Below, piece after piece: positions 1-44,815 of a stretch of DNA of 44,815 bases. The translations under genes and the position numbers were made by a program. The stretch covers positions 1-44,815 of the forward strand of contig JAFXST010000056.1 in NCBI GenBank assembly GCA_017525475.1, read 5' to 3'. Under the pieces are notes generated by a model. That model saw only the letters and a program-made list of their open reading frames with translations. It was not told the origin of the DNA and made no database searches. This DNA comes from Kiritimatiellia bacterium (lineage in GTDB: Bacteria; Verrucomicrobiota; Kiritimatiellia; RFP12; UBA1067). The first letter of the stretch is position 1; each line of letters starts with the position of its first letter.

Positions 1-416
1 AGGACGGCAAGAAGACCGTGGCCGAGAAGATCGTCTACGGCGCCATCGACAAGATCAAGGAAATGGCGGAGAAGGATCCCGCCAAGTTCACCAAGGACGA
101 GAAGGTTTACACCGATCCGCTGGAGATCGTTTCGGTCGCCATCGACACCATGAAGCCCCAGGTGGACGTCAAGACCCGCCGCGTGGGCGGCACCACCTAT
201 CCGGTGCCCGTGCCGATCGCCGCCAACCGTCAGCTGTCGCTGGCGCTGCGCTGGACCACGCAGTTTGCGTCTGGCCGTCACGGCATGGGCATGCCCGCCG
301 CCGTGGCCGCCGAGATCGCCGACGCGTTCCAGGGTCAGGGCAACGTGATCAAGAAGCGCGACGACGTCCACAAGATGGCGCAGGCGAACAAGGCATTCGC
401 CCACTACGCCTGGTGA
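1..416 (+). CDS. rpsG: 30S ribosomal protein S7 (5' end missing)
   Basis: S7 binds the 3' major domain of 16S rRNA and nucleates assembly of the small-subunit head. The gene is cut by the window edge. The open frame runs from base 3 to the TGA at 414-416, giving 137 visible residues of a family usually near 156. The visible part begins with DGKKTVAEKIVYGA, a hallmark of the S7 N-terminal helices, and continues through DVKTRRVGGTTYPVPVPI and LALRWTTQFA, the conserved rRNA-binding core. The first in-frame start-like codon (GTG at 18) is internal, so the true start lies upstream of the window. In most bacteria rpsG sits between rpsL and fusA. Here it is followed by a terminator and the trp operon, so fusA is not next to it. 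Confidence 0.97.
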   Translation, partial: DGKKTVAEKIVYGAIDKIKEMAEKDPAKFTKDEKVYTDPLEIVSVAIDTMKPQVDVKTRRVGGTTYPVPVPIAANRQLSLALRWTTQFASGRHGMGMPAAVAAEIADAFQGQGNVIKKRDDVHKMAQANKAFAHYAW

Positions 417-445
417 TCGATAGGTCCTTACTTTTCCAACGAAGG

Positions 446-482
446 AAGAGCGGTTGCGGCTTTGGCCGGACCGCTCTTTTTC
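446..482 (+). terminator. Rho-independent terminator after rpsG
   Basis: A 9 bp perfect stem (AAGAGCGGT at 446-454 paired with ACCGCTCTT at 470-478) encloses a 15-base loop and runs into a T-tract at 477-481. It lies 30 bases after the rpsG stop and 36 bases before the trpE start, so it should end ribosomal-operon transcripts. Any read-through would enter trpE. Confidence 0.88.
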
Positions 483-517
483 TGTAATGAAGCCCCATCG
501 GAGACGAGAGAGAAAAG

Positions 518-1927
518 ATGCTGAAACGACTAGATAAAGCCACTTTCGCCGAGCGCATCGCCCAAGGCGGCTGTACGCCGGTGTACTGCGAGTTCCTGGC
601 CGACCGCGAAACGCCGGTGGCGGCGTTTTCGCGCCTGTCCGGGGAGGATAACGCGTTTTTGCTGGAGAGCGTGGCCGGCGGCGAACAGCGCGGGCGCTAC
701 TCGTATATCGGGCTCGAGCCCTACGGCGAGGTCAAGGGCGATGCGCTGGGCGAATTGCGCCGCCGTTTTGCCGATCGCCGGTTCGTGGCGGCGCCGGAAC
801 TCCCGAGCCTCCAGGGCGGGGCGGTAGGCTATATCGCCTACGATGCCGTGCGGCTGTTCGAGCCGCGTGTCAAGCTCGCGCCCGATCCCGGGACGCCGGC
901 CATGTACTTCATGCTGTGCGACAAGCTTTTGGTGTTCGACAACGTGCGTGACACGGTTACCGTGATCGTGGTGGAGCAAGACTACGACCGGGCCATGGCG
1001 GAGATCGAGCGCATCTACCGCAAAGTGCTGAGCGCCGAGAGTATCGCCGAATATGCGGCCCGGCATTTGGGAGAGGCGGAGCGCGGGCGCCTCGGCGAAT
1101 TCCGGTCCGAAATGGCGAGCGGCGAATACGAGGAGATCGTGCGGAGAGCCAAACGGGAGATTTTCGACGGCGAGGTGATCCAGATCGTGCCGAGCCAGAA
1201 GTTCACCGCCGAGTGCACGCTCTCGGACCTGCAGCTCTACCGGGCGCTCAGAGTGGTCAACCCGAGCCCTTACAATTTCATCATGCGGCTCGGAGGCAAG
1301 ACGCTTATCGGCTCCTCGCCCGAAGAACTCGTCAAGCTCGAAAAGGGCATGGCCGCCACCGCGCCCATCGCCGGCACGAGAGCGCGAGGCAAGACCCGCG
1401 CCGAGGATCTGGCGCTGGAGGCGGAACTTAAAGCCGACCCCAAGGAAATGGCCGAGCACGTGATGCTGGTGGATCTGGGGCGCAACGATCTCGGGCGGGT
1501 GTGCGCGACCGGCACCGTGAAGGTGGAGGATTTCGCCCACGTCGAGCGCTATTCGCACGTGATGCACCTCGTCTCCAACGTGTCCGGCCGGCTGGAAGAA
1601 GGGCGCGACGCCTTCGACCTCATCCGCGCCGCGTTCCCGGCGGGCACGCTTTCGGGCGCGCCCAAGGTGCGGGCCATGGAGCTGATCGCGGAGCTCGAAA
1701 AAAGCCCGCGCGGCATCTACGGCGGGGCGGCCGGGTTCTTCAGCTACAATGGCGACATGGACTTTGCCATCGTCATCCGGACCATGGTGCTCGAAAAGGG
1801 TCTTCTTACGATGCGCGCCGGCGCCGGGATCGTGGCCGATTCCGACCCGGCCAAGGAGCAGCAGGAAACGGTCAACAAATCGCGCGCCATTTTCGAGGCG
1901 GCGAGATTCGCGGAGGGTTTGGTATGA
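518..1927 (+). CDS. trpE: anthranilate synthase component I
   Basis: TrpE uses chorismate and ammonia, delivered by TrpG, to make anthranilate, the first committed step of tryptophan synthesis in the cytoplasm. The 469 residues match the normal family length. The N-terminal region holds LLESVAGGE followed by GRYSYIG, which is the tryptophan feedback-binding element. The chorismate-binding domain carries SSPEELVKL, GRNDLGRV, FPAGTLSGAPKVRAMELI (about residue 373) and GGAAGFFSYNGDMDFAI. The ATG at 518 is preceded by a purine-rich stretch (GAGAGAGAAAAG). It is first in a seven-gene operon and its TGA overlaps the trpG ATG (ATGA). No leader peptide and no promoter of the strong type seen elsewhere in the window is visible in the 100 bases upstream. 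An intact feedback site suggests allosteric control. Confidence 0.97.
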   Translation: MLKRLDKATFAERIAQGGCTPVYCEFLADRETPVAAFSRLSGEDNAFLLESVAGGEQRGRYSYIGLEPYGEVKGDALGELRRRFADRRFVAAPELPSLQGGAVGYIAYDAVRLFEPRVKLAPDPGTPAMYFMLCDKLLVFDNVRDTVTVIVVEQDYDRAMAEIERIYRKVLSAESIAEYAARHLGEAERGRLGEFRSEMASGEYEEIVRRAKREIFDGEVIQIVPSQKFTAECTLSDLQLYRALRVVNPSPYNFIMRLGGKTLIGSSPEELVKLEKGMAATAPIAGTRARGKTRAEDLALEAELKADPKEMAEHVMLVDLGRNDLGRVCATGTVKVEDFAHVERYSHVMHLVSNVSGRLEEGRDAFDLIRAAFPAGTLSGAPKVRAMELIAELEKSPRGIYGGAAGFFSYNGDMDFAIVIRTMVLEKGLLTMRAGAGIVADSDPAKEQQETVNKSRAIFEAARFAEGLV

Positions 1928-2490
1928 TCCTGATGATCGACAACTACGACTCCTTTACCTACAATCTGGTGCAGTGTTTCCGCAGCCTCGGGGCGGAGAT
2001 GCAGGTCAAGCGCAACGACGAGATCGACGTGGCCGGGATCGCCGCTTCGAAACCGCAGGCGCTCGTCCTCTCGCCGGGGCCGAGCCGCCCCGACCATGCC
2101 GGGGTGACGCTCGCGGCCATTAGGGAGTTTGCGGGCAAAATCCCGCTCTTGGGCATTTGTCTCGGCCACCAGTCGATCGCGCAGGCGTTCGGCGGCCAGG
2201 TGGTGTACGCCAAGACGTTGATGCACGGCAAGACCAGTCCCTTGCAGCACGATGGCCTGGGGCTTTTTAGGGGACTCCCGCAGGGCATGGTGGCCATGCG
2301 CTACCATTCGCTGGCGGTCGAGCGCGAGACTTTGCCCGGGTGCTTCAAGATTTCGGCCGAGGCGCCGGACGGGGAGATTATGGCGCTTCGGCACCGCGAA
2401 TTGCGCATCGAGTCGTTGCAGTACCACCCCGAATCGATCGGTACGCCCTTAGGGAGCAAGCAACTCGCCAACTGGCTGGAGGACCTGTGA
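1924..2490 (+). CDS. trpG: anthranilate synthase component II (glutamine amidotransferase)
   Basis: TrpG is the class I glutaminase subunit that feeds ammonia to TrpE. The ATG at 1924 overlaps the trpE stop. Although the frame stays open further upstream, only this start yields the canonical N-terminus MILMIDNYDSFTYNLVQ. The protein has 188 residues, normal for a stand-alone amidotransferase. Visible motifs are LSPGPSRPDHAG (oxyanion region), LLGICLGHQSIAQAFGG with the nucleophile Cys79, and LQYHPESIGTP with the His-Glu pair of the catalytic triad. It is not fused to trpD or trpE. Its stop overlaps the GTG start of trpD. Confidence 0.97.
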   Translation: MILMIDNYDSFTYNLVQCFRSLGAEMQVKRNDEIDVAGIAASKPQALVLSPGPSRPDHAGVTLAAIREFAGKIPLLGICLGHQSIAQAFGGQVVYAKTLMHGKTSPLQHDGLGLFRGLPQGMVAMRYHSLAVERETLPGCFKISAEAPDGEIMALRHRELRIESLQYHPESIGTPLGSKQLANWLEDL

Positions 2491-3437
2491 ATACCGAAAG
2501 CTATTTCCGGCGCATTTTCGCGGGCGAGGTTCCGCGCGAGGAGCTCAAGGCGTACTTGATCGAAAGGGCCGATCGTCCCGTGGAGCTCGCCGAGCTTCTT
2601 GGGGCGGCCAAGGCCATGCGCGAAGCGGCGGTGCGCGTGAACGCGCCGGACAAGGCGGTGGACATCGTGGGTACCGGCGGCGATGGCCTAGGCACGTTCA
2701 ACGTGTCCACCACGGCCGCCATCATCGCCGCGAGCGCCGGCGCTATAGTGGCCAAGCACGGCAACCGCGCTTCCACCTCCAAAAGCGGCTCGGCCGATTG
2801 CCTGGCGGCGCTCGGCTACAATTTGGACAAGACGCCCAAGGAGGTAGAGTGGGATATCGTCGAGAAGGGCATCGGTTTTTTGTTCGCCAACCAGTGCCAC
2901 CCGGCCATGCGGCACGTGGCGCCCGTGCGGCGCGAACTCAAGTTCCGCACCGTGTTCAATCTTTTGGGCCCGCTCGTCAATCCCGCCGGCGTCAAGCGCC
3001 AGGCGCTGGGCGTGTACGGGCCCGACATCATGCAACTTTACGCCGGAGCGCTGGCTGAGTTGGGGGCGGAGCATACGCTCGTATTCTGCGGCCCGGGAGG
3101 CCTCGACGAACTGGGGTTGGCGGGTTGCTCGGAGGTGCTGGAGATGATTGACGGCAAGGTGGAGCGCAAATTCACGTTCGACCCCGCCCGGCTCTTCGGC
3201 CGCTATTATCCCATTGCGGAAATTGCCGGGGGCGATGCCGCCGCCAACGCCCGGATTGCGCTTGCCGTTCTCGAGGGCCGCGAATGCGGCGCCCCGCGCT
3301 TGGCCGCCTGCCTCAACGCCGCGGCGGCGCTGGTGGCGGGAGACATCGCCGATACGCTCGAAACAGGTTTTGGAATCGCCGAGGCGGCGGTCGACTCTGG
3401 CCGTGCCTTGCGGAAACTGGAGGAAATGGTAAAATGA
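2487..3437 (+). CDS. trpD: anthranilate phosphoribosyltransferase
   Basis: TrpD transfers the phosphoribosyl group of PRPP to anthranilate. The chosen start is GTG at 2487, which forms a GTGA overlap with the trpG stop and gives VNTESYFRRIFAGEV, the expected first helix. An upstream extension in the same frame would lie entirely inside trpG and looks unrelated. The product is 316 residues, slightly short of the usual 330-345. Motifs are DIVGTGGDGLGTFNVSTTAA (PRPP and Mg binding), KHGNRASTSKSGSADCLAAL, HPAMRHVAPVRRELKFRTVFN (anthranilate site) and GPLVNPAGVKRQALGVY. It is followed by trpC through another ATGA overlap. Confidence 0.96.
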   Translation: MNTESYFRRIFAGEVPREELKAYLIERADRPVELAELLGAAKAMREAAVRVNAPDKAVDIVGTGGDGLGTFNVSTTAAIIAASAGAIVAKHGNRASTSKSGSADCLAALGYNLDKTPKEVEWDIVEKGIGFLFANQCHPAMRHVAPVRRELKFRTVFNLLGPLVNPAGVKRQALGVYGPDIMQLYAGALAELGAEHTLVFCGPGGLDELGLAGCSEVLEMIDGKVERKFTFDPARLFGRYYPIAEIAGGDAAANARIALAVLEGRECGAPRLAACLNAAAALVAGDIADTLETGFGIAEAAVDSGRALRKLEEMVK

Positions 3438-4209
3438 ACGATATTCTCGCGGAACTCTGCGCCCAGCGCCAGGCCGACGCCTTCGAACACGAACGGCGGT
3501 TTCCCTATCGCGACATCCTGCGCACGTTGGGCGACGTGCCGCCGGCCCTCGATTTTCTGGCGCCGTTCAAGCGCCGCCGGGGTACGCACATCATTGCCGA
3601 ACTCAAGAAAGCGAGCCCGTCGGAGGGGATGATCCGCAAAGATTTCCATCCGCTGGAATTGGCCGAGGAACTGGTGGACGCGGGCGCGAGCGCCTTGAGC
3701 GTGTTGTGCGAACCGCGCCGCTTCCTGGGGAGCGAGGAGTATCTGCGCCGCGTGCGCATGGTGGCGGACGTGCCGATCCTCTGCAAGGATTTCATTTCGA
3801 CCCGCTATCAGGTGGCCGAGGCGCGCATGGCCGGGGCCGACGCGGTGCTGCTGATCGTGGCCGCGCTCAACGACGCCGATCTCGCGGCGCTTCGGGCCTA
3901 TGCGAACGAGCTGGGGATGGTGGCCCTCTGCGAGACGCATACGGCCAAGGAGGTGGAGCGGGCCGTCAATCTGGAGTTCAAGATGATCGGCGTCAACTGC
4001 CGCGATTTGCGGGATTTTTCGGTAGACGGACGCGTCTTCGCCGAGTTGGTGGCGCAAATTCCGCGTAGCTGCGTGAAGATCGCCGAGAGCGGCATGCACA
4101 CGCGCGAAGATATCATCGCCGCCCAGGCCGCCGGCGCCAACGGCTTTTTGGTGGGCACGGCGTTGATGCGCGCCGAACGTCCCGGCCTCAAACTCAAGGA
4201 GTTGATGAA

Positions 4210-4213
<4 letters not shown>
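3434..4213 (+). CDS. trpC: indole-3-glycerol-phosphate synthase
   Basis: TrpC closes the ring of CdRP to form indole-3-glycerol phosphate. The ATG at 3434 overlaps the trpD stop. The 259-residue product matches a monofunctional IGPS of the TIM-barrel fold. Motifs along the barrel are [21 protein letters not shown] (catalytic Lys region), [50 protein letters not shown] and [12 protein letters not shown] (phosphate binding). TrpF is not fused to it as in E. coli. The isomerase is a separate gene at the far end of the operon. Confidence 0.97.
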
Positions 4214-5387
<1,174 letters not shown>

Positions 5388-5391
<4 letters not shown>

Positions 5392-6122
5392 ATCGCATCG
5401 CCAGGAAATTTGCCGATTGCCGCGCTCGGGGCAAGGCCGCGTTTGTGGCGTATCTGACCATGGGCGCGCCCACGCTCGACGAGAGCCTGGCGGCGGCTTC
5501 GACGCTCGTTGCCGAAGGCGCCGACATTCTGGAACTCGGCATACCGTTTTCGGATCCCGTGGCCGACGGCCCGGTCATCCGCAAGGCGGCGCTCAAGGCG
5601 CTGGCCAACGGCGTGACGCTCGGCGATGTGCTCCTGCGCATCCCCGCCTTGCGTGCGGCGCATCCGGAGATTCCGATGATCGTCTTTTCCTACTACAACG
5701 TCATCCTCGCTTACGGGCTCGAGCGCTTTGCCGCCGATGCCGCCCAAGCCGGGGTTGACGGCGTACTCGTAGTGGACGTGCCGTTCGAGGAGCGCGAGGA
5801 GCTGTTGGAAGTGCTCTTGCCGCGCGGTCTCGTGCTGGTGCCCTTGGCCGCGCCCAATACGCCCGTCGAGCGCGCCCGGTCGATGTGCCAGGGCGTGGGC
5901 GAAAGCTTCCTTTATGCGGTCACGGTCAAGGGCACTACCGGCCAGCGCGCGGAACTGCCGTCGGAATTGACCGGACGGCTCGAGGAATTGAAGCGCGCGG
6001 TAGAGCTGCCGGTAGTGGCCGGTTTCGGTATCCGCACCCCCGAACAGGGCGCGGTCATCGGCGGCCATTGCGATGGCTTTGTGATCGGTTCGGCGCTGGT
6101 GGAGCGGTTCTGCGGTGCCTGA
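5388..6122 (+). CDS. trpA: tryptophan synthase alpha chain
   Basis: TrpA cleaves indole-3-glycerol phosphate and channels indole to TrpB. The 244-residue protein carries the catalytic glutamate in [20 protein letters not shown], which also contains the second catalytic aspartate. It also has [18 protein letters not shown], the [12 protein letters not shown] strand and the phosphate-binding [11 protein letters not shown] and GFGIRTPEQ segments. It is slightly shorter than E. coli TrpA (268). It starts with an ATGA overlap with trpB and ends inside the first codons of trpF. Confidence 0.97.
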
Positions 6123-6693
6123 AATCAAGATTTGCGGCGTCAACGATGGCGACTTTGCCGTGGCGGCGGAGCGCCTGGGCGCTGATTATCTCGGGTTTAT
6201 CTTTGCCGAGGCTTCGCCGCGCCGGGTGGATGCGGCTTTGGCCAGGGCCATAATCGCCAGACTCTCAGGCAAGGTGCGCAAGGTGGGCGTATACGTGCGC
6301 TTCCCCGATTTGGCCGCAGCCAAGGTGATCGGCCTTGATGTTATCCAGCTACACTACCGGGCCACCGCCGAAGAAGTCGCAAAGGTCAAGGCGGCCGGTT
6401 TCGAGTGCTGGGCCTTGGCGGGCGGGGCGGTGGCTGATGCGCTCTTGTTCGACCATAGCCACGGCGATGGCGAAACCGTGCTCAAAGCGGTGCCGTGCAA
6501 GCGGGTGCTCGCCGGGGGCATCGGGGTGAAAAATCTCTCTGCCGCGTTGGCCTCCGGGGCCGATATTCTCGACCTGAGCGGATCCCTGGAAGTCGCCCCC
6601 GGCGTCAAAAGCCTTAGGCTCCTTAAAGAGTTCTTCGCCGCACTCCCACCCGCTGCCCGTCAATTCCCCCTTGCAATCGGAACGGAAATTTGA
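6115..6693 (+). CDS. trpF: phosphoribosylanthranilate isomerase
   Basis: TrpF carries out the Amadori rearrangement of PRA to CdRP, the step before TrpC. The start is GTG at 6115, eight bases inside trpA, giving [11 protein letters not shown] with the general base Cys7. The general acid Asp sits in DILDLSGSLEVAPGVKS near the C-terminus. Other motifs are GADYLGFIFAEASPRRV, VIQLHYRA (usually QLHG) and LAGGIGVKNLSAAL. The 192 residues are slightly below the usual 200. Its TGA stop (6691-6693) is also the extended -10 dinucleotide of the next promoter. Its place after trpA, instead of next to trpC, is unusual. Confidence 0.95.
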   Translation: MPEIKICGVNDGDFAVAAERLGADYLGFIFAEASPRRVDAALARAIIARLSGKVRKVGVYVRFPDLAAAKVIGLDVIQLHYRATAEEVAKVKAAGFECWALAGGAVADALLFDHSHGDGETVLKAVPCKRVLAGGIGVKNLSAALASGADILDLSGSLEVAPGVKSLRLLKEFFAALPPAARQFPLAIGTEI

Positions 6694-6699
6694 TATAAT
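6671..6699 (+). promoter_or_regulatory. Sigma70-type promoter for the binding-protein/phosphatase operon
   Basis: TTGCAA (6671-6676), a 17-base spacer and TATAAT (6694-6699) preceded by TGA, which makes it an extended -10. The -35 lies inside trpF, and the TGA of the extended -10 is the trpF stop codon itself. The predicted start is about 6706, leaving a leader of about 35 bases. Confidence 0.85.
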
Positions 6700-6740
6700 A
6701 CCCGGTAGTTCCAAAAATCAACTTTGCGTGATGTCATCCG

Positions 6741-7475
6741 ATGATCAAGTTTGATCGATACAGCTTACTTGCAGTGGCGCTGTTGACGTTTGCGATTTTT
6801 GCCGGTTGCACCGACCGGTCGGGCCGGCAAGCTCTCGACGAGCGCATTGCGGATGCGTCGCGTCCGCTCGTATTCCTTACCTATCCCACGGTGCCGCCCT
6901 GTTCCTATCTCGACGGCAACGGCGCGGTGGTCGGCACCGATGTGGAGCTGGCGCGCCGGATCGCCGGCAAACTGGGCCGGGAACTCAAGGTGGAAAGCGT
7001 CGAATTCGGCGATATCCTGCCGCGGCTTAAAGCCGGCACGGCCGATTTCGCCATCGCCACCATCATAATCACCGAGGCGCGGCAGCGCGACGTGGATTTT
7101 TCGGAGCCGTACGCGCAAGGCGGCGCCGCGTTCCTCTACCGCCAAAACGGCCGCAAACCCCGGATGTCGCAGATTTTCACGTTCCGTATCGGGGTGGAGG
7201 CCGATTCGGTGCACGACGTCTATCTTTGCCGCCACGGCTGCGATCCGGTGCGGTTCGTCTGCCTGAGGGAGGCGATCGACGCGCTGGAGCGGGACGAAGT
7301 GGACGGGGTGTTCTTCGATTCCGTCCAGCTTGCGGCCAAGGCCGCCGTCTCCAACGGGCGCTTGGCGGTTAGCCCCCTGGAAACGAAAGATTGCTATGGC
7401 GTGGCGGTGGACAAGCGGCGGCCGGACGTGCTCGCGGCGGCCAATGCGGTCATCGCGGAAGGGGTCTTGCCGTGA
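6741..7475 (+). CDS. solute-binding lipoprotein, family 3 (amino-acid binding type)
   Basis: The 244-residue protein opens with a lipoprotein signal: a hydrophobic stretch SLLAVALLTFAIFAGC ending in a lipobox cysteine. The mature part matches the bacterial family 3 substrate-binding fold, with FLTYPTVPPCSYLDGNG, GTDVELARRIAGKLGRELKV, LKAGTADFAIATIIITEAR and VDFSEPYAQGG. Such proteins bind amino acids or similar polar solutes outside the membrane. No ABC permease or ATPase gene is nearby. Instead it overlaps by four bases (GTGA) a membrane phosphatase, so a sensory role, presenting a ligand to that receptor, is more likely than transport. That role is inferred from context. There is no clear Shine-Dalgarno sequence. 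Confidence 0.88.
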   Translation: MIKFDRYSLLAVALLTFAIFAGCTDRSGRQALDERIADASRPLVFLTYPTVPPCSYLDGNGAVVGTDVELARRIAGKLGRELKVESVEFGDILPRLKAGTADFAIATIIITEARQRDVDFSEPYAQGGAAFLYRQNGRKPRMSQIFTFRIGVEADSVHDVYLCRHGCDPVRFVCLREAIDALERDEVDGVFFDSVQLAAKAAVSNGRLAVSPLETKDCYGVAVDKRRPDVLAAANAVIAEGVLP

Positions 7476-9493
7476 CCGCCCGGCGCAATCTCGACCTCAA
7501 GCTCGTCTTGAGCGTGCTCGCGGCCTTCGCGCTGTCGATGGCGTTTACCTGGTTTCTCCATAGCCGACTCTCCGAGCACGACGCCTACGTGCTTATCGAC
7601 AGCACCTTCGAGAACGTCGAATCCGAGATCATCGACTGCGTCAACGAGCGGATGGTCCTCCTGTGCATGGCGGCGCGCGAAGCGCTGGACGAGGGGCATC
7701 CGCAAGATACCGAGGCGTTGCAGGCGCTGGCGCGGGAGCTGCGCGTAACCGAAATCAGCGTGGCCGACGCCAATGGGGATATCGTAAGTTCTTCGGTGCC
7801 GGAGTATCTGGCCGCGCCGGGCAAGCCGGCGTTCAACTTCAAGACCGCCGGCGGCAAGGCCGAGGATATGATGTGCCTCGTGAACGGCAGCGAAACCGAA
7901 TATTGCCAGCCGTTCCGCAGCAACACCGCCAACGGCGCGTGGCGCAAGTTCGTGGGCGTGTGGATCCCTGAAGGCGGCTTCGTGGAGATCGGGTGCGACG
8001 GGGAGTCGCTGCGCGCGCTGTCCCGGGCGTCTTTGGCCGATCTCTTCCGCAACTGGCGCGTCGGCGGCACGGGCGGCATCGTGGTAACTACCGAGTCGGG
8101 GCTCATCCTCTCCGACTACGAAGAGCCCAACCGCGAAGGCTCCCAGTGGACGGAGCCCGACGATACGTTCTACTGGAAGCGCAAAGAGGTGGAAAGCTTC
8201 CCCACCTACGTGCTGATACCCAAGCGGTTCGCGGCGGTGCAGCGCGACGTGCTGGTGGGCGCCACCGCGGTGTTGAACGGTGCGGCGCTGGTGTTCGTGG
8301 CGCTGTTGGTGGGCTGGGTGATTTCGGCGTTCGTCCGCCAGCAGTTGCGCGCGCAGGCGGCCAAGGAGCTGGCGGTGGCCAAGGCAATCCAGCTTTCGGC
8401 GCTGCCAAGCGTGTTCCCGCCGTTCCCCGACGAGCACCGGCTCGATATTTGGGCGTCGATGGAGGCGGCACGGGAAGTCGGCGGCGATTTCTACGACTTC
8501 TACTTTACGGGGGTGGACCGCATTCTCTTTCTGGTGGCCGACGTGAGCGGCAAGGGAGTGCCGGCGGCGATGTTCATGATGCGGGCCAAGACGCTCATCA
8601 AGAGCGCCGCGCAAACCGGCAAGTCGCTCGCCTGCGTGTTCGAAGAGACCAACAACGCGCTGTGCGAGGGCAACACCTCGAACATGTTCGTCACCGCCTG
8701 GGCGGGCGAGCTCGACGCCAAAACCGGCCGCATCGCCTTCGTGAACGCCGGGCACAATCCCCCGATCGTGCGCCGCGGCGGCAAGGACTGCTTCCTCAAG
8801 ACCAAGCCTTCCGTCGTCTTGGGTATCATGCCCGATGTCGGCTACCGCGTGGAGGAGCTCGAGCTCCAGGCCGGCGATGAAATCTACCTCTATACCGACG
8901 GCATCACCGAACAGCCCGATCCCGCCGGGCGGCTCTACGGCGAGGAGCGGTTGCTCAGGGCGTTTGCCGCGGGCGAAGTGCGGCGGCAGGAGTTGCTGGA
9001 GGCGGTATTGTCGGACGTGCGCCGCCATGCCGCCGGCCAAGAACAGGCCGACGACTGCACCCAGCTGTTGATGCGCTACCGCGGCGAACCGGAACTTTTC
9101 ACCCGCGAGTACGCGCCGACGATGGCGGCGCTGGAGCTCGCCACCGCCGACCTTGCCGCCGCGCTCGCGAAGACGCCGGCAAAGTACCGCAACCAGCTGT
9201 TGGTGGCGGCGGACGAGATTTGCTCGAATATCGTCAGGTATTCCGGCGCCACGCGCTGGACGATGGCGGTGGAGCTCATGCATTACCCCGAAGGCGTGCG
9301 GCTCGTCTTTTCCGACGACGGCAAGCCGTTCGACCCGCTCGCCCACCACGATCCCGATACCACCCTGAGCGCGGAGGATCGCGCGATCGGCGGGCTCGGG
9401 ATCCTGATCGTCAAAAAGACGATGTCCCCCGTCATCTACAAGCGCCGCAACGATCTCAATATTTTCACCATCGGCAAAGATTACGGTGATTAA
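7472..9493 (+). CDS. membrane sensor: SpoIIE-type PP2C phosphatase fused to RsbW-like ATPase domain
   Basis: The start is GTG at 7472, overlapping the preceding stop, and gives 673 residues. A first membrane segment (about 10-30) is followed by an extracytoplasmic sensor region of about 230 residues and a second membrane segment (about 262-287). A SpoIIE phosphatase domain comes next, with REVGGDFYDF near 334, VADVSGKGVPAAMFM, NAGHNPPIV and YTDGITE near 472. The C-terminus is an HATPase_c domain of the RsbW/SpoIIAB kind: DEICSNIVRYSG (N box, about 580), FSDDGKPFDPL (about 615) and GGLGILIVKKTM (about 640). In partner-switching systems phosphatase and kinase act oppositely on an anti-sigma antagonist. 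Here both lie on one polypeptide. No STAS antagonist or sigma factor is encoded beside it, so the target is unknown. Confidence 0.9.
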   Translation: MTARRNLDLKLVLSVLAAFALSMAFTWFLHSRLSEHDAYVLIDSTFENVESEIIDCVNERMVLLCMAAREALDEGHPQDTEALQALARELRVTEISVADANGDIVSSSVPEYLAAPGKPAFNFKTAGGKAEDMMCLVNGSETEYCQPFRSNTANGAWRKFVGVWIPEGGFVEIGCDGESLRALSRASLADLFRNWRVGGTGGIVVTTESGLILSDYEEPNREGSQWTEPDDTFYWKRKEVESFPTYVLIPKRFAAVQRDVLVGATAVLNGAALVFVALLVGWVISAFVRQQLRAQAAKELAVAKAIQLSALPSVFPPFPDEHRLDIWASMEAAREVGGDFYDFYFTGVDRILFLVADVSGKGVPAAMFMMRAKTLIKSAAQTGKSLACVFEETNNALCEGNTSNMFVTAWAGELDAKTGRIAFVNAGHNPPIVRRGGKDCFLKTKPSVVLGIMPDVGYRVEELELQAGDEIYLYTDGITEQPDPAGRLYGEERLLRAFAAGEVRRQELLEAVLSDVRRHAAGQEQADDCTQLLMRYRGEPELFTREYAPTMAALELATADLAAALAKTPAKYRNQLLVAADEICSNIVRYSGATRWTMAVELMHYPEGVRLVFSDDGKPFDPLAHHDPDTTLSAEDRAIGGLGILIVKKTMSPVIYKRRNDLNIFTIGKDYGD

Positions 9494-9539
9494 GCAAGCC
9501 GGTTGGGAGATTTCAGGTTTTTCGCTAACCGTTTCGGCT

Positions 9540-10628
9540 TCAGCACTGCTTGCGACCGGCGAAAAGCCGGGCGGCGACCAGCGCGGTGAAGGGCGCCACC
9601 AAGACGATGGCGAAGGAGCCGGCGAGCGTCTTGGCAGCTTCGGCCACCACGAGGGGCGAATTGAGGAAAGCGGCGGCTGGCGTTCCTTGGGCGGCAAACA
9701 CCATCAATAGCGTAAGATACCCTCCCGAGTAGGCGAGGAGCAGGGTGGTGGTCATGGTGCCCACTGTTGCGCGCCCGATCCTGATGCCGCTCATGAAGAG
9801 CTCGAAAAACCCGAGACGGGGATTGTGGTGCGCGACTTCGCGCACGCCGGCGGCGATATCCATGGCGAGGTCCATCATGGCGCCGCTGCCGGCCAGGATG
9901 GTGGCGGCGATAAAGATGTCGGCGAGGTCGAGATTGTCCGCGCCGGAATAGACGAGGGTTTGAACGAACGGCAAGGTGGCGCCGTTGACTCCAAGGGCGG
10001 CGCCGAGAATCCGGGCGATGACGAGCCCCGCCGAAACCCCGAGCATCGAGCCGGCGAAAGCCGCCAACGCCTTGCGCGTGAAGCCGCCGACCGACAGCAT
10101 GATAATGGCCGTCATAGCCGCGGTGGCGGCAAAAGCGACGAGCGAGGCGTTGTGCCCGGCAAGCGCGAGCGGCACCACCAGTTTCCAGATGACGAGACAG
10201 CAGAAGACGAAACTCAATAGCGCATTTGCCCCCACACCGCCGCCGAAGACGACGAGCAGGAGCGCAAAGATGGCGAAAGCGGCCGCCATGGCGCCGAGGC
10301 GCCAATGCGAAGCGGCGGCAAGGGTGGCGGGCTCCGATCCGGCCGGCGCCGAGACTACGGCGATGTCGCCCGGAACAAAGACATTGTCGAGGTCCATCTG
10401 CCCGCGTAGCGTATTGCCGACAGGGAAGGTGTGGCCCCGGTGGGGGCCGTCGAGGATTTGGGCCTGGAGCGTCTGCGTGCCGTATTGCACATGACCGAGC
10501 GTGCGCACATCGGTATTGTCGGCCGCCACCACCTTGGCGCGCACGGAGCCGGGTGCGGGATCGAGGCGGACGAGCGCGGCGCCCCCCAGGATGGCGACGG
10601 CAACGATGGGCAACAGTTTTTTGGCCAT
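9540..10628 (-). CDS. YibE/F family multi-pass membrane protein
   Basis: A 362-residue integral membrane protein. After an N-terminal hydrophobic anchor there is a short extracytoplasmic part (about 30-105) with GTQTLQAQILDGPHRGHTF and a DNVFVPGDIAVV segment. This is the small beta domain found at the front of YibE/F proteins. The rest is about seven or eight hydrophobic helices, including ALLSFVFCCLVIWKLVVPLAL and DIFIAATILAGSGAMMDLAMDIAAGV, the latter a family hallmark. The function of YibE/F proteins is not established. The gene follows the alkaline phosphatase on the same strand after three bases, so the two are cotranscribed. It converges with the phosphatase-kinase gene to its left. Confidence 0.85.
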   Translation of the reverse strand: MAKKLLPIVAVAILGGAALVRLDPAPGSVRAKVVAADNTDVRTLGHVQYGTQTLQAQILDGPHRGHTFPVGNTLRGQMDLDNVFVPGDIAVVSAPAGSEPATLAAASHWRLGAMAAAFAIFALLLVVFGGGVGANALLSFVFCCLVIWKLVVPLALAGHNASLVAFAATAAMTAIIMLSVGGFTRKALAAFAGSMLGVSAGLVIARILGAALGVNGATLPFVQTLVYSGADNLDLADIFIAATILAGSGAMMDLAMDIAAGVREVAHHNPRLGFFELFMSGIRIGRATVGTMTTTLLLAYSGGYLTLLMVFAAQGTPAAAFLNSPLVVAEAAKTLAGSFAIVLVAPFTALVAARLFAGRKQC

Positions 10629-10631
10629 GGT

Positions 10632-11936
10632 TTAGAGGAGCTTTTTGATCAGCCGGGAAATATCGGTATTGTCGAGCATGCCGGTAAAGCGTACGGCGCC
10701 GGGTCCGCAGGAGGTGGTAAGGGCCGGCAGCCCCGTATGCGAGGAACTGGTCCAGCCGACTCCGGCGCGGTCGCTCACCAGCCGCCGCATCTTGTCGGCG
10801 AGGTCGCCCGCTTCGAAATGGCGGCGCATGCTGGCCATATCGTCTTCGCCCAGCGCCATGGGATCGTCGCCGTCGCCGTTTATCGCCATGCCCGAGGCGG
10901 CGGCCGCGAGTCTGGCGGCGTCTTCGAAAACGGCGCCTTCGCCCAGCGCCTTGAGCTTACGATCCAGTTGCTCGAAGGAGCAGGTTTGCCCGGCGAGCCG
11001 CTCCATGTAGAAAGCGTAGCCGGTGCCGGCAAAGCCCATGGACATGCCACCGGTTTCGTGATCGCCGGTAACGATGACAAGCGTATCGGGGTGGGTCTTT
11101 TGGAATTCTAGCGCCACTTTGACCGCTTTGTCGAGCTCCAGGAGATCGCGCAGGTTGGTGGCGGCGTCGTTGGCGTGGCCGGCCCAGTCGATCCGGCCGC
11201 CTTCGACCATCAGGAAAAAGCCGTCTTCAAGCCGGTCGAGCGCAAAACCGACGAGCTCTGGGAGCCTAGGCGTATCGTTGCCGGCGGCATCGATGGCGTA
11301 GGGCAGGGCGGGTTCGCCGCTCCGCCACCAGATAGGGCCGGGCGCGCCCGCGAGCGCGTCGAAACCGGTGCGCCCCTCGGCCACGGTCCAACCTTTGGCG
11401 GCTGCAAGTTCGTAGAGATTGCCGGCGTAACTGGTGGAGTTGGTGTTGTCGAACGCTCCCGCGAGACCGCCGCCGAGAAACAGGTCGAAATCGCTGTTCA
11501 CGAGGTCGAGCCCGATTTCGTACAGCATCGACCGGTGGTTTTGGTGGGCGTAGAATCCGGCCGGAGTGGCATGGTTGATGGTGACGCTGGTGACGATGCC
11601 CACCTTGCGCCCCGCGGCTTTGGCGGCCTCGGCGCAACTTTCGAGTCGCTGACCTTTCTGGTCCACGCCAACGGCGCCATTGACCGTTTTTTCGCCGCAG
11701 GCGATGGCGGTGGCGGCGGCGGCCGAATCGGTGACGAGCGACGAGAGCGAGCAGGTGCGGGTGGTGGCCTGGCAGGGCATGGCGTTCATCGCCAAGGGGC
11801 CGAGGCCCGCTTTGCGAGAGAACTCCTCGGCGACCATCCGCTGCGGTACGCTCATGCCGTCGCCGATGAAGAGAACGATGTTGCGCGGCTGGGCGGCCGA
11901 AAGCGCCAAGGAGGCAAGCAAGATATTGATAGTCAT
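10632..11936 (-). CDS. alkaline phosphatase (PhoA family), exported
   Basis: A 434-residue metal-dependent phosphomonoesterase. It begins with a short hydrophobic export signal (INILLASLALSAAQ), followed directly by RNIVLFIGDGMSVPQ, which holds the first metal-binding Asp. The nucleophile is Ser71 in SLVTDSAAAATAIACGEKT. Later metal ligands lie in GRIDWAGHANDAA, VIVTGDHETGGMSMGFAG and SSHTGLPALTTSCGPGA. It should release phosphate from organic esters in the periplasm. The ATG is only about one base from the predicted transcription start and has no Shine-Dalgarno sequence. No Pho box was recognised by eye. It leads a two-gene operon with the YibE/F protein. Confidence 0.94.
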   Translation of the reverse strand: MTINILLASLALSAAQPRNIVLFIGDGMSVPQRMVAEEFSRKAGLGPLAMNAMPCQATTRTCSLSSLVTDSAAAATAIACGEKTVNGAVGVDQKGQRLESCAEAAKAAGRKVGIVTSVTINHATPAGFYAHQNHRSMLYEIGLDLVNSDFDLFLGGGLAGAFDNTNSTSYAGNLYELAAAKGWTVAEGRTGFDALAGAPGPIWWRSGEPALPYAIDAAGNDTPRLPELVGFALDRLEDGFFLMVEGGRIDWAGHANDAATNLRDLLELDKAVKVALEFQKTHPDTLVIVTGDHETGGMSMGFAGTGYAFYMERLAGQTCSFEQLDRKLKALGEGAVFEDAARLAAAASGMAINGDGDDPMALGEDDMASMRRHFEAGDLADKMRRLVSDRAGVGWTSSSHTGLPALTTSCGPGAVRFTGMLDNTDISRLIKKLL

Positions 11937-11943
11937 GGCGCAT

Positions 11944-11973
11944 ATTATACCATTTTGCCTGCGCCTAGGTCAA
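11944..11973 (-). promoter_or_regulatory. Promoter of the alkaline phosphatase operon (leaderless start)
   Basis: Read on the minus strand: TTGACC (11973-11968), an 18-base spacer and TATAAT (11949-11944) preceded by TGG. The predicted start is about 11937, one base before the ATG at 11936, so the mRNA should have essentially no 5' leader. Confidence 0.85.
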
Positions 11974-11995
11974 GCGCGATTTTTGAAGTTGGGGG

Positions 11996-12024
11996 TTGTA
12001 ATCGTTCCGGATTTTTGGTATAAT
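11996..12024 (+). promoter_or_regulatory. Promoter of the LysM-tex operon
   Basis: TTGTAA (11996-12001), a 17-base spacer and TATAAT (12019-12024) with TGG in the extended -10 position. The predicted start is near 12031, 23 bases before the ATG. It is divergent from the phosphatase promoter, with 22 bases between the two -35 elements. Confidence 0.83.
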
Positions 12025-12053
12025 ATCCCGCAAATTTCAATCGACCTAAAAAC

Positions 12054-12539
12054 ATGAACGGAATCAACTGGGCGGGAGCGCTGACGATAAGCGTGGCGGT
12101 GCACGTGGCGATACTGTCGGCCATGGTGCTGACCTCGCCGTCGCCAGTGGCCGACGATTTGGATTTGTCCATCGCCGAAGGCGAAGAGTCGGGTGCGGTG
12201 CCTGGCGAAGTGTCTCCGGCCAAGCTGGAAGTATCTGCCAAGCCCGAGGTGTCGGCCAAGCCTGAACCCCATGCCAAGGTCGAGGCTCCGGCTAAAATCG
12301 AAGTGCCGGCCAAGCCGGAAGTAGCGGTCAAGCCGTCGACCACGGTGCGACCGACGGCGGCCGATGCCGGCTATATGGAATATACCGTCAAGAGCGGCGA
12401 CAATTTGACGGTGATCGCCAAGCGTGCCGGTTGCACCTTTACCGAGATTGCGGCCGCAAACGGCAAAAGCGTAAAAGAGCTCACCAACCTCAGGGTCGGT
12501 CAAGTCATCAAGCTACCCAAGAGCGAAACGCGGCCATGA
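12054..12539 (+). CDS. LysM-domain protein with N-terminal membrane anchor and AKPEV repeats
   Basis: The 161-residue protein has three parts. Residues about 7-25 (WAGALTISVAVHVAILSAMVL) form a membrane anchor resembling the start of TonB-like proteins. The middle (about 55-100) is a low-complexity linker built from repeats of AKxEV/AKPE, rich in Lys, Pro and Glu. The C-terminus (about 108-157) is one LysM domain: EYTVKSGDNLTVIAKRAG, then FTEIAAANGKSVKELTNLRVGQVIKLP. LysM binds N-acetylglucosamine-containing glycans, here probably peptidoglycan, with the linker spanning the periplasm. No enzymatic domain is present. It overlaps tex by four bases (ATGA), although the two have no known functional tie. 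There is no clear Shine-Dalgarno sequence. Confidence 0.85.
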   Translation: MNGINWAGALTISVAVHVAILSAMVLTSPSPVADDLDLSIAEGEESGAVPGEVSPAKLEVSAKPEVSAKPEPHAKVEAPAKIEVPAKPEVAVKPSTTVRPTAADAGYMEYTVKSGDNLTVIAKRAGCTFTEIAAANGKSVKELTNLRVGQVIKLPKSETRP

Positions 12540-14722
12540 CCGACGCCATCATCCAGCGTATGGCGGGCGAGGTGGGCGCCCGTGCCAACCAGATTGCGGC
12601 CGTGGCCAAACTGCTGGGCGAAGGTTGCACGGTGCCGTTTATCGCGCGCTACCGCAAAGAGGCGCACGGCAATCTCGACGAAGTGGCTATCCTCAAGATC
12701 CAGGAGCGCCTCGGCTACTATACCGAACTCGAAGAGCGCAAGGCGGCGATTTTGGAGTCGATCGACGGCCAGGGCAAGCTGACGCCGGAACTGCGGGGCA
12801 AGATCGAGGCCTGCTATCAAAAATCGGCGCTCGAAGACCTTTACCAACCTTACAAGCCGCGGCGCCGCACCCGTGCCGATGTCGCGCGCGAAGCGGGGCT
12901 GGAGCCGCTCGCCGAGCGTATCTGGAACGGCGAGAAGGTGACGGCCGAGGCGGCGGAGCTGCAGGGCGCGCGCGACATTATTGCCGAGCGCATCGCCGAC
13001 ATGGCCGAAGTGCGCGGCTACGTGCGCAACCATATGGCCGCCAAGGGCGTGCTCCATAGCGAAGCGGCCGCGGGCAAAACCAAGGAACCCACCAAGTTCG
13101 AGGATTACTACGATTACGAAGAGCCGATCGCCGCCATTCCCAGCCACCGGTATCTCGCCATCCGCCGCGGCCAGCATCAAGGCGTGCTGTGGGTAAAGTA
13201 CGTGATCGACAGCGAGGCGGTGCTGGACGGCATTCTCCAGCTGGTCAAGCGCAATCATCCCGAAGTGCGGCTCGCCGCCGCCGATGCGCTCAAGCGGCTG
13301 ATCGCGCCAGCGTGCGAAATCGACGTGGCGCTGGCCAAGAAGCAGGAGGCCGATCGCCAGGCGGTGGAAGTGTTCGCCGAGAATCTGCGCCATTTGCTGC
13401 TGGCGCCGCCGTTGGGCGAAAAGTCGGTGTTGGCCATCGATCCGGGAATCCGCACCGGCTGCAAGGTGGCGATGCTCGACAATACCGGCAAGTATCTGGG
13501 GCAGACCGTGGTGTATCCGCAGGCCAAGGCGCAAGAGGCGGCGCGGACGATCGCGCTGATCGTGAACAAGTACAAGGTGGAGGCCGTGGCCGTGGGCAAC
13601 GGCACCGCCGGGCGCGAGACCGAAGAGTTCGTTAACAATACGCTCGCGCTCCTCAAGAAGCAGCATCCGGAAATCCCCACCCCCATGGTGGTTTCGGTGT
13701 CGGAATCGGGCGCGTCAATCTATTCGGCTTCGGAAGTCGCCCGCGAGGAATTCCCCGATCTCGACCTTACCGTGCGCGGCGCCATTTCAATCGGCCGCCG
13801 GCTGCAAGATCCGCTGGCCGAACTCGTCAAGCTCGATCCCAAGTCGATTGGCGTGGGGCAGTACCAGCACGATGTGGACCCCAAGCTCCTCGGCCGCAAA
13901 CTCGACGAAGTGGTGGTAAGCTGCGTAAACGCGGTGGGGGTGGAGCTCAATACCGCCTCGACGATGCTGTTGACGCGCGTCTCCGGCGTGGGCCCGGCGC
14001 TCGCGCGCGAAATCGTGGCCTGGCGCAACGAGCACGGCAAGTTCCGCTCGCGCGAGGACTTGAAGCTGGTCAAGGGCATGGGGCCCAAGGCGTTCGAGCA
14101 GTGCGCCGGGTTTTTGCGCATCCGGGGCGCGGCGAATCCGCTGGACGCCTCGGCCGTGCATCCCGAACGTTACGCGCTCGTGGAGCGCATGGCCGCCGAT
14201 GTCGGCTGCTCGGTGCGCGAACTGGTGGGCAGCGGCGCGGCAGTGGGCAAAATCGCCATCAAGCGTTACGTGGGCGGCGAAGTTGGCGAAATGACGCTCA
14301 AGGATATCCTCGGCGAACTCGCCAAGCCCGGGCGCGACCCGCGCGCGGAATTTACGCACCTCAAGTTCCGCGACGACGTCAAGAAAATCGAGGATCTCGA
14401 AGCCGGCATGAAGCTCGAAGGCATCGTCACCAACGTGACCAAGTTCGGCGCGTTCGTGGACATCGGCGTCCATCAGGACGGCATGGTGCACATTTCGGAA
14501 TTGAGCGACCGCTACGTGAGCGACGCGAGCGAAGTGGTGAAGGCGGGCGACATCATCAAGGTGACGGTGGTGTCGGTGGACGTGCCGCGCAAGCGTATCG
14601 CCTTGAGCGCGCGCACGCGACCGGCGGCGACGGCGATTGCGGGGCGTAGCGGCCACGACAATGCCAAGCCCCGAAGCTATGCATCGTCGGGCTTCAGCAT
14701 AAATCCGTTCGCCAACCTCTAG
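12536..14722 (+). CDS. tex: Tex-family RNA-binding transcription accessory protein
   Basis: Tex proteins bind nucleic acid and influence transcription and toxin expression. They are cytoplasmic relatives of eukaryotic Spt6. The ATG at 12536 sits in an ATGA overlap with the LysM gene and gives 728 residues, close to the usual 720-780. Order of parts: an N-terminal helical region with TVPFIARYRKEAHGNLDE and SALEDLYQPYKPRRRTRADVAREAGLEPLA; a YqgF/RNase H-like domain from VLAIDPGIRTGCKVAMLD to VAVGNGTAGRETEEF; helix-hairpin-helix segments in LLTRVSGVGPALAREIVAWR and LVKGMGPKAFEQCAGFLRI; and a C-terminal S1 domain, EGIVTNVTKFGAFVDIGVHQ to GDIIKVTVVSVDVPRKRIALS. All expected parts are present. Confidence 0.97.
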   Translation: MTDAIIQRMAGEVGARANQIAAVAKLLGEGCTVPFIARYRKEAHGNLDEVAILKIQERLGYYTELEERKAAILESIDGQGKLTPELRGKIEACYQKSALEDLYQPYKPRRRTRADVAREAGLEPLAERIWNGEKVTAEAAELQGARDIIAERIADMAEVRGYVRNHMAAKGVLHSEAAAGKTKEPTKFEDYYDYEEPIAAIPSHRYLAIRRGQHQGVLWVKYVIDSEAVLDGILQLVKRNHPEVRLAAADALKRLIAPACEIDVALAKKQEADRQAVEVFAENLRHLLLAPPLGEKSVLAIDPGIRTGCKVAMLDNTGKYLGQTVVYPQAKAQEAARTIALIVNKYKVEAVAVGNGTAGRETEEFVNNTLALLKKQHPEIPTPMVVSVSESGASIYSASEVAREEFPDLDLTVRGAISIGRRLQDPLAELVKLDPKSIGVGQYQHDVDPKLLGRKLDEVVVSCVNAVGVELNTASTMLLTRVSGVGPALAREIVAWRNEHGKFRSREDLKLVKGMGPKAFEQCAGFLRIRGAANPLDASAVHPERYALVERMAADVGCSVRELVGSGAAVGKIAIKRYVGGEVGEMTLKDILGELAKPGRDPRAEFTHLKFRDDVKKIEDLEAGMKLEGIVTNVTKFGAFVDIGVHQDGMVHISELSDRYVSDASEVVKAGDIIKVTVVSVDVPRKRIALSARTRPAATAIAGRSGHDNAKPRSYASSGFSINPFANL

Positions 14723-14744
14723 CGCGGCGTAAAGTGTCCAAAAG

Positions 14745-14780
14745 AAGAGCGCACCGCCAAAGCTGGCGATGCGCTCTTTT
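14745..14780. terminator. Bidirectional terminator between tex and the KPA-repeat gene
   Basis: An outer 9 bp stem (AAGAGCGCA 14745-14753 with TGCGCTCTT 14770-14778) is extended by an inner 5 bp stem (CGCCA 14755-14759 with TGGCG 14764-14768) around loop AAGC. On the plus strand it ends in TTTT. On the minus strand the stem is followed by TCTTTT. It lies between two convergent genes and can serve both. Confidence 0.88.
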
Positions 14781-14799
14781 GCCGCATGGCACCAAGAGC

Positions 14800-15063
14800 T
14801 TATTTCTTCTTGGGAGCGGGCTTCTTGGCCGCGGGCTTCTTGGCGGCCGCGGGCTTCTTGGCGGGCGCGGGCTTTTTGGCCGGTGCCGGCTTCTTGGCAG
14901 GAGCAGGCTTTTTGGCCGGCGCGGGCTTCTTGGGCGCGGCCGGCTTTTTGGCCGGCGCGGGCTTCTTGGCGGGAGCCGGCTTCTTGGCCGGCGCGGGCTT
15001 CTTGGCGGGCGCGGGCTTCTTGGGCGCGGCCGGCTTCTTGGCGGGAGCTTTCTTGGTTGCCAT
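14800..15063 (-). CDS. Lys/Pro/Ala-repeat basic protein (histone H1-like)
   Basis: An 87-residue, extremely basic protein composed almost only of Lys, Pro and Ala. After MATKK it consists of repeats of APAKKP/AAPKKP to the C-terminus, which ends APKKK. This composition matches the tails of bacterial histone H1-like or AlgP-type nucleoid proteins, which bind DNA through lysine charge, though no globular domain is present. The minus-strand reading is supported by a GGAG Shine-Dalgarno nine bases before the ATG, by its own promoter at 15162-15133 and by the terminator downstream. The plus strand of the same DNA is also open (GFLAGA repeats) but has none of these signals. DNA compaction is inferred from composition. 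Confidence 0.82.
   Translation of the reverse strand: MATKKAPAKKPAAPKKPAPAKKPAPAKKPAPAKKPAPAKKPAAPKKPAPAKKPAPAKKPAPAKKPAPAKKPAAAKKPAAKKPAPKKK
14803..15054. repeat. Tandem 18-base-type repeats inside the KPA gene
   Basis: The stretch is an imperfect tandem array of roughly 18-base units (read on the plus strand as GGCTTCTTGGCGGGCGCG variants), each encoding about six residues (KKPAPA). Units differ at synonymous positions. Arrays like this can expand or contract by slippage, so length may vary between strains. Confidence 0.8.
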
Positions 15064-15132
15064 GTGTTTGATCTCCGTGGGTTTAAGGGCATCCGCTCCA
15101 CACCCGCGGAACTTTTGCCCTCCACACTCAGT

Positions 15133-15162
15133 ATTATATCAAAAATTGGCTATTGATTGCAA
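15133..15162 (-). promoter_or_regulatory. Promoter of the KPA-repeat gene
   Basis: On the minus strand: TTGCAA (15162-15157), an 18-base spacer and TATAAT (15138-15133) preceded by TGA. The predicted start is near 15126, giving a leader of about 63 bases that contains the GGAG ribosome-binding site. It shares -35 DNA with the divergent nitroreductase promoter. Confidence 0.82.
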
Positions 15163-15181
15163 GAAGAATTTTTGATATAAT
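15153..15181 (+). promoter_or_regulatory. Promoter of the nitroreductase-htpX operon (near-leaderless)
   Basis: TTGATT (15153-15158), a 17-base spacer and TATAAT (15176-15181) preceded by TGA. The predicted start near 15188 is four bases before the ATG at 15192. Its -35 overlaps that of the divergent KPA-gene promoter by two bases. Confidence 0.82.
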
Positions 15182-15191
15182 ATAAAACATC

Positions 15192-15746
15192 ATGGATACG
15201 CAAACTAGTTTTTCGCCGTTGGATCAGGCAATCGCCGGTCGCCGCAGCGTCCGCAGTTTCGACCCGTCGCGCGTTCCTGCGCGCGACTTGGTGGATGCGG
15301 TAGTGGACGCGGGACTCAAAGCGCCCACCGGGCGCAACCAGCAGTCGAGCGTCATCATCCGCATCGACGACAAGGAGATGCAGGAGAAAATCCGCGCGCT
15401 CAACGCCAAGATAATGGGTACGCCGCCGCCCGGCCGTCCGGCCGATCCCTTTTATTCCGCGCCCGTAATGCTGATGGTGGTGGCCGACAAGTCTCGCAGC
15501 ACCGCCGTGTACGACGGCTCGCTCGCGCTCGGCTACATGATGCTCAAGGCGCACGAGCTCGGGCTCGCCTCGTGCTGGATCCACCGCGCCAAGGAAGAAA
15601 TGGAAACCGAGCTCGGGCGCGAGATCTGCGCCAGGGCCGGACTCGAAGGTGAATACATCGGCGTAGGTCACTTGGCGCTCGGCTACGCCGCCGGGCCTTT
15701 GCCGCCGCCGCGCGTTCCCGACCCCAAGCGCTACCGCGCCATTTGA
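15192..15746 (+). CDS. nitroreductase family protein
   Basis: A 184-residue FMN-dependent oxidoreductase of the nitroreductase fold. The N-terminal FMN-binding motif is AIAGRRSVRSFDPSRVPARD, followed by GLKAPTGRNQQSSVIIRID (the usual APSxxNxQ element), a central AVYDGSLALGYMMLKAHELGLASCWIHRA (dimer and cofactor region) and VGHLALGYAAGPLPPPR near the C-terminus. It lacks any ferredoxin domain. The substrate cannot be told from sequence, as members reduce nitro compounds, flavins or quinones. The start has no Shine-Dalgarno and lies four bases from the predicted transcript start. It precedes htpX by 16 bases, so a stress-related operon is possible. Confidence 0.9.
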   Translation: MDTQTSFSPLDQAIAGRRSVRSFDPSRVPARDLVDAVVDAGLKAPTGRNQQSSVIIRIDDKEMQEKIRALNAKIMGTPPPGRPADPFYSAPVMLMVVADKSRSTAVYDGSLALGYMMLKAHELGLASCWIHRAKEEMETELGREICARAGLEGEYIGVGHLALGYAAGPLPPPRVPDPKRYRAI

Positions 15747-15762
15747 GAGGCCCGCGCGCGAC

Positions 15763-16659
15763 ATGAAGCGGATATTGCTTTTCCTCGCCACCAATATCCT
15801 GGTGTTGCTGACGCTGGGAATCGTGAGCAATCTCCTCTGCGTGTTCGTGCTGCAGACGTCGCTTGCCGAACTTGTCGGCCCCGACTTTGCAGTACTCATG
15901 GCGGTGGCGTTCGTCTACGGCTTTTTGGGGGCGTTTGTTTCGCTCCTTATTTCCAAACCGCTGGCCAAGTTCGCCTGCGGCGCCAAGACGGTTACCGGCG
16001 GCGAAGGGCCGGCAGAACGCTGGCTGGTGGATACCGTGCGCCAGTTGGCCGAGCGCGCCAACGTGGGCATGCCCGAGGTCGCTATCTATGCTGGTGCGCC
16101 CAACGCGTTTGCCACCGGCGCCTTCCGCAACCGCTCGCTCGTCGCGGTGTCGACCGGCATCATGGAGCAGTTGACCAAGGAGGAACTCAAGGCCGTGCTC
16201 GGCCACGAGCTCAGCCACGTGGCCAATGGCGATATGGTGACCATGACGCTGGTGCAGGGCGTGCTCAACGCGTTCGTCATCTTCCTGTCGCGCGCGCTCG
16301 CTTACGTGATCGCCTCCGCCGGCCGCGGCGAAGGGCGCAGGCGTGGCACTTCGGGGCTCTACTATCCGCTCGTCTTCGCGTTCGATCTCGCGCTCGGAGT
16401 GCTCGCTTCGCTATTGGTGTTCGCCTATTCGCGTCGCCGCGAATACCGGGCCGACGCCGGTAGCGCCAGTCTTCTCGGCACGAGCGCGAGCATGATCGCG
16501 GCGCTCAAGCGGCTCGGCAATCTTAAACCGGGCGTACTCCCCGATAGCCTCAAGGCGATGGGCGTGGCCGAAGGTCGCCGCCACGCCTCGCTCTGGTCTA
16601 CGCATCCCTCGCTCGAAGATCGTATTGCGGCTTTGGAGCGTTGGACGATGGCGGTTTGA
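15763..16659 (+). CDS. htpX: HtpX-type membrane zinc metalloprotease (M48)
   Basis: HtpX is an inner-membrane protease that degrades misfolded membrane proteins. The 298 residues show two N-terminal membrane segments (about 4-27 and 40-62), then the zinc motif GHELSHVANGDMVTM with His148, Glu149 and His152. Two more hydrophobic segments follow (about 165-185 and 203-225), and the third zinc ligand Glu is in SRRREYRADAGSASLLG. The substrate-cleft segment FATGAFRNRSLVAVSTGIM is also typical. Length and arrangement match the family. It lies between the nitroreductase and an HNH protein in one transcription unit. Confidence 0.95.
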   Translation: MKRILLFLATNILVLLTLGIVSNLLCVFVLQTSLAELVGPDFAVLMAVAFVYGFLGAFVSLLISKPLAKFACGAKTVTGGEGPAERWLVDTVRQLAERANVGMPEVAIYAGAPNAFATGAFRNRSLVAVSTGIMEQLTKEELKAVLGHELSHVANGDMVTMTLVQGVLNAFVIFLSRALAYVIASAGRGEGRRRGTSGLYYPLVFAFDLALGVLASLLVFAYSRRREYRADAGSASLLGTSASMIAALKRLGNLKPGVLPDSLKAMGVAEGRRHASLWSTHPSLEDRIAALERWTMAV

Positions 16660-16661
16660 AG

Positions 16662-16955
16662 ATGGACGACTGGCTCGATATCAATGCCGATCCGGCGCAT
16701 GTCCGGCGCGAACGCGAACGGGCGCGGGAACTGCGCAAAACCGATTGGTGGAAAGCGCGCATCGCCGCGGGCAAGTGCCACTACTGCGGCAGGGTGGTTG
16801 GCGCGGGCGCGCTTACGCTCGACCATGTAATCCCGGTCGCGCGCGGCGGCAAAAGCGTAAAGTCCAATTGCGTGCCCTGTTGCAAGGAATGCAACAACCG
16901 CAAAAAAGCGTATACGCCCGCCGAGCAGATACTCGACAAACTCTTCCCCGGGTGA
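16662..16955 (+). CDS. small HNH endonuclease family protein
   Basis: A 97-residue protein with two zinc-binding CxxC pairs (CHYC at residues 39-42 and CKEC at 74-77) flanking the HNH core LTLDHVIPVARGGKS and CNNRKKAYTP. HNH folds cut DNA or RNA in restriction, homing and repair enzymes. This free-standing version belongs to the widespread small HNH family whose cellular role is mostly unknown. The ATG at 16662, two bases after the htpX stop, was chosen. A TTG start at 16641 would add seven residues inside htpX. The N-terminal third is highly charged and helical (HVRRERERARELRKTDWW). No methylase, integrase or phage gene is near. Confidence 0.85.
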   Translation: MDDWLDINADPAHVRRERERARELRKTDWWKARIAAGKCHYCGRVVGAGALTLDHVIPVARGGKSVKSNCVPCCKECNNRKKAYTPAEQILDKLFPG

Positions 16956-16971
16956 CATGCGAACTTTCCGC

Positions 16972-17000
16972 TTGCAATTGCCGCGGGAATATGGTATAAT
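16972..17000 (+). promoter_or_regulatory. Promoter of the pilin-like gene array (leaderless)
   Basis: TTGCAA (16972-16977), a 17-base spacer and TATAAT (16995-17000) preceded by TGG. The predicted start near 17007 is two bases before the ATG at 17009, with no room for a Shine-Dalgarno sequence. Confidence 0.85.
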
Positions 17001-17008
17001 ATCCCAAA

Positions 17009-17152
17009 ATGCGAAAAGGTCAGGCGATGGTGGAGTATATGCTGGTACTGGCGTCCATGCTGGTGCTGGCGACGGTGTTGGGCTACGTGCTCGTGGCCGC
17101 CAACCGCCATGCCGACGAAACCGTAACACTGGTAACGCAGGATTGTCCATAA
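17009..17152 (+). CDS. 47-residue class III prepilin-like protein
   Basis: A very short gene that a length cut-off would miss. It encodes 47 residues beginning MRKGQAMVEYMLVLASM. The basic MRKG followed by Gln, with Glu at +5 and then about 20 hydrophobic residues (to VLGYVLVA), is a class III (Flp/Tad-type) prepilin signal, normally cut after the Gly by a TadV/PibD-type peptidase. The mature part after the hydrophobic helix is only 16 residues and ends DCP. Support for it being real: a strong promoter two bases upstream, the same KGQAMVE motif in three neighbouring genes, and a TAA followed 17 bases later by the next pilin-like gene. A structural or minor pilin role is inferred. Confidence 0.82.
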   Translation: MRKGQAMVEYMLVLASMLVLATVLGYVLVAANRHADETVTLVTQDCP

Positions 17153-17169
17153 AGAAAGGCACATAAGTC

Positions 17170-17388
17170 ATGATGAAGAAACTTCGCAAAGCGCAGACCA
17201 TGGTGGAATACATCATTATCGTCTGCCTGATTGCGGTTACGCTCATTACGGTGTTCACCTATTTGAGCCGCGCCATCGGCAAGAAAGCCGCGGGCGCCGC
17301 TGACAAGCTCTCGGCCGAGGAAGGGCAAAAGGCCAAGCAGGCCGTGGAAGAAATCGGAGAGGATTCCATCCGCTCGCTGGGCGAGTAA
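17170..17388 (+). CDS. Flp-type pilin-like protein
   Basis: A 72-residue protein with start MMKKLRKAQTMVEYIIIV. The cleavage site is predicted after Ala8 (KA|QTMVEY), with Glu at +5 as in Flp pilins. A 20-residue hydrophobic helix (IIIVCLIAVTLITVFTYL) follows, then a charged, Ala/Lys/Glu-rich amphipathic C-terminal helix. Size and layout match a major Flp/Tad pilin. A weak AAAGG ribosome-binding site lies upstream. Its TAA overlaps the next ATG by one base (TAATG). This is the best candidate for the main structural subunit of the array. Confidence 0.85.
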   Translation: MMKKLRKAQTMVEYIIIVCLIAVTLITVFTYLSRAIGKKAAGAADKLSAEEGQKAKQAVEEIGEDSIRSLGE

Positions 17389-17855
17389 TGTCGATGCGCC
17401 TCAGGCGGGGACAGGCGATGGTGGAGTCGGTGTTTGCCGTGCTCGTCATCAGCCTGATTTTTTTCGGGCTCTTCTACCTCTCACACCTCTTGACGGTCAA
17501 GATCCTCTTGGACCATGCGGCGGCGCGGGCGGCGAGGGCGCGAGCCGTGGGGCTCAACGATTTCATGTGCCGCAAGGCCGCGCGCGTGGCCGTAACCGCG
17601 GTGGCCGGCGAATGCCGATGGCCCGACTATCTCGACCGGGATATTCTCCTGCAGCGGTTGCCGCGCTATATGGAAAGCCGCGACGAGGCCGAAGCGGCAG
17701 GGTGTCTGGATTTCGAATATTGGTATAGTTTGGAGGTAAAGCCCGGCGAGAAGACCAAGGTGCGGATGGAGTTCGAGTGTCTGGACATGCCCGTGGCGCT
17801 CGAAGGCGACTATCGCATCGAATCGCACTACCGGGAGTACTTGATCGCGCCATGA
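17388..17855 (+). CDS. TadE-like minor pseudopilin
   Basis: A 155-residue protein with an N-terminal class III signal, MSMRLRRGQAMVESVFAV, followed by a hydrophobic helix (VLVISLIFFGLFYLSHLL) and a motif similar to TadE proteins (LDHAAARAARARAVG). The remaining 100 residues form a soluble domain with four or five cysteines, compatible with disulfides outside the cytoplasm. TadE-like proteins are minor pilins needed for pilus assembly. It overlaps the preceding gene by one base and the following gene by four (ATGA), so all are translated together. Confidence 0.82.
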   Translation: MSMRLRRGQAMVESVFAVLVISLIFFGLFYLSHLLTVKILLDHAAARAARARAVGLNDFMCRKAARVAVTAVAGECRWPDYLDRDILLQRLPRYMESRDEAEAAGCLDFEYWYSLEVKPGEKTKVRMEFECLDMPVALEGDYRIESHYREYLIAP

Positions 17856-19120
17856 GGAAGGGTCAGGTTGCCATATATTTGGCGATGACGCTGGTGGTGA
17901 TCGTCGTTTTGGCGGTGATGAACGTTAGCGTCTACGTTGCCGTGCGCGACAAGAACCGGGCGCAGAACGCCGGCGATGCGGCGGCGTTGGCGGTGGCGGC
18001 CGAGCAGGGGCGGCTTATCAACGAAATCGGGCGGCTCAACCTTGCGCACCTGCGCGCCCAGACGCCGATGGAAGTGGCCGAAATCGTGGAACGGCAGCGG
18101 CGGTTGTGCTTGCTTGGCCCGGTCGAGGCGATGCAACTTGCGCAAGACGCGGCCAGGCAAGAGGGCGCTTCGGAAAACGACGATTACGGCGAGCTCTTGA
18201 ACGAGCACTGGAACTACGCCATCCAGGAATACACCAAGGGCGATCCCTACCACGAGCCGTATCCGGGCGCGTGGGGCGAATATATCGACGCCATGTCGGC
18301 ACAGGGCGCCAAGAAACTTTACGCTTATGCGGACAATGCCGAGTTCTACGGCATCGGCGCCGGGCATTGGCTGACGACCAAATCGTTCTACAAGGCGATC
18401 AACGGCGAAGATTGGTGCTGGTTTTATTTCTACTGCGAATATCTGCTGCAGAACTACCGCTCTTATGCCGACTGGCCGGCGCTCCCCGGCGGCGACAGCT
18501 ACGACACCAACAATTCCGAATTTTTCCCGCTCCATCTCGAAGTGCGCAAGTGCGCAATCTCTTCGGTATACAACCGCCAGGAATTGTCCGAAATCGAAAA
18601 GAACTACAACGAAAACCTGGTCGACGACCAGGAACAGTATTGGTTTTTCTTTCGCGACGATTTCCGTCTTCCTTGGAATAAACTGAAAGACGGTTTCCCG
18701 GCGGTGGGGCCGGTGCGCGACGATCGCGATTACTATGGCTGTTCTGCCGTGGTGCGCGTAAAGTCGGGCGAGAGCGAGTGGACGGCCGCCGCCAAGCCGT
18801 TTGGCGATGTCGACGAGAAGGGCTTGGTGCTCCCTGCGTTTACGTCGGCGCGGCTCATTCCAATCGATGCCGCCACCGCAGGCGAGCGGTGCACTGCCGA
18901 TCGCGAATGGGTATGCCACTTGCGCGACCACTTGGACAAGTATCTCGACAATGGCGTATCGGGGCTCAAGCCGCAGTGCGGATACTGCGCGGCGTTGCGC
19001 ACCTGGGAGCACGACAGCTTCCGCTTCCGGGGACGGCTGTGGCTAAGGCAATACAAGAATACGTGCCGCCGTTCTTTTGGCGGCGGTCTCAGCGGTCAGG
19101 GAGGTGCAGTTGGGCACTAA
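17852..19120 (+). CDS. TadG/TadE-like pilus-associated protein with large extracellular domain
   Basis: The ATG at 17852, in an ATGA overlap, yields 422 residues starting MRKGQVAIYLAMTLVVIVV. The signal resembles its neighbours, but the +5 position is Tyr where the others have Glu. After the membrane helix comes NRAQNAGDAAALAVAAEQG, the segment typical of TadG-like (Flp pilus assembly TadE/G-like) proteins. The large remainder is rich in Tyr, Trp and Asp (DWCWFYFYCEYLLQNY, QYWFFFRDDFRLPW), with paired cysteines near the C-terminus (CTADREWVC and CGYC). I do not recognise a catalytic motif. It may form a tip or adhesive subunit of the filament, which is inference. Confidence 0.75.
   Translation: MRKGQVAIYLAMTLVVIVVLAVMNVSVYVAVRDKNRAQNAGDAAALAVAAEQGRLINEIGRLNLAHLRAQTPMEVAEIVERQRRLCLLGPVEAMQLAQDAARQEGASENDDYGELLNEHWNYAIQEYTKGDPYHEPYPGAWGEYIDAMSAQGAKKLYAYADNAEFYGIGAGHWLTTKSFYKAINGEDWCWFYFYCEYLLQNYRSYADWPALPGGDSYDTNNSEFFPLHLEVRKCAISSVYNRQELSEIEKNYNENLVDDQEQYWFFFRDDFRLPWNKLKDGFPAVGPVRDDRDYYGCSAVVRVKSGESEWTAAAKPFGDVDEKGLVLPAFTSARLIPIDAATAGERCTADREWVCHLRDHLDKYLDNGVSGLKPQCGYCAALRTWEHDSFRFRGRLWLRQYKNTCRRSFGGGLSGQGGAVGH
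19098..19104 (+). promoter_or_regulatory. Shine-Dalgarno that fixes a TTG start
   Basis: AGGGAGG lies five bases before TTG at 19110, the start chosen for the last pilin-like gene. The in-frame GTG at 19104 overlaps this site and is therefore unlikely to be used. Confidence 0.7.
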
Positions 19121-19286
19121 CCGCAAAGGACAGGCCATGGTGGAACTGGCTATCGGCATGGTGGCGGTGGCGCTGGTGGTGACGACGGTCGTCGCATTTA
19201 CCGAATTTATCGTTGACGATCTCAAGGCGCAGGGTGAATACCGCCCGACCAAGAGTTCGACTTTCCTCAAATACATACTGGAGTAG
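19110..19286 (+). CDS. 58-residue class III prepilin-like protein
   Basis: Translation from TTG at 19110 gives 58 residues beginning MGTNRKGQAMVELAIGMV, again with the RKG|QAMVE class III prepilin motif and Glu at +5. A hydrophobic helix follows (GMVAVALVVTTVVAFTEF) and then a short polar tail (DDLKAQGEYRPTKSSTFLKYILE). It overlaps the upstream gene by 11 bases and sits six bases before the M24 peptidase gene. It is the fifth member of the array and resembles a short Flp-type pilin. The unusual start codon is backed by a good Shine-Dalgarno sequence. Confidence 0.78.
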   Translation: MGTNRKGQAMVELAIGMVAVALVVTTVVAFTEFIVDDLKAQGEYRPTKSSTFLKYILE

Positions 19287-19291
19287 GCAAT

Positions 19292-20311
19292 ATGACCGAA
19301 CGAATAGCCAAACTGGAAGCATATCTCAAGGCCGAGAAACTCTCGGCGGGACTGGTGTTCGACGAATTCAACGTGCGCGCCTTGACGGGTATCGAGTGCG
19401 ACAATGCTTGTTTGGTGGTGGCGCCAGGGCAAAAGCCGGTATTCTTCACCGACTTTCGCTATGTGCCCATGGTGCATCGCGTGGCGCCCGGGCTCAAGGT
19501 CAAGGATATCAAGAATATCCGCTTTCCGGGCAAGAAGGTTGGCTACGAGCCTAGCATGAGCCATGCACGCTTCCTCGGGCTCCAGAAAAAGTTCCCCGGC
19601 GTCGAGTTTGTGGACTTCGAGCCCAAGATCAAGGAATTGCGCGCGGTAAAGACGGCGGAGGAAATCGAGAAGATCCGCAAAGTGGAGGCGCTCAACGACG
19701 AAATCTGGGCCGCCGCGCAGCAAAAACTGCGCCCCGGCATGACCGAGCGCGAAATGGCGCGCATCATCCAGCTGCTCATGGTCGAGCGCGGCGACGGCGA
19801 GGCGTTCGCCACCATCGTCTGCGTGGGCAAAAACGCGGCCGAGTGCCATCACGTGCCCGACGACACCAAGTGGAACGGCAAGGAGCCGGTATTGGTGGAT
19901 ATGGGCGTCAAGCTCGACGGCGTCTGCGCCGATATGACGCGCAACCTGGTGCCGGCGCGCGCCGGCGCCACCTACCGCAAAGTATACAAGACGGTGCTGG
20001 AGGCCAACATGAAGGCCATCGCGGGACTTCGCCCCGGCATGACCGGCAAGGCGCTCGACAAGATCGCGCGCGACCACATCAAGGCGGCCGGGTTCGGCAA
20101 GTGCTTCGGGCACAGCCTCGGGCATGGCGTGGGCTATCAGGTGCACGAGGCGCCCAACGCGAGCAGCAAGAGCACGATGAAGCTCGAGCCGGGGATGCTG
20201 GTGACCATCGAGCCGGGCATCTATCTCGAGGGCAATCTCGGCGTGCGCATCGAGGATTTGGTGCTCGTGACCGAAACCGGTTGCGAAGTCCTCTCCCATA
20301 GCGCCAAGTAA
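19292..20311 (+). CDS. Xaa-Pro aminopeptidase-type M24 metallopeptidase
   Basis: The 339-residue protein has the two-domain layout of PepP/PepQ-like enzymes: an N-terminal creatinase-like domain (about 1-115, including LVFDEFNVRALTGIE and FFTDFRYV) and a C-terminal pita-bread domain with a dinuclear metal centre. Ligands are visible in VDMGVKLDGVCADMTR (two Asp), GHSLGHGVGYQVHEAP (His), TIEPGIYL (Glu) and VRIEDLVLV (Glu). It should remove N-terminal residues preceding proline, probably in the cytoplasm as no signal is seen. It follows the pilin-like genes after six bases and is probably cotranscribed, although a role in pilus processing is not implied by its family. Confidence 0.92.
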   Translation: MTERIAKLEAYLKAEKLSAGLVFDEFNVRALTGIECDNACLVVAPGQKPVFFTDFRYVPMVHRVAPGLKVKDIKNIRFPGKKVGYEPSMSHARFLGLQKKFPGVEFVDFEPKIKELRAVKTAEEIEKIRKVEALNDEIWAAAQQKLRPGMTEREMARIIQLLMVERGDGEAFATIVCVGKNAAECHHVPDDTKWNGKEPVLVDMGVKLDGVCADMTRNLVPARAGATYRKVYKTVLEANMKAIAGLRPGMTGKALDKIARDHIKAAGFGKCFGHSLGHGVGYQVHEAPNASSKSTMKLEPGMLVTIEPGIYLEGNLGVRIEDLVLVTETGCEVLSHSAK

Positions 20312-20324
20312 ATTGCCTACTGGC

Positions 20325-20353
20325 TTGACTTGCGGCCGATTTTTTGATATACT
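20325..20353 (+). promoter_or_regulatory. Rubrerythrin promoter
   Basis: TTGACT (20325-20330), a 17-base spacer and TATACT (20348-20353) preceded by TGA. The predicted start is near 20360, giving a 50-base leader with an AAGGAG site (20396-20401) eight bases before the ATG. Confidence 0.83.
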
Positions 20354-20409
20354 ATCATAAAATTGCGTCCAAAACAGTTTAACCACAACACAACCAAGGA
20401 GTAAGCAAA

Positions 20410-20958
20410 ATGAAGAAATGGGTTTGCCCCGTATGCGGGTATATCTACGAAGGCGAGACGCCCCCCGAACGTTGCCCCCAGTGCAAAGTGCCCGGCGAGC
20501 GTTTCAAGGAACAGACCGAGATGACGTTCGTGGCCGAGCACCACGTGGGCGACGGCATCGTCGATGACGCCGAGATCATGGAAGGGCTCAAGGCCAACTT
20601 CACCGGCGAGTGCACCGAGGTGGGCATGTACCTGGCGATGAGCCGCGTCGCCGACCGCGAGGGCTATCCCGAGGTCGCCGAGGCCTACAAGCGCATCGCC
20701 TACGAAGAGGCCGAGCACGCCGCCAAGTTCGCCGAACTCCTCGGCAAGGCCACCGACATCGTCACCCCCTGCACCAAGACCAACCTCACGCGTCGCGTCG
20801 AGGCCGAATGCGGCGCCACCGCCGGCAAGATGGCCATCGCCAAGCGCGCCAAGGAACTCGGGTTCGACGCCATCCACGACACCGTGCACGAGATGGCCAA
20901 GGACGAAGCCCGCCACGGCAAGGCGTTCCAGGGTCTCCTCAACCGCTACTTCAAGTAA
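20410..20958 (+). CDS. rubrerythrin with N-terminal rubredoxin domain (reverse rubrerythrin)
   Basis: A 182-residue non-haem iron peroxidase used by anaerobes to remove hydrogen peroxide. The rubredoxin domain comes first, with its iron bound by Cys6/Cys9 (CPVC) and Cys22/Cys25 (CPQC) and the PGERF tail. The diiron four-helix bundle follows, with glutamates in [46 protein letters not shown] and [14 protein letters not shown]. Placing rubredoxin at the N-terminus is the 'reverse' order. It suggests an anaerobic or microaerophilic lifestyle. A strong promoter and Shine-Dalgarno precede it, and tRNA-Leu begins only 19 bases after its stop. Confidence 0.96.
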
Positions 20959-20977
20959 GCGCGGCGGGGGTTTCCCG

Positions 20978-21065
20978 GCCAGGATGGTGGAATGGCAGAC
21001 ACCGGGGACTTAAAATCCCCTGCCAAGTTTTTGGCGTGCGGGTTCGAGTCCCGCTCCTGGCACCA
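20978..21065 (+). tRNA. tRNA-Leu (anticodon TAA)
   Basis: An 88-base class II tRNA with encoded CCA. The acceptor stem is GCCAGGA (20978-20984) with TCCTGGC (21055-21061), followed by ACCA. The anticodon stem GGGGA (21004-21008) pairs with TCCCC (21016-21020) around loop CTTAAAA, giving anticodon TAA at 21011-21013, which reads UUA/UUG. A long variable arm (TGCCAAG...TTGGCGT) and the T arm with GGTTCGAGTCC are present. No promoter separates it from the rubrerythrin gene. Confidence 0.96.
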
Positions 21066-21067
21066 TG

Positions 21068-21098
21068 ATAAATCCGCTTGCATTGCAGGCGGATTTAT
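21068..21098 (+). terminator. Hairpin directly after tRNA-Leu, overlapping the next promoter
   Basis: ATAAATCCGC (21068-21077) pairs perfectly with GCGGATTTAT (21089-21098). The stem can extend by a T-G wobble and TGC/GCA to leave a three-base loop. It begins two bases after the tRNA CCA. It may act as terminator or processing boundary, but no U-tract follows. It spans the -35 and most of the spacer of the GH84 promoter. Confidence 0.6.
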
Positions 21099-21106
21099 GA
21101 TATAAT
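21078..21106 (+). promoter_or_regulatory. Promoter of the GH84/glycan gene run (leaderless)
   Basis: TTGCAT (21078-21083), a 17-base spacer and TATAAT (21101-21106) preceded by TGA. The predicted start near 21113 is three bases before the ATG at 21116. The -35 falls in the loop of the inverted repeat at 21068-21098. Confidence 0.83.
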
Positions 21107-21115
21107 ATTACAATC

Positions 21116-22687
21116 ATGATAAATATTGCATTGTTGACGAGCATGTTGGCGATTTACCCGACTCCCAGGGAGATGACGGCGGGCGAGGGCGGTTTCGACG
21201 CCGCCGAGTATACGGCGACCAAGGCGCTGGACGCGTCGCTGGGGCCGCAAGCCTACCGGCTGGAGCTCGCCGACGGCAAGGTGAATATTGCCTACGGCGA
21301 CGACGACGGCGAATTTTACGCGCGGCAGACGCTCGACCAGCTATTGGCGCAAGGCGGCGGCACTTTGCCCAACGCGACGATCGCCGACGCTCCCGCCATT
21401 CCGTTGCGCGGCGTGGTCGAAGGTTATTACGGCCGGCCTTGGGGTACCAAGGGCCGCTGCTCGATGATGGATTTCATGGGCAAAAACAAGCTCAATCTCT
21501 TCGTCTACGGCCCCAAGGACGATCCTTACCACCACACGCTTTGGCGCGAGCCCTATCCGGAGGCGCAGCGCGACGACTTCAAGCTTTTGCTCGATAGCGC
21601 GCGCCGCAACCATATCCGCTTATACTGGGCGATCCATTTGGGCGGCGGCTTCGACGCGGCGAATCCCGACGATTACGCGAGCCTCCTCGCCAAGCTGGAG
21701 GACATGTACGCGATCGGCATCCGCAACTTTGCGGTGTTCTTCGACGACTTCGGCGAGGCCGACGCCGCCGCGCACGCCCGGATCGGCAATTTCGCGATCT
21801 CGGAGTTCTTGGGCCGCCACGAAGGCTGCGGCCCCTTGATGGTCTGCCCCAACGTCTATTGGGGCCTGGGCAAGCACCAGTACGTCAAGACGCTGGGCGA
21901 GCAACTCGACGCGAGCGCGCTTATCGTCTGGACCGGGCGCAACGTGTGCACCGACATCGCCGCCGCCGACACCGCCAAGATCGCCGCCGCCTACCGCCGC
22001 GCGCCGCTCGTGTGGTGGAACTGGCCGGTCAACGACTATTGCCGCAGTCACCTGCTGATCGGGCGCACCTACGGGCTCGAAGCCAAAGGCATGGGCGCGT
22101 TCATGACCAACCCCATGGAAAACTGCGAGGCCAGCAAAATCGGCGTGTTCGGCGCGGCCGACTGGAGCTGGAATCCGCAGGCGTTCGATTCCGTCGCCAA
22201 CTGGGAGGCCGCGTTCAAGCGCCTCTATCCGGATCCCGAGGTGGCCAAGGCCATGCGCGTGTTGGCGGCGCACAACTCCGACCCGGGCGAAACGTGCATG
22301 GGCTACCGGCGCGAAGAAAGCGTAGGCGAGTGGGATTACGCGCAGATCGCCGAGGCGATGGAACTTTTGAAACGCAAGCTCCCGATGGAGGCGCCGCAAC
22401 TCTGGTGGGAACTCGAGGGTTGGATCGTCGATCTCGAGTGCCTGGCCAAGTGCGCGCTCCGGCTCGAAGAACTCGCCAAGGCCAAGGGCGAGATGGAAAA
22501 GCGCTATCTCGAAGGCGAAATCCGCAAGCTGTTGGTGGTGCAGGCGGACAACGCCGAACGGCATGTCGCCAAGTTCCAGGCGGCCACTTTCGAGAACGAC
22601 GCCAAACTGGTGAAGCCGCCAAAGTCCGCCACGTTCGCGATCCGGCCCCGAGTAGAGGATGCAGCAAGTCGTATTAAAACCCGGTAG
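21116..22687 (+). CDS. GH84-family beta-N-acetylglucosaminidase
   Basis: A 523-residue glycoside hydrolase. The N-terminus is short and hydrophobic (INIALLTSMLAIYPTP) and may be a weak export signal. Residues about 17-90 match the small alpha/beta domain that precedes GH84 catalytic domains (YRLELADGKVNIAYGDDDGE, FYARQTLDQLL). The catalytic domain begins with PLRGVVEGYYGRPW, the family signature, and carries the paired aspartates Asp210-Asp211 in AVFFDDFGEAD for substrate-assisted hydrolysis. Further landmarks are MVCPNVYWGLG, LIVWTGRNVC and WWNWPVNDY. Expected substrates are terminal GlcNAc residues on host glycoproteins or hyaluronan fragments. It leads a long same-strand gene run and is predicted to be leaderless. 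Its end overlaps the next gene by 29 bases. Confidence 0.92.
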   Translation: MINIALLTSMLAIYPTPREMTAGEGGFDAAEYTATKALDASLGPQAYRLELADGKVNIAYGDDDGEFYARQTLDQLLAQGGGTLPNATIADAPAIPLRGVVEGYYGRPWGTKGRCSMMDFMGKNKLNLFVYGPKDDPYHHTLWREPYPEAQRDDFKLLLDSARRNHIRLYWAIHLGGGFDAANPDDYASLLAKLEDMYAIGIRNFAVFFDDFGEADAAAHARIGNFAISEFLGRHEGCGPLMVCPNVYWGLGKHQYVKTLGEQLDASALIVWTGRNVCTDIAAADTAKIAAAYRRAPLVWWNWPVNDYCRSHLLIGRTYGLEAKGMGAFMTNPMENCEASKIGVFGAADWSWNPQAFDSVANWEAAFKRLYPDPEVAKAMRVLAAHNSDPGETCMGYRREESVGEWDYAQIAEAMELLKRKLPMEAPQLWWELEGWIVDLECLAKCALRLEELAKAKGEMEKRYLEGEIRKLLVVQADNAERHVAKFQAATFENDAKLVKPPKSATFAIRPRVEDAASRIKTR

Positions 22688-23807
22688 GGACCATAGCGCA
22701 AAGTTGCGCCACCCGTGGATTTTCTCGGGTGCCATCGCCACGGCGGCTTGCCAGGACGCCGGGGAAGTGGAGGTGGTTTCGGCCAAGGGCGAAGTATTGG
22801 GTCGCGGGGTGTATTCGCCCGCGAGCCAGATTCGCGTGCGGATGATCGCGGGCGAGGTGGAGACGCTGATCGATCAGGCGCTGGCGCGGCGGACTTTGGC
22901 GCCGGCGGGAGGAGTGCGGCTCGTCAACGCCGAAAACGACGGCATCCCCGGGCTCGTCGTCGACTGTTACGCCGGTTACGCCGTTTGCCAGTTTACCTCG
23001 GCGCTCGCCGAGCACTACCGCGCGCGGATTTTGGCGGTCTTGTCGGGAAAGCCAGGAATCAAGGGCGTTTCGGAACGCCTCGATATCGATAGCCGCGCCA
23101 AGGAAGGTTTGCCGACCGCGCCCAAATGGCGGCAACTGCAGGGCGAGGAGCCGCCGGAACTTGTCGAGATCGTCGAAAACGGCCTCAAGTTTCTCGTGGA
23201 CGTGCGCACCGGGCACAAGACGGGCTTCTACCTCGACCAGCGCGAGGCGCGCGCTTTGGTGGGGTCGCTCGCCAAAGACCGCACGGTTCTCAATTGCTTT
23301 GCCTACACGGGGGGCTTCGGCGTCTACGCGGCCCAAGGCGGTGCGCGCGCGGTTGTCCAGGTGGATATTTCGGCGGCGGCGCTCGCGCTCGCCCGGCGCA
23401 ACGCCGAAGCGAACGGCGTCCAATGCGAGTTCGTCGAGGCCGACGTGTTCAAGTATCTGCGCCGGTTGCGCGACGAAGGGCGCAAGTTCGATCTGATCGT
23501 CCTCGATCCGCCCAAGTTCGCCGAGAGCAAAAGCCAGCTCATGAAGGCGGCGCGCGGCTACAAGGATATCAATCTCCTCGCCATGAAGCTGTTGTCGCCG
23601 GGCGGCGTCTTGGCCACGTTCTCGTGCTCGGGGGCGATGGGCGAAGAGTTTTTCCTCACCATCTTGCGCGAGGCGGCGCTCGATAGCGCGCGCAATTTCC
23701 AGATCGTCGCGCGCACGCGCCAGGCGGCCGATCATCCGGTGGCGCTCGATTTCCCCGAAGGGCTTTATCTGAAAGGAGTGGTGCTACGTGAATATCAGTC
23801 TCTTTGA
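22659..23807 (+). CDS. rlmI: RlmI-like 23S rRNA (cytosine-C5) methyltransferase
   Basis: The 382-residue protein has a PUA RNA-binding domain at the N-terminus (about 1-75: LRHPWIFSGAIA, VVSAKGEVLGRGVYSPASQIRVRM), then an EEHEE-type middle part (VNAENDGIPGLVVDCYAGY), then a Rossmann methyltransferase domain. The SAM motif is VLNCFAYTGGFGVYAAQGGA, and the catalytic motif is DLIVLDPPKFAES. TGFYLDQREAR is a further signature of the RlmI/RlmK group. E. coli RlmI methylates C1962. The same substrate is likely but not certain. It starts inside the end of the GH84 gene with GAGG almost touching the ATG, and overlaps the following GTG by 20 bases. Confidence 0.9.
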   Translation: MQQVVLKPGRDHSAKLRHPWIFSGAIATAACQDAGEVEVVSAKGEVLGRGVYSPASQIRVRMIAGEVETLIDQALARRTLAPAGGVRLVNAENDGIPGLVVDCYAGYAVCQFTSALAEHYRARILAVLSGKPGIKGVSERLDIDSRAKEGLPTAPKWRQLQGEEPPELVEIVENGLKFLVDVRTGHKTGFYLDQREARALVGSLAKDRTVLNCFAYTGGFGVYAAQGGARAVVQVDISAAALALARRNAEANGVQCEFVEADVFKYLRRLRDEGRKFDLIVLDPPKFAESKSQLMKAARGYKDINLLAMKLLSPGGVLATFSCSGAMGEEFFLTILREAALDSARNFQIVARTRQAADHPVALDFPEGLYLKGVVLREYQSL

Positions 23808-24708
23808 ACTAAATACCCGCTACGGCGCGCCCGGGCGCATCGTCTTCCGCGAGGGGCTGGGCGGCTATCCCGAGGTCGCGATCTCCAACCGGTACGGCAC
23901 GGCCGAAGTGGCGCTGTTGGGCGGCAATGTGCTCTCCTACCGGCCTACCGGGCACTCGCCCGTCCTGTTCCGCAGCGCCTGGCAAGATTACGAGCGCGGC
24001 AAGGAAGTGCACGGCGGCTGCCCGATCTGCTGGCCGTGGTTCGGCAAGAGCGGCGAGCCCGGGAGCAAGTCGCACGGGTTCGCGCGCTTTTGCGTGTTCG
24101 AAGTGCGCGGCAGCTCCTATTCCGAGGAGATGACCGAAGTCACCTTGGGGCTCCGGGCCGATGGCGACACCAAGAGCGTGTGGAATTACGACTTCGATCT
24201 CGAATTCAAGGTGTCGGTGTCGATGAAGCTCAATTTGAGCCTAAAGACCACCAACACGGGCGACAGGGAGTTTCTGCTGACCGAAGGCTTCCACCCGTAC
24301 TTCAGGGTGATGGATCGCGATCGCTGCGAAGTGAAGGGCACGGGCGGGCTCGACTACATCGACGCGCGCGACATGTCCAAGAGCACCATGGCGGGCGATT
24401 TCGGGCTCGATAGCGAGGCCGATCACGTCTTTACGCTCAAGGACGAGCCCCGTCACGAGTTCGTGCTCATGGACAACGGCATGGGCCGGGCGATCGCGCT
24501 GGCCTCGAGCGGCAACCGCAAACTGGTGGTGTGGAACCCCGGGCCCGCCGCCAAGCTCTACGACCTCGCCGAGGACGACTGGCGCAAGTTCGTGTGCGTG
24601 GAGCCGGCTACGCTGTGGCGCGACGCCGGTTTCACGCTGAAGCCCGGCGAGACGCATACGCTCGAAGCCGCCATCCAGAGCAACCTCCCCGAGCCGCCGC
24701 AAGCATGA
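23788..24708 (+). CDS. D-hexose-6-phosphate mutarotase / aldose-1-epimerase family
   Basis: A 306-residue beta-sandwich epimerase of the YeaD type, which interconverts alpha and beta anomers of glucose-6-phosphate. Family markers: AEVALLGGNVLSYRP near the start, GKEVHGGCPICWPWFGKSG (substrate loop), KSHGFARFCVFEV with the conserved His, LLTEGFHPYFRV, and WNPGPAAKLYDLAEDDWRKFVCVEPA with the catalytic Glu region. The GTG start at 23788 is supported by AAAGGAG upstream within the preceding gene. It ends in an ATGA overlap with the NAD synthetase gene. Exact substrate is uncertain. Confidence 0.9.
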   Translation: MNISLFELNTRYGAPGRIVFREGLGGYPEVAISNRYGTAEVALLGGNVLSYRPTGHSPVLFRSAWQDYERGKEVHGGCPICWPWFGKSGEPGSKSHGFARFCVFEVRGSSYSEEMTEVTLGLRADGDTKSVWNYDFDLEFKVSVSMKLNLSLKTTNTGDREFLLTEGFHPYFRVMDRDRCEVKGTGGLDYIDARDMSKSTMAGDFGLDSEADHVFTLKDEPRHEFVLMDNGMGRAIALASSGNRKLVVWNPGPAAKLYDLAEDDWRKFVCVEPATLWRDAGFTLKPGETHTLEAAIQSNLPEPPQA

Positions 24709-25649
24709 GTATCGACAAGCGCATGATTCCGTTCCCCTGCCGCGAGGCGCAGGTCTTCGCCAAACAGACGGCGGGGCTAGTTAGGCGCCTCAAGGCGATC
24801 GGGTGCAAAGATGTGGTGATCGGTCTTTCGGGCGGGCTCGATTCGACGCTCGTATTATTGGTGGCGCACGCGGCGTTCGGCAAACTCAAGCTCGATAAAA
24901 GCGGCATCCACCTCTATACCATGCCGGGGTTCGGCACCACCAAGCGCACCAAAGGCAATGCGGAAAAGCTGGCCGAGGGCCTGGGCCTCAAATGCGAGAC
25001 GATCGGCATCGCCAAGGCGTGCCGGCAGCACTTCAAGGATATCGGCCACGATGGACTCACGCCCGACATCACCTTCGAAAACGCGCAGGCGCGGATGCGC
25101 ACCTTGATCCTCTTCAGCAAGGCCAATATGTTTAACGCCCTCAATCTCGGCACGGGCGACATGAGCGAGGAGGCGCTAGGCTGGTGCACGTTCGGGGGCG
25201 ACCAGATCGCGCACTTCAACATCAACTCGGGCGTCCCCAAAACCGTGGTGCGCAAAGTCTGCGCCTGGTGGGCCAAGCGCAACCCCGGAGCCGCCGCCGA
25301 GGCGATACAAGATATTATCGCAACCCCCATCAGCCCCGAGCTCATCCCGGGCCAAGTCACCGAAAAGACCGTGGGCCCCTACGAACTCCACGACTTCTTC
25401 CTGTGGAATCTCGTGATGAACAAGCTGCGCCCGGCCGCGCTCCTCAAGGCGGCGAGCGCGTACTTTGCCGGGCGCTTCGGCGAGGAGGAGATCGCCGCCA
25501 CGCTCGAGATTTTCGTCCGTCGCTTCTTTACCCAGGCGTTCAAGCGCAACGCCGCGCCCGACGGCATCAAGGTGTTTCCTTTCGAACTGGGGCCGCGCGG
25601 CTATTATATACCCTCGGATATGGGGATTCCCAAGGCCTACCGGATGTAA
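24705..25649 (+). CDS. nadE: NAD+ synthetase, synthetase domain only
   Basis: NadE amidates nicotinate adenine dinucleotide in the last step of NAD synthesis. The ATG at 24705 (ATGA overlap) gives 314 residues. The PP-loop is VVIGLSGGLDSTLVLLVAHA. Later motifs are YTMPGFGTTKRTKGNAEKLA, FENAQARMRTLILFSKANM, LGTGDMSEEALGWCTFGGDQ, HFNINSGVPKTVVRKV and ISPELIPGQVTEKTVGPYELHDFF. The segment wording (QTAGLVRRLKAIGCKDVVIG, the long SEEALGW loop) resembles the C-terminal half of large glutamine-dependent NadE. The usual N-terminal nitrilase-type glutaminase domain of about 300 residues is absent: the preceding gene is an epimerase. It may use free ammonia or a separate glutaminase. Confidence 0.92.
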   Translation: MSIDKRMIPFPCREAQVFAKQTAGLVRRLKAIGCKDVVIGLSGGLDSTLVLLVAHAAFGKLKLDKSGIHLYTMPGFGTTKRTKGNAEKLAEGLGLKCETIGIAKACRQHFKDIGHDGLTPDITFENAQARMRTLILFSKANMFNALNLGTGDMSEEALGWCTFGGDQIAHFNINSGVPKTVVRKVCAWWAKRNPGAAAEAIQDIIATPISPELIPGQVTEKTVGPYELHDFFLWNLVMNKLRPAALLKAASAYFAGRFGEEEIAATLEIFVRRFFTQAFKRNAAPDGIKVFPFELGPRGYYIPSDMGIPKAYRM

Positions 25650-25651
25650 CG

Positions 25652-26551
25652 ATGCAAGATAGGATCTCCATTTCGTTTTCGGTTTCCGACAACTATTCGC
25701 AGCATCTCGCGGTAGTCTTGACGAGCATGCTCGTCAACAATCCCGGCTCGCATTTCGTTTTCCATGTGCTGCACCGCAACATCACGGAATCCAACCAAGC
25801 GCGGATTCGCGAGCTGGAACAGCGCTACCCCGATTGCGAGATCAAGTTCCATCTCGTCGACGCCGCGCAGTTCGAAAAGTTCCCCATTCCGCCGGAACTC
25901 GAGCACGTGACGCAGGAGATGTACTACCGGTATATTCTCCCTGAGGTGCTGGCCGACGAAGACCGCACCATCTATAGCGATGTCGACGTCCTCTGCGTGG
26001 GCGACTTGCGGCCCTTGTGGGAAACGGATCTCAAGGGCAATCTCCTGGCGGCGGTGCTTGACGACGATACCGGCTGGAAGCGGGAGTTCTTGCACCTCGG
26101 CCCCGGCAAGTATTTTTGCTCCGGGCTTTTGGTGATGGACCTTAAGGCCATGCGCCAAGGCGGGTATGTGGCCGAACTGTTCGCCGCCACCAATCGGTTG
26201 GTAAAGGATTTGTCGTGGCCGGACCAGGATGTAATCAATGCGGTGTTCGACGGCCAGATCCTGGAGTTGCCGGCGATCTGGAATTGCGCCGAAGGGTACA
26301 ATCCTTTCCGCCGCGATGTGCGGCAGTGGCATTTCCAGGGCTTTACGCTCAAACCGTGGTGCAATATCTGGAAGAACACCACCTGGCTCGCTTACCTCAA
26401 GTATCTCCGCAAGTCCCCCTACCGGCAAAACGCGCTCAAGTTCGTATGGGGGCATATTTGCGGAATCTTCTATTTCAAGTACACCAAGAACCTGGTGACC
26501 CGCACGATCGTTTGTGGTATTAGGGTTTCCAAAAAGGGATGCAAGCCATGA
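25652..26551 (+). CDS. GT8-family glycosyltransferase
   Basis: The ATG two bases after the nadE stop gives 299 residues of a retaining GT-A glycosyltransferase of the LgtC/RfaJ group. Signs: SISFSVSDNYSQHLAVVLTSM at the N-terminus (nucleotide-binding strand), TQEMYYRYILPEVLADEDRTI, the DxD metal motif in YSDVDVLCVGDLRPLW (about residue 110), CSGLLVMDLKAMR and WPDQDVINAVFDGQILELP. The C-terminal FQGFTLKPWCNIWKNTTW fits the usual HFxGxxKPW element. The frame is open further upstream, but that part overlaps nadE. A sugar (galactose, glucose or similar) is added to a surface glycan, with the acceptor unknown. It is the first of two adjacent GT8 genes. Confidence 0.9.
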   Translation: MQDRISISFSVSDNYSQHLAVVLTSMLVNNPGSHFVFHVLHRNITESNQARIRELEQRYPDCEIKFHLVDAAQFEKFPIPPELEHVTQEMYYRYILPEVLADEDRTIYSDVDVLCVGDLRPLWETDLKGNLLAAVLDDDTGWKREFLHLGPGKYFCSGLLVMDLKAMRQGGYVAELFAATNRLVKDLSWPDQDVINAVFDGQILELPAIWNCAEGYNPFRRDVRQWHFQGFTLKPWCNIWKNTTWLAYLKYLRKSPYRQNALKFVWGHICGIFYFKYTKNLVTRTIVCGIRVSKKGCKP

Positions 26552-27567
26552 CGGAGGTCCCGATAGTCCATTGCTTCGACCACAATTACGTGTTGCCGGC
26601 CGGGGTCGCGTTCCGGTCGCTTTTGGCTCACGCCCGTCATGCCGATGTCATGTATGTGCTTTATGTGATCGGTTCCGGGCTTACGGACGATGACAAAGCG
26701 TTGCTTGACGGCATCGTGGGCAAGTTCGAAAACGCCAGACTGGAATTTTTGCCGCCGCCGGAATTGCCGCTCCCTAAGCTGAAGCGCGGCAATTTCTCCC
26801 GGGACATGTTCTACAAAATGCTGGTGCCGGATTTGCTGCCGCAGTACGATACGGTGCTGGTGTCGGATGTGGACGTTGTCTATGCCGGGGATGTGGCCGA
26901 TCTATACTTCGAACTCGATGGCGATGAAGATTATTATGTTTGCGGCACGGCCGACGTAGGCTATGCATCTTGGCGCGGGCATGGCATCCTCAAGGATATG
27001 GGAGCGCCCAAATTCTTCCGCCGCTATTTCAAGAAAATGTCGCAAGCGGAGCGCGACCGGTTGGTTATGGGAGTGGGCTTTTTCGCGATGAACGCCCGGC
27101 TGTGCCGGCGCGACGGAATGGGCCGCAAGTGGATGGATTTCGCCATCGGCAATTTCAGCCGGCTATTGCTGCCCGAGCAGGATATTATCAACATTTGCTG
27201 CCATCCCAAGATCAAGTTGGCCGGTTCGCGTTACATGGCGATTGCCGGATTCGAGCCGGCGTACCGGAGTTTGACCGCCGAGGAACGTGCCGCCAATCCC
27301 GCCTGGAACGAAATGTTCGCCAATCCGGTGCAGATCCACTACGCCTCCGGCATCAAGCCGTGGAAATATCCGCAGAGCGCGTGCTCCAAGCAATGGTTCG
27401 AGGCGTGCCTCGATGCCGGGTTGTTCGATCGCTGGCGCGATTGGTACGCGCGGTTCATGCAGCCCTACACCCAAATGACGATGGGCAAAAAACTGGTGGA
27501 TTGCGCCATCCCGCTCGGTAGAGGCCGCAAACTCCATCTTCGCTTGCATAAAGAAAAAGCGATATAA
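26548..27567 (+). CDS. GT8-family glycosyltransferase
   Basis: A second LgtC/RfaJ-like enzyme of 339 residues. The start taken here is the ATG at 26548, which makes an ATGA overlap with the preceding stop and has AAAGGG 10 bases upstream. An ATG at 26539 would add three residues. Motifs: PIVHCFDHNYVLPAGVAFRSL, SRDMFYKMLVPDLLPQYDTV, DxD in VSDVDVVYAGDVADLYF (about residue 110), MGVGFFAMNARL, LLPEQDIINICCHPKIKL and HYASGIKPWKYPQSA. It is only distantly similar to its neighbour, so the two probably add different sugars. It ends with a basic tail (GRGRKLHLRLHKEK). It leads directly to the acetyltransferase trio. Confidence 0.9.
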   Translation: MTEVPIVHCFDHNYVLPAGVAFRSLLAHARHADVMYVLYVIGSGLTDDDKALLDGIVGKFENARLEFLPPPELPLPKLKRGNFSRDMFYKMLVPDLLPQYDTVLVSDVDVVYAGDVADLYFELDGDEDYYVCGTADVGYASWRGHGILKDMGAPKFFRRYFKKMSQAERDRLVMGVGFFAMNARLCRRDGMGRKWMDFAIGNFSRLLLPEQDIINICCHPKIKLAGSRYMAIAGFEPAYRSLTAEERAANPAWNEMFANPVQIHYASGIKPWKYPQSACSKQWFEACLDAGLFDRWRDWYARFMQPYTQMTMGKKLVDCAIPLGRGRKLHLRLHKEKAI

Positions 27568-27582
27568 CCGGAGAGGCGCACC

Positions 27583-28434
27583 ATGAAAGCGGCTAAAGTA
27601 CGAATTACACCACGGCTATCTAGGCGTATCGCCGATTGCATGGGGGTTGCGTTTGAGCCGGGCATATACAAGTTTTTCCCCGGCAACGAGATGTACCGGC
27701 TTGAAGCGCCTTGCAGCGTAAACGGACTTGGGCTGGCGTGGGGCGCGTTCAGCGGCTACGACAACTTGCATGGCGGACAATATTTGGAGAATGTTTCGGT
27801 AGGGCGTTATTGCTCGATCGGCATGAATGTGGAGGTCGGGCTCGTTTCGCATCCCACCGATTGGCTTTCCACCACGTGGATGCAGTATGTCGCGCGTCCG
27901 TTCCATTGGAATCGATTTATATGCCGCAAGGTCGATACCAAACCATTCCTTGTTCCGAAGCGCACAATCTTGGGTAATGACGTGTGGTTGGGGGCAGGGG
28001 CCAAAATCATGTCGGGCGTCAAGGTCGGCGATGGCGCGATCGTGGCGGCAGGTGCGGTGGTGACCAAGGACGTGCCGCCCTATGCGATTGTCGGCGGCAT
28101 CCCCGCCAAGGTCATCAAATTCCGGTTTCCCGAGGCCACTGTCAGGCGACTTGAAAATCTGGCGTGGTGGCGCTATAGCCTGGGCGATCTTGGAGATATC
28201 GATTGGTCCGATGTGGATAAGGCTATAGCGGCCATTGAATCGAGCCTTGCTTCGGGTGTCGCAGAGTGGAAGGGGGAAGTGCTTACCGATCGCGATTTCG
28301 TGCCATACGACAGGCGAGTGCCGTTTTTCTTCGAGTGGACGCCGCGGCGCATTCGTATCAAATTGTTTGGCGTCTGGGTAGTACATGCAAAACGCAAAAC
28401 CATGAAGGATCGCAACCATGGGACGCTCGTTTAA
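27583..28434 (+). CDS. hexapeptide-repeat (CatB-type) acetyltransferase, copy 1
   Basis: A 283-residue left-handed beta-helix acyltransferase, preceded by GGAGAGG. The first 70 residues are not recognised. They include [21 protein letters not shown] and an SGYDNL segment. Then [24 protein letters not shown] is the CatB/XAT-like active-site region with its catalytic His. The hexapeptide coils follow: [20 protein letters not shown] and [20 protein letters not shown]. The last 70 residues end [17 protein letters not shown], a motif shared with the next two proteins. The expected reaction is O- or N-acetylation of a sugar with acetyl-CoA, fitting the adjacent glycosyltransferases. It overlaps copy 2 by 17 bases. 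Confidence 0.88.
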
Positions 28435-29272
28435 AATCAGGGTAACCCGGCGCGTACGCACTTTGATCGAGGATCGGTTGGGCGTGACGTTGCCGCCGGG
28501 GCTGTTCAAATGCAGCCTCGGTGCCGATTTGCGGTTGGAGCCGCCATGTCGGATTTCCGGCGGTGTCGATGCGCTGTTTCCGCTGCACCTCGGGAGCTTC
28601 TCCTTTTTCAATGCCCAGGAGTCCGGATCGAGGGTACTGACACGTGCCGTCAAGATCGGGCGCTATACCTCGATCGCCACCGATTGCGCCATCGGGCTGA
28701 TGCCGCATCCGGTGGATCGGCTTTCGACTTCGCCAACCGTCTACGAGCCCGGGGTAGACCGTTGGGCTCGGCGGTACGTGCCGACTTTGCCGGAACAACC
28801 GCCGTACGAACCTGAACGGCCGATTACGACCATCGGCAACGACGTATGGCTGGGCCATGGCGTAAAGGTCTTGAAGGGGCTGACGATCGGCGATGGCGCG
28901 ATCGTGGCGGCAGGTGCGGTAGTGGCCAAGGACGTACCGCCCTATGCGATTGTCGGCGGCGTCCCCGCCAAGCTCATCCGGATGCGCTTTGACGATGGGA
29001 CGATCGCGAGGCTTCGGAAGAGCGAATGGTGGCGCTACGACCTGCGCACGATCGGCAAGGTGGATTTCTCGGACGTTGGCGCCACGCTGGATGCGCTTGA
29101 GCGCGCCATTGCCGCCGGCGAAGCGCGGCCATGGGAGGCGGAGGCCGTAACTCCTGCCGATTTGCGCCCTTATGCCAGAAGTGTGCCGTTCTTTGTCGAA
29201 CTTGGTGCAAGCTGGATCCGCATCAAGGCGTTCGGATTGTGGCTTGTACATCATAAGCGAAAGGGGAGATAA
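28418..29272 (+). CDS. hexapeptide-repeat (CatB-type) acetyltransferase, copy 2
   Basis: 284 residues, paralogous to both neighbours over the full length. The N-terminal part contains [20 protein letters not shown] and a GSFSFFNAQ segment. The active-site region is [20 protein letters not shown] (catalytic His), then [40 protein letters not shown] and [10 protein letters not shown]. The C-terminus ends [17 protein letters not shown]. Compared with copy 1 it reads HPVDRLST where the others have HPTDWLST, so substrate preference may differ. The stop overlaps the next ATG by one base (TAATG). Confidence 0.88.
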
Positions 29273-30126
29273 TGCATTCGTTCAGATTGTTTATAAACGA
29301 CCGGCTGCGCAAGATGATCGATCGGCGGCTGGGCATCCAGTTCCAGGAGAGCGAAATCAGGTTTTATCCTCGCTGCCAGTGCGAGTTCGAGCCTCCGTGC
29401 CGGTTGTCCGGCGCCATCGAATTCGGCTATCCGGAGAATTTCGGCGCCTTCACTTATTTCGATTTCCAGGAAGACGGCCCGCGCAAACTGATCCGGGGCA
29501 TGCGCACCGGCCGCTATTGCTCGGTGGCCATCGATTCCCATGTCGGGCTGATGCCGCATCCCACCGATTGGCTGTCGACCGCGTCGCTTTGCTATTCGCC
29601 GCAGGCCCCTTGGCGCAAGCATTTCGAAGGCGATGTACAGTGCGACAAAGTGTTTACGGACGTCGGCGAGCCGACGGTGTTGGGCAACGATGTGTGGATC
29701 GCGAGCGGCGTGGACATCAAACGCGGCATCACCATCGGCGATGGCGCAATCGTGGGCGCCGGCGCCATGGTAACCAAAGACGTGCCGCCGTACGCGATTG
29801 TGGGCGGCGTTCCGGCAAAGGTCATCCGATACCGTTTTGACGAAGCCACCATCAAACGTTTGTTGGCCGTCAAATGGTGGAATTACGATTTGTCGTCGTT
29901 CGGACCAATCGATTTCTCCGATATCGACAAGGCGCTGGACACGATCGAAGCGGCCGTTCGCGAAGGACGGGCCAAGCCGTATGCGCGGCGCAAGGTAACG
30001 GTCGCGGATCTCTATCCGTATGCCCGCCGCTGTCTGTTCTATTTTTCGTGCCGCGACGGCTGGCTCTGCCTGAAGCTTTTCGGCTTGTGGCTGCTGCATC
30101 GCAAAATCGGCAAACAACGCTACTAG
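29272..30126 (+). CDS. hexapeptide-repeat (CatB-type) acetyltransferase, copy 3
   Basis: 284 residues, the third paralogue. N-terminal segment: IRFYPRCQCEFEPPCRLSGAI and NFGAFTYFDFQEDG. Active-site region: GRYCSVAIDSHVGLMPHPTD with WLSTASLCYS following. Coils: GNDVWIASGVDIKRGITIGD and [20 protein letters not shown]. The C-terminus reads WLCLKLFGLWLLHRKIGK. It is followed 14 bases later by the GT2-deacetylase gene. All three copies keep the catalytic His and the glycine-rich coils, so none looks like a decayed duplicate. Confidence 0.88.
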   Translation: MHSFRLFINDRLRKMIDRRLGIQFQESEIRFYPRCQCEFEPPCRLSGAIEFGYPENFGAFTYFDFQEDGPRKLIRGMRTGRYCSVAIDSHVGLMPHPTDWLSTASLCYSPQAPWRKHFEGDVQCDKVFTDVGEPTVLGNDVWIASGVDIKRGITIGDGAIVGAGAMVTKDVPPYAIVGGVPAKVIRYRFDEATIKRLLAVKWWNYDLSSFGPIDFSDIDKALDTIEAAVREGRAKPYARRKVTVADLYPYARRCLFYFSCRDGWLCLKLFGLWLLHRKIGKQRY

Positions 30127-30127
30127 C

Positions 30128-30132
30128 AGAGG
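30128..30132 (+). promoter_or_regulatory. Shine-Dalgarno deciding the GT2-NodB start
   Basis: AGAGG lies eight bases before the ATG at 30141 but only two bases before an in-frame ATG at 30135, which favours the downstream start. Confidence 0.55.
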
Positions 30133-30140
30133 ATATGGTT

Positions 30141-31835
30141 ATGAGCAATGTCGCCGACACTACCGATCTCGTCTCGATTATCGTGCCGGTTTACAATACC
30201 GCGCCCTATGTGGACAACTGTCTCAAGTCGCTGCTCGATCAGACTTACGACAATATCGAAATCATAGTGGTCAACGACGGCAGTACCGACGATTCGGCGA
30301 AAGTGCTGTCCGCGTACGATGGCAATCCGCGGGTAAAAGTGTTGACTAGGGAGAACGGCGGGCTTTCCGCCGCCCGCAATACGGGACTTGAGGTGGCGAC
30401 CGGCGAGTGGGTGATGTTTGTCGATTCCGACGATGCCATCCATCCCGAGCTGGTGGCGCGGGTGGTTGCCGCAGGTCGGCAGGCCCAGGCCGATTTCGTG
30501 CGTTTCGACTACCGCGACGTGCCGCTAAAGCGGCAACTCGATTTCGAGCCGTTGGCGTCGCCGCCGCCCATGCACGTTTTCGACAATCCGGTGCAATATT
30601 ATCTGGCGCATAGATTCCACCCGTCGGCCTGCGTGCTGGCCATCAGGCGCTCGGCGATAGCGACCCTCAAGTTCGAGCCGGGGCTTATCTACGAGGATTT
30701 GGATTTTACTTGGCGGTTTTTGCGCACTGCGAAAAGAGGCGCGGATATCGCCTGGCAAGCCTACAACTATATGCAGTCGGAGGGTTCGATCATCCGCAGT
30801 TCTTTCACGTGGCGCAAACTCGACAGTGTCGATCGCATAATGCGGAGGTTGGCGGCGGCGTATGCGCCTAACGGTTCCGCCATGCTCGTGCCGCTCAAAC
30901 GCAAGCTGTTCGCGATTCAAGTCAAGAAGCTGGTATTGAAGCCATGTTTCTCGAAGAAGCAGGTCGCCGACAAAGCGGTTTTGCAGACGGCGCTATCGAC
31001 GGTAGGCCGCATGCTGGCGGACGGCATCATCCGCTACTGTGATTTCTCGCCCAAATGGTGGCCGGTGCTGATCAAGGCTCGATTGCACGCCAATGGCGAT
31101 GGCGGCAGCCCCTCCCTTGGCTTGGAGCGCTTGCTGCCGTGGCGCAATCTTTGGTGGTGGCCGCGCTGGAAGGTGCCGTCGTTCATGATGCTGCATAGCG
31201 TAGGGGACGAAGTGACCAATCCGGAATGCCCCAACAACACCATCAGGCCTGGAGAGCTCAGGTCGTTGATAATCGCGCTACGTCGGCGCGGATACGGGTT
31301 CAAGACTTTCAAGGATGCCATCGAAACCGGCGACCGCCACACGATGTGCCTTACGTTCGACGATGGCTATGTAGATAACTATCGCACGCTCTTTCCGATG
31401 CTCAAGGATCTTAATTGCCCGGCCACCTGCTTTGTTACCAATCGTGGCCAGGACGACGACAAGTTCCTCTCGGCGGCGATGATTCGCGAAATGGAGCAAA
31501 GTGGGCTGATCGAGATTGGAGGACATACCGCCAATCATACCATGCTCACCGAGGTGCCGCTAGACAAGGCCCGGGAGGAGATTTTCGCCAACAAGGCCTG
31601 GCTCGAAAGCGTCCTTGGACATCCGATCGATAGCTTCTGCTATCCGCGCGGCGGCGAGAACGACGATATCGTCGGGCTCGTCAAGGCCGCCGGCTACCGG
31701 TATGCGGCGGCCATGGTCAAGAAAATGCGGCCGGTCGCCGCCGATCTCTACCGCATCCATCGCCAGATCATCCCGCGCGGCATGGCCACCTGGAAGGCGG
31801 TATTGCTGGCCACGAGAGGCAAGTGGAAGTTGTGA
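30141..31835 (+). CDS. GT2 glycosyltransferase fused to NodB-type polysaccharide deacetylase
   Basis: A 564-residue two-enzyme protein. The N-terminal half is a GT-A family 2 glycosyltransferase: VSIIVPVYNTAPYVDNCLKS, IIVVNDGSTDDS (about 46), RENGGLSAARNTGLEVATGE and VMFVDSDDAIHPEL (about 95, metal-binding DxD-like). A 150-residue basic linker ends near WRNLWWWPRWKVP. The C-terminal half is a CE4 deacetylase: TFDDGY with Asp407 and Asp408, GGHTANHTM with metal ligands His462 and His466, and CYPRGGENDD near 500. CE4 enzymes remove N- or O-acetyl groups. No signal peptide is visible, so both domains probably work on cytoplasmic lipid-linked intermediates. Acetyltransferases and a deacetylase side by side imply controlled acetylation of one glycan. 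Confidence 0.9.
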   Translation: MSNVADTTDLVSIIVPVYNTAPYVDNCLKSLLDQTYDNIEIIVVNDGSTDDSAKVLSAYDGNPRVKVLTRENGGLSAARNTGLEVATGEWVMFVDSDDAIHPELVARVVAAGRQAQADFVRFDYRDVPLKRQLDFEPLASPPPMHVFDNPVQYYLAHRFHPSACVLAIRRSAIATLKFEPGLIYEDLDFTWRFLRTAKRGADIAWQAYNYMQSEGSIIRSSFTWRKLDSVDRIMRRLAAAYAPNGSAMLVPLKRKLFAIQVKKLVLKPCFSKKQVADKAVLQTALSTVGRMLADGIIRYCDFSPKWWPVLIKARLHANGDGGSPSLGLERLLPWRNLWWWPRWKVPSFMMLHSVGDEVTNPECPNNTIRPGELRSLIIALRRRGYGFKTFKDAIETGDRHTMCLTFDDGYVDNYRTLFPMLKDLNCPATCFVTNRGQDDDKFLSAAMIREMEQSGLIEIGGHTANHTMLTEVPLDKAREEIFANKAWLESVLGHPIDSFCYPRGGENDDIVGLVKAAGYRYAAAMVKKMRPVAADLYRIHRQIIPRGMATWKAVLLATRGKWKL

Positions 31836-31849
31836 ACCGATCCACCCCC

Positions 31850-31878
31850 TTGATTTTTGGGCGGGGATATGGTATAAT
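31850..31878 (+). promoter_or_regulatory. alaS promoter
   Basis: TTGATT (31850-31855), a 17-base spacer and TATAAT (31873-31878) preceded by TGG. The predicted start is near 31885, about 31 bases before the alaS ATG at 31916. Confidence 0.83.
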
Positions 31879-31915
31879 ACACAAAACAATTCGAAAAAGC
31901 ATTGGAAGCGACAAG

Positions 31916-33724
31916 ATGAAGAATCTGACTGCGGACGAACTCCGCCAAACGTACCTTAAGTTTTTCGAGTCCAAGGGACACAAGATCATTCCCGGGGCGA
32001 GCGTGATCCCCGAGAACGATCCTACCGTCCTTTTCACCACCGCGGGCATGCACCCCCTGGTGCCGTACCTGATGGGCGCCATGGAGCATCCGGCGGGTAC
32101 GCGGCTCACCGACGTGCAGAAGTGCGTGCGCACCGGCGACATCGATGCCGTGGGCGACGCCGCGCACCTCACGTTTTTCGAGATGCTGGGCAACTGGTCG
32201 CTCAACGACTATTTCAAGAAGGAAGCCATAACCTGGTCGTACGAGTTTTTGACCGAGCACCTCGGCTTCGACCCCGCGCAGCTGAGCGTAACCGTGTTCG
32301 CGGGCGAGGAGGGCATCCCCGCCGACGAAGAGGCGGCCGCGATCTGGCGGAGCCTCGGCATCCCCGACGAGCGCATCTTCCGGTTGCCGCGCGAAGACAA
32401 CTGGTGGGGCCCGGCGGGCACCACTGGGCCTTGCGGACCCGACACCGAGATGTTCATCGATACCGGCAAGGAGAAGTGCGGGCCTGATTGCCGTCCCGGC
32501 TGCCATTGCGGCAAGTATATCGAGATCTGGAACGACGTGTTCATGCAGTACAACAAGAACGCGGAGGGTAAATACGAGCCGCTCGGGCGCCACAACGTGG
32601 ATACCGGCATGGGCGTGGAGCGCACCGTGTGCATGATGAGCGGCGCGCCTACGGTGTACGACACCGAGATTTTCGCGCCCATCATGGCCAAGATCGACGC
32701 GCTCTCCAACGTGCCGGCAGGCGCCGACGCGGGCGAAGTGCTCAAGGCGCGGCGCATCATCGCCGACCACATGCGCACCGCCACGTTCATCCTGTGCGAT
32801 CCCAAGGGCGGCGTCAAGCCCGGCAACGTGGGGGCCAACTATGTGCTCCGGCGTCTGATCCGCCGCGCCATCCGCTATAGCCGCATGCTCGGCATCCAAC
32901 CGGGCTTTACGGTCGAGCTCGCGGAGACGATTTGCGAAAAGTACAAGAACGTCTATCCCGAGCTCGGCGAGAACCTGGCGCAGTGCAAGCTCGATCTGGA
33001 GGCGGAGGAAAACCGCTTCAACCAGACGCTCGACAAGGGCGAAGCGATGTTCAACAAGGTGGCCGAGCAGCTTAAACTGCACAACCAGACCTCGATCAGC
33101 GGCAAGACGGCGTTCAAGCTGTACGATACGTTCGGCTTCCCGTTCGAGATGACGCTCGAGATGGCCGACAAGGCGGGGCTTCAAGTCGATCGCGAGGGGT
33201 TCGAGGAGGCCAACCGCAAGCATCAGGAGCTTTCGCGCACCACGAGCGCGGGGAGTTTCAAGGCCGGCCTCCAGGACAATTCGGCGGTGGTTACGCGCAT
33301 GCATACCGCCACCCACCTCTTGCACGCGGCCCTGCATCAGGTGCTGGGCCCGACCGCCAACCAGAAGGGCTCCAACATCACGCCCGAGCGCTTGCGCTTC
33401 GACTTCACCTGGCCCGAGAAGCTCACCGACGAGCAGCTCAAGGCGGTGGAAGACAAGGTGAATGGCTGGATCCGGGCGGAAATCCCGGTGGAGAAGAAAA
33501 TGACCACCGTGGACGAGGCCAAGGCCGAAGGCGCGATGGCGCTCTTCGGCGCCAAATACGGCGAAAAGGTAAGTATGTACACGATCGGCGACGTGTCCAA
33601 GGAGATCTGCTCGGGGCCGCACGTGGAGAACACGCGCGAGCTCGGGAGCTTCAAGATCCAGAAGGAACAGTCGAGCTCGGCCGGGGTGCGGCGCATAAAA
33701 GCCGTAATCGGCAACTTGACATGA
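31916..33724 (+). CDS. alaS: alanyl-tRNA synthetase, short form lacking the C-Ala domain
   Basis: AlaRS charges tRNA-Ala and hydrolyses mischarged Ser/Gly-tRNA. The ATG at 31916, with GGAAG upstream, gives 602 residues against about 875 in E. coli. The class II core is intact: KFFESKGHKIIPGASVIPEN, LFTTAGMHPLVPYLMG, TFFEMLGNWSLNDYFKKEAI, and the PCGPDTEMF motif. Tertiary tRNA-recognition helices follow (NYVLRRLIRRAIRYSRMLG). The editing domain has HTATHLLHAALHQVLG (His463, His467) and CSGPHVENTRELGSFKI (Cys565, His569). The protein ends right after SAGVRRIKAVIG. The C-Ala/DHHA1 region is missing, and the next gene shows no sign of being the lost piece. A cysteine-rich insert (CGPDCRPGCHC, about 190) is also notable. 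Confidence 0.94.
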   Translation: MKNLTADELRQTYLKFFESKGHKIIPGASVIPENDPTVLFTTAGMHPLVPYLMGAMEHPAGTRLTDVQKCVRTGDIDAVGDAAHLTFFEMLGNWSLNDYFKKEAITWSYEFLTEHLGFDPAQLSVTVFAGEEGIPADEEAAAIWRSLGIPDERIFRLPREDNWWGPAGTTGPCGPDTEMFIDTGKEKCGPDCRPGCHCGKYIEIWNDVFMQYNKNAEGKYEPLGRHNVDTGMGVERTVCMMSGAPTVYDTEIFAPIMAKIDALSNVPAGADAGEVLKARRIIADHMRTATFILCDPKGGVKPGNVGANYVLRRLIRRAIRYSRMLGIQPGFTVELAETICEKYKNVYPELGENLAQCKLDLEAEENRFNQTLDKGEAMFNKVAEQLKLHNQTSISGKTAFKLYDTFGFPFEMTLEMADKAGLQVDREGFEEANRKHQELSRTTSAGSFKAGLQDNSAVVTRMHTATHLLHAALHQVLGPTANQKGSNITPERLRFDFTWPEKLTDEQLKAVEDKVNGWIRAEIPVEKKMTTVDEAKAEGAMALFGAKYGEKVSMYTIGDVSKEICSGPHVENTRELGSFKIQKEQSSSAGVRRIKAVIGNLT

Positions 33725-33744
33725 GCGGCAAAATATAGTATAAT
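33716..33744 (+). promoter_or_regulatory. Consensus promoter of the transporter-galK operon
   Basis: TTGACA (33716-33721), a 17-base spacer and TATAAT (33739-33744): a perfect match to the sigma70 consensus in both hexamers. The -35 is formed by the last two sense codons of alaS. The predicted start is near 33751, and an AAGGAG site precedes the ATG at 33777. Confidence 0.9.
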
Positions 33745-33776
33745 ATACAGAAATAAATCTCAAACAAGGAGCAACG

Positions 33777-35066
33777 ATGGCGGATTCGACAAAGAAGAGC
33801 GGCAGCCTTATCGGCATACTTACGATGTTTGCCTTGTACGGCATGGTGGGTTTCGTAACCTTCATGGCGGCGCCGGTAGGGGCAATCTGGAAGGAACAGC
33901 CGGGCATCGCGGGCTCCAACATGCTGGCCACGATGGGCGTGACCATGAACTTCATGGCCTATCTCTTCATGGGGATTCCTTCGGGCATGCTCCTTTCCAA
34001 GATCGGCTACAAGAAGACGTCGCTGGTGGCCGTGGCGGCAGGGTGCGTGGGCGTGCTGATCCAGACGCTCTCGGGCTTCGTCAACCTCGACACCCTGGGC
34101 GGCATCCCTGGCGCCTGGTACGTGTACCTCCTGGGCGCGTTCGTCTCGGGCTTTTCGATGTGCATGCTCAATACGGTAATCTGCCCCATGCTCAATACGC
34201 TGGGCGGCGCGCGCGGCAACCAGCTCAATCTGGCGGGCGGCACCTTCCAGTCGATCTGCACCACGTTGGCCCCGGCGCTTCTGGGCGGCATCGTGGGCGC
34301 GGTCACGGCCGAAACCAAGATCGCCGACATTTCCGGCGTGCTCTTCACGGCGGCGGCGGTGTTCGCGGTGGCGTTCGTGGTTATCGCTTGCCTCCCGATC
34401 CAAGATCCCGAGCAGGTGTCCACGCCCGAAACCGGCGAGGGCCTGCCCATCACCTCGCGCCATTGCATCATGGGCATCATCGGCATCTTCCTCTACATGG
34501 GCATCGAGGCGGGCATCGGCACCGGCATGAACCTGTGGCTCTCGGACGTCAACAACTCGCCGCTCCTCGAGCTCGGCAACGATCCCGGCAAGCTGGCGGC
34601 CATCGCCGGCAGCGCTTTCGGCGCGTTTTGCGCGATGATGCTGGTGGGCCGGTTCATCGGCGCTTCGGTGGGCGGCAAGGTGACCCCGCGGATGCTGCTT
34701 TTGGTGACCGGCGGCGCCGGCGTGGTGTTCGTGCTGGCGGGCATGGCGCTCGCCAAGGTGGGTCTGGGCGTGCCGTTCGGCGCCGGCGTCAAGCTGCCCG
34801 TTTCGGCGTTCTTCTTCATCGCGTGCGGTCTTTGCGCCTCGGTGATGTGGGCGACCATCTTCAATCTGTCGGTGGACGGACTCGGCAAGAACACCGAGAA
34901 GGCCTCGGGCCTCTTCATGGAAATGGTGATCGGCGGTGCCTTGATCCCGCTGGTGCAGAACTTCATCGCCGACAAGTGCGGGTTCGTGGTGAGCTTCGTC
35001 ATCCCGGCCCTGTGCTTTGCGTACCTCTTCGTCTACGCGCTCGCTTTCACCCGCAAAACCCGTTAA
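33777..35066 (+). CDS. major facilitator superfamily sugar transporter
   Basis: A 429-residue polytopic membrane protein with about 12 hydrophobic segments split by a central cytoplasmic loop (IQDPEQVSTPETGEGLPITS, about residues 208-227). N-terminal features such as MGIPSGMLLSKIGYKKTS (the MFS loop 2-3 motif, GxLxxKxGYK) and the second-half equivalent FIGASVGGKVTPRM place it in the MFS, nearest to the FucP/FHS kind of sugar symporters. The galactokinase gene starts 19 bases later on the same transcript, so uptake of galactose or a related hexose is the best guess. A consensus promoter and good Shine-Dalgarno indicate high expression. Confidence 0.88.
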   Translation: MADSTKKSGSLIGILTMFALYGMVGFVTFMAAPVGAIWKEQPGIAGSNMLATMGVTMNFMAYLFMGIPSGMLLSKIGYKKTSLVAVAAGCVGVLIQTLSGFVNLDTLGGIPGAWYVYLLGAFVSGFSMCMLNTVICPMLNTLGGARGNQLNLAGGTFQSICTTLAPALLGGIVGAVTAETKIADISGVLFTAAAVFAVAFVVIACLPIQDPEQVSTPETGEGLPITSRHCIMGIIGIFLYMGIEAGIGTGMNLWLSDVNNSPLLELGNDPGKLAAIAGSAFGAFCAMMLVGRFIGASVGGKVTPRMLLLVTGGAGVVFVLAGMALAKVGLGVPFGAGVKLPVSAFFFIACGLCASVMWATIFNLSVDGLGKNTEKASGLFMEMVIGGALIPLVQNFIADKCGFVVSFVIPALCFAYLFVYALAFTRKTR

Positions 35067-35085
35067 TTTAAAAGGAGTATAGAAA

Positions 35086-36258
35086 ATGCTCAACCAGGAA
35101 GTCTACGACGAACTGATCGCCAAATTCGAAAAGCTTTACGGCGAAAAGCCCACGGTGGTGGCGTACGCGCCCGGCCGCATCGAAGTGCTGGGCAATCACA
35201 CCGACTACAACGAAGGCTACGTCTTTTCGGCGGCCATCGACAAGGGCACGTTCTTCGCGGCGGCGCCCACGGCCGATAGGACTTGCGAACTTACGGCCGG
35301 CGACTTCATGGAGACGGCCAAGTTCACGCTCGATACGGTTGCTCCCGCCAAGGAAATGACCTGGCAGAACTACGTGACCGGCACCTTCAACTGGCTTTTC
35401 GACGGTGCGCCCGCCAAGGCGCCCCATGGCTGGAAGGGCATGTTCCTCGGCAACATCCCGCTCGGCGCCGGGCTTAGCTCGTCGGCCGCGTTGGAGATGT
35501 GCACGGCGCTGGCGCTTGCCAAGATCTACGGCATCGAGAAGGACCGCACCACGCTCGCCAAGATCGGCCAGAAAGCCGAGCACACCTTCGCCGGTTGCCC
35601 TTGCGGGCTTTTGGACCAGGCGTCCTCGATGTACGGCAAGGCGGGCGCGCTCGTCAAGAGCGATTTCCGCACCAACGAGTTCGAGACGGTGGAGATGGGC
35701 CCAACGGTCGCGTTCATGATGGTCAAGTCCAACGCCAAGCATGCGCTGGTGGACGGCGCCTACGCGAGCCGCCGCGCCGCTTGCGAAGAGGCCGCCAAAT
35801 ACTTCGCTTCGGTGCTGCGCAAGCCGGTTACGCACCTGCGCGACGTGACGATGGCCGAGTGGGTGCTGTACCGCGGCGGCCTCAGCGAAACCGTGGCCAA
35901 GCGCGCGGCGCACCCGATTGGCGAGGACGAGCGCGTCATACAGGGCGCGGAACTCTTGGCGAAGGGCGATCTCAAGGGCTTTGGCGCTTTGATGTACGAT
36001 TCGCACGAGTCGAGCCGCAACTGGTTCGAGAACTCCTGCGAGGAGCTGGACGCCATCGTCGACGCCGCCAAGGCGATCCCCGAAGTCTACGGCGCGCGCC
36101 TTTCGGGCGGCGGTTTCGGCGGCAGCTGCTGCCTGCTCGTGGATCCGGCCGCGGCCGACAAGATCGCCGCGCAGATTACCCGCGAATACAAAGCCAAGTT
36201 CGGCGACGAGCCGACGGTCAGCCTCATCAAGCCTTCTGAAGGAGCGCACCTCGTATGA
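35086..36258 (+). CDS. galK: galactokinase
   Basis: A 390-residue GHMP kinase that phosphorylates galactose at C1. Signature segments: YAPGRIEVLGNHTDYNEGYV near residue 26 (the galactokinase signature, usually GRVNLIGEHTDY), the ATP loop IPLGAGLSSSAALEMCTALAL near 124, CGLLDQASSMYGKAG (catalytic Asp), and LSGGGFGGSCCLLV near 340. The IEV..GNH variant in the first motif departs from classical GalK, so a related sugar is possible. Shine-Dalgarno AAAGGAG. Downstream it overlaps the next gene by ATGA. No galT or galE is in view. Confidence 0.91.
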   Translation: MLNQEVYDELIAKFEKLYGEKPTVVAYAPGRIEVLGNHTDYNEGYVFSAAIDKGTFFAAAPTADRTCELTAGDFMETAKFTLDTVAPAKEMTWQNYVTGTFNWLFDGAPAKAPHGWKGMFLGNIPLGAGLSSSAALEMCTALALAKIYGIEKDRTTLAKIGQKAEHTFAGCPCGLLDQASSMYGKAGALVKSDFRTNEFETVEMGPTVAFMMVKSNAKHALVDGAYASRRAACEEAAKYFASVLRKPVTHLRDVTMAEWVLYRGGLSETVAKRAAHPIGEDERVIQGAELLAKGDLKGFGALMYDSHESSRNWFENSCEELDAIVDAAKAIPEVYGARLSGGGFGGSCCLLVDPAAADKIAAQITREYKAKFGDEPTVSLIKPSEGAHLV

Positions 36259-37418
36259 AGAAACTGATTATCGCAGTGGCCGCCGCCACCGCCATGTTGG
36301 CGCTTAACGCGCAGGACGACGATTTCGACTTCGAGAGCGACGACGGCGCCGAGATCGAAGCGGACGGCGACGAGGAAGCCGGCGACGACGAGGAGGCCGG
36401 GGAGGAGGGCGAAACCAAGCCCGCCAAAGCCGGCAAGAAGCACGAGGAGGCGGAGAAATCCTACTTCATCCTGCCGCTTACCAGCTTCGCCGACGGCAAG
36501 TGCGAAGTGCTCGTGCCCACCAAGGGCGAGTGGCAGACCGTGGAAGAGGGCCGCTTCTATCCGCTCGGTTCCCAGTACCGCACGATCGGCGCGGAGTCGC
36601 AGCTCAAACTGCGCTTCGGCATGAACGTGGAGGTCTCGGTCAAGGGCAATTCGGCGTTGGCCACGGTGGCCCAGGCCTTGGGCGGCGCGTCGCGCACGGT
36701 GATGCTCGACGCCGGCTCGTTCCATATGTCGCTGCCGCGCAATATGCCGGAAGGCAAGTTCTTCGTTTCGACGCCGGGCTTCACGGTGCTCAATGCCGCG
36801 GGCGATTCGAGCTACACCTACGAAAAGACCGGCGACGGCGACAAGTGCTTCGTGCGCTGCCTCACCGGCAACCTTTCGGTCAAGGGGCGGCACTTCGACG
36901 TGATCGGGGTAAGGGCTTCGCAGGGCTTCGAGATCCGCACTTCGTCCGACCGGCTCTTCACCGGGCTGTACGGCAAGGCGGGCGACCTCAACGTCAAGCT
37001 CGACACCGGCCTGTGGGAGACGATCGATTTCGAAACCCACGAGCGGACCTCCGAGCAGCGTTTCGCCGATTTCAAGCTTTCGCCCAAGACGGCGGTGCGT
37101 ATCCATCGCGCCGTGCCGGAAATCGGCGAGAACCTGGCGGTGACCATCATGACCTTCGACTCCAACGGCAATCGCCGCGACCGCTACTGGTTCGCCGAGA
37201 ACCACTTCGAGAGTTCCGGGTCCGAAATCGCCGTCAATGAAGACTCCGACGCCGCCGAACAGGCCAAGAAGAAAGCTGCCGAGTCCGACGATACCGTGGC
37301 GGTCGACGCCGATATCGACGAAGAGGAAGACGATTCCTCCAGCGACGACGATTCCTCCAGCGACGACGATGGCGATAGCGACGACTCCGGCTCGATCGAC
37401 GACGATCTCGATTTCTAA
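36255..37418 (+). CDS. exported acidic protein of unknown function
   Basis: 387 residues that I cannot assign with confidence. A signal peptide is clear (KKLIIAVAAATAMLALNAQ). The mature N-terminus (about 20-60) is almost all Asp, Glu, Ala and Gly. A folded, beta-rich middle (about 70-310) includes CEVLVPTKGEWQTVEEGRFY, LKLRFGMNVEVSVKGNSALA, FFVSTPGFTVLNAAGDSSYT and VRASQGFEIRTSSDRLF. The pattern of a quantity set, then a gene-product 'FecR-like' barrel, is suggestive only. The C-terminal 60 residues are a Ser/Asp tail (SSDDDSSSDDDGDSDDSG). Such tails can bind calcium. It starts by ATGA overlap with galK and is followed by a periplasmic chaperone gene. Confidence 0.75.
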   Translation: MKKLIIAVAAATAMLALNAQDDDFDFESDDGAEIEADGDEEAGDDEEAGEEGETKPAKAGKKHEEAEKSYFILPLTSFADGKCEVLVPTKGEWQTVEEGRFYPLGSQYRTIGAESQLKLRFGMNVEVSVKGNSALATVAQALGGASRTVMLDAGSFHMSLPRNMPEGKFFVSTPGFTVLNAAGDSSYTYEKTGDGDKCFVRCLTGNLSVKGRHFDVIGVRASQGFEIRTSSDRLFTGLYGKAGDLNVKLDTGLWETIDFETHERTSEQRFADFKLSPKTAVRIHRAVPEIGENLAVTIMTFDSNGNRRDRYWFAENHFESSGSEIAVNEDSDAAEQAKKKAAESDDTVAVDADIDEEEDDSSSDDDSSSDDDGDSDDSGSIDDDLDF

Positions 37419-37447
37419 ATAAACAATAAGAGGCTACAGTAAGTTAC

Positions 37448-39085
37448 ATGGTAATTCTTCAGTTCAATAAACTCATTCGCAACAAATGGGTTTGGGGCGC
37501 TTTCGCCGTAGTGATTTCGGCGGCGTTCTGTTTCGACGATCTGTTCACCCGGCGCGACACCGAGGCGCGTAGCGTCGGCGACGCCGGCACGTTGGCGGGC
37601 GAGCCGGTGGATTCGGCCCGCTTCGCCGAAATCCAGCAGGATGTGCGCGGTCTCGGGCGCAACAGCGACTGGGCGCGCAAGCAGCCCGAAGTCAACCGGC
37701 AGGCGTGGGAGACGTATGCGGCGCTCGAAGTCGCCGCCGACAACGGCATCGTCGCCCCCGATTCCGAGGTCATGGCCACCATCCGGCGCGATCGCAGCTT
37801 CGTGCGCGACGGCGCGTTCAGCTTCAGGCTCTACCAGCTGATCCTCCAGGACAACGGCATCAAGCCCGAGCGGTTCGAGGAGTTCCTCAAGCGGCGGCTT
37901 ACGGTGCAGCGCCTCGGTACGGAAGTCGTGGGTTCGGCCACGTGGGTTTCGCCCATGGAGCTCGATCGCGCGGTCGCCGACTTTACCGATACGTTCACGG
38001 TCAAAGTGGCCAATTTCTCGCAGTCCAAGGAAGCTGCCGACCTCGTGACGATCGACGATGCGGCTATCGCCAAGTGGTACGGCGAAAACGCCAAGTCGCT
38101 GGAGTTGCCCGAGCGCGTCAAGCTTAGGATGGTCAAGTTCGACGCCACCAAGCCCGAGGTGCTCGCCAAGATGACGGTTACCGAAGACGAGATGCGCGAC
38201 ATGTACGACGCCACCATCGACAAATACACCTCCACCGACACCAACGGCGTCGAAACGGTGCAGGCGTTCGAAGAGGTCAAGGACGGCATCGAACAGGATC
38301 TGCGCAAACTGGCGGCGGTGGAATATTACACCACCAACATGAACCAGCGCATCTACCAGCCGGGTGCCACGCTCGACACCATCGCCGCCGAAGAGGGCGC
38401 GACGGTCGAGACGAGCGATTGGTTCTCGGTCGGTGGCGGCTACCAGGAAGGCTTCATGAAGTACGCTTCGCAAATCGCCCCGGGAGCCAACGGCTTCAAC
38501 GAGGCGGTGGCCGAGCTCGATCCTTCCTCGCCCGATCTGCGCTACGGGGTGGTCGCGAGCGACCGCGCCGTGTGGGTGATCGAGAAGGCCGAGGAGAGCC
38601 CGGCGCATACGCCCACGCTGGAGGAGGCCAAGGAGGTCATTCGTCCCCGGGTGCTGCGTGCGGCCAAGGCCGACGCGTTCAAGGCGCAAGTCGAAGCGGT
38701 GGCCGCCCAAGGCGTGGAGGCCGTGCTCGCGAGCGGCAACGTCTCCACCAATCTCACGTTTGCGATCTGCGATCTTAAAAGCGGCGACATTCCCGATATG
38801 CAGGCGGTGGCCGCGGCCACCCGCAAACTGGTCAAGGGCGAGGTTTCGGAGTTTACGCTTACGGGCACCGGCCGGGCTATCCTGGTGGTGTGCGAAGCGC
38901 GCGAACCCGGCGATGCGGCCAAGGCTACGCTTTTGTCGGCCCGGTTGCGCGACGAGGTCGCCGCTACGGCGGCATCTCAGCTGCCCGAGGCGTGGAGCAA
39001 GTGGAATCTCTCGCGCATGGGCTTTACGCCCGGCGAGTTCAACGGCGTCGACGAAGAGCCCGCCGAAGAAGCCGAGGCGGAATGA
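37448..39085 (+). CDS. PpiD/SurA-like membrane-anchored periplasmic folding factor
   Basis: A 545-residue protein with one N-terminal membrane helix ([16 protein letters not shown]) and a large extracytoplasmic region. The layout matches PpiD-type peptidyl-prolyl isomerases: a chaperone N-domain ([34 protein letters not shown], then a [15 protein letters not shown] helix), a region with [20 protein letters not shown] and [17 protein letters not shown], and a C-terminal part. I see no clear parvulin active-site pattern in the centre, so it may act as a chaperone without isomerase activity. It should help fold exported proteins, perhaps including the acidic protein encoded just upstream. The C-terminus is acidic ([10 protein letters not shown]) and its stop overlaps dut (ATGA). 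Confidence 0.8.
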
Positions 39086-39513
39086 CGCTCAAGTTCAAAC
39101 GCATCCATCCCGACGCCCAAATCCCCGCATACGCCCATCCCGACGATGCGGGGATGGATTTGCGTAGCGTCGAGGAGCTGGTTGTCAAGCCCGGTGCTCG
39201 CGCGCTGGTGCATACGGGGCTGGTGACGATGCTTCCCGACGGCTACGAGGCGCAGGTGCGGCCGCGGTCGGGGCTCGCGCTCAAGCGCGGCGTCACCGTG
39301 CTCAACACTCCCGGCACTATCGACGCCGGCTATCGCGGCGAGGTGGGCGTGATTCTCGCCAACTTCGGCGAAACCGATTTCGCCGTGGCGAAGGGCGACA
39401 AGATCGCCCAAATGGTGATTGCGCCGGTAACCCGGCCCGAGCAGGTGCTGGAAGTCGACGAAATCGACGCAACCGGTAGAGGAGCCGGCGGTTTTGGTTC
39501 TACGGGTATATAA
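39082..39513 (+). CDS. dut: dUTP diphosphatase
   Basis: dUTPase removes dUTP and supplies dUMP for thymidylate synthesis. The ATG at 39082 gives 143 residues, the size of trimeric dUTPases. All five motifs are visible: DDAGMDLRS (1), [13 protein letters not shown] (2), [15 protein letters not shown] (3, with the catalytic Asp and base-stacking Tyr), [12 protein letters not shown] (4) and [10 protein letters not shown] (5, the glycine-rich lid over the phosphates). Longer in-frame extensions upstream lie within the folding-factor gene. The last 20 bases overlap def. Confidence 0.97.
39478..39484 (+). promoter_or_regulatory. Shine-Dalgarno for the TTG start of def
   Basis: AGAGGAG, within the end of dut, lies nine bases before TTG at 39494. 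This supports the rare TTG codon as the def start. Confidence 0.65.
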
Positions 39514-40039
39514 GTACGGCGAAAAGGTCCTGCGCGAAAAGGCGCGTCCGGTGGCTGCGGTTACCGATGCGCTCCGCAAGCTGGCCGACGACATGGAGGA
39601 AACCATGCACGATGCGGGCGGGGTGGGCTTGGCGGCGGAACAGGTCGGGAGACTCGAGGCGATGTGCGTCATCGACATCCCCGAAGGCTGCGAGAGTCAG
39701 GAAGACGCCATGTTCAACGCGCCCATCCAGATGCCGCTCAAACTTTTCAACCCCGAAATCGTCATGTCCGAAGGCACCCAGTGCGACAAGGAAGGGTGCC
39801 TGAGCCTGCCGAACATCGGCGGGCGCATTGTGCGTTCGGCGCAGGTGACCTGCAGCTACCTCGACGAAAACGGCCGCCCTCAAGTCATCACCGCGAGAGG
39901 CTTCTTGGCGCGGGCGCTCCAGCACGAAATCGACCATCTCAACGGTATTCTGTACATCGACCACATGTCGGCGGTGGAACGGCTTGAATACATGGGCAAG
40001 CTCAAGAAACTGGCCAAGGCCAATGGCGGCGTTCGATAA
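39494..40039 (+). CDS. def: peptide deformylase
   Basis: Deformylase removes the formyl group from nascent proteins. The 181 residues carry the three metal-site motifs: [11 protein letters not shown] (motif 1), [11 protein letters not shown] (motif 2, Cys ligand) and [16 protein letters not shown] (motif 3, HExxH). Translation starts at TTG 39494, giving [17 protein letters not shown], a standard deformylase N-terminus. No nearer ATG would keep this strand. A 12-residue stretch before motif 2 ([17 protein letters not shown]) is longer than usual. It overlaps the following gene by 17 bases. The methionyl-tRNA formyltransferase gene that commonly neighbours def is not here. Confidence 0.96.
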
Positions 40040-42053
40040 AATAGTAGTTACCGCCGCCAATCGTGCGCAGGCCGAGGGGTACCTTAGCCAACTTGGCGGC
40101 GACTCCCGGTACGAAGTTTTCCCCGATCCCGGCGATAAGCGGGTGGGGAGTCTGGGCGCCACCGTCAACGTCCTCAGGCACATCCCCCATGGCGGGCGGG
40201 TGTTCGTTTGCCATTCGGGCGGCGATGCGCGCCGCACTCCCGCCTATGCGGCCATGGGCAAGGCGTTCGTGCCGATGCGCGACGGGCGCTCGATGCTGGC
40301 GCATATCGTCGAAAGCATGGAGAAGCTCAAAATGCCGCCTGGGCTCTTGGTGGCGTCGGGCGACGTGCTCCTCGATTTCGACGCCAAGCAAGTGGACTTT
40401 AGCCGCCCCGGAGTTACCGGCGTCGCCTATCCCGACGGGGCCGACGAGGCTCGGCGCCATGGCGTCTACAAGGAACAGGGCGGCAAGGTGGTCGAGTTTC
40501 TCCAAAAGCCGCAGGTCGAATCGGGCACCTATCTCATCGATACGGGTCTAATGTTCATCGACTGGCCTACGGCCGCCAAGATGGTGGGGCTGCCGATCGC
40601 GGGCGACATCTACGACGAATTCCCCAATTTGCTTCTCGAGGGGTTCGCGCCGTTCAGCGTCAACGTGCTCGAAAAGTGCGGCTTCTTCCATATCGGCTCG
40701 TCGCGCGAACTGTTGTCGCGCCTGGGCAACGGCAATATCTACGTGGACAAGGTCGCCTGCCCGCTGGAACTCGAGGGCGGCAATATCGTAACCAATGTGC
40801 CCGCCGGTCGATTCGAAAAACTGTCGCTCGGCAAGAACGAGTGCTTTACTTGCCTGCCGCTCAAGAACGGCGAGTGGTACGATCTTAAATACCGGCTCGA
40901 CGACAATTTCAAGACCGATGGCCTCTGGGAAAAGCACGGCCTCGCCGAGAAGATGAAGGTTATCGACCACCGGCGGCTAATCAAATTGCGGCAATCCCGG
41001 GACCCTAAGACGATAAAGGTTTCGGCGCCGGTCCGGATCGATTTCGCGGGTGGCTGGTCGGATACTCCGCCCATTTGCGAATTCGAGGGCGGCGAAGTGG
41101 TCAACGCGTCCGTCCTGCTCGAGGGACGGCGGCCCATCGAGGTTACGGTCAAGGAGCGCGCCGACAAGTTCGTCAAGATCGTTTCCAAGGATCTCGGCAA
41201 GCGCCGGCTCATCAAGACGGCCGCGGAACTGGCCGACCACCAAGATCCCCACGATTGGTGCGCGCTCGTCAAGAGCGCCTTGGCGGTTACCGGATTCGAA
41301 TTCGGCTCGCGGGGCCTCGACATCACGATCAGCGCCGACTTGCCCAAGGGTTCGGGCATGGGTACGAGCTCGGTGCTGGGCGCGGCGACTATCACGGCTT
41401 TGACCGGGCGCACCGATGCGGCGGAACTGGGCGAGCTCACTTTGCGGCTCGAGCGCGAGATGAATACCGGCGGCGGTTGGCAAGACCAGTTTGGCGGGAT
41501 CGTCCCGGGCTTCAAACTCCTCGTTTCCAAGCCGGGCGTGCCGCAGCAAGTCGACGTCCGCACCCTGACTCCGCCCGAAAACTTCCTCCAGGAACTCAAA
41601 GCGTGCGGGCTGTTGTTCTTCACCGGCCAAAAGCGCATGGCGCGCAATATCCTGCGCAAGGTTCTGGCGTTCTACGCCGACAATCCGCACAATTTCGCCA
41701 AGGTGCTGGTGGACGCGCTCAAATCAGACGCCCGCAAGTGCGCCTTTGCCGTCGCCAGCGGCGACATCGACGGGTTCGCCGATGCGATCAACGGCTACTG
41801 GCGCGACAAGAAGCTCTTGGATCCCGGCTCCACCAACGAGCGCGTGGATGCGCTGATCGAAACGATCAAGCCGTATGTGCGCGCGGTTACGCTTACCGGC
41901 GCGGGTGGCGGCGGCTTCATGTTCATCCTCGCCAAGTCGCCGCGTGATGCCCAACGGGTGCGCAAGGCGCTTACGCAAAACTCGCCCCACAGTTTGTCGA
42001 GGTTCTACGATTTCGACTTCGACCTTACGGGCATCTCGCTCGAGGTTAGGTAA
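40023..42053 (+). CDS. fucokinase/fucose-1-phosphate guanylyltransferase-like bifunctional protein (short form)
   Basis: The ATG at 40023 gives 676 residues. The N-terminal half resembles the L-fucokinase/GDP-fucose pyrophosphorylase family: VFVCHSGGDARRTPAYAAMG with FVPMRDGRSML (nucleotide-binding region), LLVASGDVLLDFD, HGVYKEQGGKVVEFLQKPQV and LIDTGLMFIDWPTAAKM. The C-terminal half is a GHMP kinase: VSAPVRIDFAGGWSDTPPIC, ATP loop LPKGSGMGTSSVLGAATITA (about 440), NTGGGWQDQFGGIVPG and VTLTGAGGGGFMFILAKS. Bacteroides Fkp has about 950 residues, so this is a compact version. It would salvage fucose or a heptose into a nucleotide sugar for surface glycans. Substrate not certain. Overlaps def by 17 bases. 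Confidence 0.86.
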   Translation: MAAFDKIVVTAANRAQAEGYLSQLGGDSRYEVFPDPGDKRVGSLGATVNVLRHIPHGGRVFVCHSGGDARRTPAYAAMGKAFVPMRDGRSMLAHIVESMEKLKMPPGLLVASGDVLLDFDAKQVDFSRPGVTGVAYPDGADEARRHGVYKEQGGKVVEFLQKPQVESGTYLIDTGLMFIDWPTAAKMVGLPIAGDIYDEFPNLLLEGFAPFSVNVLEKCGFFHIGSSRELLSRLGNGNIYVDKVACPLELEGGNIVTNVPAGRFEKLSLGKNECFTCLPLKNGEWYDLKYRLDDNFKTDGLWEKHGLAEKMKVIDHRRLIKLRQSRDPKTIKVSAPVRIDFAGGWSDTPPICEFEGGEVVNASVLLEGRRPIEVTVKERADKFVKIVSKDLGKRRLIKTAAELADHQDPHDWCALVKSALAVTGFEFGSRGLDITISADLPKGSGMGTSSVLGAATITALTGRTDAAELGELTLRLEREMNTGGGWQDQFGGIVPGFKLLVSKPGVPQQVDVRTLTPPENFLQELKACGLLFFTGQKRMARNILRKVLAFYADNPHNFAKVLVDALKSDARKCAFAVASGDIDGFADAINGYWRDKKLLDPGSTNERVDALIETIKPYVRAVTLTGAGGGGFMFILAKSPRDAQRVRKALTQNSPHSLSRFYDFDFDLTGISLEVR

Positions 42054-42305
42054 ATGCCGCTTTACGTCTACGAAGCGCGCGACGGCCACAAGTCCTGCCC
42101 GTTCTGCCAAGGCGGGTTCGAGGTTACGCAGCGCTTGAGCGAGGATCGGCTCGAAAAGTGCCCCAAGTGCGGCAATCCGGTATTTCGCGTAATCCAGGCC
42201 CCGGGGCTCACCCACTCCCAGACCGACCTCCATTACCGCGCCAAACGCGCCGGGTTCCACACGCTCAAAAAAGTGGACCATGGAACTTTCGAAAAGCTCT
42301 ACTGA
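42054..42305 (+). CDS. FmdB-type zinc-ribbon protein
   Basis: An 83-residue protein with the FmdB-like start MPLYVYEARDGHKSCPFCQG and a second zinc knuckle, EKCPKCGNPVFRVI. The two CxxC pairs (about residues 15-18 and 36-39) should bind one zinc. The spacing is shifted relative to the classical MPxYEYxCxxCG form. The C-terminal 40 residues are polar and not recognised. FmdB proteins are named for a putative regulator, but their role is unproven. It starts immediately after the preceding stop and overlaps tadA by 26 bases. Confidence 0.8.
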   Translation: MPLYVYEARDGHKSCPFCQGGFEVTQRLSEDRLEKCPKCGNPVFRVIQAPGLTHSQTDLHYRAKRAGFHTLKKVDHGTFEKLY

Positions 42306-42744
42306 CGCGCGGATGATGGCTTTGGCGCTGGCCGAAGCCGAAAAGGCCGCCGCCGAAGGCGAAGTGCCCACTGGCTGCGTGATCGTGGACGCCGAGGGCC
42401 GCATCGTTGGCAAAGCCCACAACCAGACCGAAACCTTGCACGACGCCACCGCCCATGCCGAGATGGTGGCCTTGAGCCAGGCGTTCGCCGCCTTGGGCAA
42501 CGAACGGCTAGTCGATACTACGCTCTACGTCACCAAAGAGCCGTGCCCTATGTGCGCGGGGGCTATCGTCCTTGCGCGGGTCGCGAGGGTCGTATGGGGC
42601 GTAAGCGACCCCAAGCGCGGCGGCCAAACGGTCTTCGGCATTCTGTCGCATCCCGGGGTCAACCACCGCCCCCAAGTCGAAAAGGGGCTCATGGAGGAAG
42701 AGTCGCTCGCGGTTTTGCAGGGCTTCTTCAGGGCGCGACGGTAG
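42280..42744 (+). CDS. tadA: tRNA-specific adenosine deaminase
   Basis: TadA converts A34 to inosine in tRNA-Arg(ACG). The 154-residue protein has the deaminase zinc site: HAEM (with the proton-shuttling Glu) and [20 protein letters not shown]. The N-terminal helix is [25 protein letters not shown], followed by [32 protein letters not shown] is the TadA-specific segment after the core. The start ATG at 42280 lies inside the zinc-ribbon gene and gives [13 protein letters not shown]. An ATG at 42313 is also possible. Confidence 0.95.
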
Positions 42745-42755
42745 CGCGATACCGC

Positions 42756-42784
42756 TTTACACGGGCGGGAAAATATGATATAAT
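42756..42784 (+). promoter_or_regulatory. ruvB promoter (leaderless)
   Basis: TTTACA (42756-42761), a 17-base spacer and TATAAT (42779-42784) preceded by TGA. The predicted start near 42791 is four bases before the ATG at 42795. Confidence 0.83.
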
Positions 42785-42794
42785 ATCCCTCAAC

Positions 42795-43780
<986 letters not shown>

Positions 43781-43784
<4 letters not shown>

Positions 43785-44815
43785 ACGACAAGTGGAAATA
43801 TCTCGACGAGGCCATGGTCGCCTCGAGCCGCAAGACGATCAAGGAACTGTTCGCGGAAGATCCTGGCCGCGCCGAAAAGTTCTCGGCCGAGGCGGCGGGG
43901 TGGTATCTCGACTACTCCAAGAACCGCGTGGACGCCAAGGCGATGAAAGCGCTCATGAAACTCGCGGAGGCCTCCAACCTCAAGGCCGAAATCGAGCGGA
44001 TGTTCACGGGCGAAAAAATCAACGTCACCGAGAACCGCGCGGTGCTGCATACGGCGCTTCGCAACTGCGACCCCAAGGCCCAGGTTCTGGTGGACGGCAA
44101 GGACGTGATGCCCGGTGTTCGCGCCGTGCTGGCGCAGATGGGCGAATTCTGCAAAAAGGTGCGCTCTGGTGCCTGGCGCGGCTACACCGGCAAGCGCATC
44201 AAGTACGTGGTCAACATCGGCATCGGCGGCTCGGATTTGGGCCCCGTCATGGCCAATCTCGCGCTCACCCCCTACGCCAAGCGCTCGCTCAAGTTCTTCT
44301 TCGTCTCCAACGTCGATTCGACCCACATCGCCGAGACGCTCCGCAACGTGAAGGCGGCCGAGACGCTCTTTATCGTCGCCTCCAAGACCTTCACCACCCA
44401 GGAGACCATGTCCAACGCCGAAGCCGCCAAGGCCTGGCTTGTTTCCAAGCTCGGCTCGCCCGATGCGGTGGCCCGGCACTTCGTCGCCGTCTCCACGGCC
44501 GAAAAGGAAGTGGCCGCCTTCGGTATCGACACGCGCAACATGTTCGGCTTCTGGGACTGGGTCGGCGGGCGCTATTCGCTCCCCTCGGCCATCGGGCTGT
44601 CGCTGATGCTCGCGATCGGGCCCAAGAATTACGCGCGGCTTTTGAAGGGCTACTGGCGCATGGATCGCCACTTCCGCACGGCGCCTTTTGGCCGCAACCT
44701 CCCGGTCATCATGGCGATGCTCGGCATCCTCTACTCCAACGGCTACGGCGCCGAGTCGTACTGCGTGTTGCCGTACGACCAGTACCTCGCGCGCTTCCCC
44801 GCCTACCTGCAGCAG
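43781..44815 (+). CDS. pgi: glucose-6-phosphate isomerase (3' end cut off)
   Basis: Pgi interconverts glucose-6-phosphate and fructose-6-phosphate. The start ATG at 43781 overlaps the ruvB stop, with AAAGGA 16 bases before. The 345 codons in view run off the window. The N-terminal helices ([38 protein letters not shown]), [13 protein letters not shown], the sugar-phosphate motif [34 protein letters not shown] and the signature [19 protein letters not shown] fit the long (about 550 residue) E. coli-like class. Mutarotase (23788) and galK in the window feed the same hexose-phosphate pool. Confidence 0.96.

Follow-up and report, generated by a model that had tools for sequence, protein, structure and literature searches.

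A probable Tad pilus pilin operon separated from its motor genes in an uncultured Kiritimatiellia bacterium

Results

The array and its reading

We found five tightly packed open reading frames, all encoding prepilin-like proteins, on the plus strand (positions 17009–19286) of a contig in the draft genome of an uncultured Kiritimatiellia bacterium. We interpret the array as an operon for the pilins of a Tad (type IVc, Flp) pilus that would be built by an unlinked motor, the operon having been split in this lineage, and we put the probability of this reading at roughly 0.88. The system would then be a dispersed variant of a known machine and not a new kind of filament. The window, by which we mean the entire 44,815-nucleotide stretch that was analysed, is one contig (C85) of a 1.3 Mb draft in 98 contigs that is 83% complete; the genome-wide work consisted of searches.

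Consecutive genes of the array are spaced by +17, −1, −4, and −11 nt (Table 1). All five proteins begin with a short basic leader, carry Gly or Ala ahead of a Gln, and contain a hydrophobic stretch. With a slash at the predicted cleavage site, the leader motifs read MRKG/QAMVE (gene 1), MMKKLRKA/QTMVE (gene 2), MSMRLRRG/QAMVE (gene 3), MRKG/QVAIY (gene 4), and LGTNRKG/QAMVE (gene 5). Four of the five proteins have Glu at +5, and the large gene 4 product has Tyr there. The TTG start of gene 5 is at the site of an ATG in relatives. An earlier note on this DNA, written from the letters and the open reading frames, had described five consecutive prepilin-like genes of these lengths, four of them with Glu at +5 behind [GA]-Q sites; we find all five frames in place, the motifs read as described, and Gln at +1 and Glu at +5 are kept across the orthologues of genes 1–3. 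The array is not a chance assemblage, because orthologues in the same order occur throughout the class.

Table 1 Features of the pilin array and its surroundings in the window
Feature	Position	Strand	Description
Upstream neighbour	16641–16955	+	HNH endonuclease-like; not counted as part of the system
Promoter (putative)	16972–17000	+	TTGCAA, 17 nt, TATAAT, extended −10 (TGG); 10/12 consensus matches
Gene 1	17009–17152	+	47 aa; Flp-like small prepilin, candidate adapter pilin
Gene 2	17170–17388	+	72 aa; Flp-type prepilin, candidate major pilin
Gene 3	17388–17855	+	155 aa; TadE-like minor prepilin
Gene 4	17852–19120	+	422 aa; TadG-like minor prepilin, probably at the tip; no Glu+5
Gene 5	19110–19286	+	58 aa, TTG start; short form of TadE/TadF-like minor pilin
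Downstream neighbour	19292–20311	+	M24 Xaa-Pro-type peptidase; occupies the place of gene6-rcpC in the intact operon

Two Flp-like pilins

Gene 2 can be assigned as a Flp pilin with good confidence from sequence comparison, because 30 of its 33 orthologues match the Flp_Fap family (PF04964; best E 9.9e-10). The window copy itself scores 23.8 bits (E 3.8e-5), below the cut-off of 32.2, and its PDB matches are PilA and Flp pilins only, all of them weak (E 0.16–0.2). Gene 1 reaches 18.8 bits against PF04021 (cut-off 23.7); we did not adopt the class III signal of archaeal pilins that this family represents, as scores stay below the cut-off. In the alignment of 32 gene 1 sequences, Gly at −1, Gln at +1, Glu at +5, and the final Pro are invariant. 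Gln at +1 and Glu at +5 are kept in 32/32 orthologues of gene 1 and 33/33 of gene 2, counts that are partly circular since these orthologues were picked with the motif. Gene 2 is the likely major pilin, and gene 1 would be an adapter beneath the tip.

Minor pilins and the probable tip

Gene 3 matches TadE (PF07811) over the cut-off (E 3e-6), as do 30 of its 50 orthologues, among which Gln at +1 is present in 49 and Glu at +5 in all 50. Its predicted model is a 52-residue helix with a beta-hairpin head (pLDDT 94). Gene 4 likewise exceeds the cut-off for the TadE/G-like Tad family (PF13400), which 51 of 70 orthologues match. The +5 residue in the gene 4 family is Phe, Tyr, Leu, or Val in 70/70 sequences and never Glu, and the absence of Glu at +5 is the mark of the tip-most pilin of the type II secretion system (T2SS), GspK. 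The predicted model of gene 4 (pLDDT 92) has a 67-residue first helix and a disordered Gly-rich tail, and the family has four near-invariant Cys residues, which may form disulfides. The tail (19085–19120; orthologues L089–L168) terminates in Gly-His or Ala-His in 79/79 sequences, Gly-His in the window. We considered the tail as a by-product of the overlap with the start of gene 5 and rejected this, since the terminal His codons (CAC 57, CAT 22) and the three types of stop vary freely and the tail persists where gene 5 starts elsewhere; this makes selection acting on the protein the more likely cause.

The TadG and TadE profiles gave no sequence match among solved structures. Searches with the predicted models by Foldseek and VIA-align returned weak, scattered matches for gene 4 (best Z 4.3) and a best Z of 6.5 for gene 3 (pantothenate synthetase); none is informative, and neither result is proof of a new fold. 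Gene 5 was placed in no family by Pfam. Its mature length is 161–186 aa in linked operons (16 measured); elsewhere the median is 96 aa and the minimum 52, and the window copy has 58 aa including the leader.

The earlier note had read the set as subunits of a filament or pseudopilus, with short pilins, a TadE-like protein, and a large Cys-containing TadG-like protein that might be a tip adhesin; the Pfam matches and orthologues support a filament of this make-up, with the large protein as a probable tip subunit. The profile comparison it proposed gave a divided outcome: genes 3 and 4 pass the TadE and Tad cut-offs, and gene 2 falls below that of Flp_Fap, yet nearly all of its orthologues match.

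Machinery elsewhere in the genome

The window contig encodes no ATPase, platform, secretin, or A24 peptidase. The array had been described as being without assembly machinery, which is true of the window contig but wrong for the organism, because Tad genes and a peptidase lie elsewhere in the genome; absence from a window says nothing about the genome. Contig C52 carries three consecutive genes, for an FHA-fused TadA/CpaF, TadB, and RcpC, and contig C18 carries TadC, then an FHA protein, then a PEGA protein. The 551-aa TadA/CpaF, the Tad ATPase for which the earlier note had proposed a genome search, is a T2SSE ATPase with an N-terminal FHA domain and is closest to solved CpaF (E 5.5e-131). 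FHA (PF00498) is found on TadA of this genome and of four relatives; the protein that follows TadC also carries it. The platform pair, TadB (225 aa) and TadC (259 aa), passes the T2SSF cut-off and is in tandem in relatives. RcpC/CpaB scores 83.9 bits against PF16976 (cut-off 28.8) and has no PDB match at E 0.1. The possibility that the genome lacks any prepilin peptidase, which had been raised as telling against the prepilin reading, falls away with a two-domain, PilD-type A24 peptidase of 264 aa on contig C30. It is the only A24 hit, and no single-domain TadV-type peptidase was found in the 83%-complete assembly. A dedicated TadV is not a strict hallmark of Tad pili, since some systems share their peptidases.

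Across the genome, the window is the sole place with TadE and Flp matches, and RcpC is found once; therefore, a single set of pilins and a single alignment gene are available for pairing. Pilins and machinery are spread over three contigs (C85, C52, and C18), which lie on separate pieces of the fragmented draft.

Based on these genes, we propose how the pilus would be assembled. The prepilins would be cut after Gly or Ala and before Gln by the PilD-type peptidase of C30. Genes 3, 4, and 5 (TadE-, TadG-, and shortened TadF-like) would make up the tip complex, in which the large TadG-like protein would be the outermost subunit. The FHA-fused CpaF/TadA ATPase, working with TadB and TadC, would add pilins to the growing filament at the inner membrane, and the filament would pass through the RcpC/CpaB ring. 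The FHA domains may gate the motor via phospho-threonine signalling, and the pilus may serve in surface adhesion.

The linked operon in relatives and its split

We compared the locus with 192 relatives from the genus to the class; the group is Kiritimatiellia, nearly all uncultured. The TadG-like gene is present in 168/192 and RcpC in 162/192. In many relatives the pilin array is followed by gene 6, rcpC, tadA with FHA, tadB, tadC, FHA, and PEGA. The rcpC-linked loci run from the array straight into rcpC and tadA, usually with tadB, and on to tadC-FHA-PEGA where the contig reaches. The gene order, which the earlier note did not recognise, is hence a familiar one, as the same five genes head this contiguous Tad operon. 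One linked Kiritimatiellia-type Tad operon is on a contig titled Akkermansia muciniphila (L135, CAMBQN010000017.1), which is probably a mislabelled MAG.

Among 80 named loci, 24 have rcpC no more than 4 kb downstream of tadG, 42 with at least 3 kb of downstream sequence show no rcpC linkage, and 14 are too short to tell. An Xaa-Pro peptidase gene stands 3′ of the array in 29 of the 80, and none of these is also rcpC-linked. In all of the approximately 45 genus members with a listed place for each gene, tadG and rcpC are on different contigs; in the same family, order, and class, many genomes have the two genes close to each other. On the TadG tree, which is unrooted, the rcpC-linked state requires 3 changes versus 20.3 in shuffles. 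Because the tree is unrooted, we infer the direction of the split. At locus L111, tadC-FHA-PEGA still follows the array and the Xaa-Pro gene at a distance of a few kb. This placement, and the fact that the linked order is that of a Tad operon, fit a loss of linkage. The machinery genes would once have been in one operon with the pilins and become separated in this lineage, and the machinery would lie elsewhere in the genome because the operon, intact in many relatives, was split here. The Tad operon has other rearrangements as well: FHA2-PEGA is upstream of the array in L148 and L158 and inverted downstream in L161.

Gene 6 encodes an exported protein of about 225–260 aa, is found in 64/192 genomes, and adjoins gene 5 and rcpC in the linked operon. 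It has no Pfam match and was not found in the genus of the window. We observed gene 6 between gene 5 and rcpC in L074, L081, L082, L084, L142, L150, and L153. Points against the Tad reading include the sub-threshold Pfam scores of genes 1 and 2, the shortening of gene 5, the failure to find gene 6 in the genus, and the lack of a match to an RcpA-type secretin in this genome.

The strongest rival to an unlinked Tad motor is that the array pilins are built by type IVa pilus or T2SS-like machinery and that the Tad motor is used elsewhere. The genome does contain several PilB/PilT-like ATPases and PilC-like platforms (PilB/PilC-type genes on C10, C41, C79, and C20) and three secretin genes, among them a large secretin (C11); moreover, the sole peptidase found is of the PilD type, and no Tad-type secretin was found. 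However, Flp, TadE, and TadG are families of Tad systems, relatives have the array and rcpC-tadA-tadB-tadC in one unbroken stretch, and TadG and RcpC tend to be missing from the same genomes. Both are missing in 14/192 genomes (Fisher p 1.8e-7), and the association is also significant among the 30 genomes of the class that lie outside the order (p 1.3e-4), p-values that are guides only because the genomes are related. We consider construction by the type IVa or T2SS-like machinery unlikely.

A putative promoter for the separated array

In the split lineage, the array is preceded by a putative promoter of its own. An exact TATAAT is found 5′ of gene 1 in 25 of 37 rcpC-unlinked loci (window included) versus 0/8 linked loci, against a shuffled-sequence rate of 1.7%, and in the unlinked loci it is usually 6–8 nt ahead of the gene 1 start codon. 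In the window, the ATG of gene 1 is 8 nt past the −10 box, and the mRNA may therefore be leaderless. The window has eight exact TGNTATAAT sites (e.g. 15173, 16992, and 21098), which suggests that TGNTATAAT is a common promoter type of this genome. Such extended −10 boxes lie approximately 10 nt ahead of the start codons of several window genes, and this suggests that the genome commonly makes leaderless transcripts.

The promoter also bears on whether the array might be a decaying remnant in a reduced genome, with no functional pilus. The shortness of gene 5 and the failure to find gene 6 in the genus would agree with decay, but the five frames are open with their motif residues kept, the extended −10 promoter is common to the lineage, a similarly short gene 5 is kept in the genome with the closest TadG match (G017), and this genome has intact motor genes, so that we regard decay as improbable, somewhat more so than the use of type IVa or T2SS-like machinery. 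A novel type of filament or pseudopilus that would work independently of the Tad motor might be imagined from the array being kept alone beside the Xaa-Pro gene in a large lineage with motor genes not nearby, but motor, platform, RcpC, and peptidase are in the same genome and the same array is in a contiguous Tad operon of the class, making this the least credible of the readings.

Discussion

The array and its scattered partners correspond to the Tad/Flp systems of Caulobacter (cpa) and of Aggregatibacter and Pseudomonas (flp-tad-rcp) in having a Flp pilin, TadE- and TadG-like pilins, CpaF/TadA, TadB, TadC, and RcpC/CpaB. In such systems, mature Flp pilins are polymerised from the inner membrane by TadA with TadB and TadC, through the RcpC ring to the secretin (PMC12307814). 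The present system differs in that its genes are in at least three places, TadA carries FHA, and there are additional FHA and PEGA proteins; furthermore, no RcpA-type secretin or single-domain TadV was found, and relatives have the extra gene 6. A single locus is usual for Tad genes but not obligatory. Scattered Tad genes have been called very rare (PMC6668835), and the present genome provides an example of that arrangement.

The Kil system of Myxococcus xanthus likewise has an ATPase with an N-terminal FHA, additional FHA proteins, separate gene clusters, Flp adapters with a TadE/TadF/TadG-like tip, and processing possibly by PilD. In Myxococcus, the TadE/F/G-like proteins KilL/M/N form tips that are joined by Flp adapters (PMC12075869), and the two Flp-like and the TadE-, TadG-, and TadF-like proteins described here fit this tip layout by analogy. 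In contrast to the four tip sets of Kil, there is one here (a single TadE match in the genome), no short KilC-like secretin tracks the system, and there is no evidence of predation. Kil-like systems have been reported only in Myxococcales, Bdellovibrionales, and Bradymonadales (PMC8460266, PMC12075869). The likeness to Kil that we describe is one of layout. Our literature searches returned no paper on a Tad pilus in Kiritimatiellia, and by title and abstract the papers that mention type IV pili together with this class are not on this system. Our reading would extend Tad pili with an FHA motor to a class of mostly uncultured bacteria.

The T2SS pseudopilus (GspG-K) shares a small prepilin set with one large subunit without Glu at +5, which in that system is GspK. 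The array proteins match no pseudopilin family, and have the TadE, TadG, and Flp families and CpaF synteny instead.

The apparent lack of a dedicated secretin raises the question of how Tad pili exit a diderm cell. An RcpA/CpaC-type secretin is expected in diderms and is accessory in the generic Tad model of Denise et al. 2019 (PMC6668835). We found no match to this type (PF13629) in the 83%-complete genome or in 172/192 genomes, and none of the secretins of this genome is linked to the Tad system. A secretin on C55 (518 aa, short N-terminal part, followed by a DUF481 gene; G000, L019:3832-5388) was tried as the RcpA partner and set aside, as it is mostly confined to one family, is absent from many pilus-bearing genomes, and does not track TadG. 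The class-wide Tad system may share PilD and a pore. A bolder version, which we hold to be possible but rather doubtful, is that Kiritimatiellia share, across the class, an FHA-controlled form of the Tad system that lacks a secretin and a TadV of its own, borrows PilD and either a foreign pore or none, and uses the [Gly/Ala]-His tip tail for docking or recognition.

PF13629 does occur in 20/192 relatives. Often these genomes also have additional copies of RcpC and a short peptidase resembling TadV, pointing to a second Tad system of the conventional type in those approximately 20 genomes. Because these genomes seem to hold a second system, the class-wide one would be left without a recognised secretin and peptidase of its own. 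An apparent second Tad locus was observed in G063, G067, G082, G084, G174, G179, G186, and others (L169–L172).
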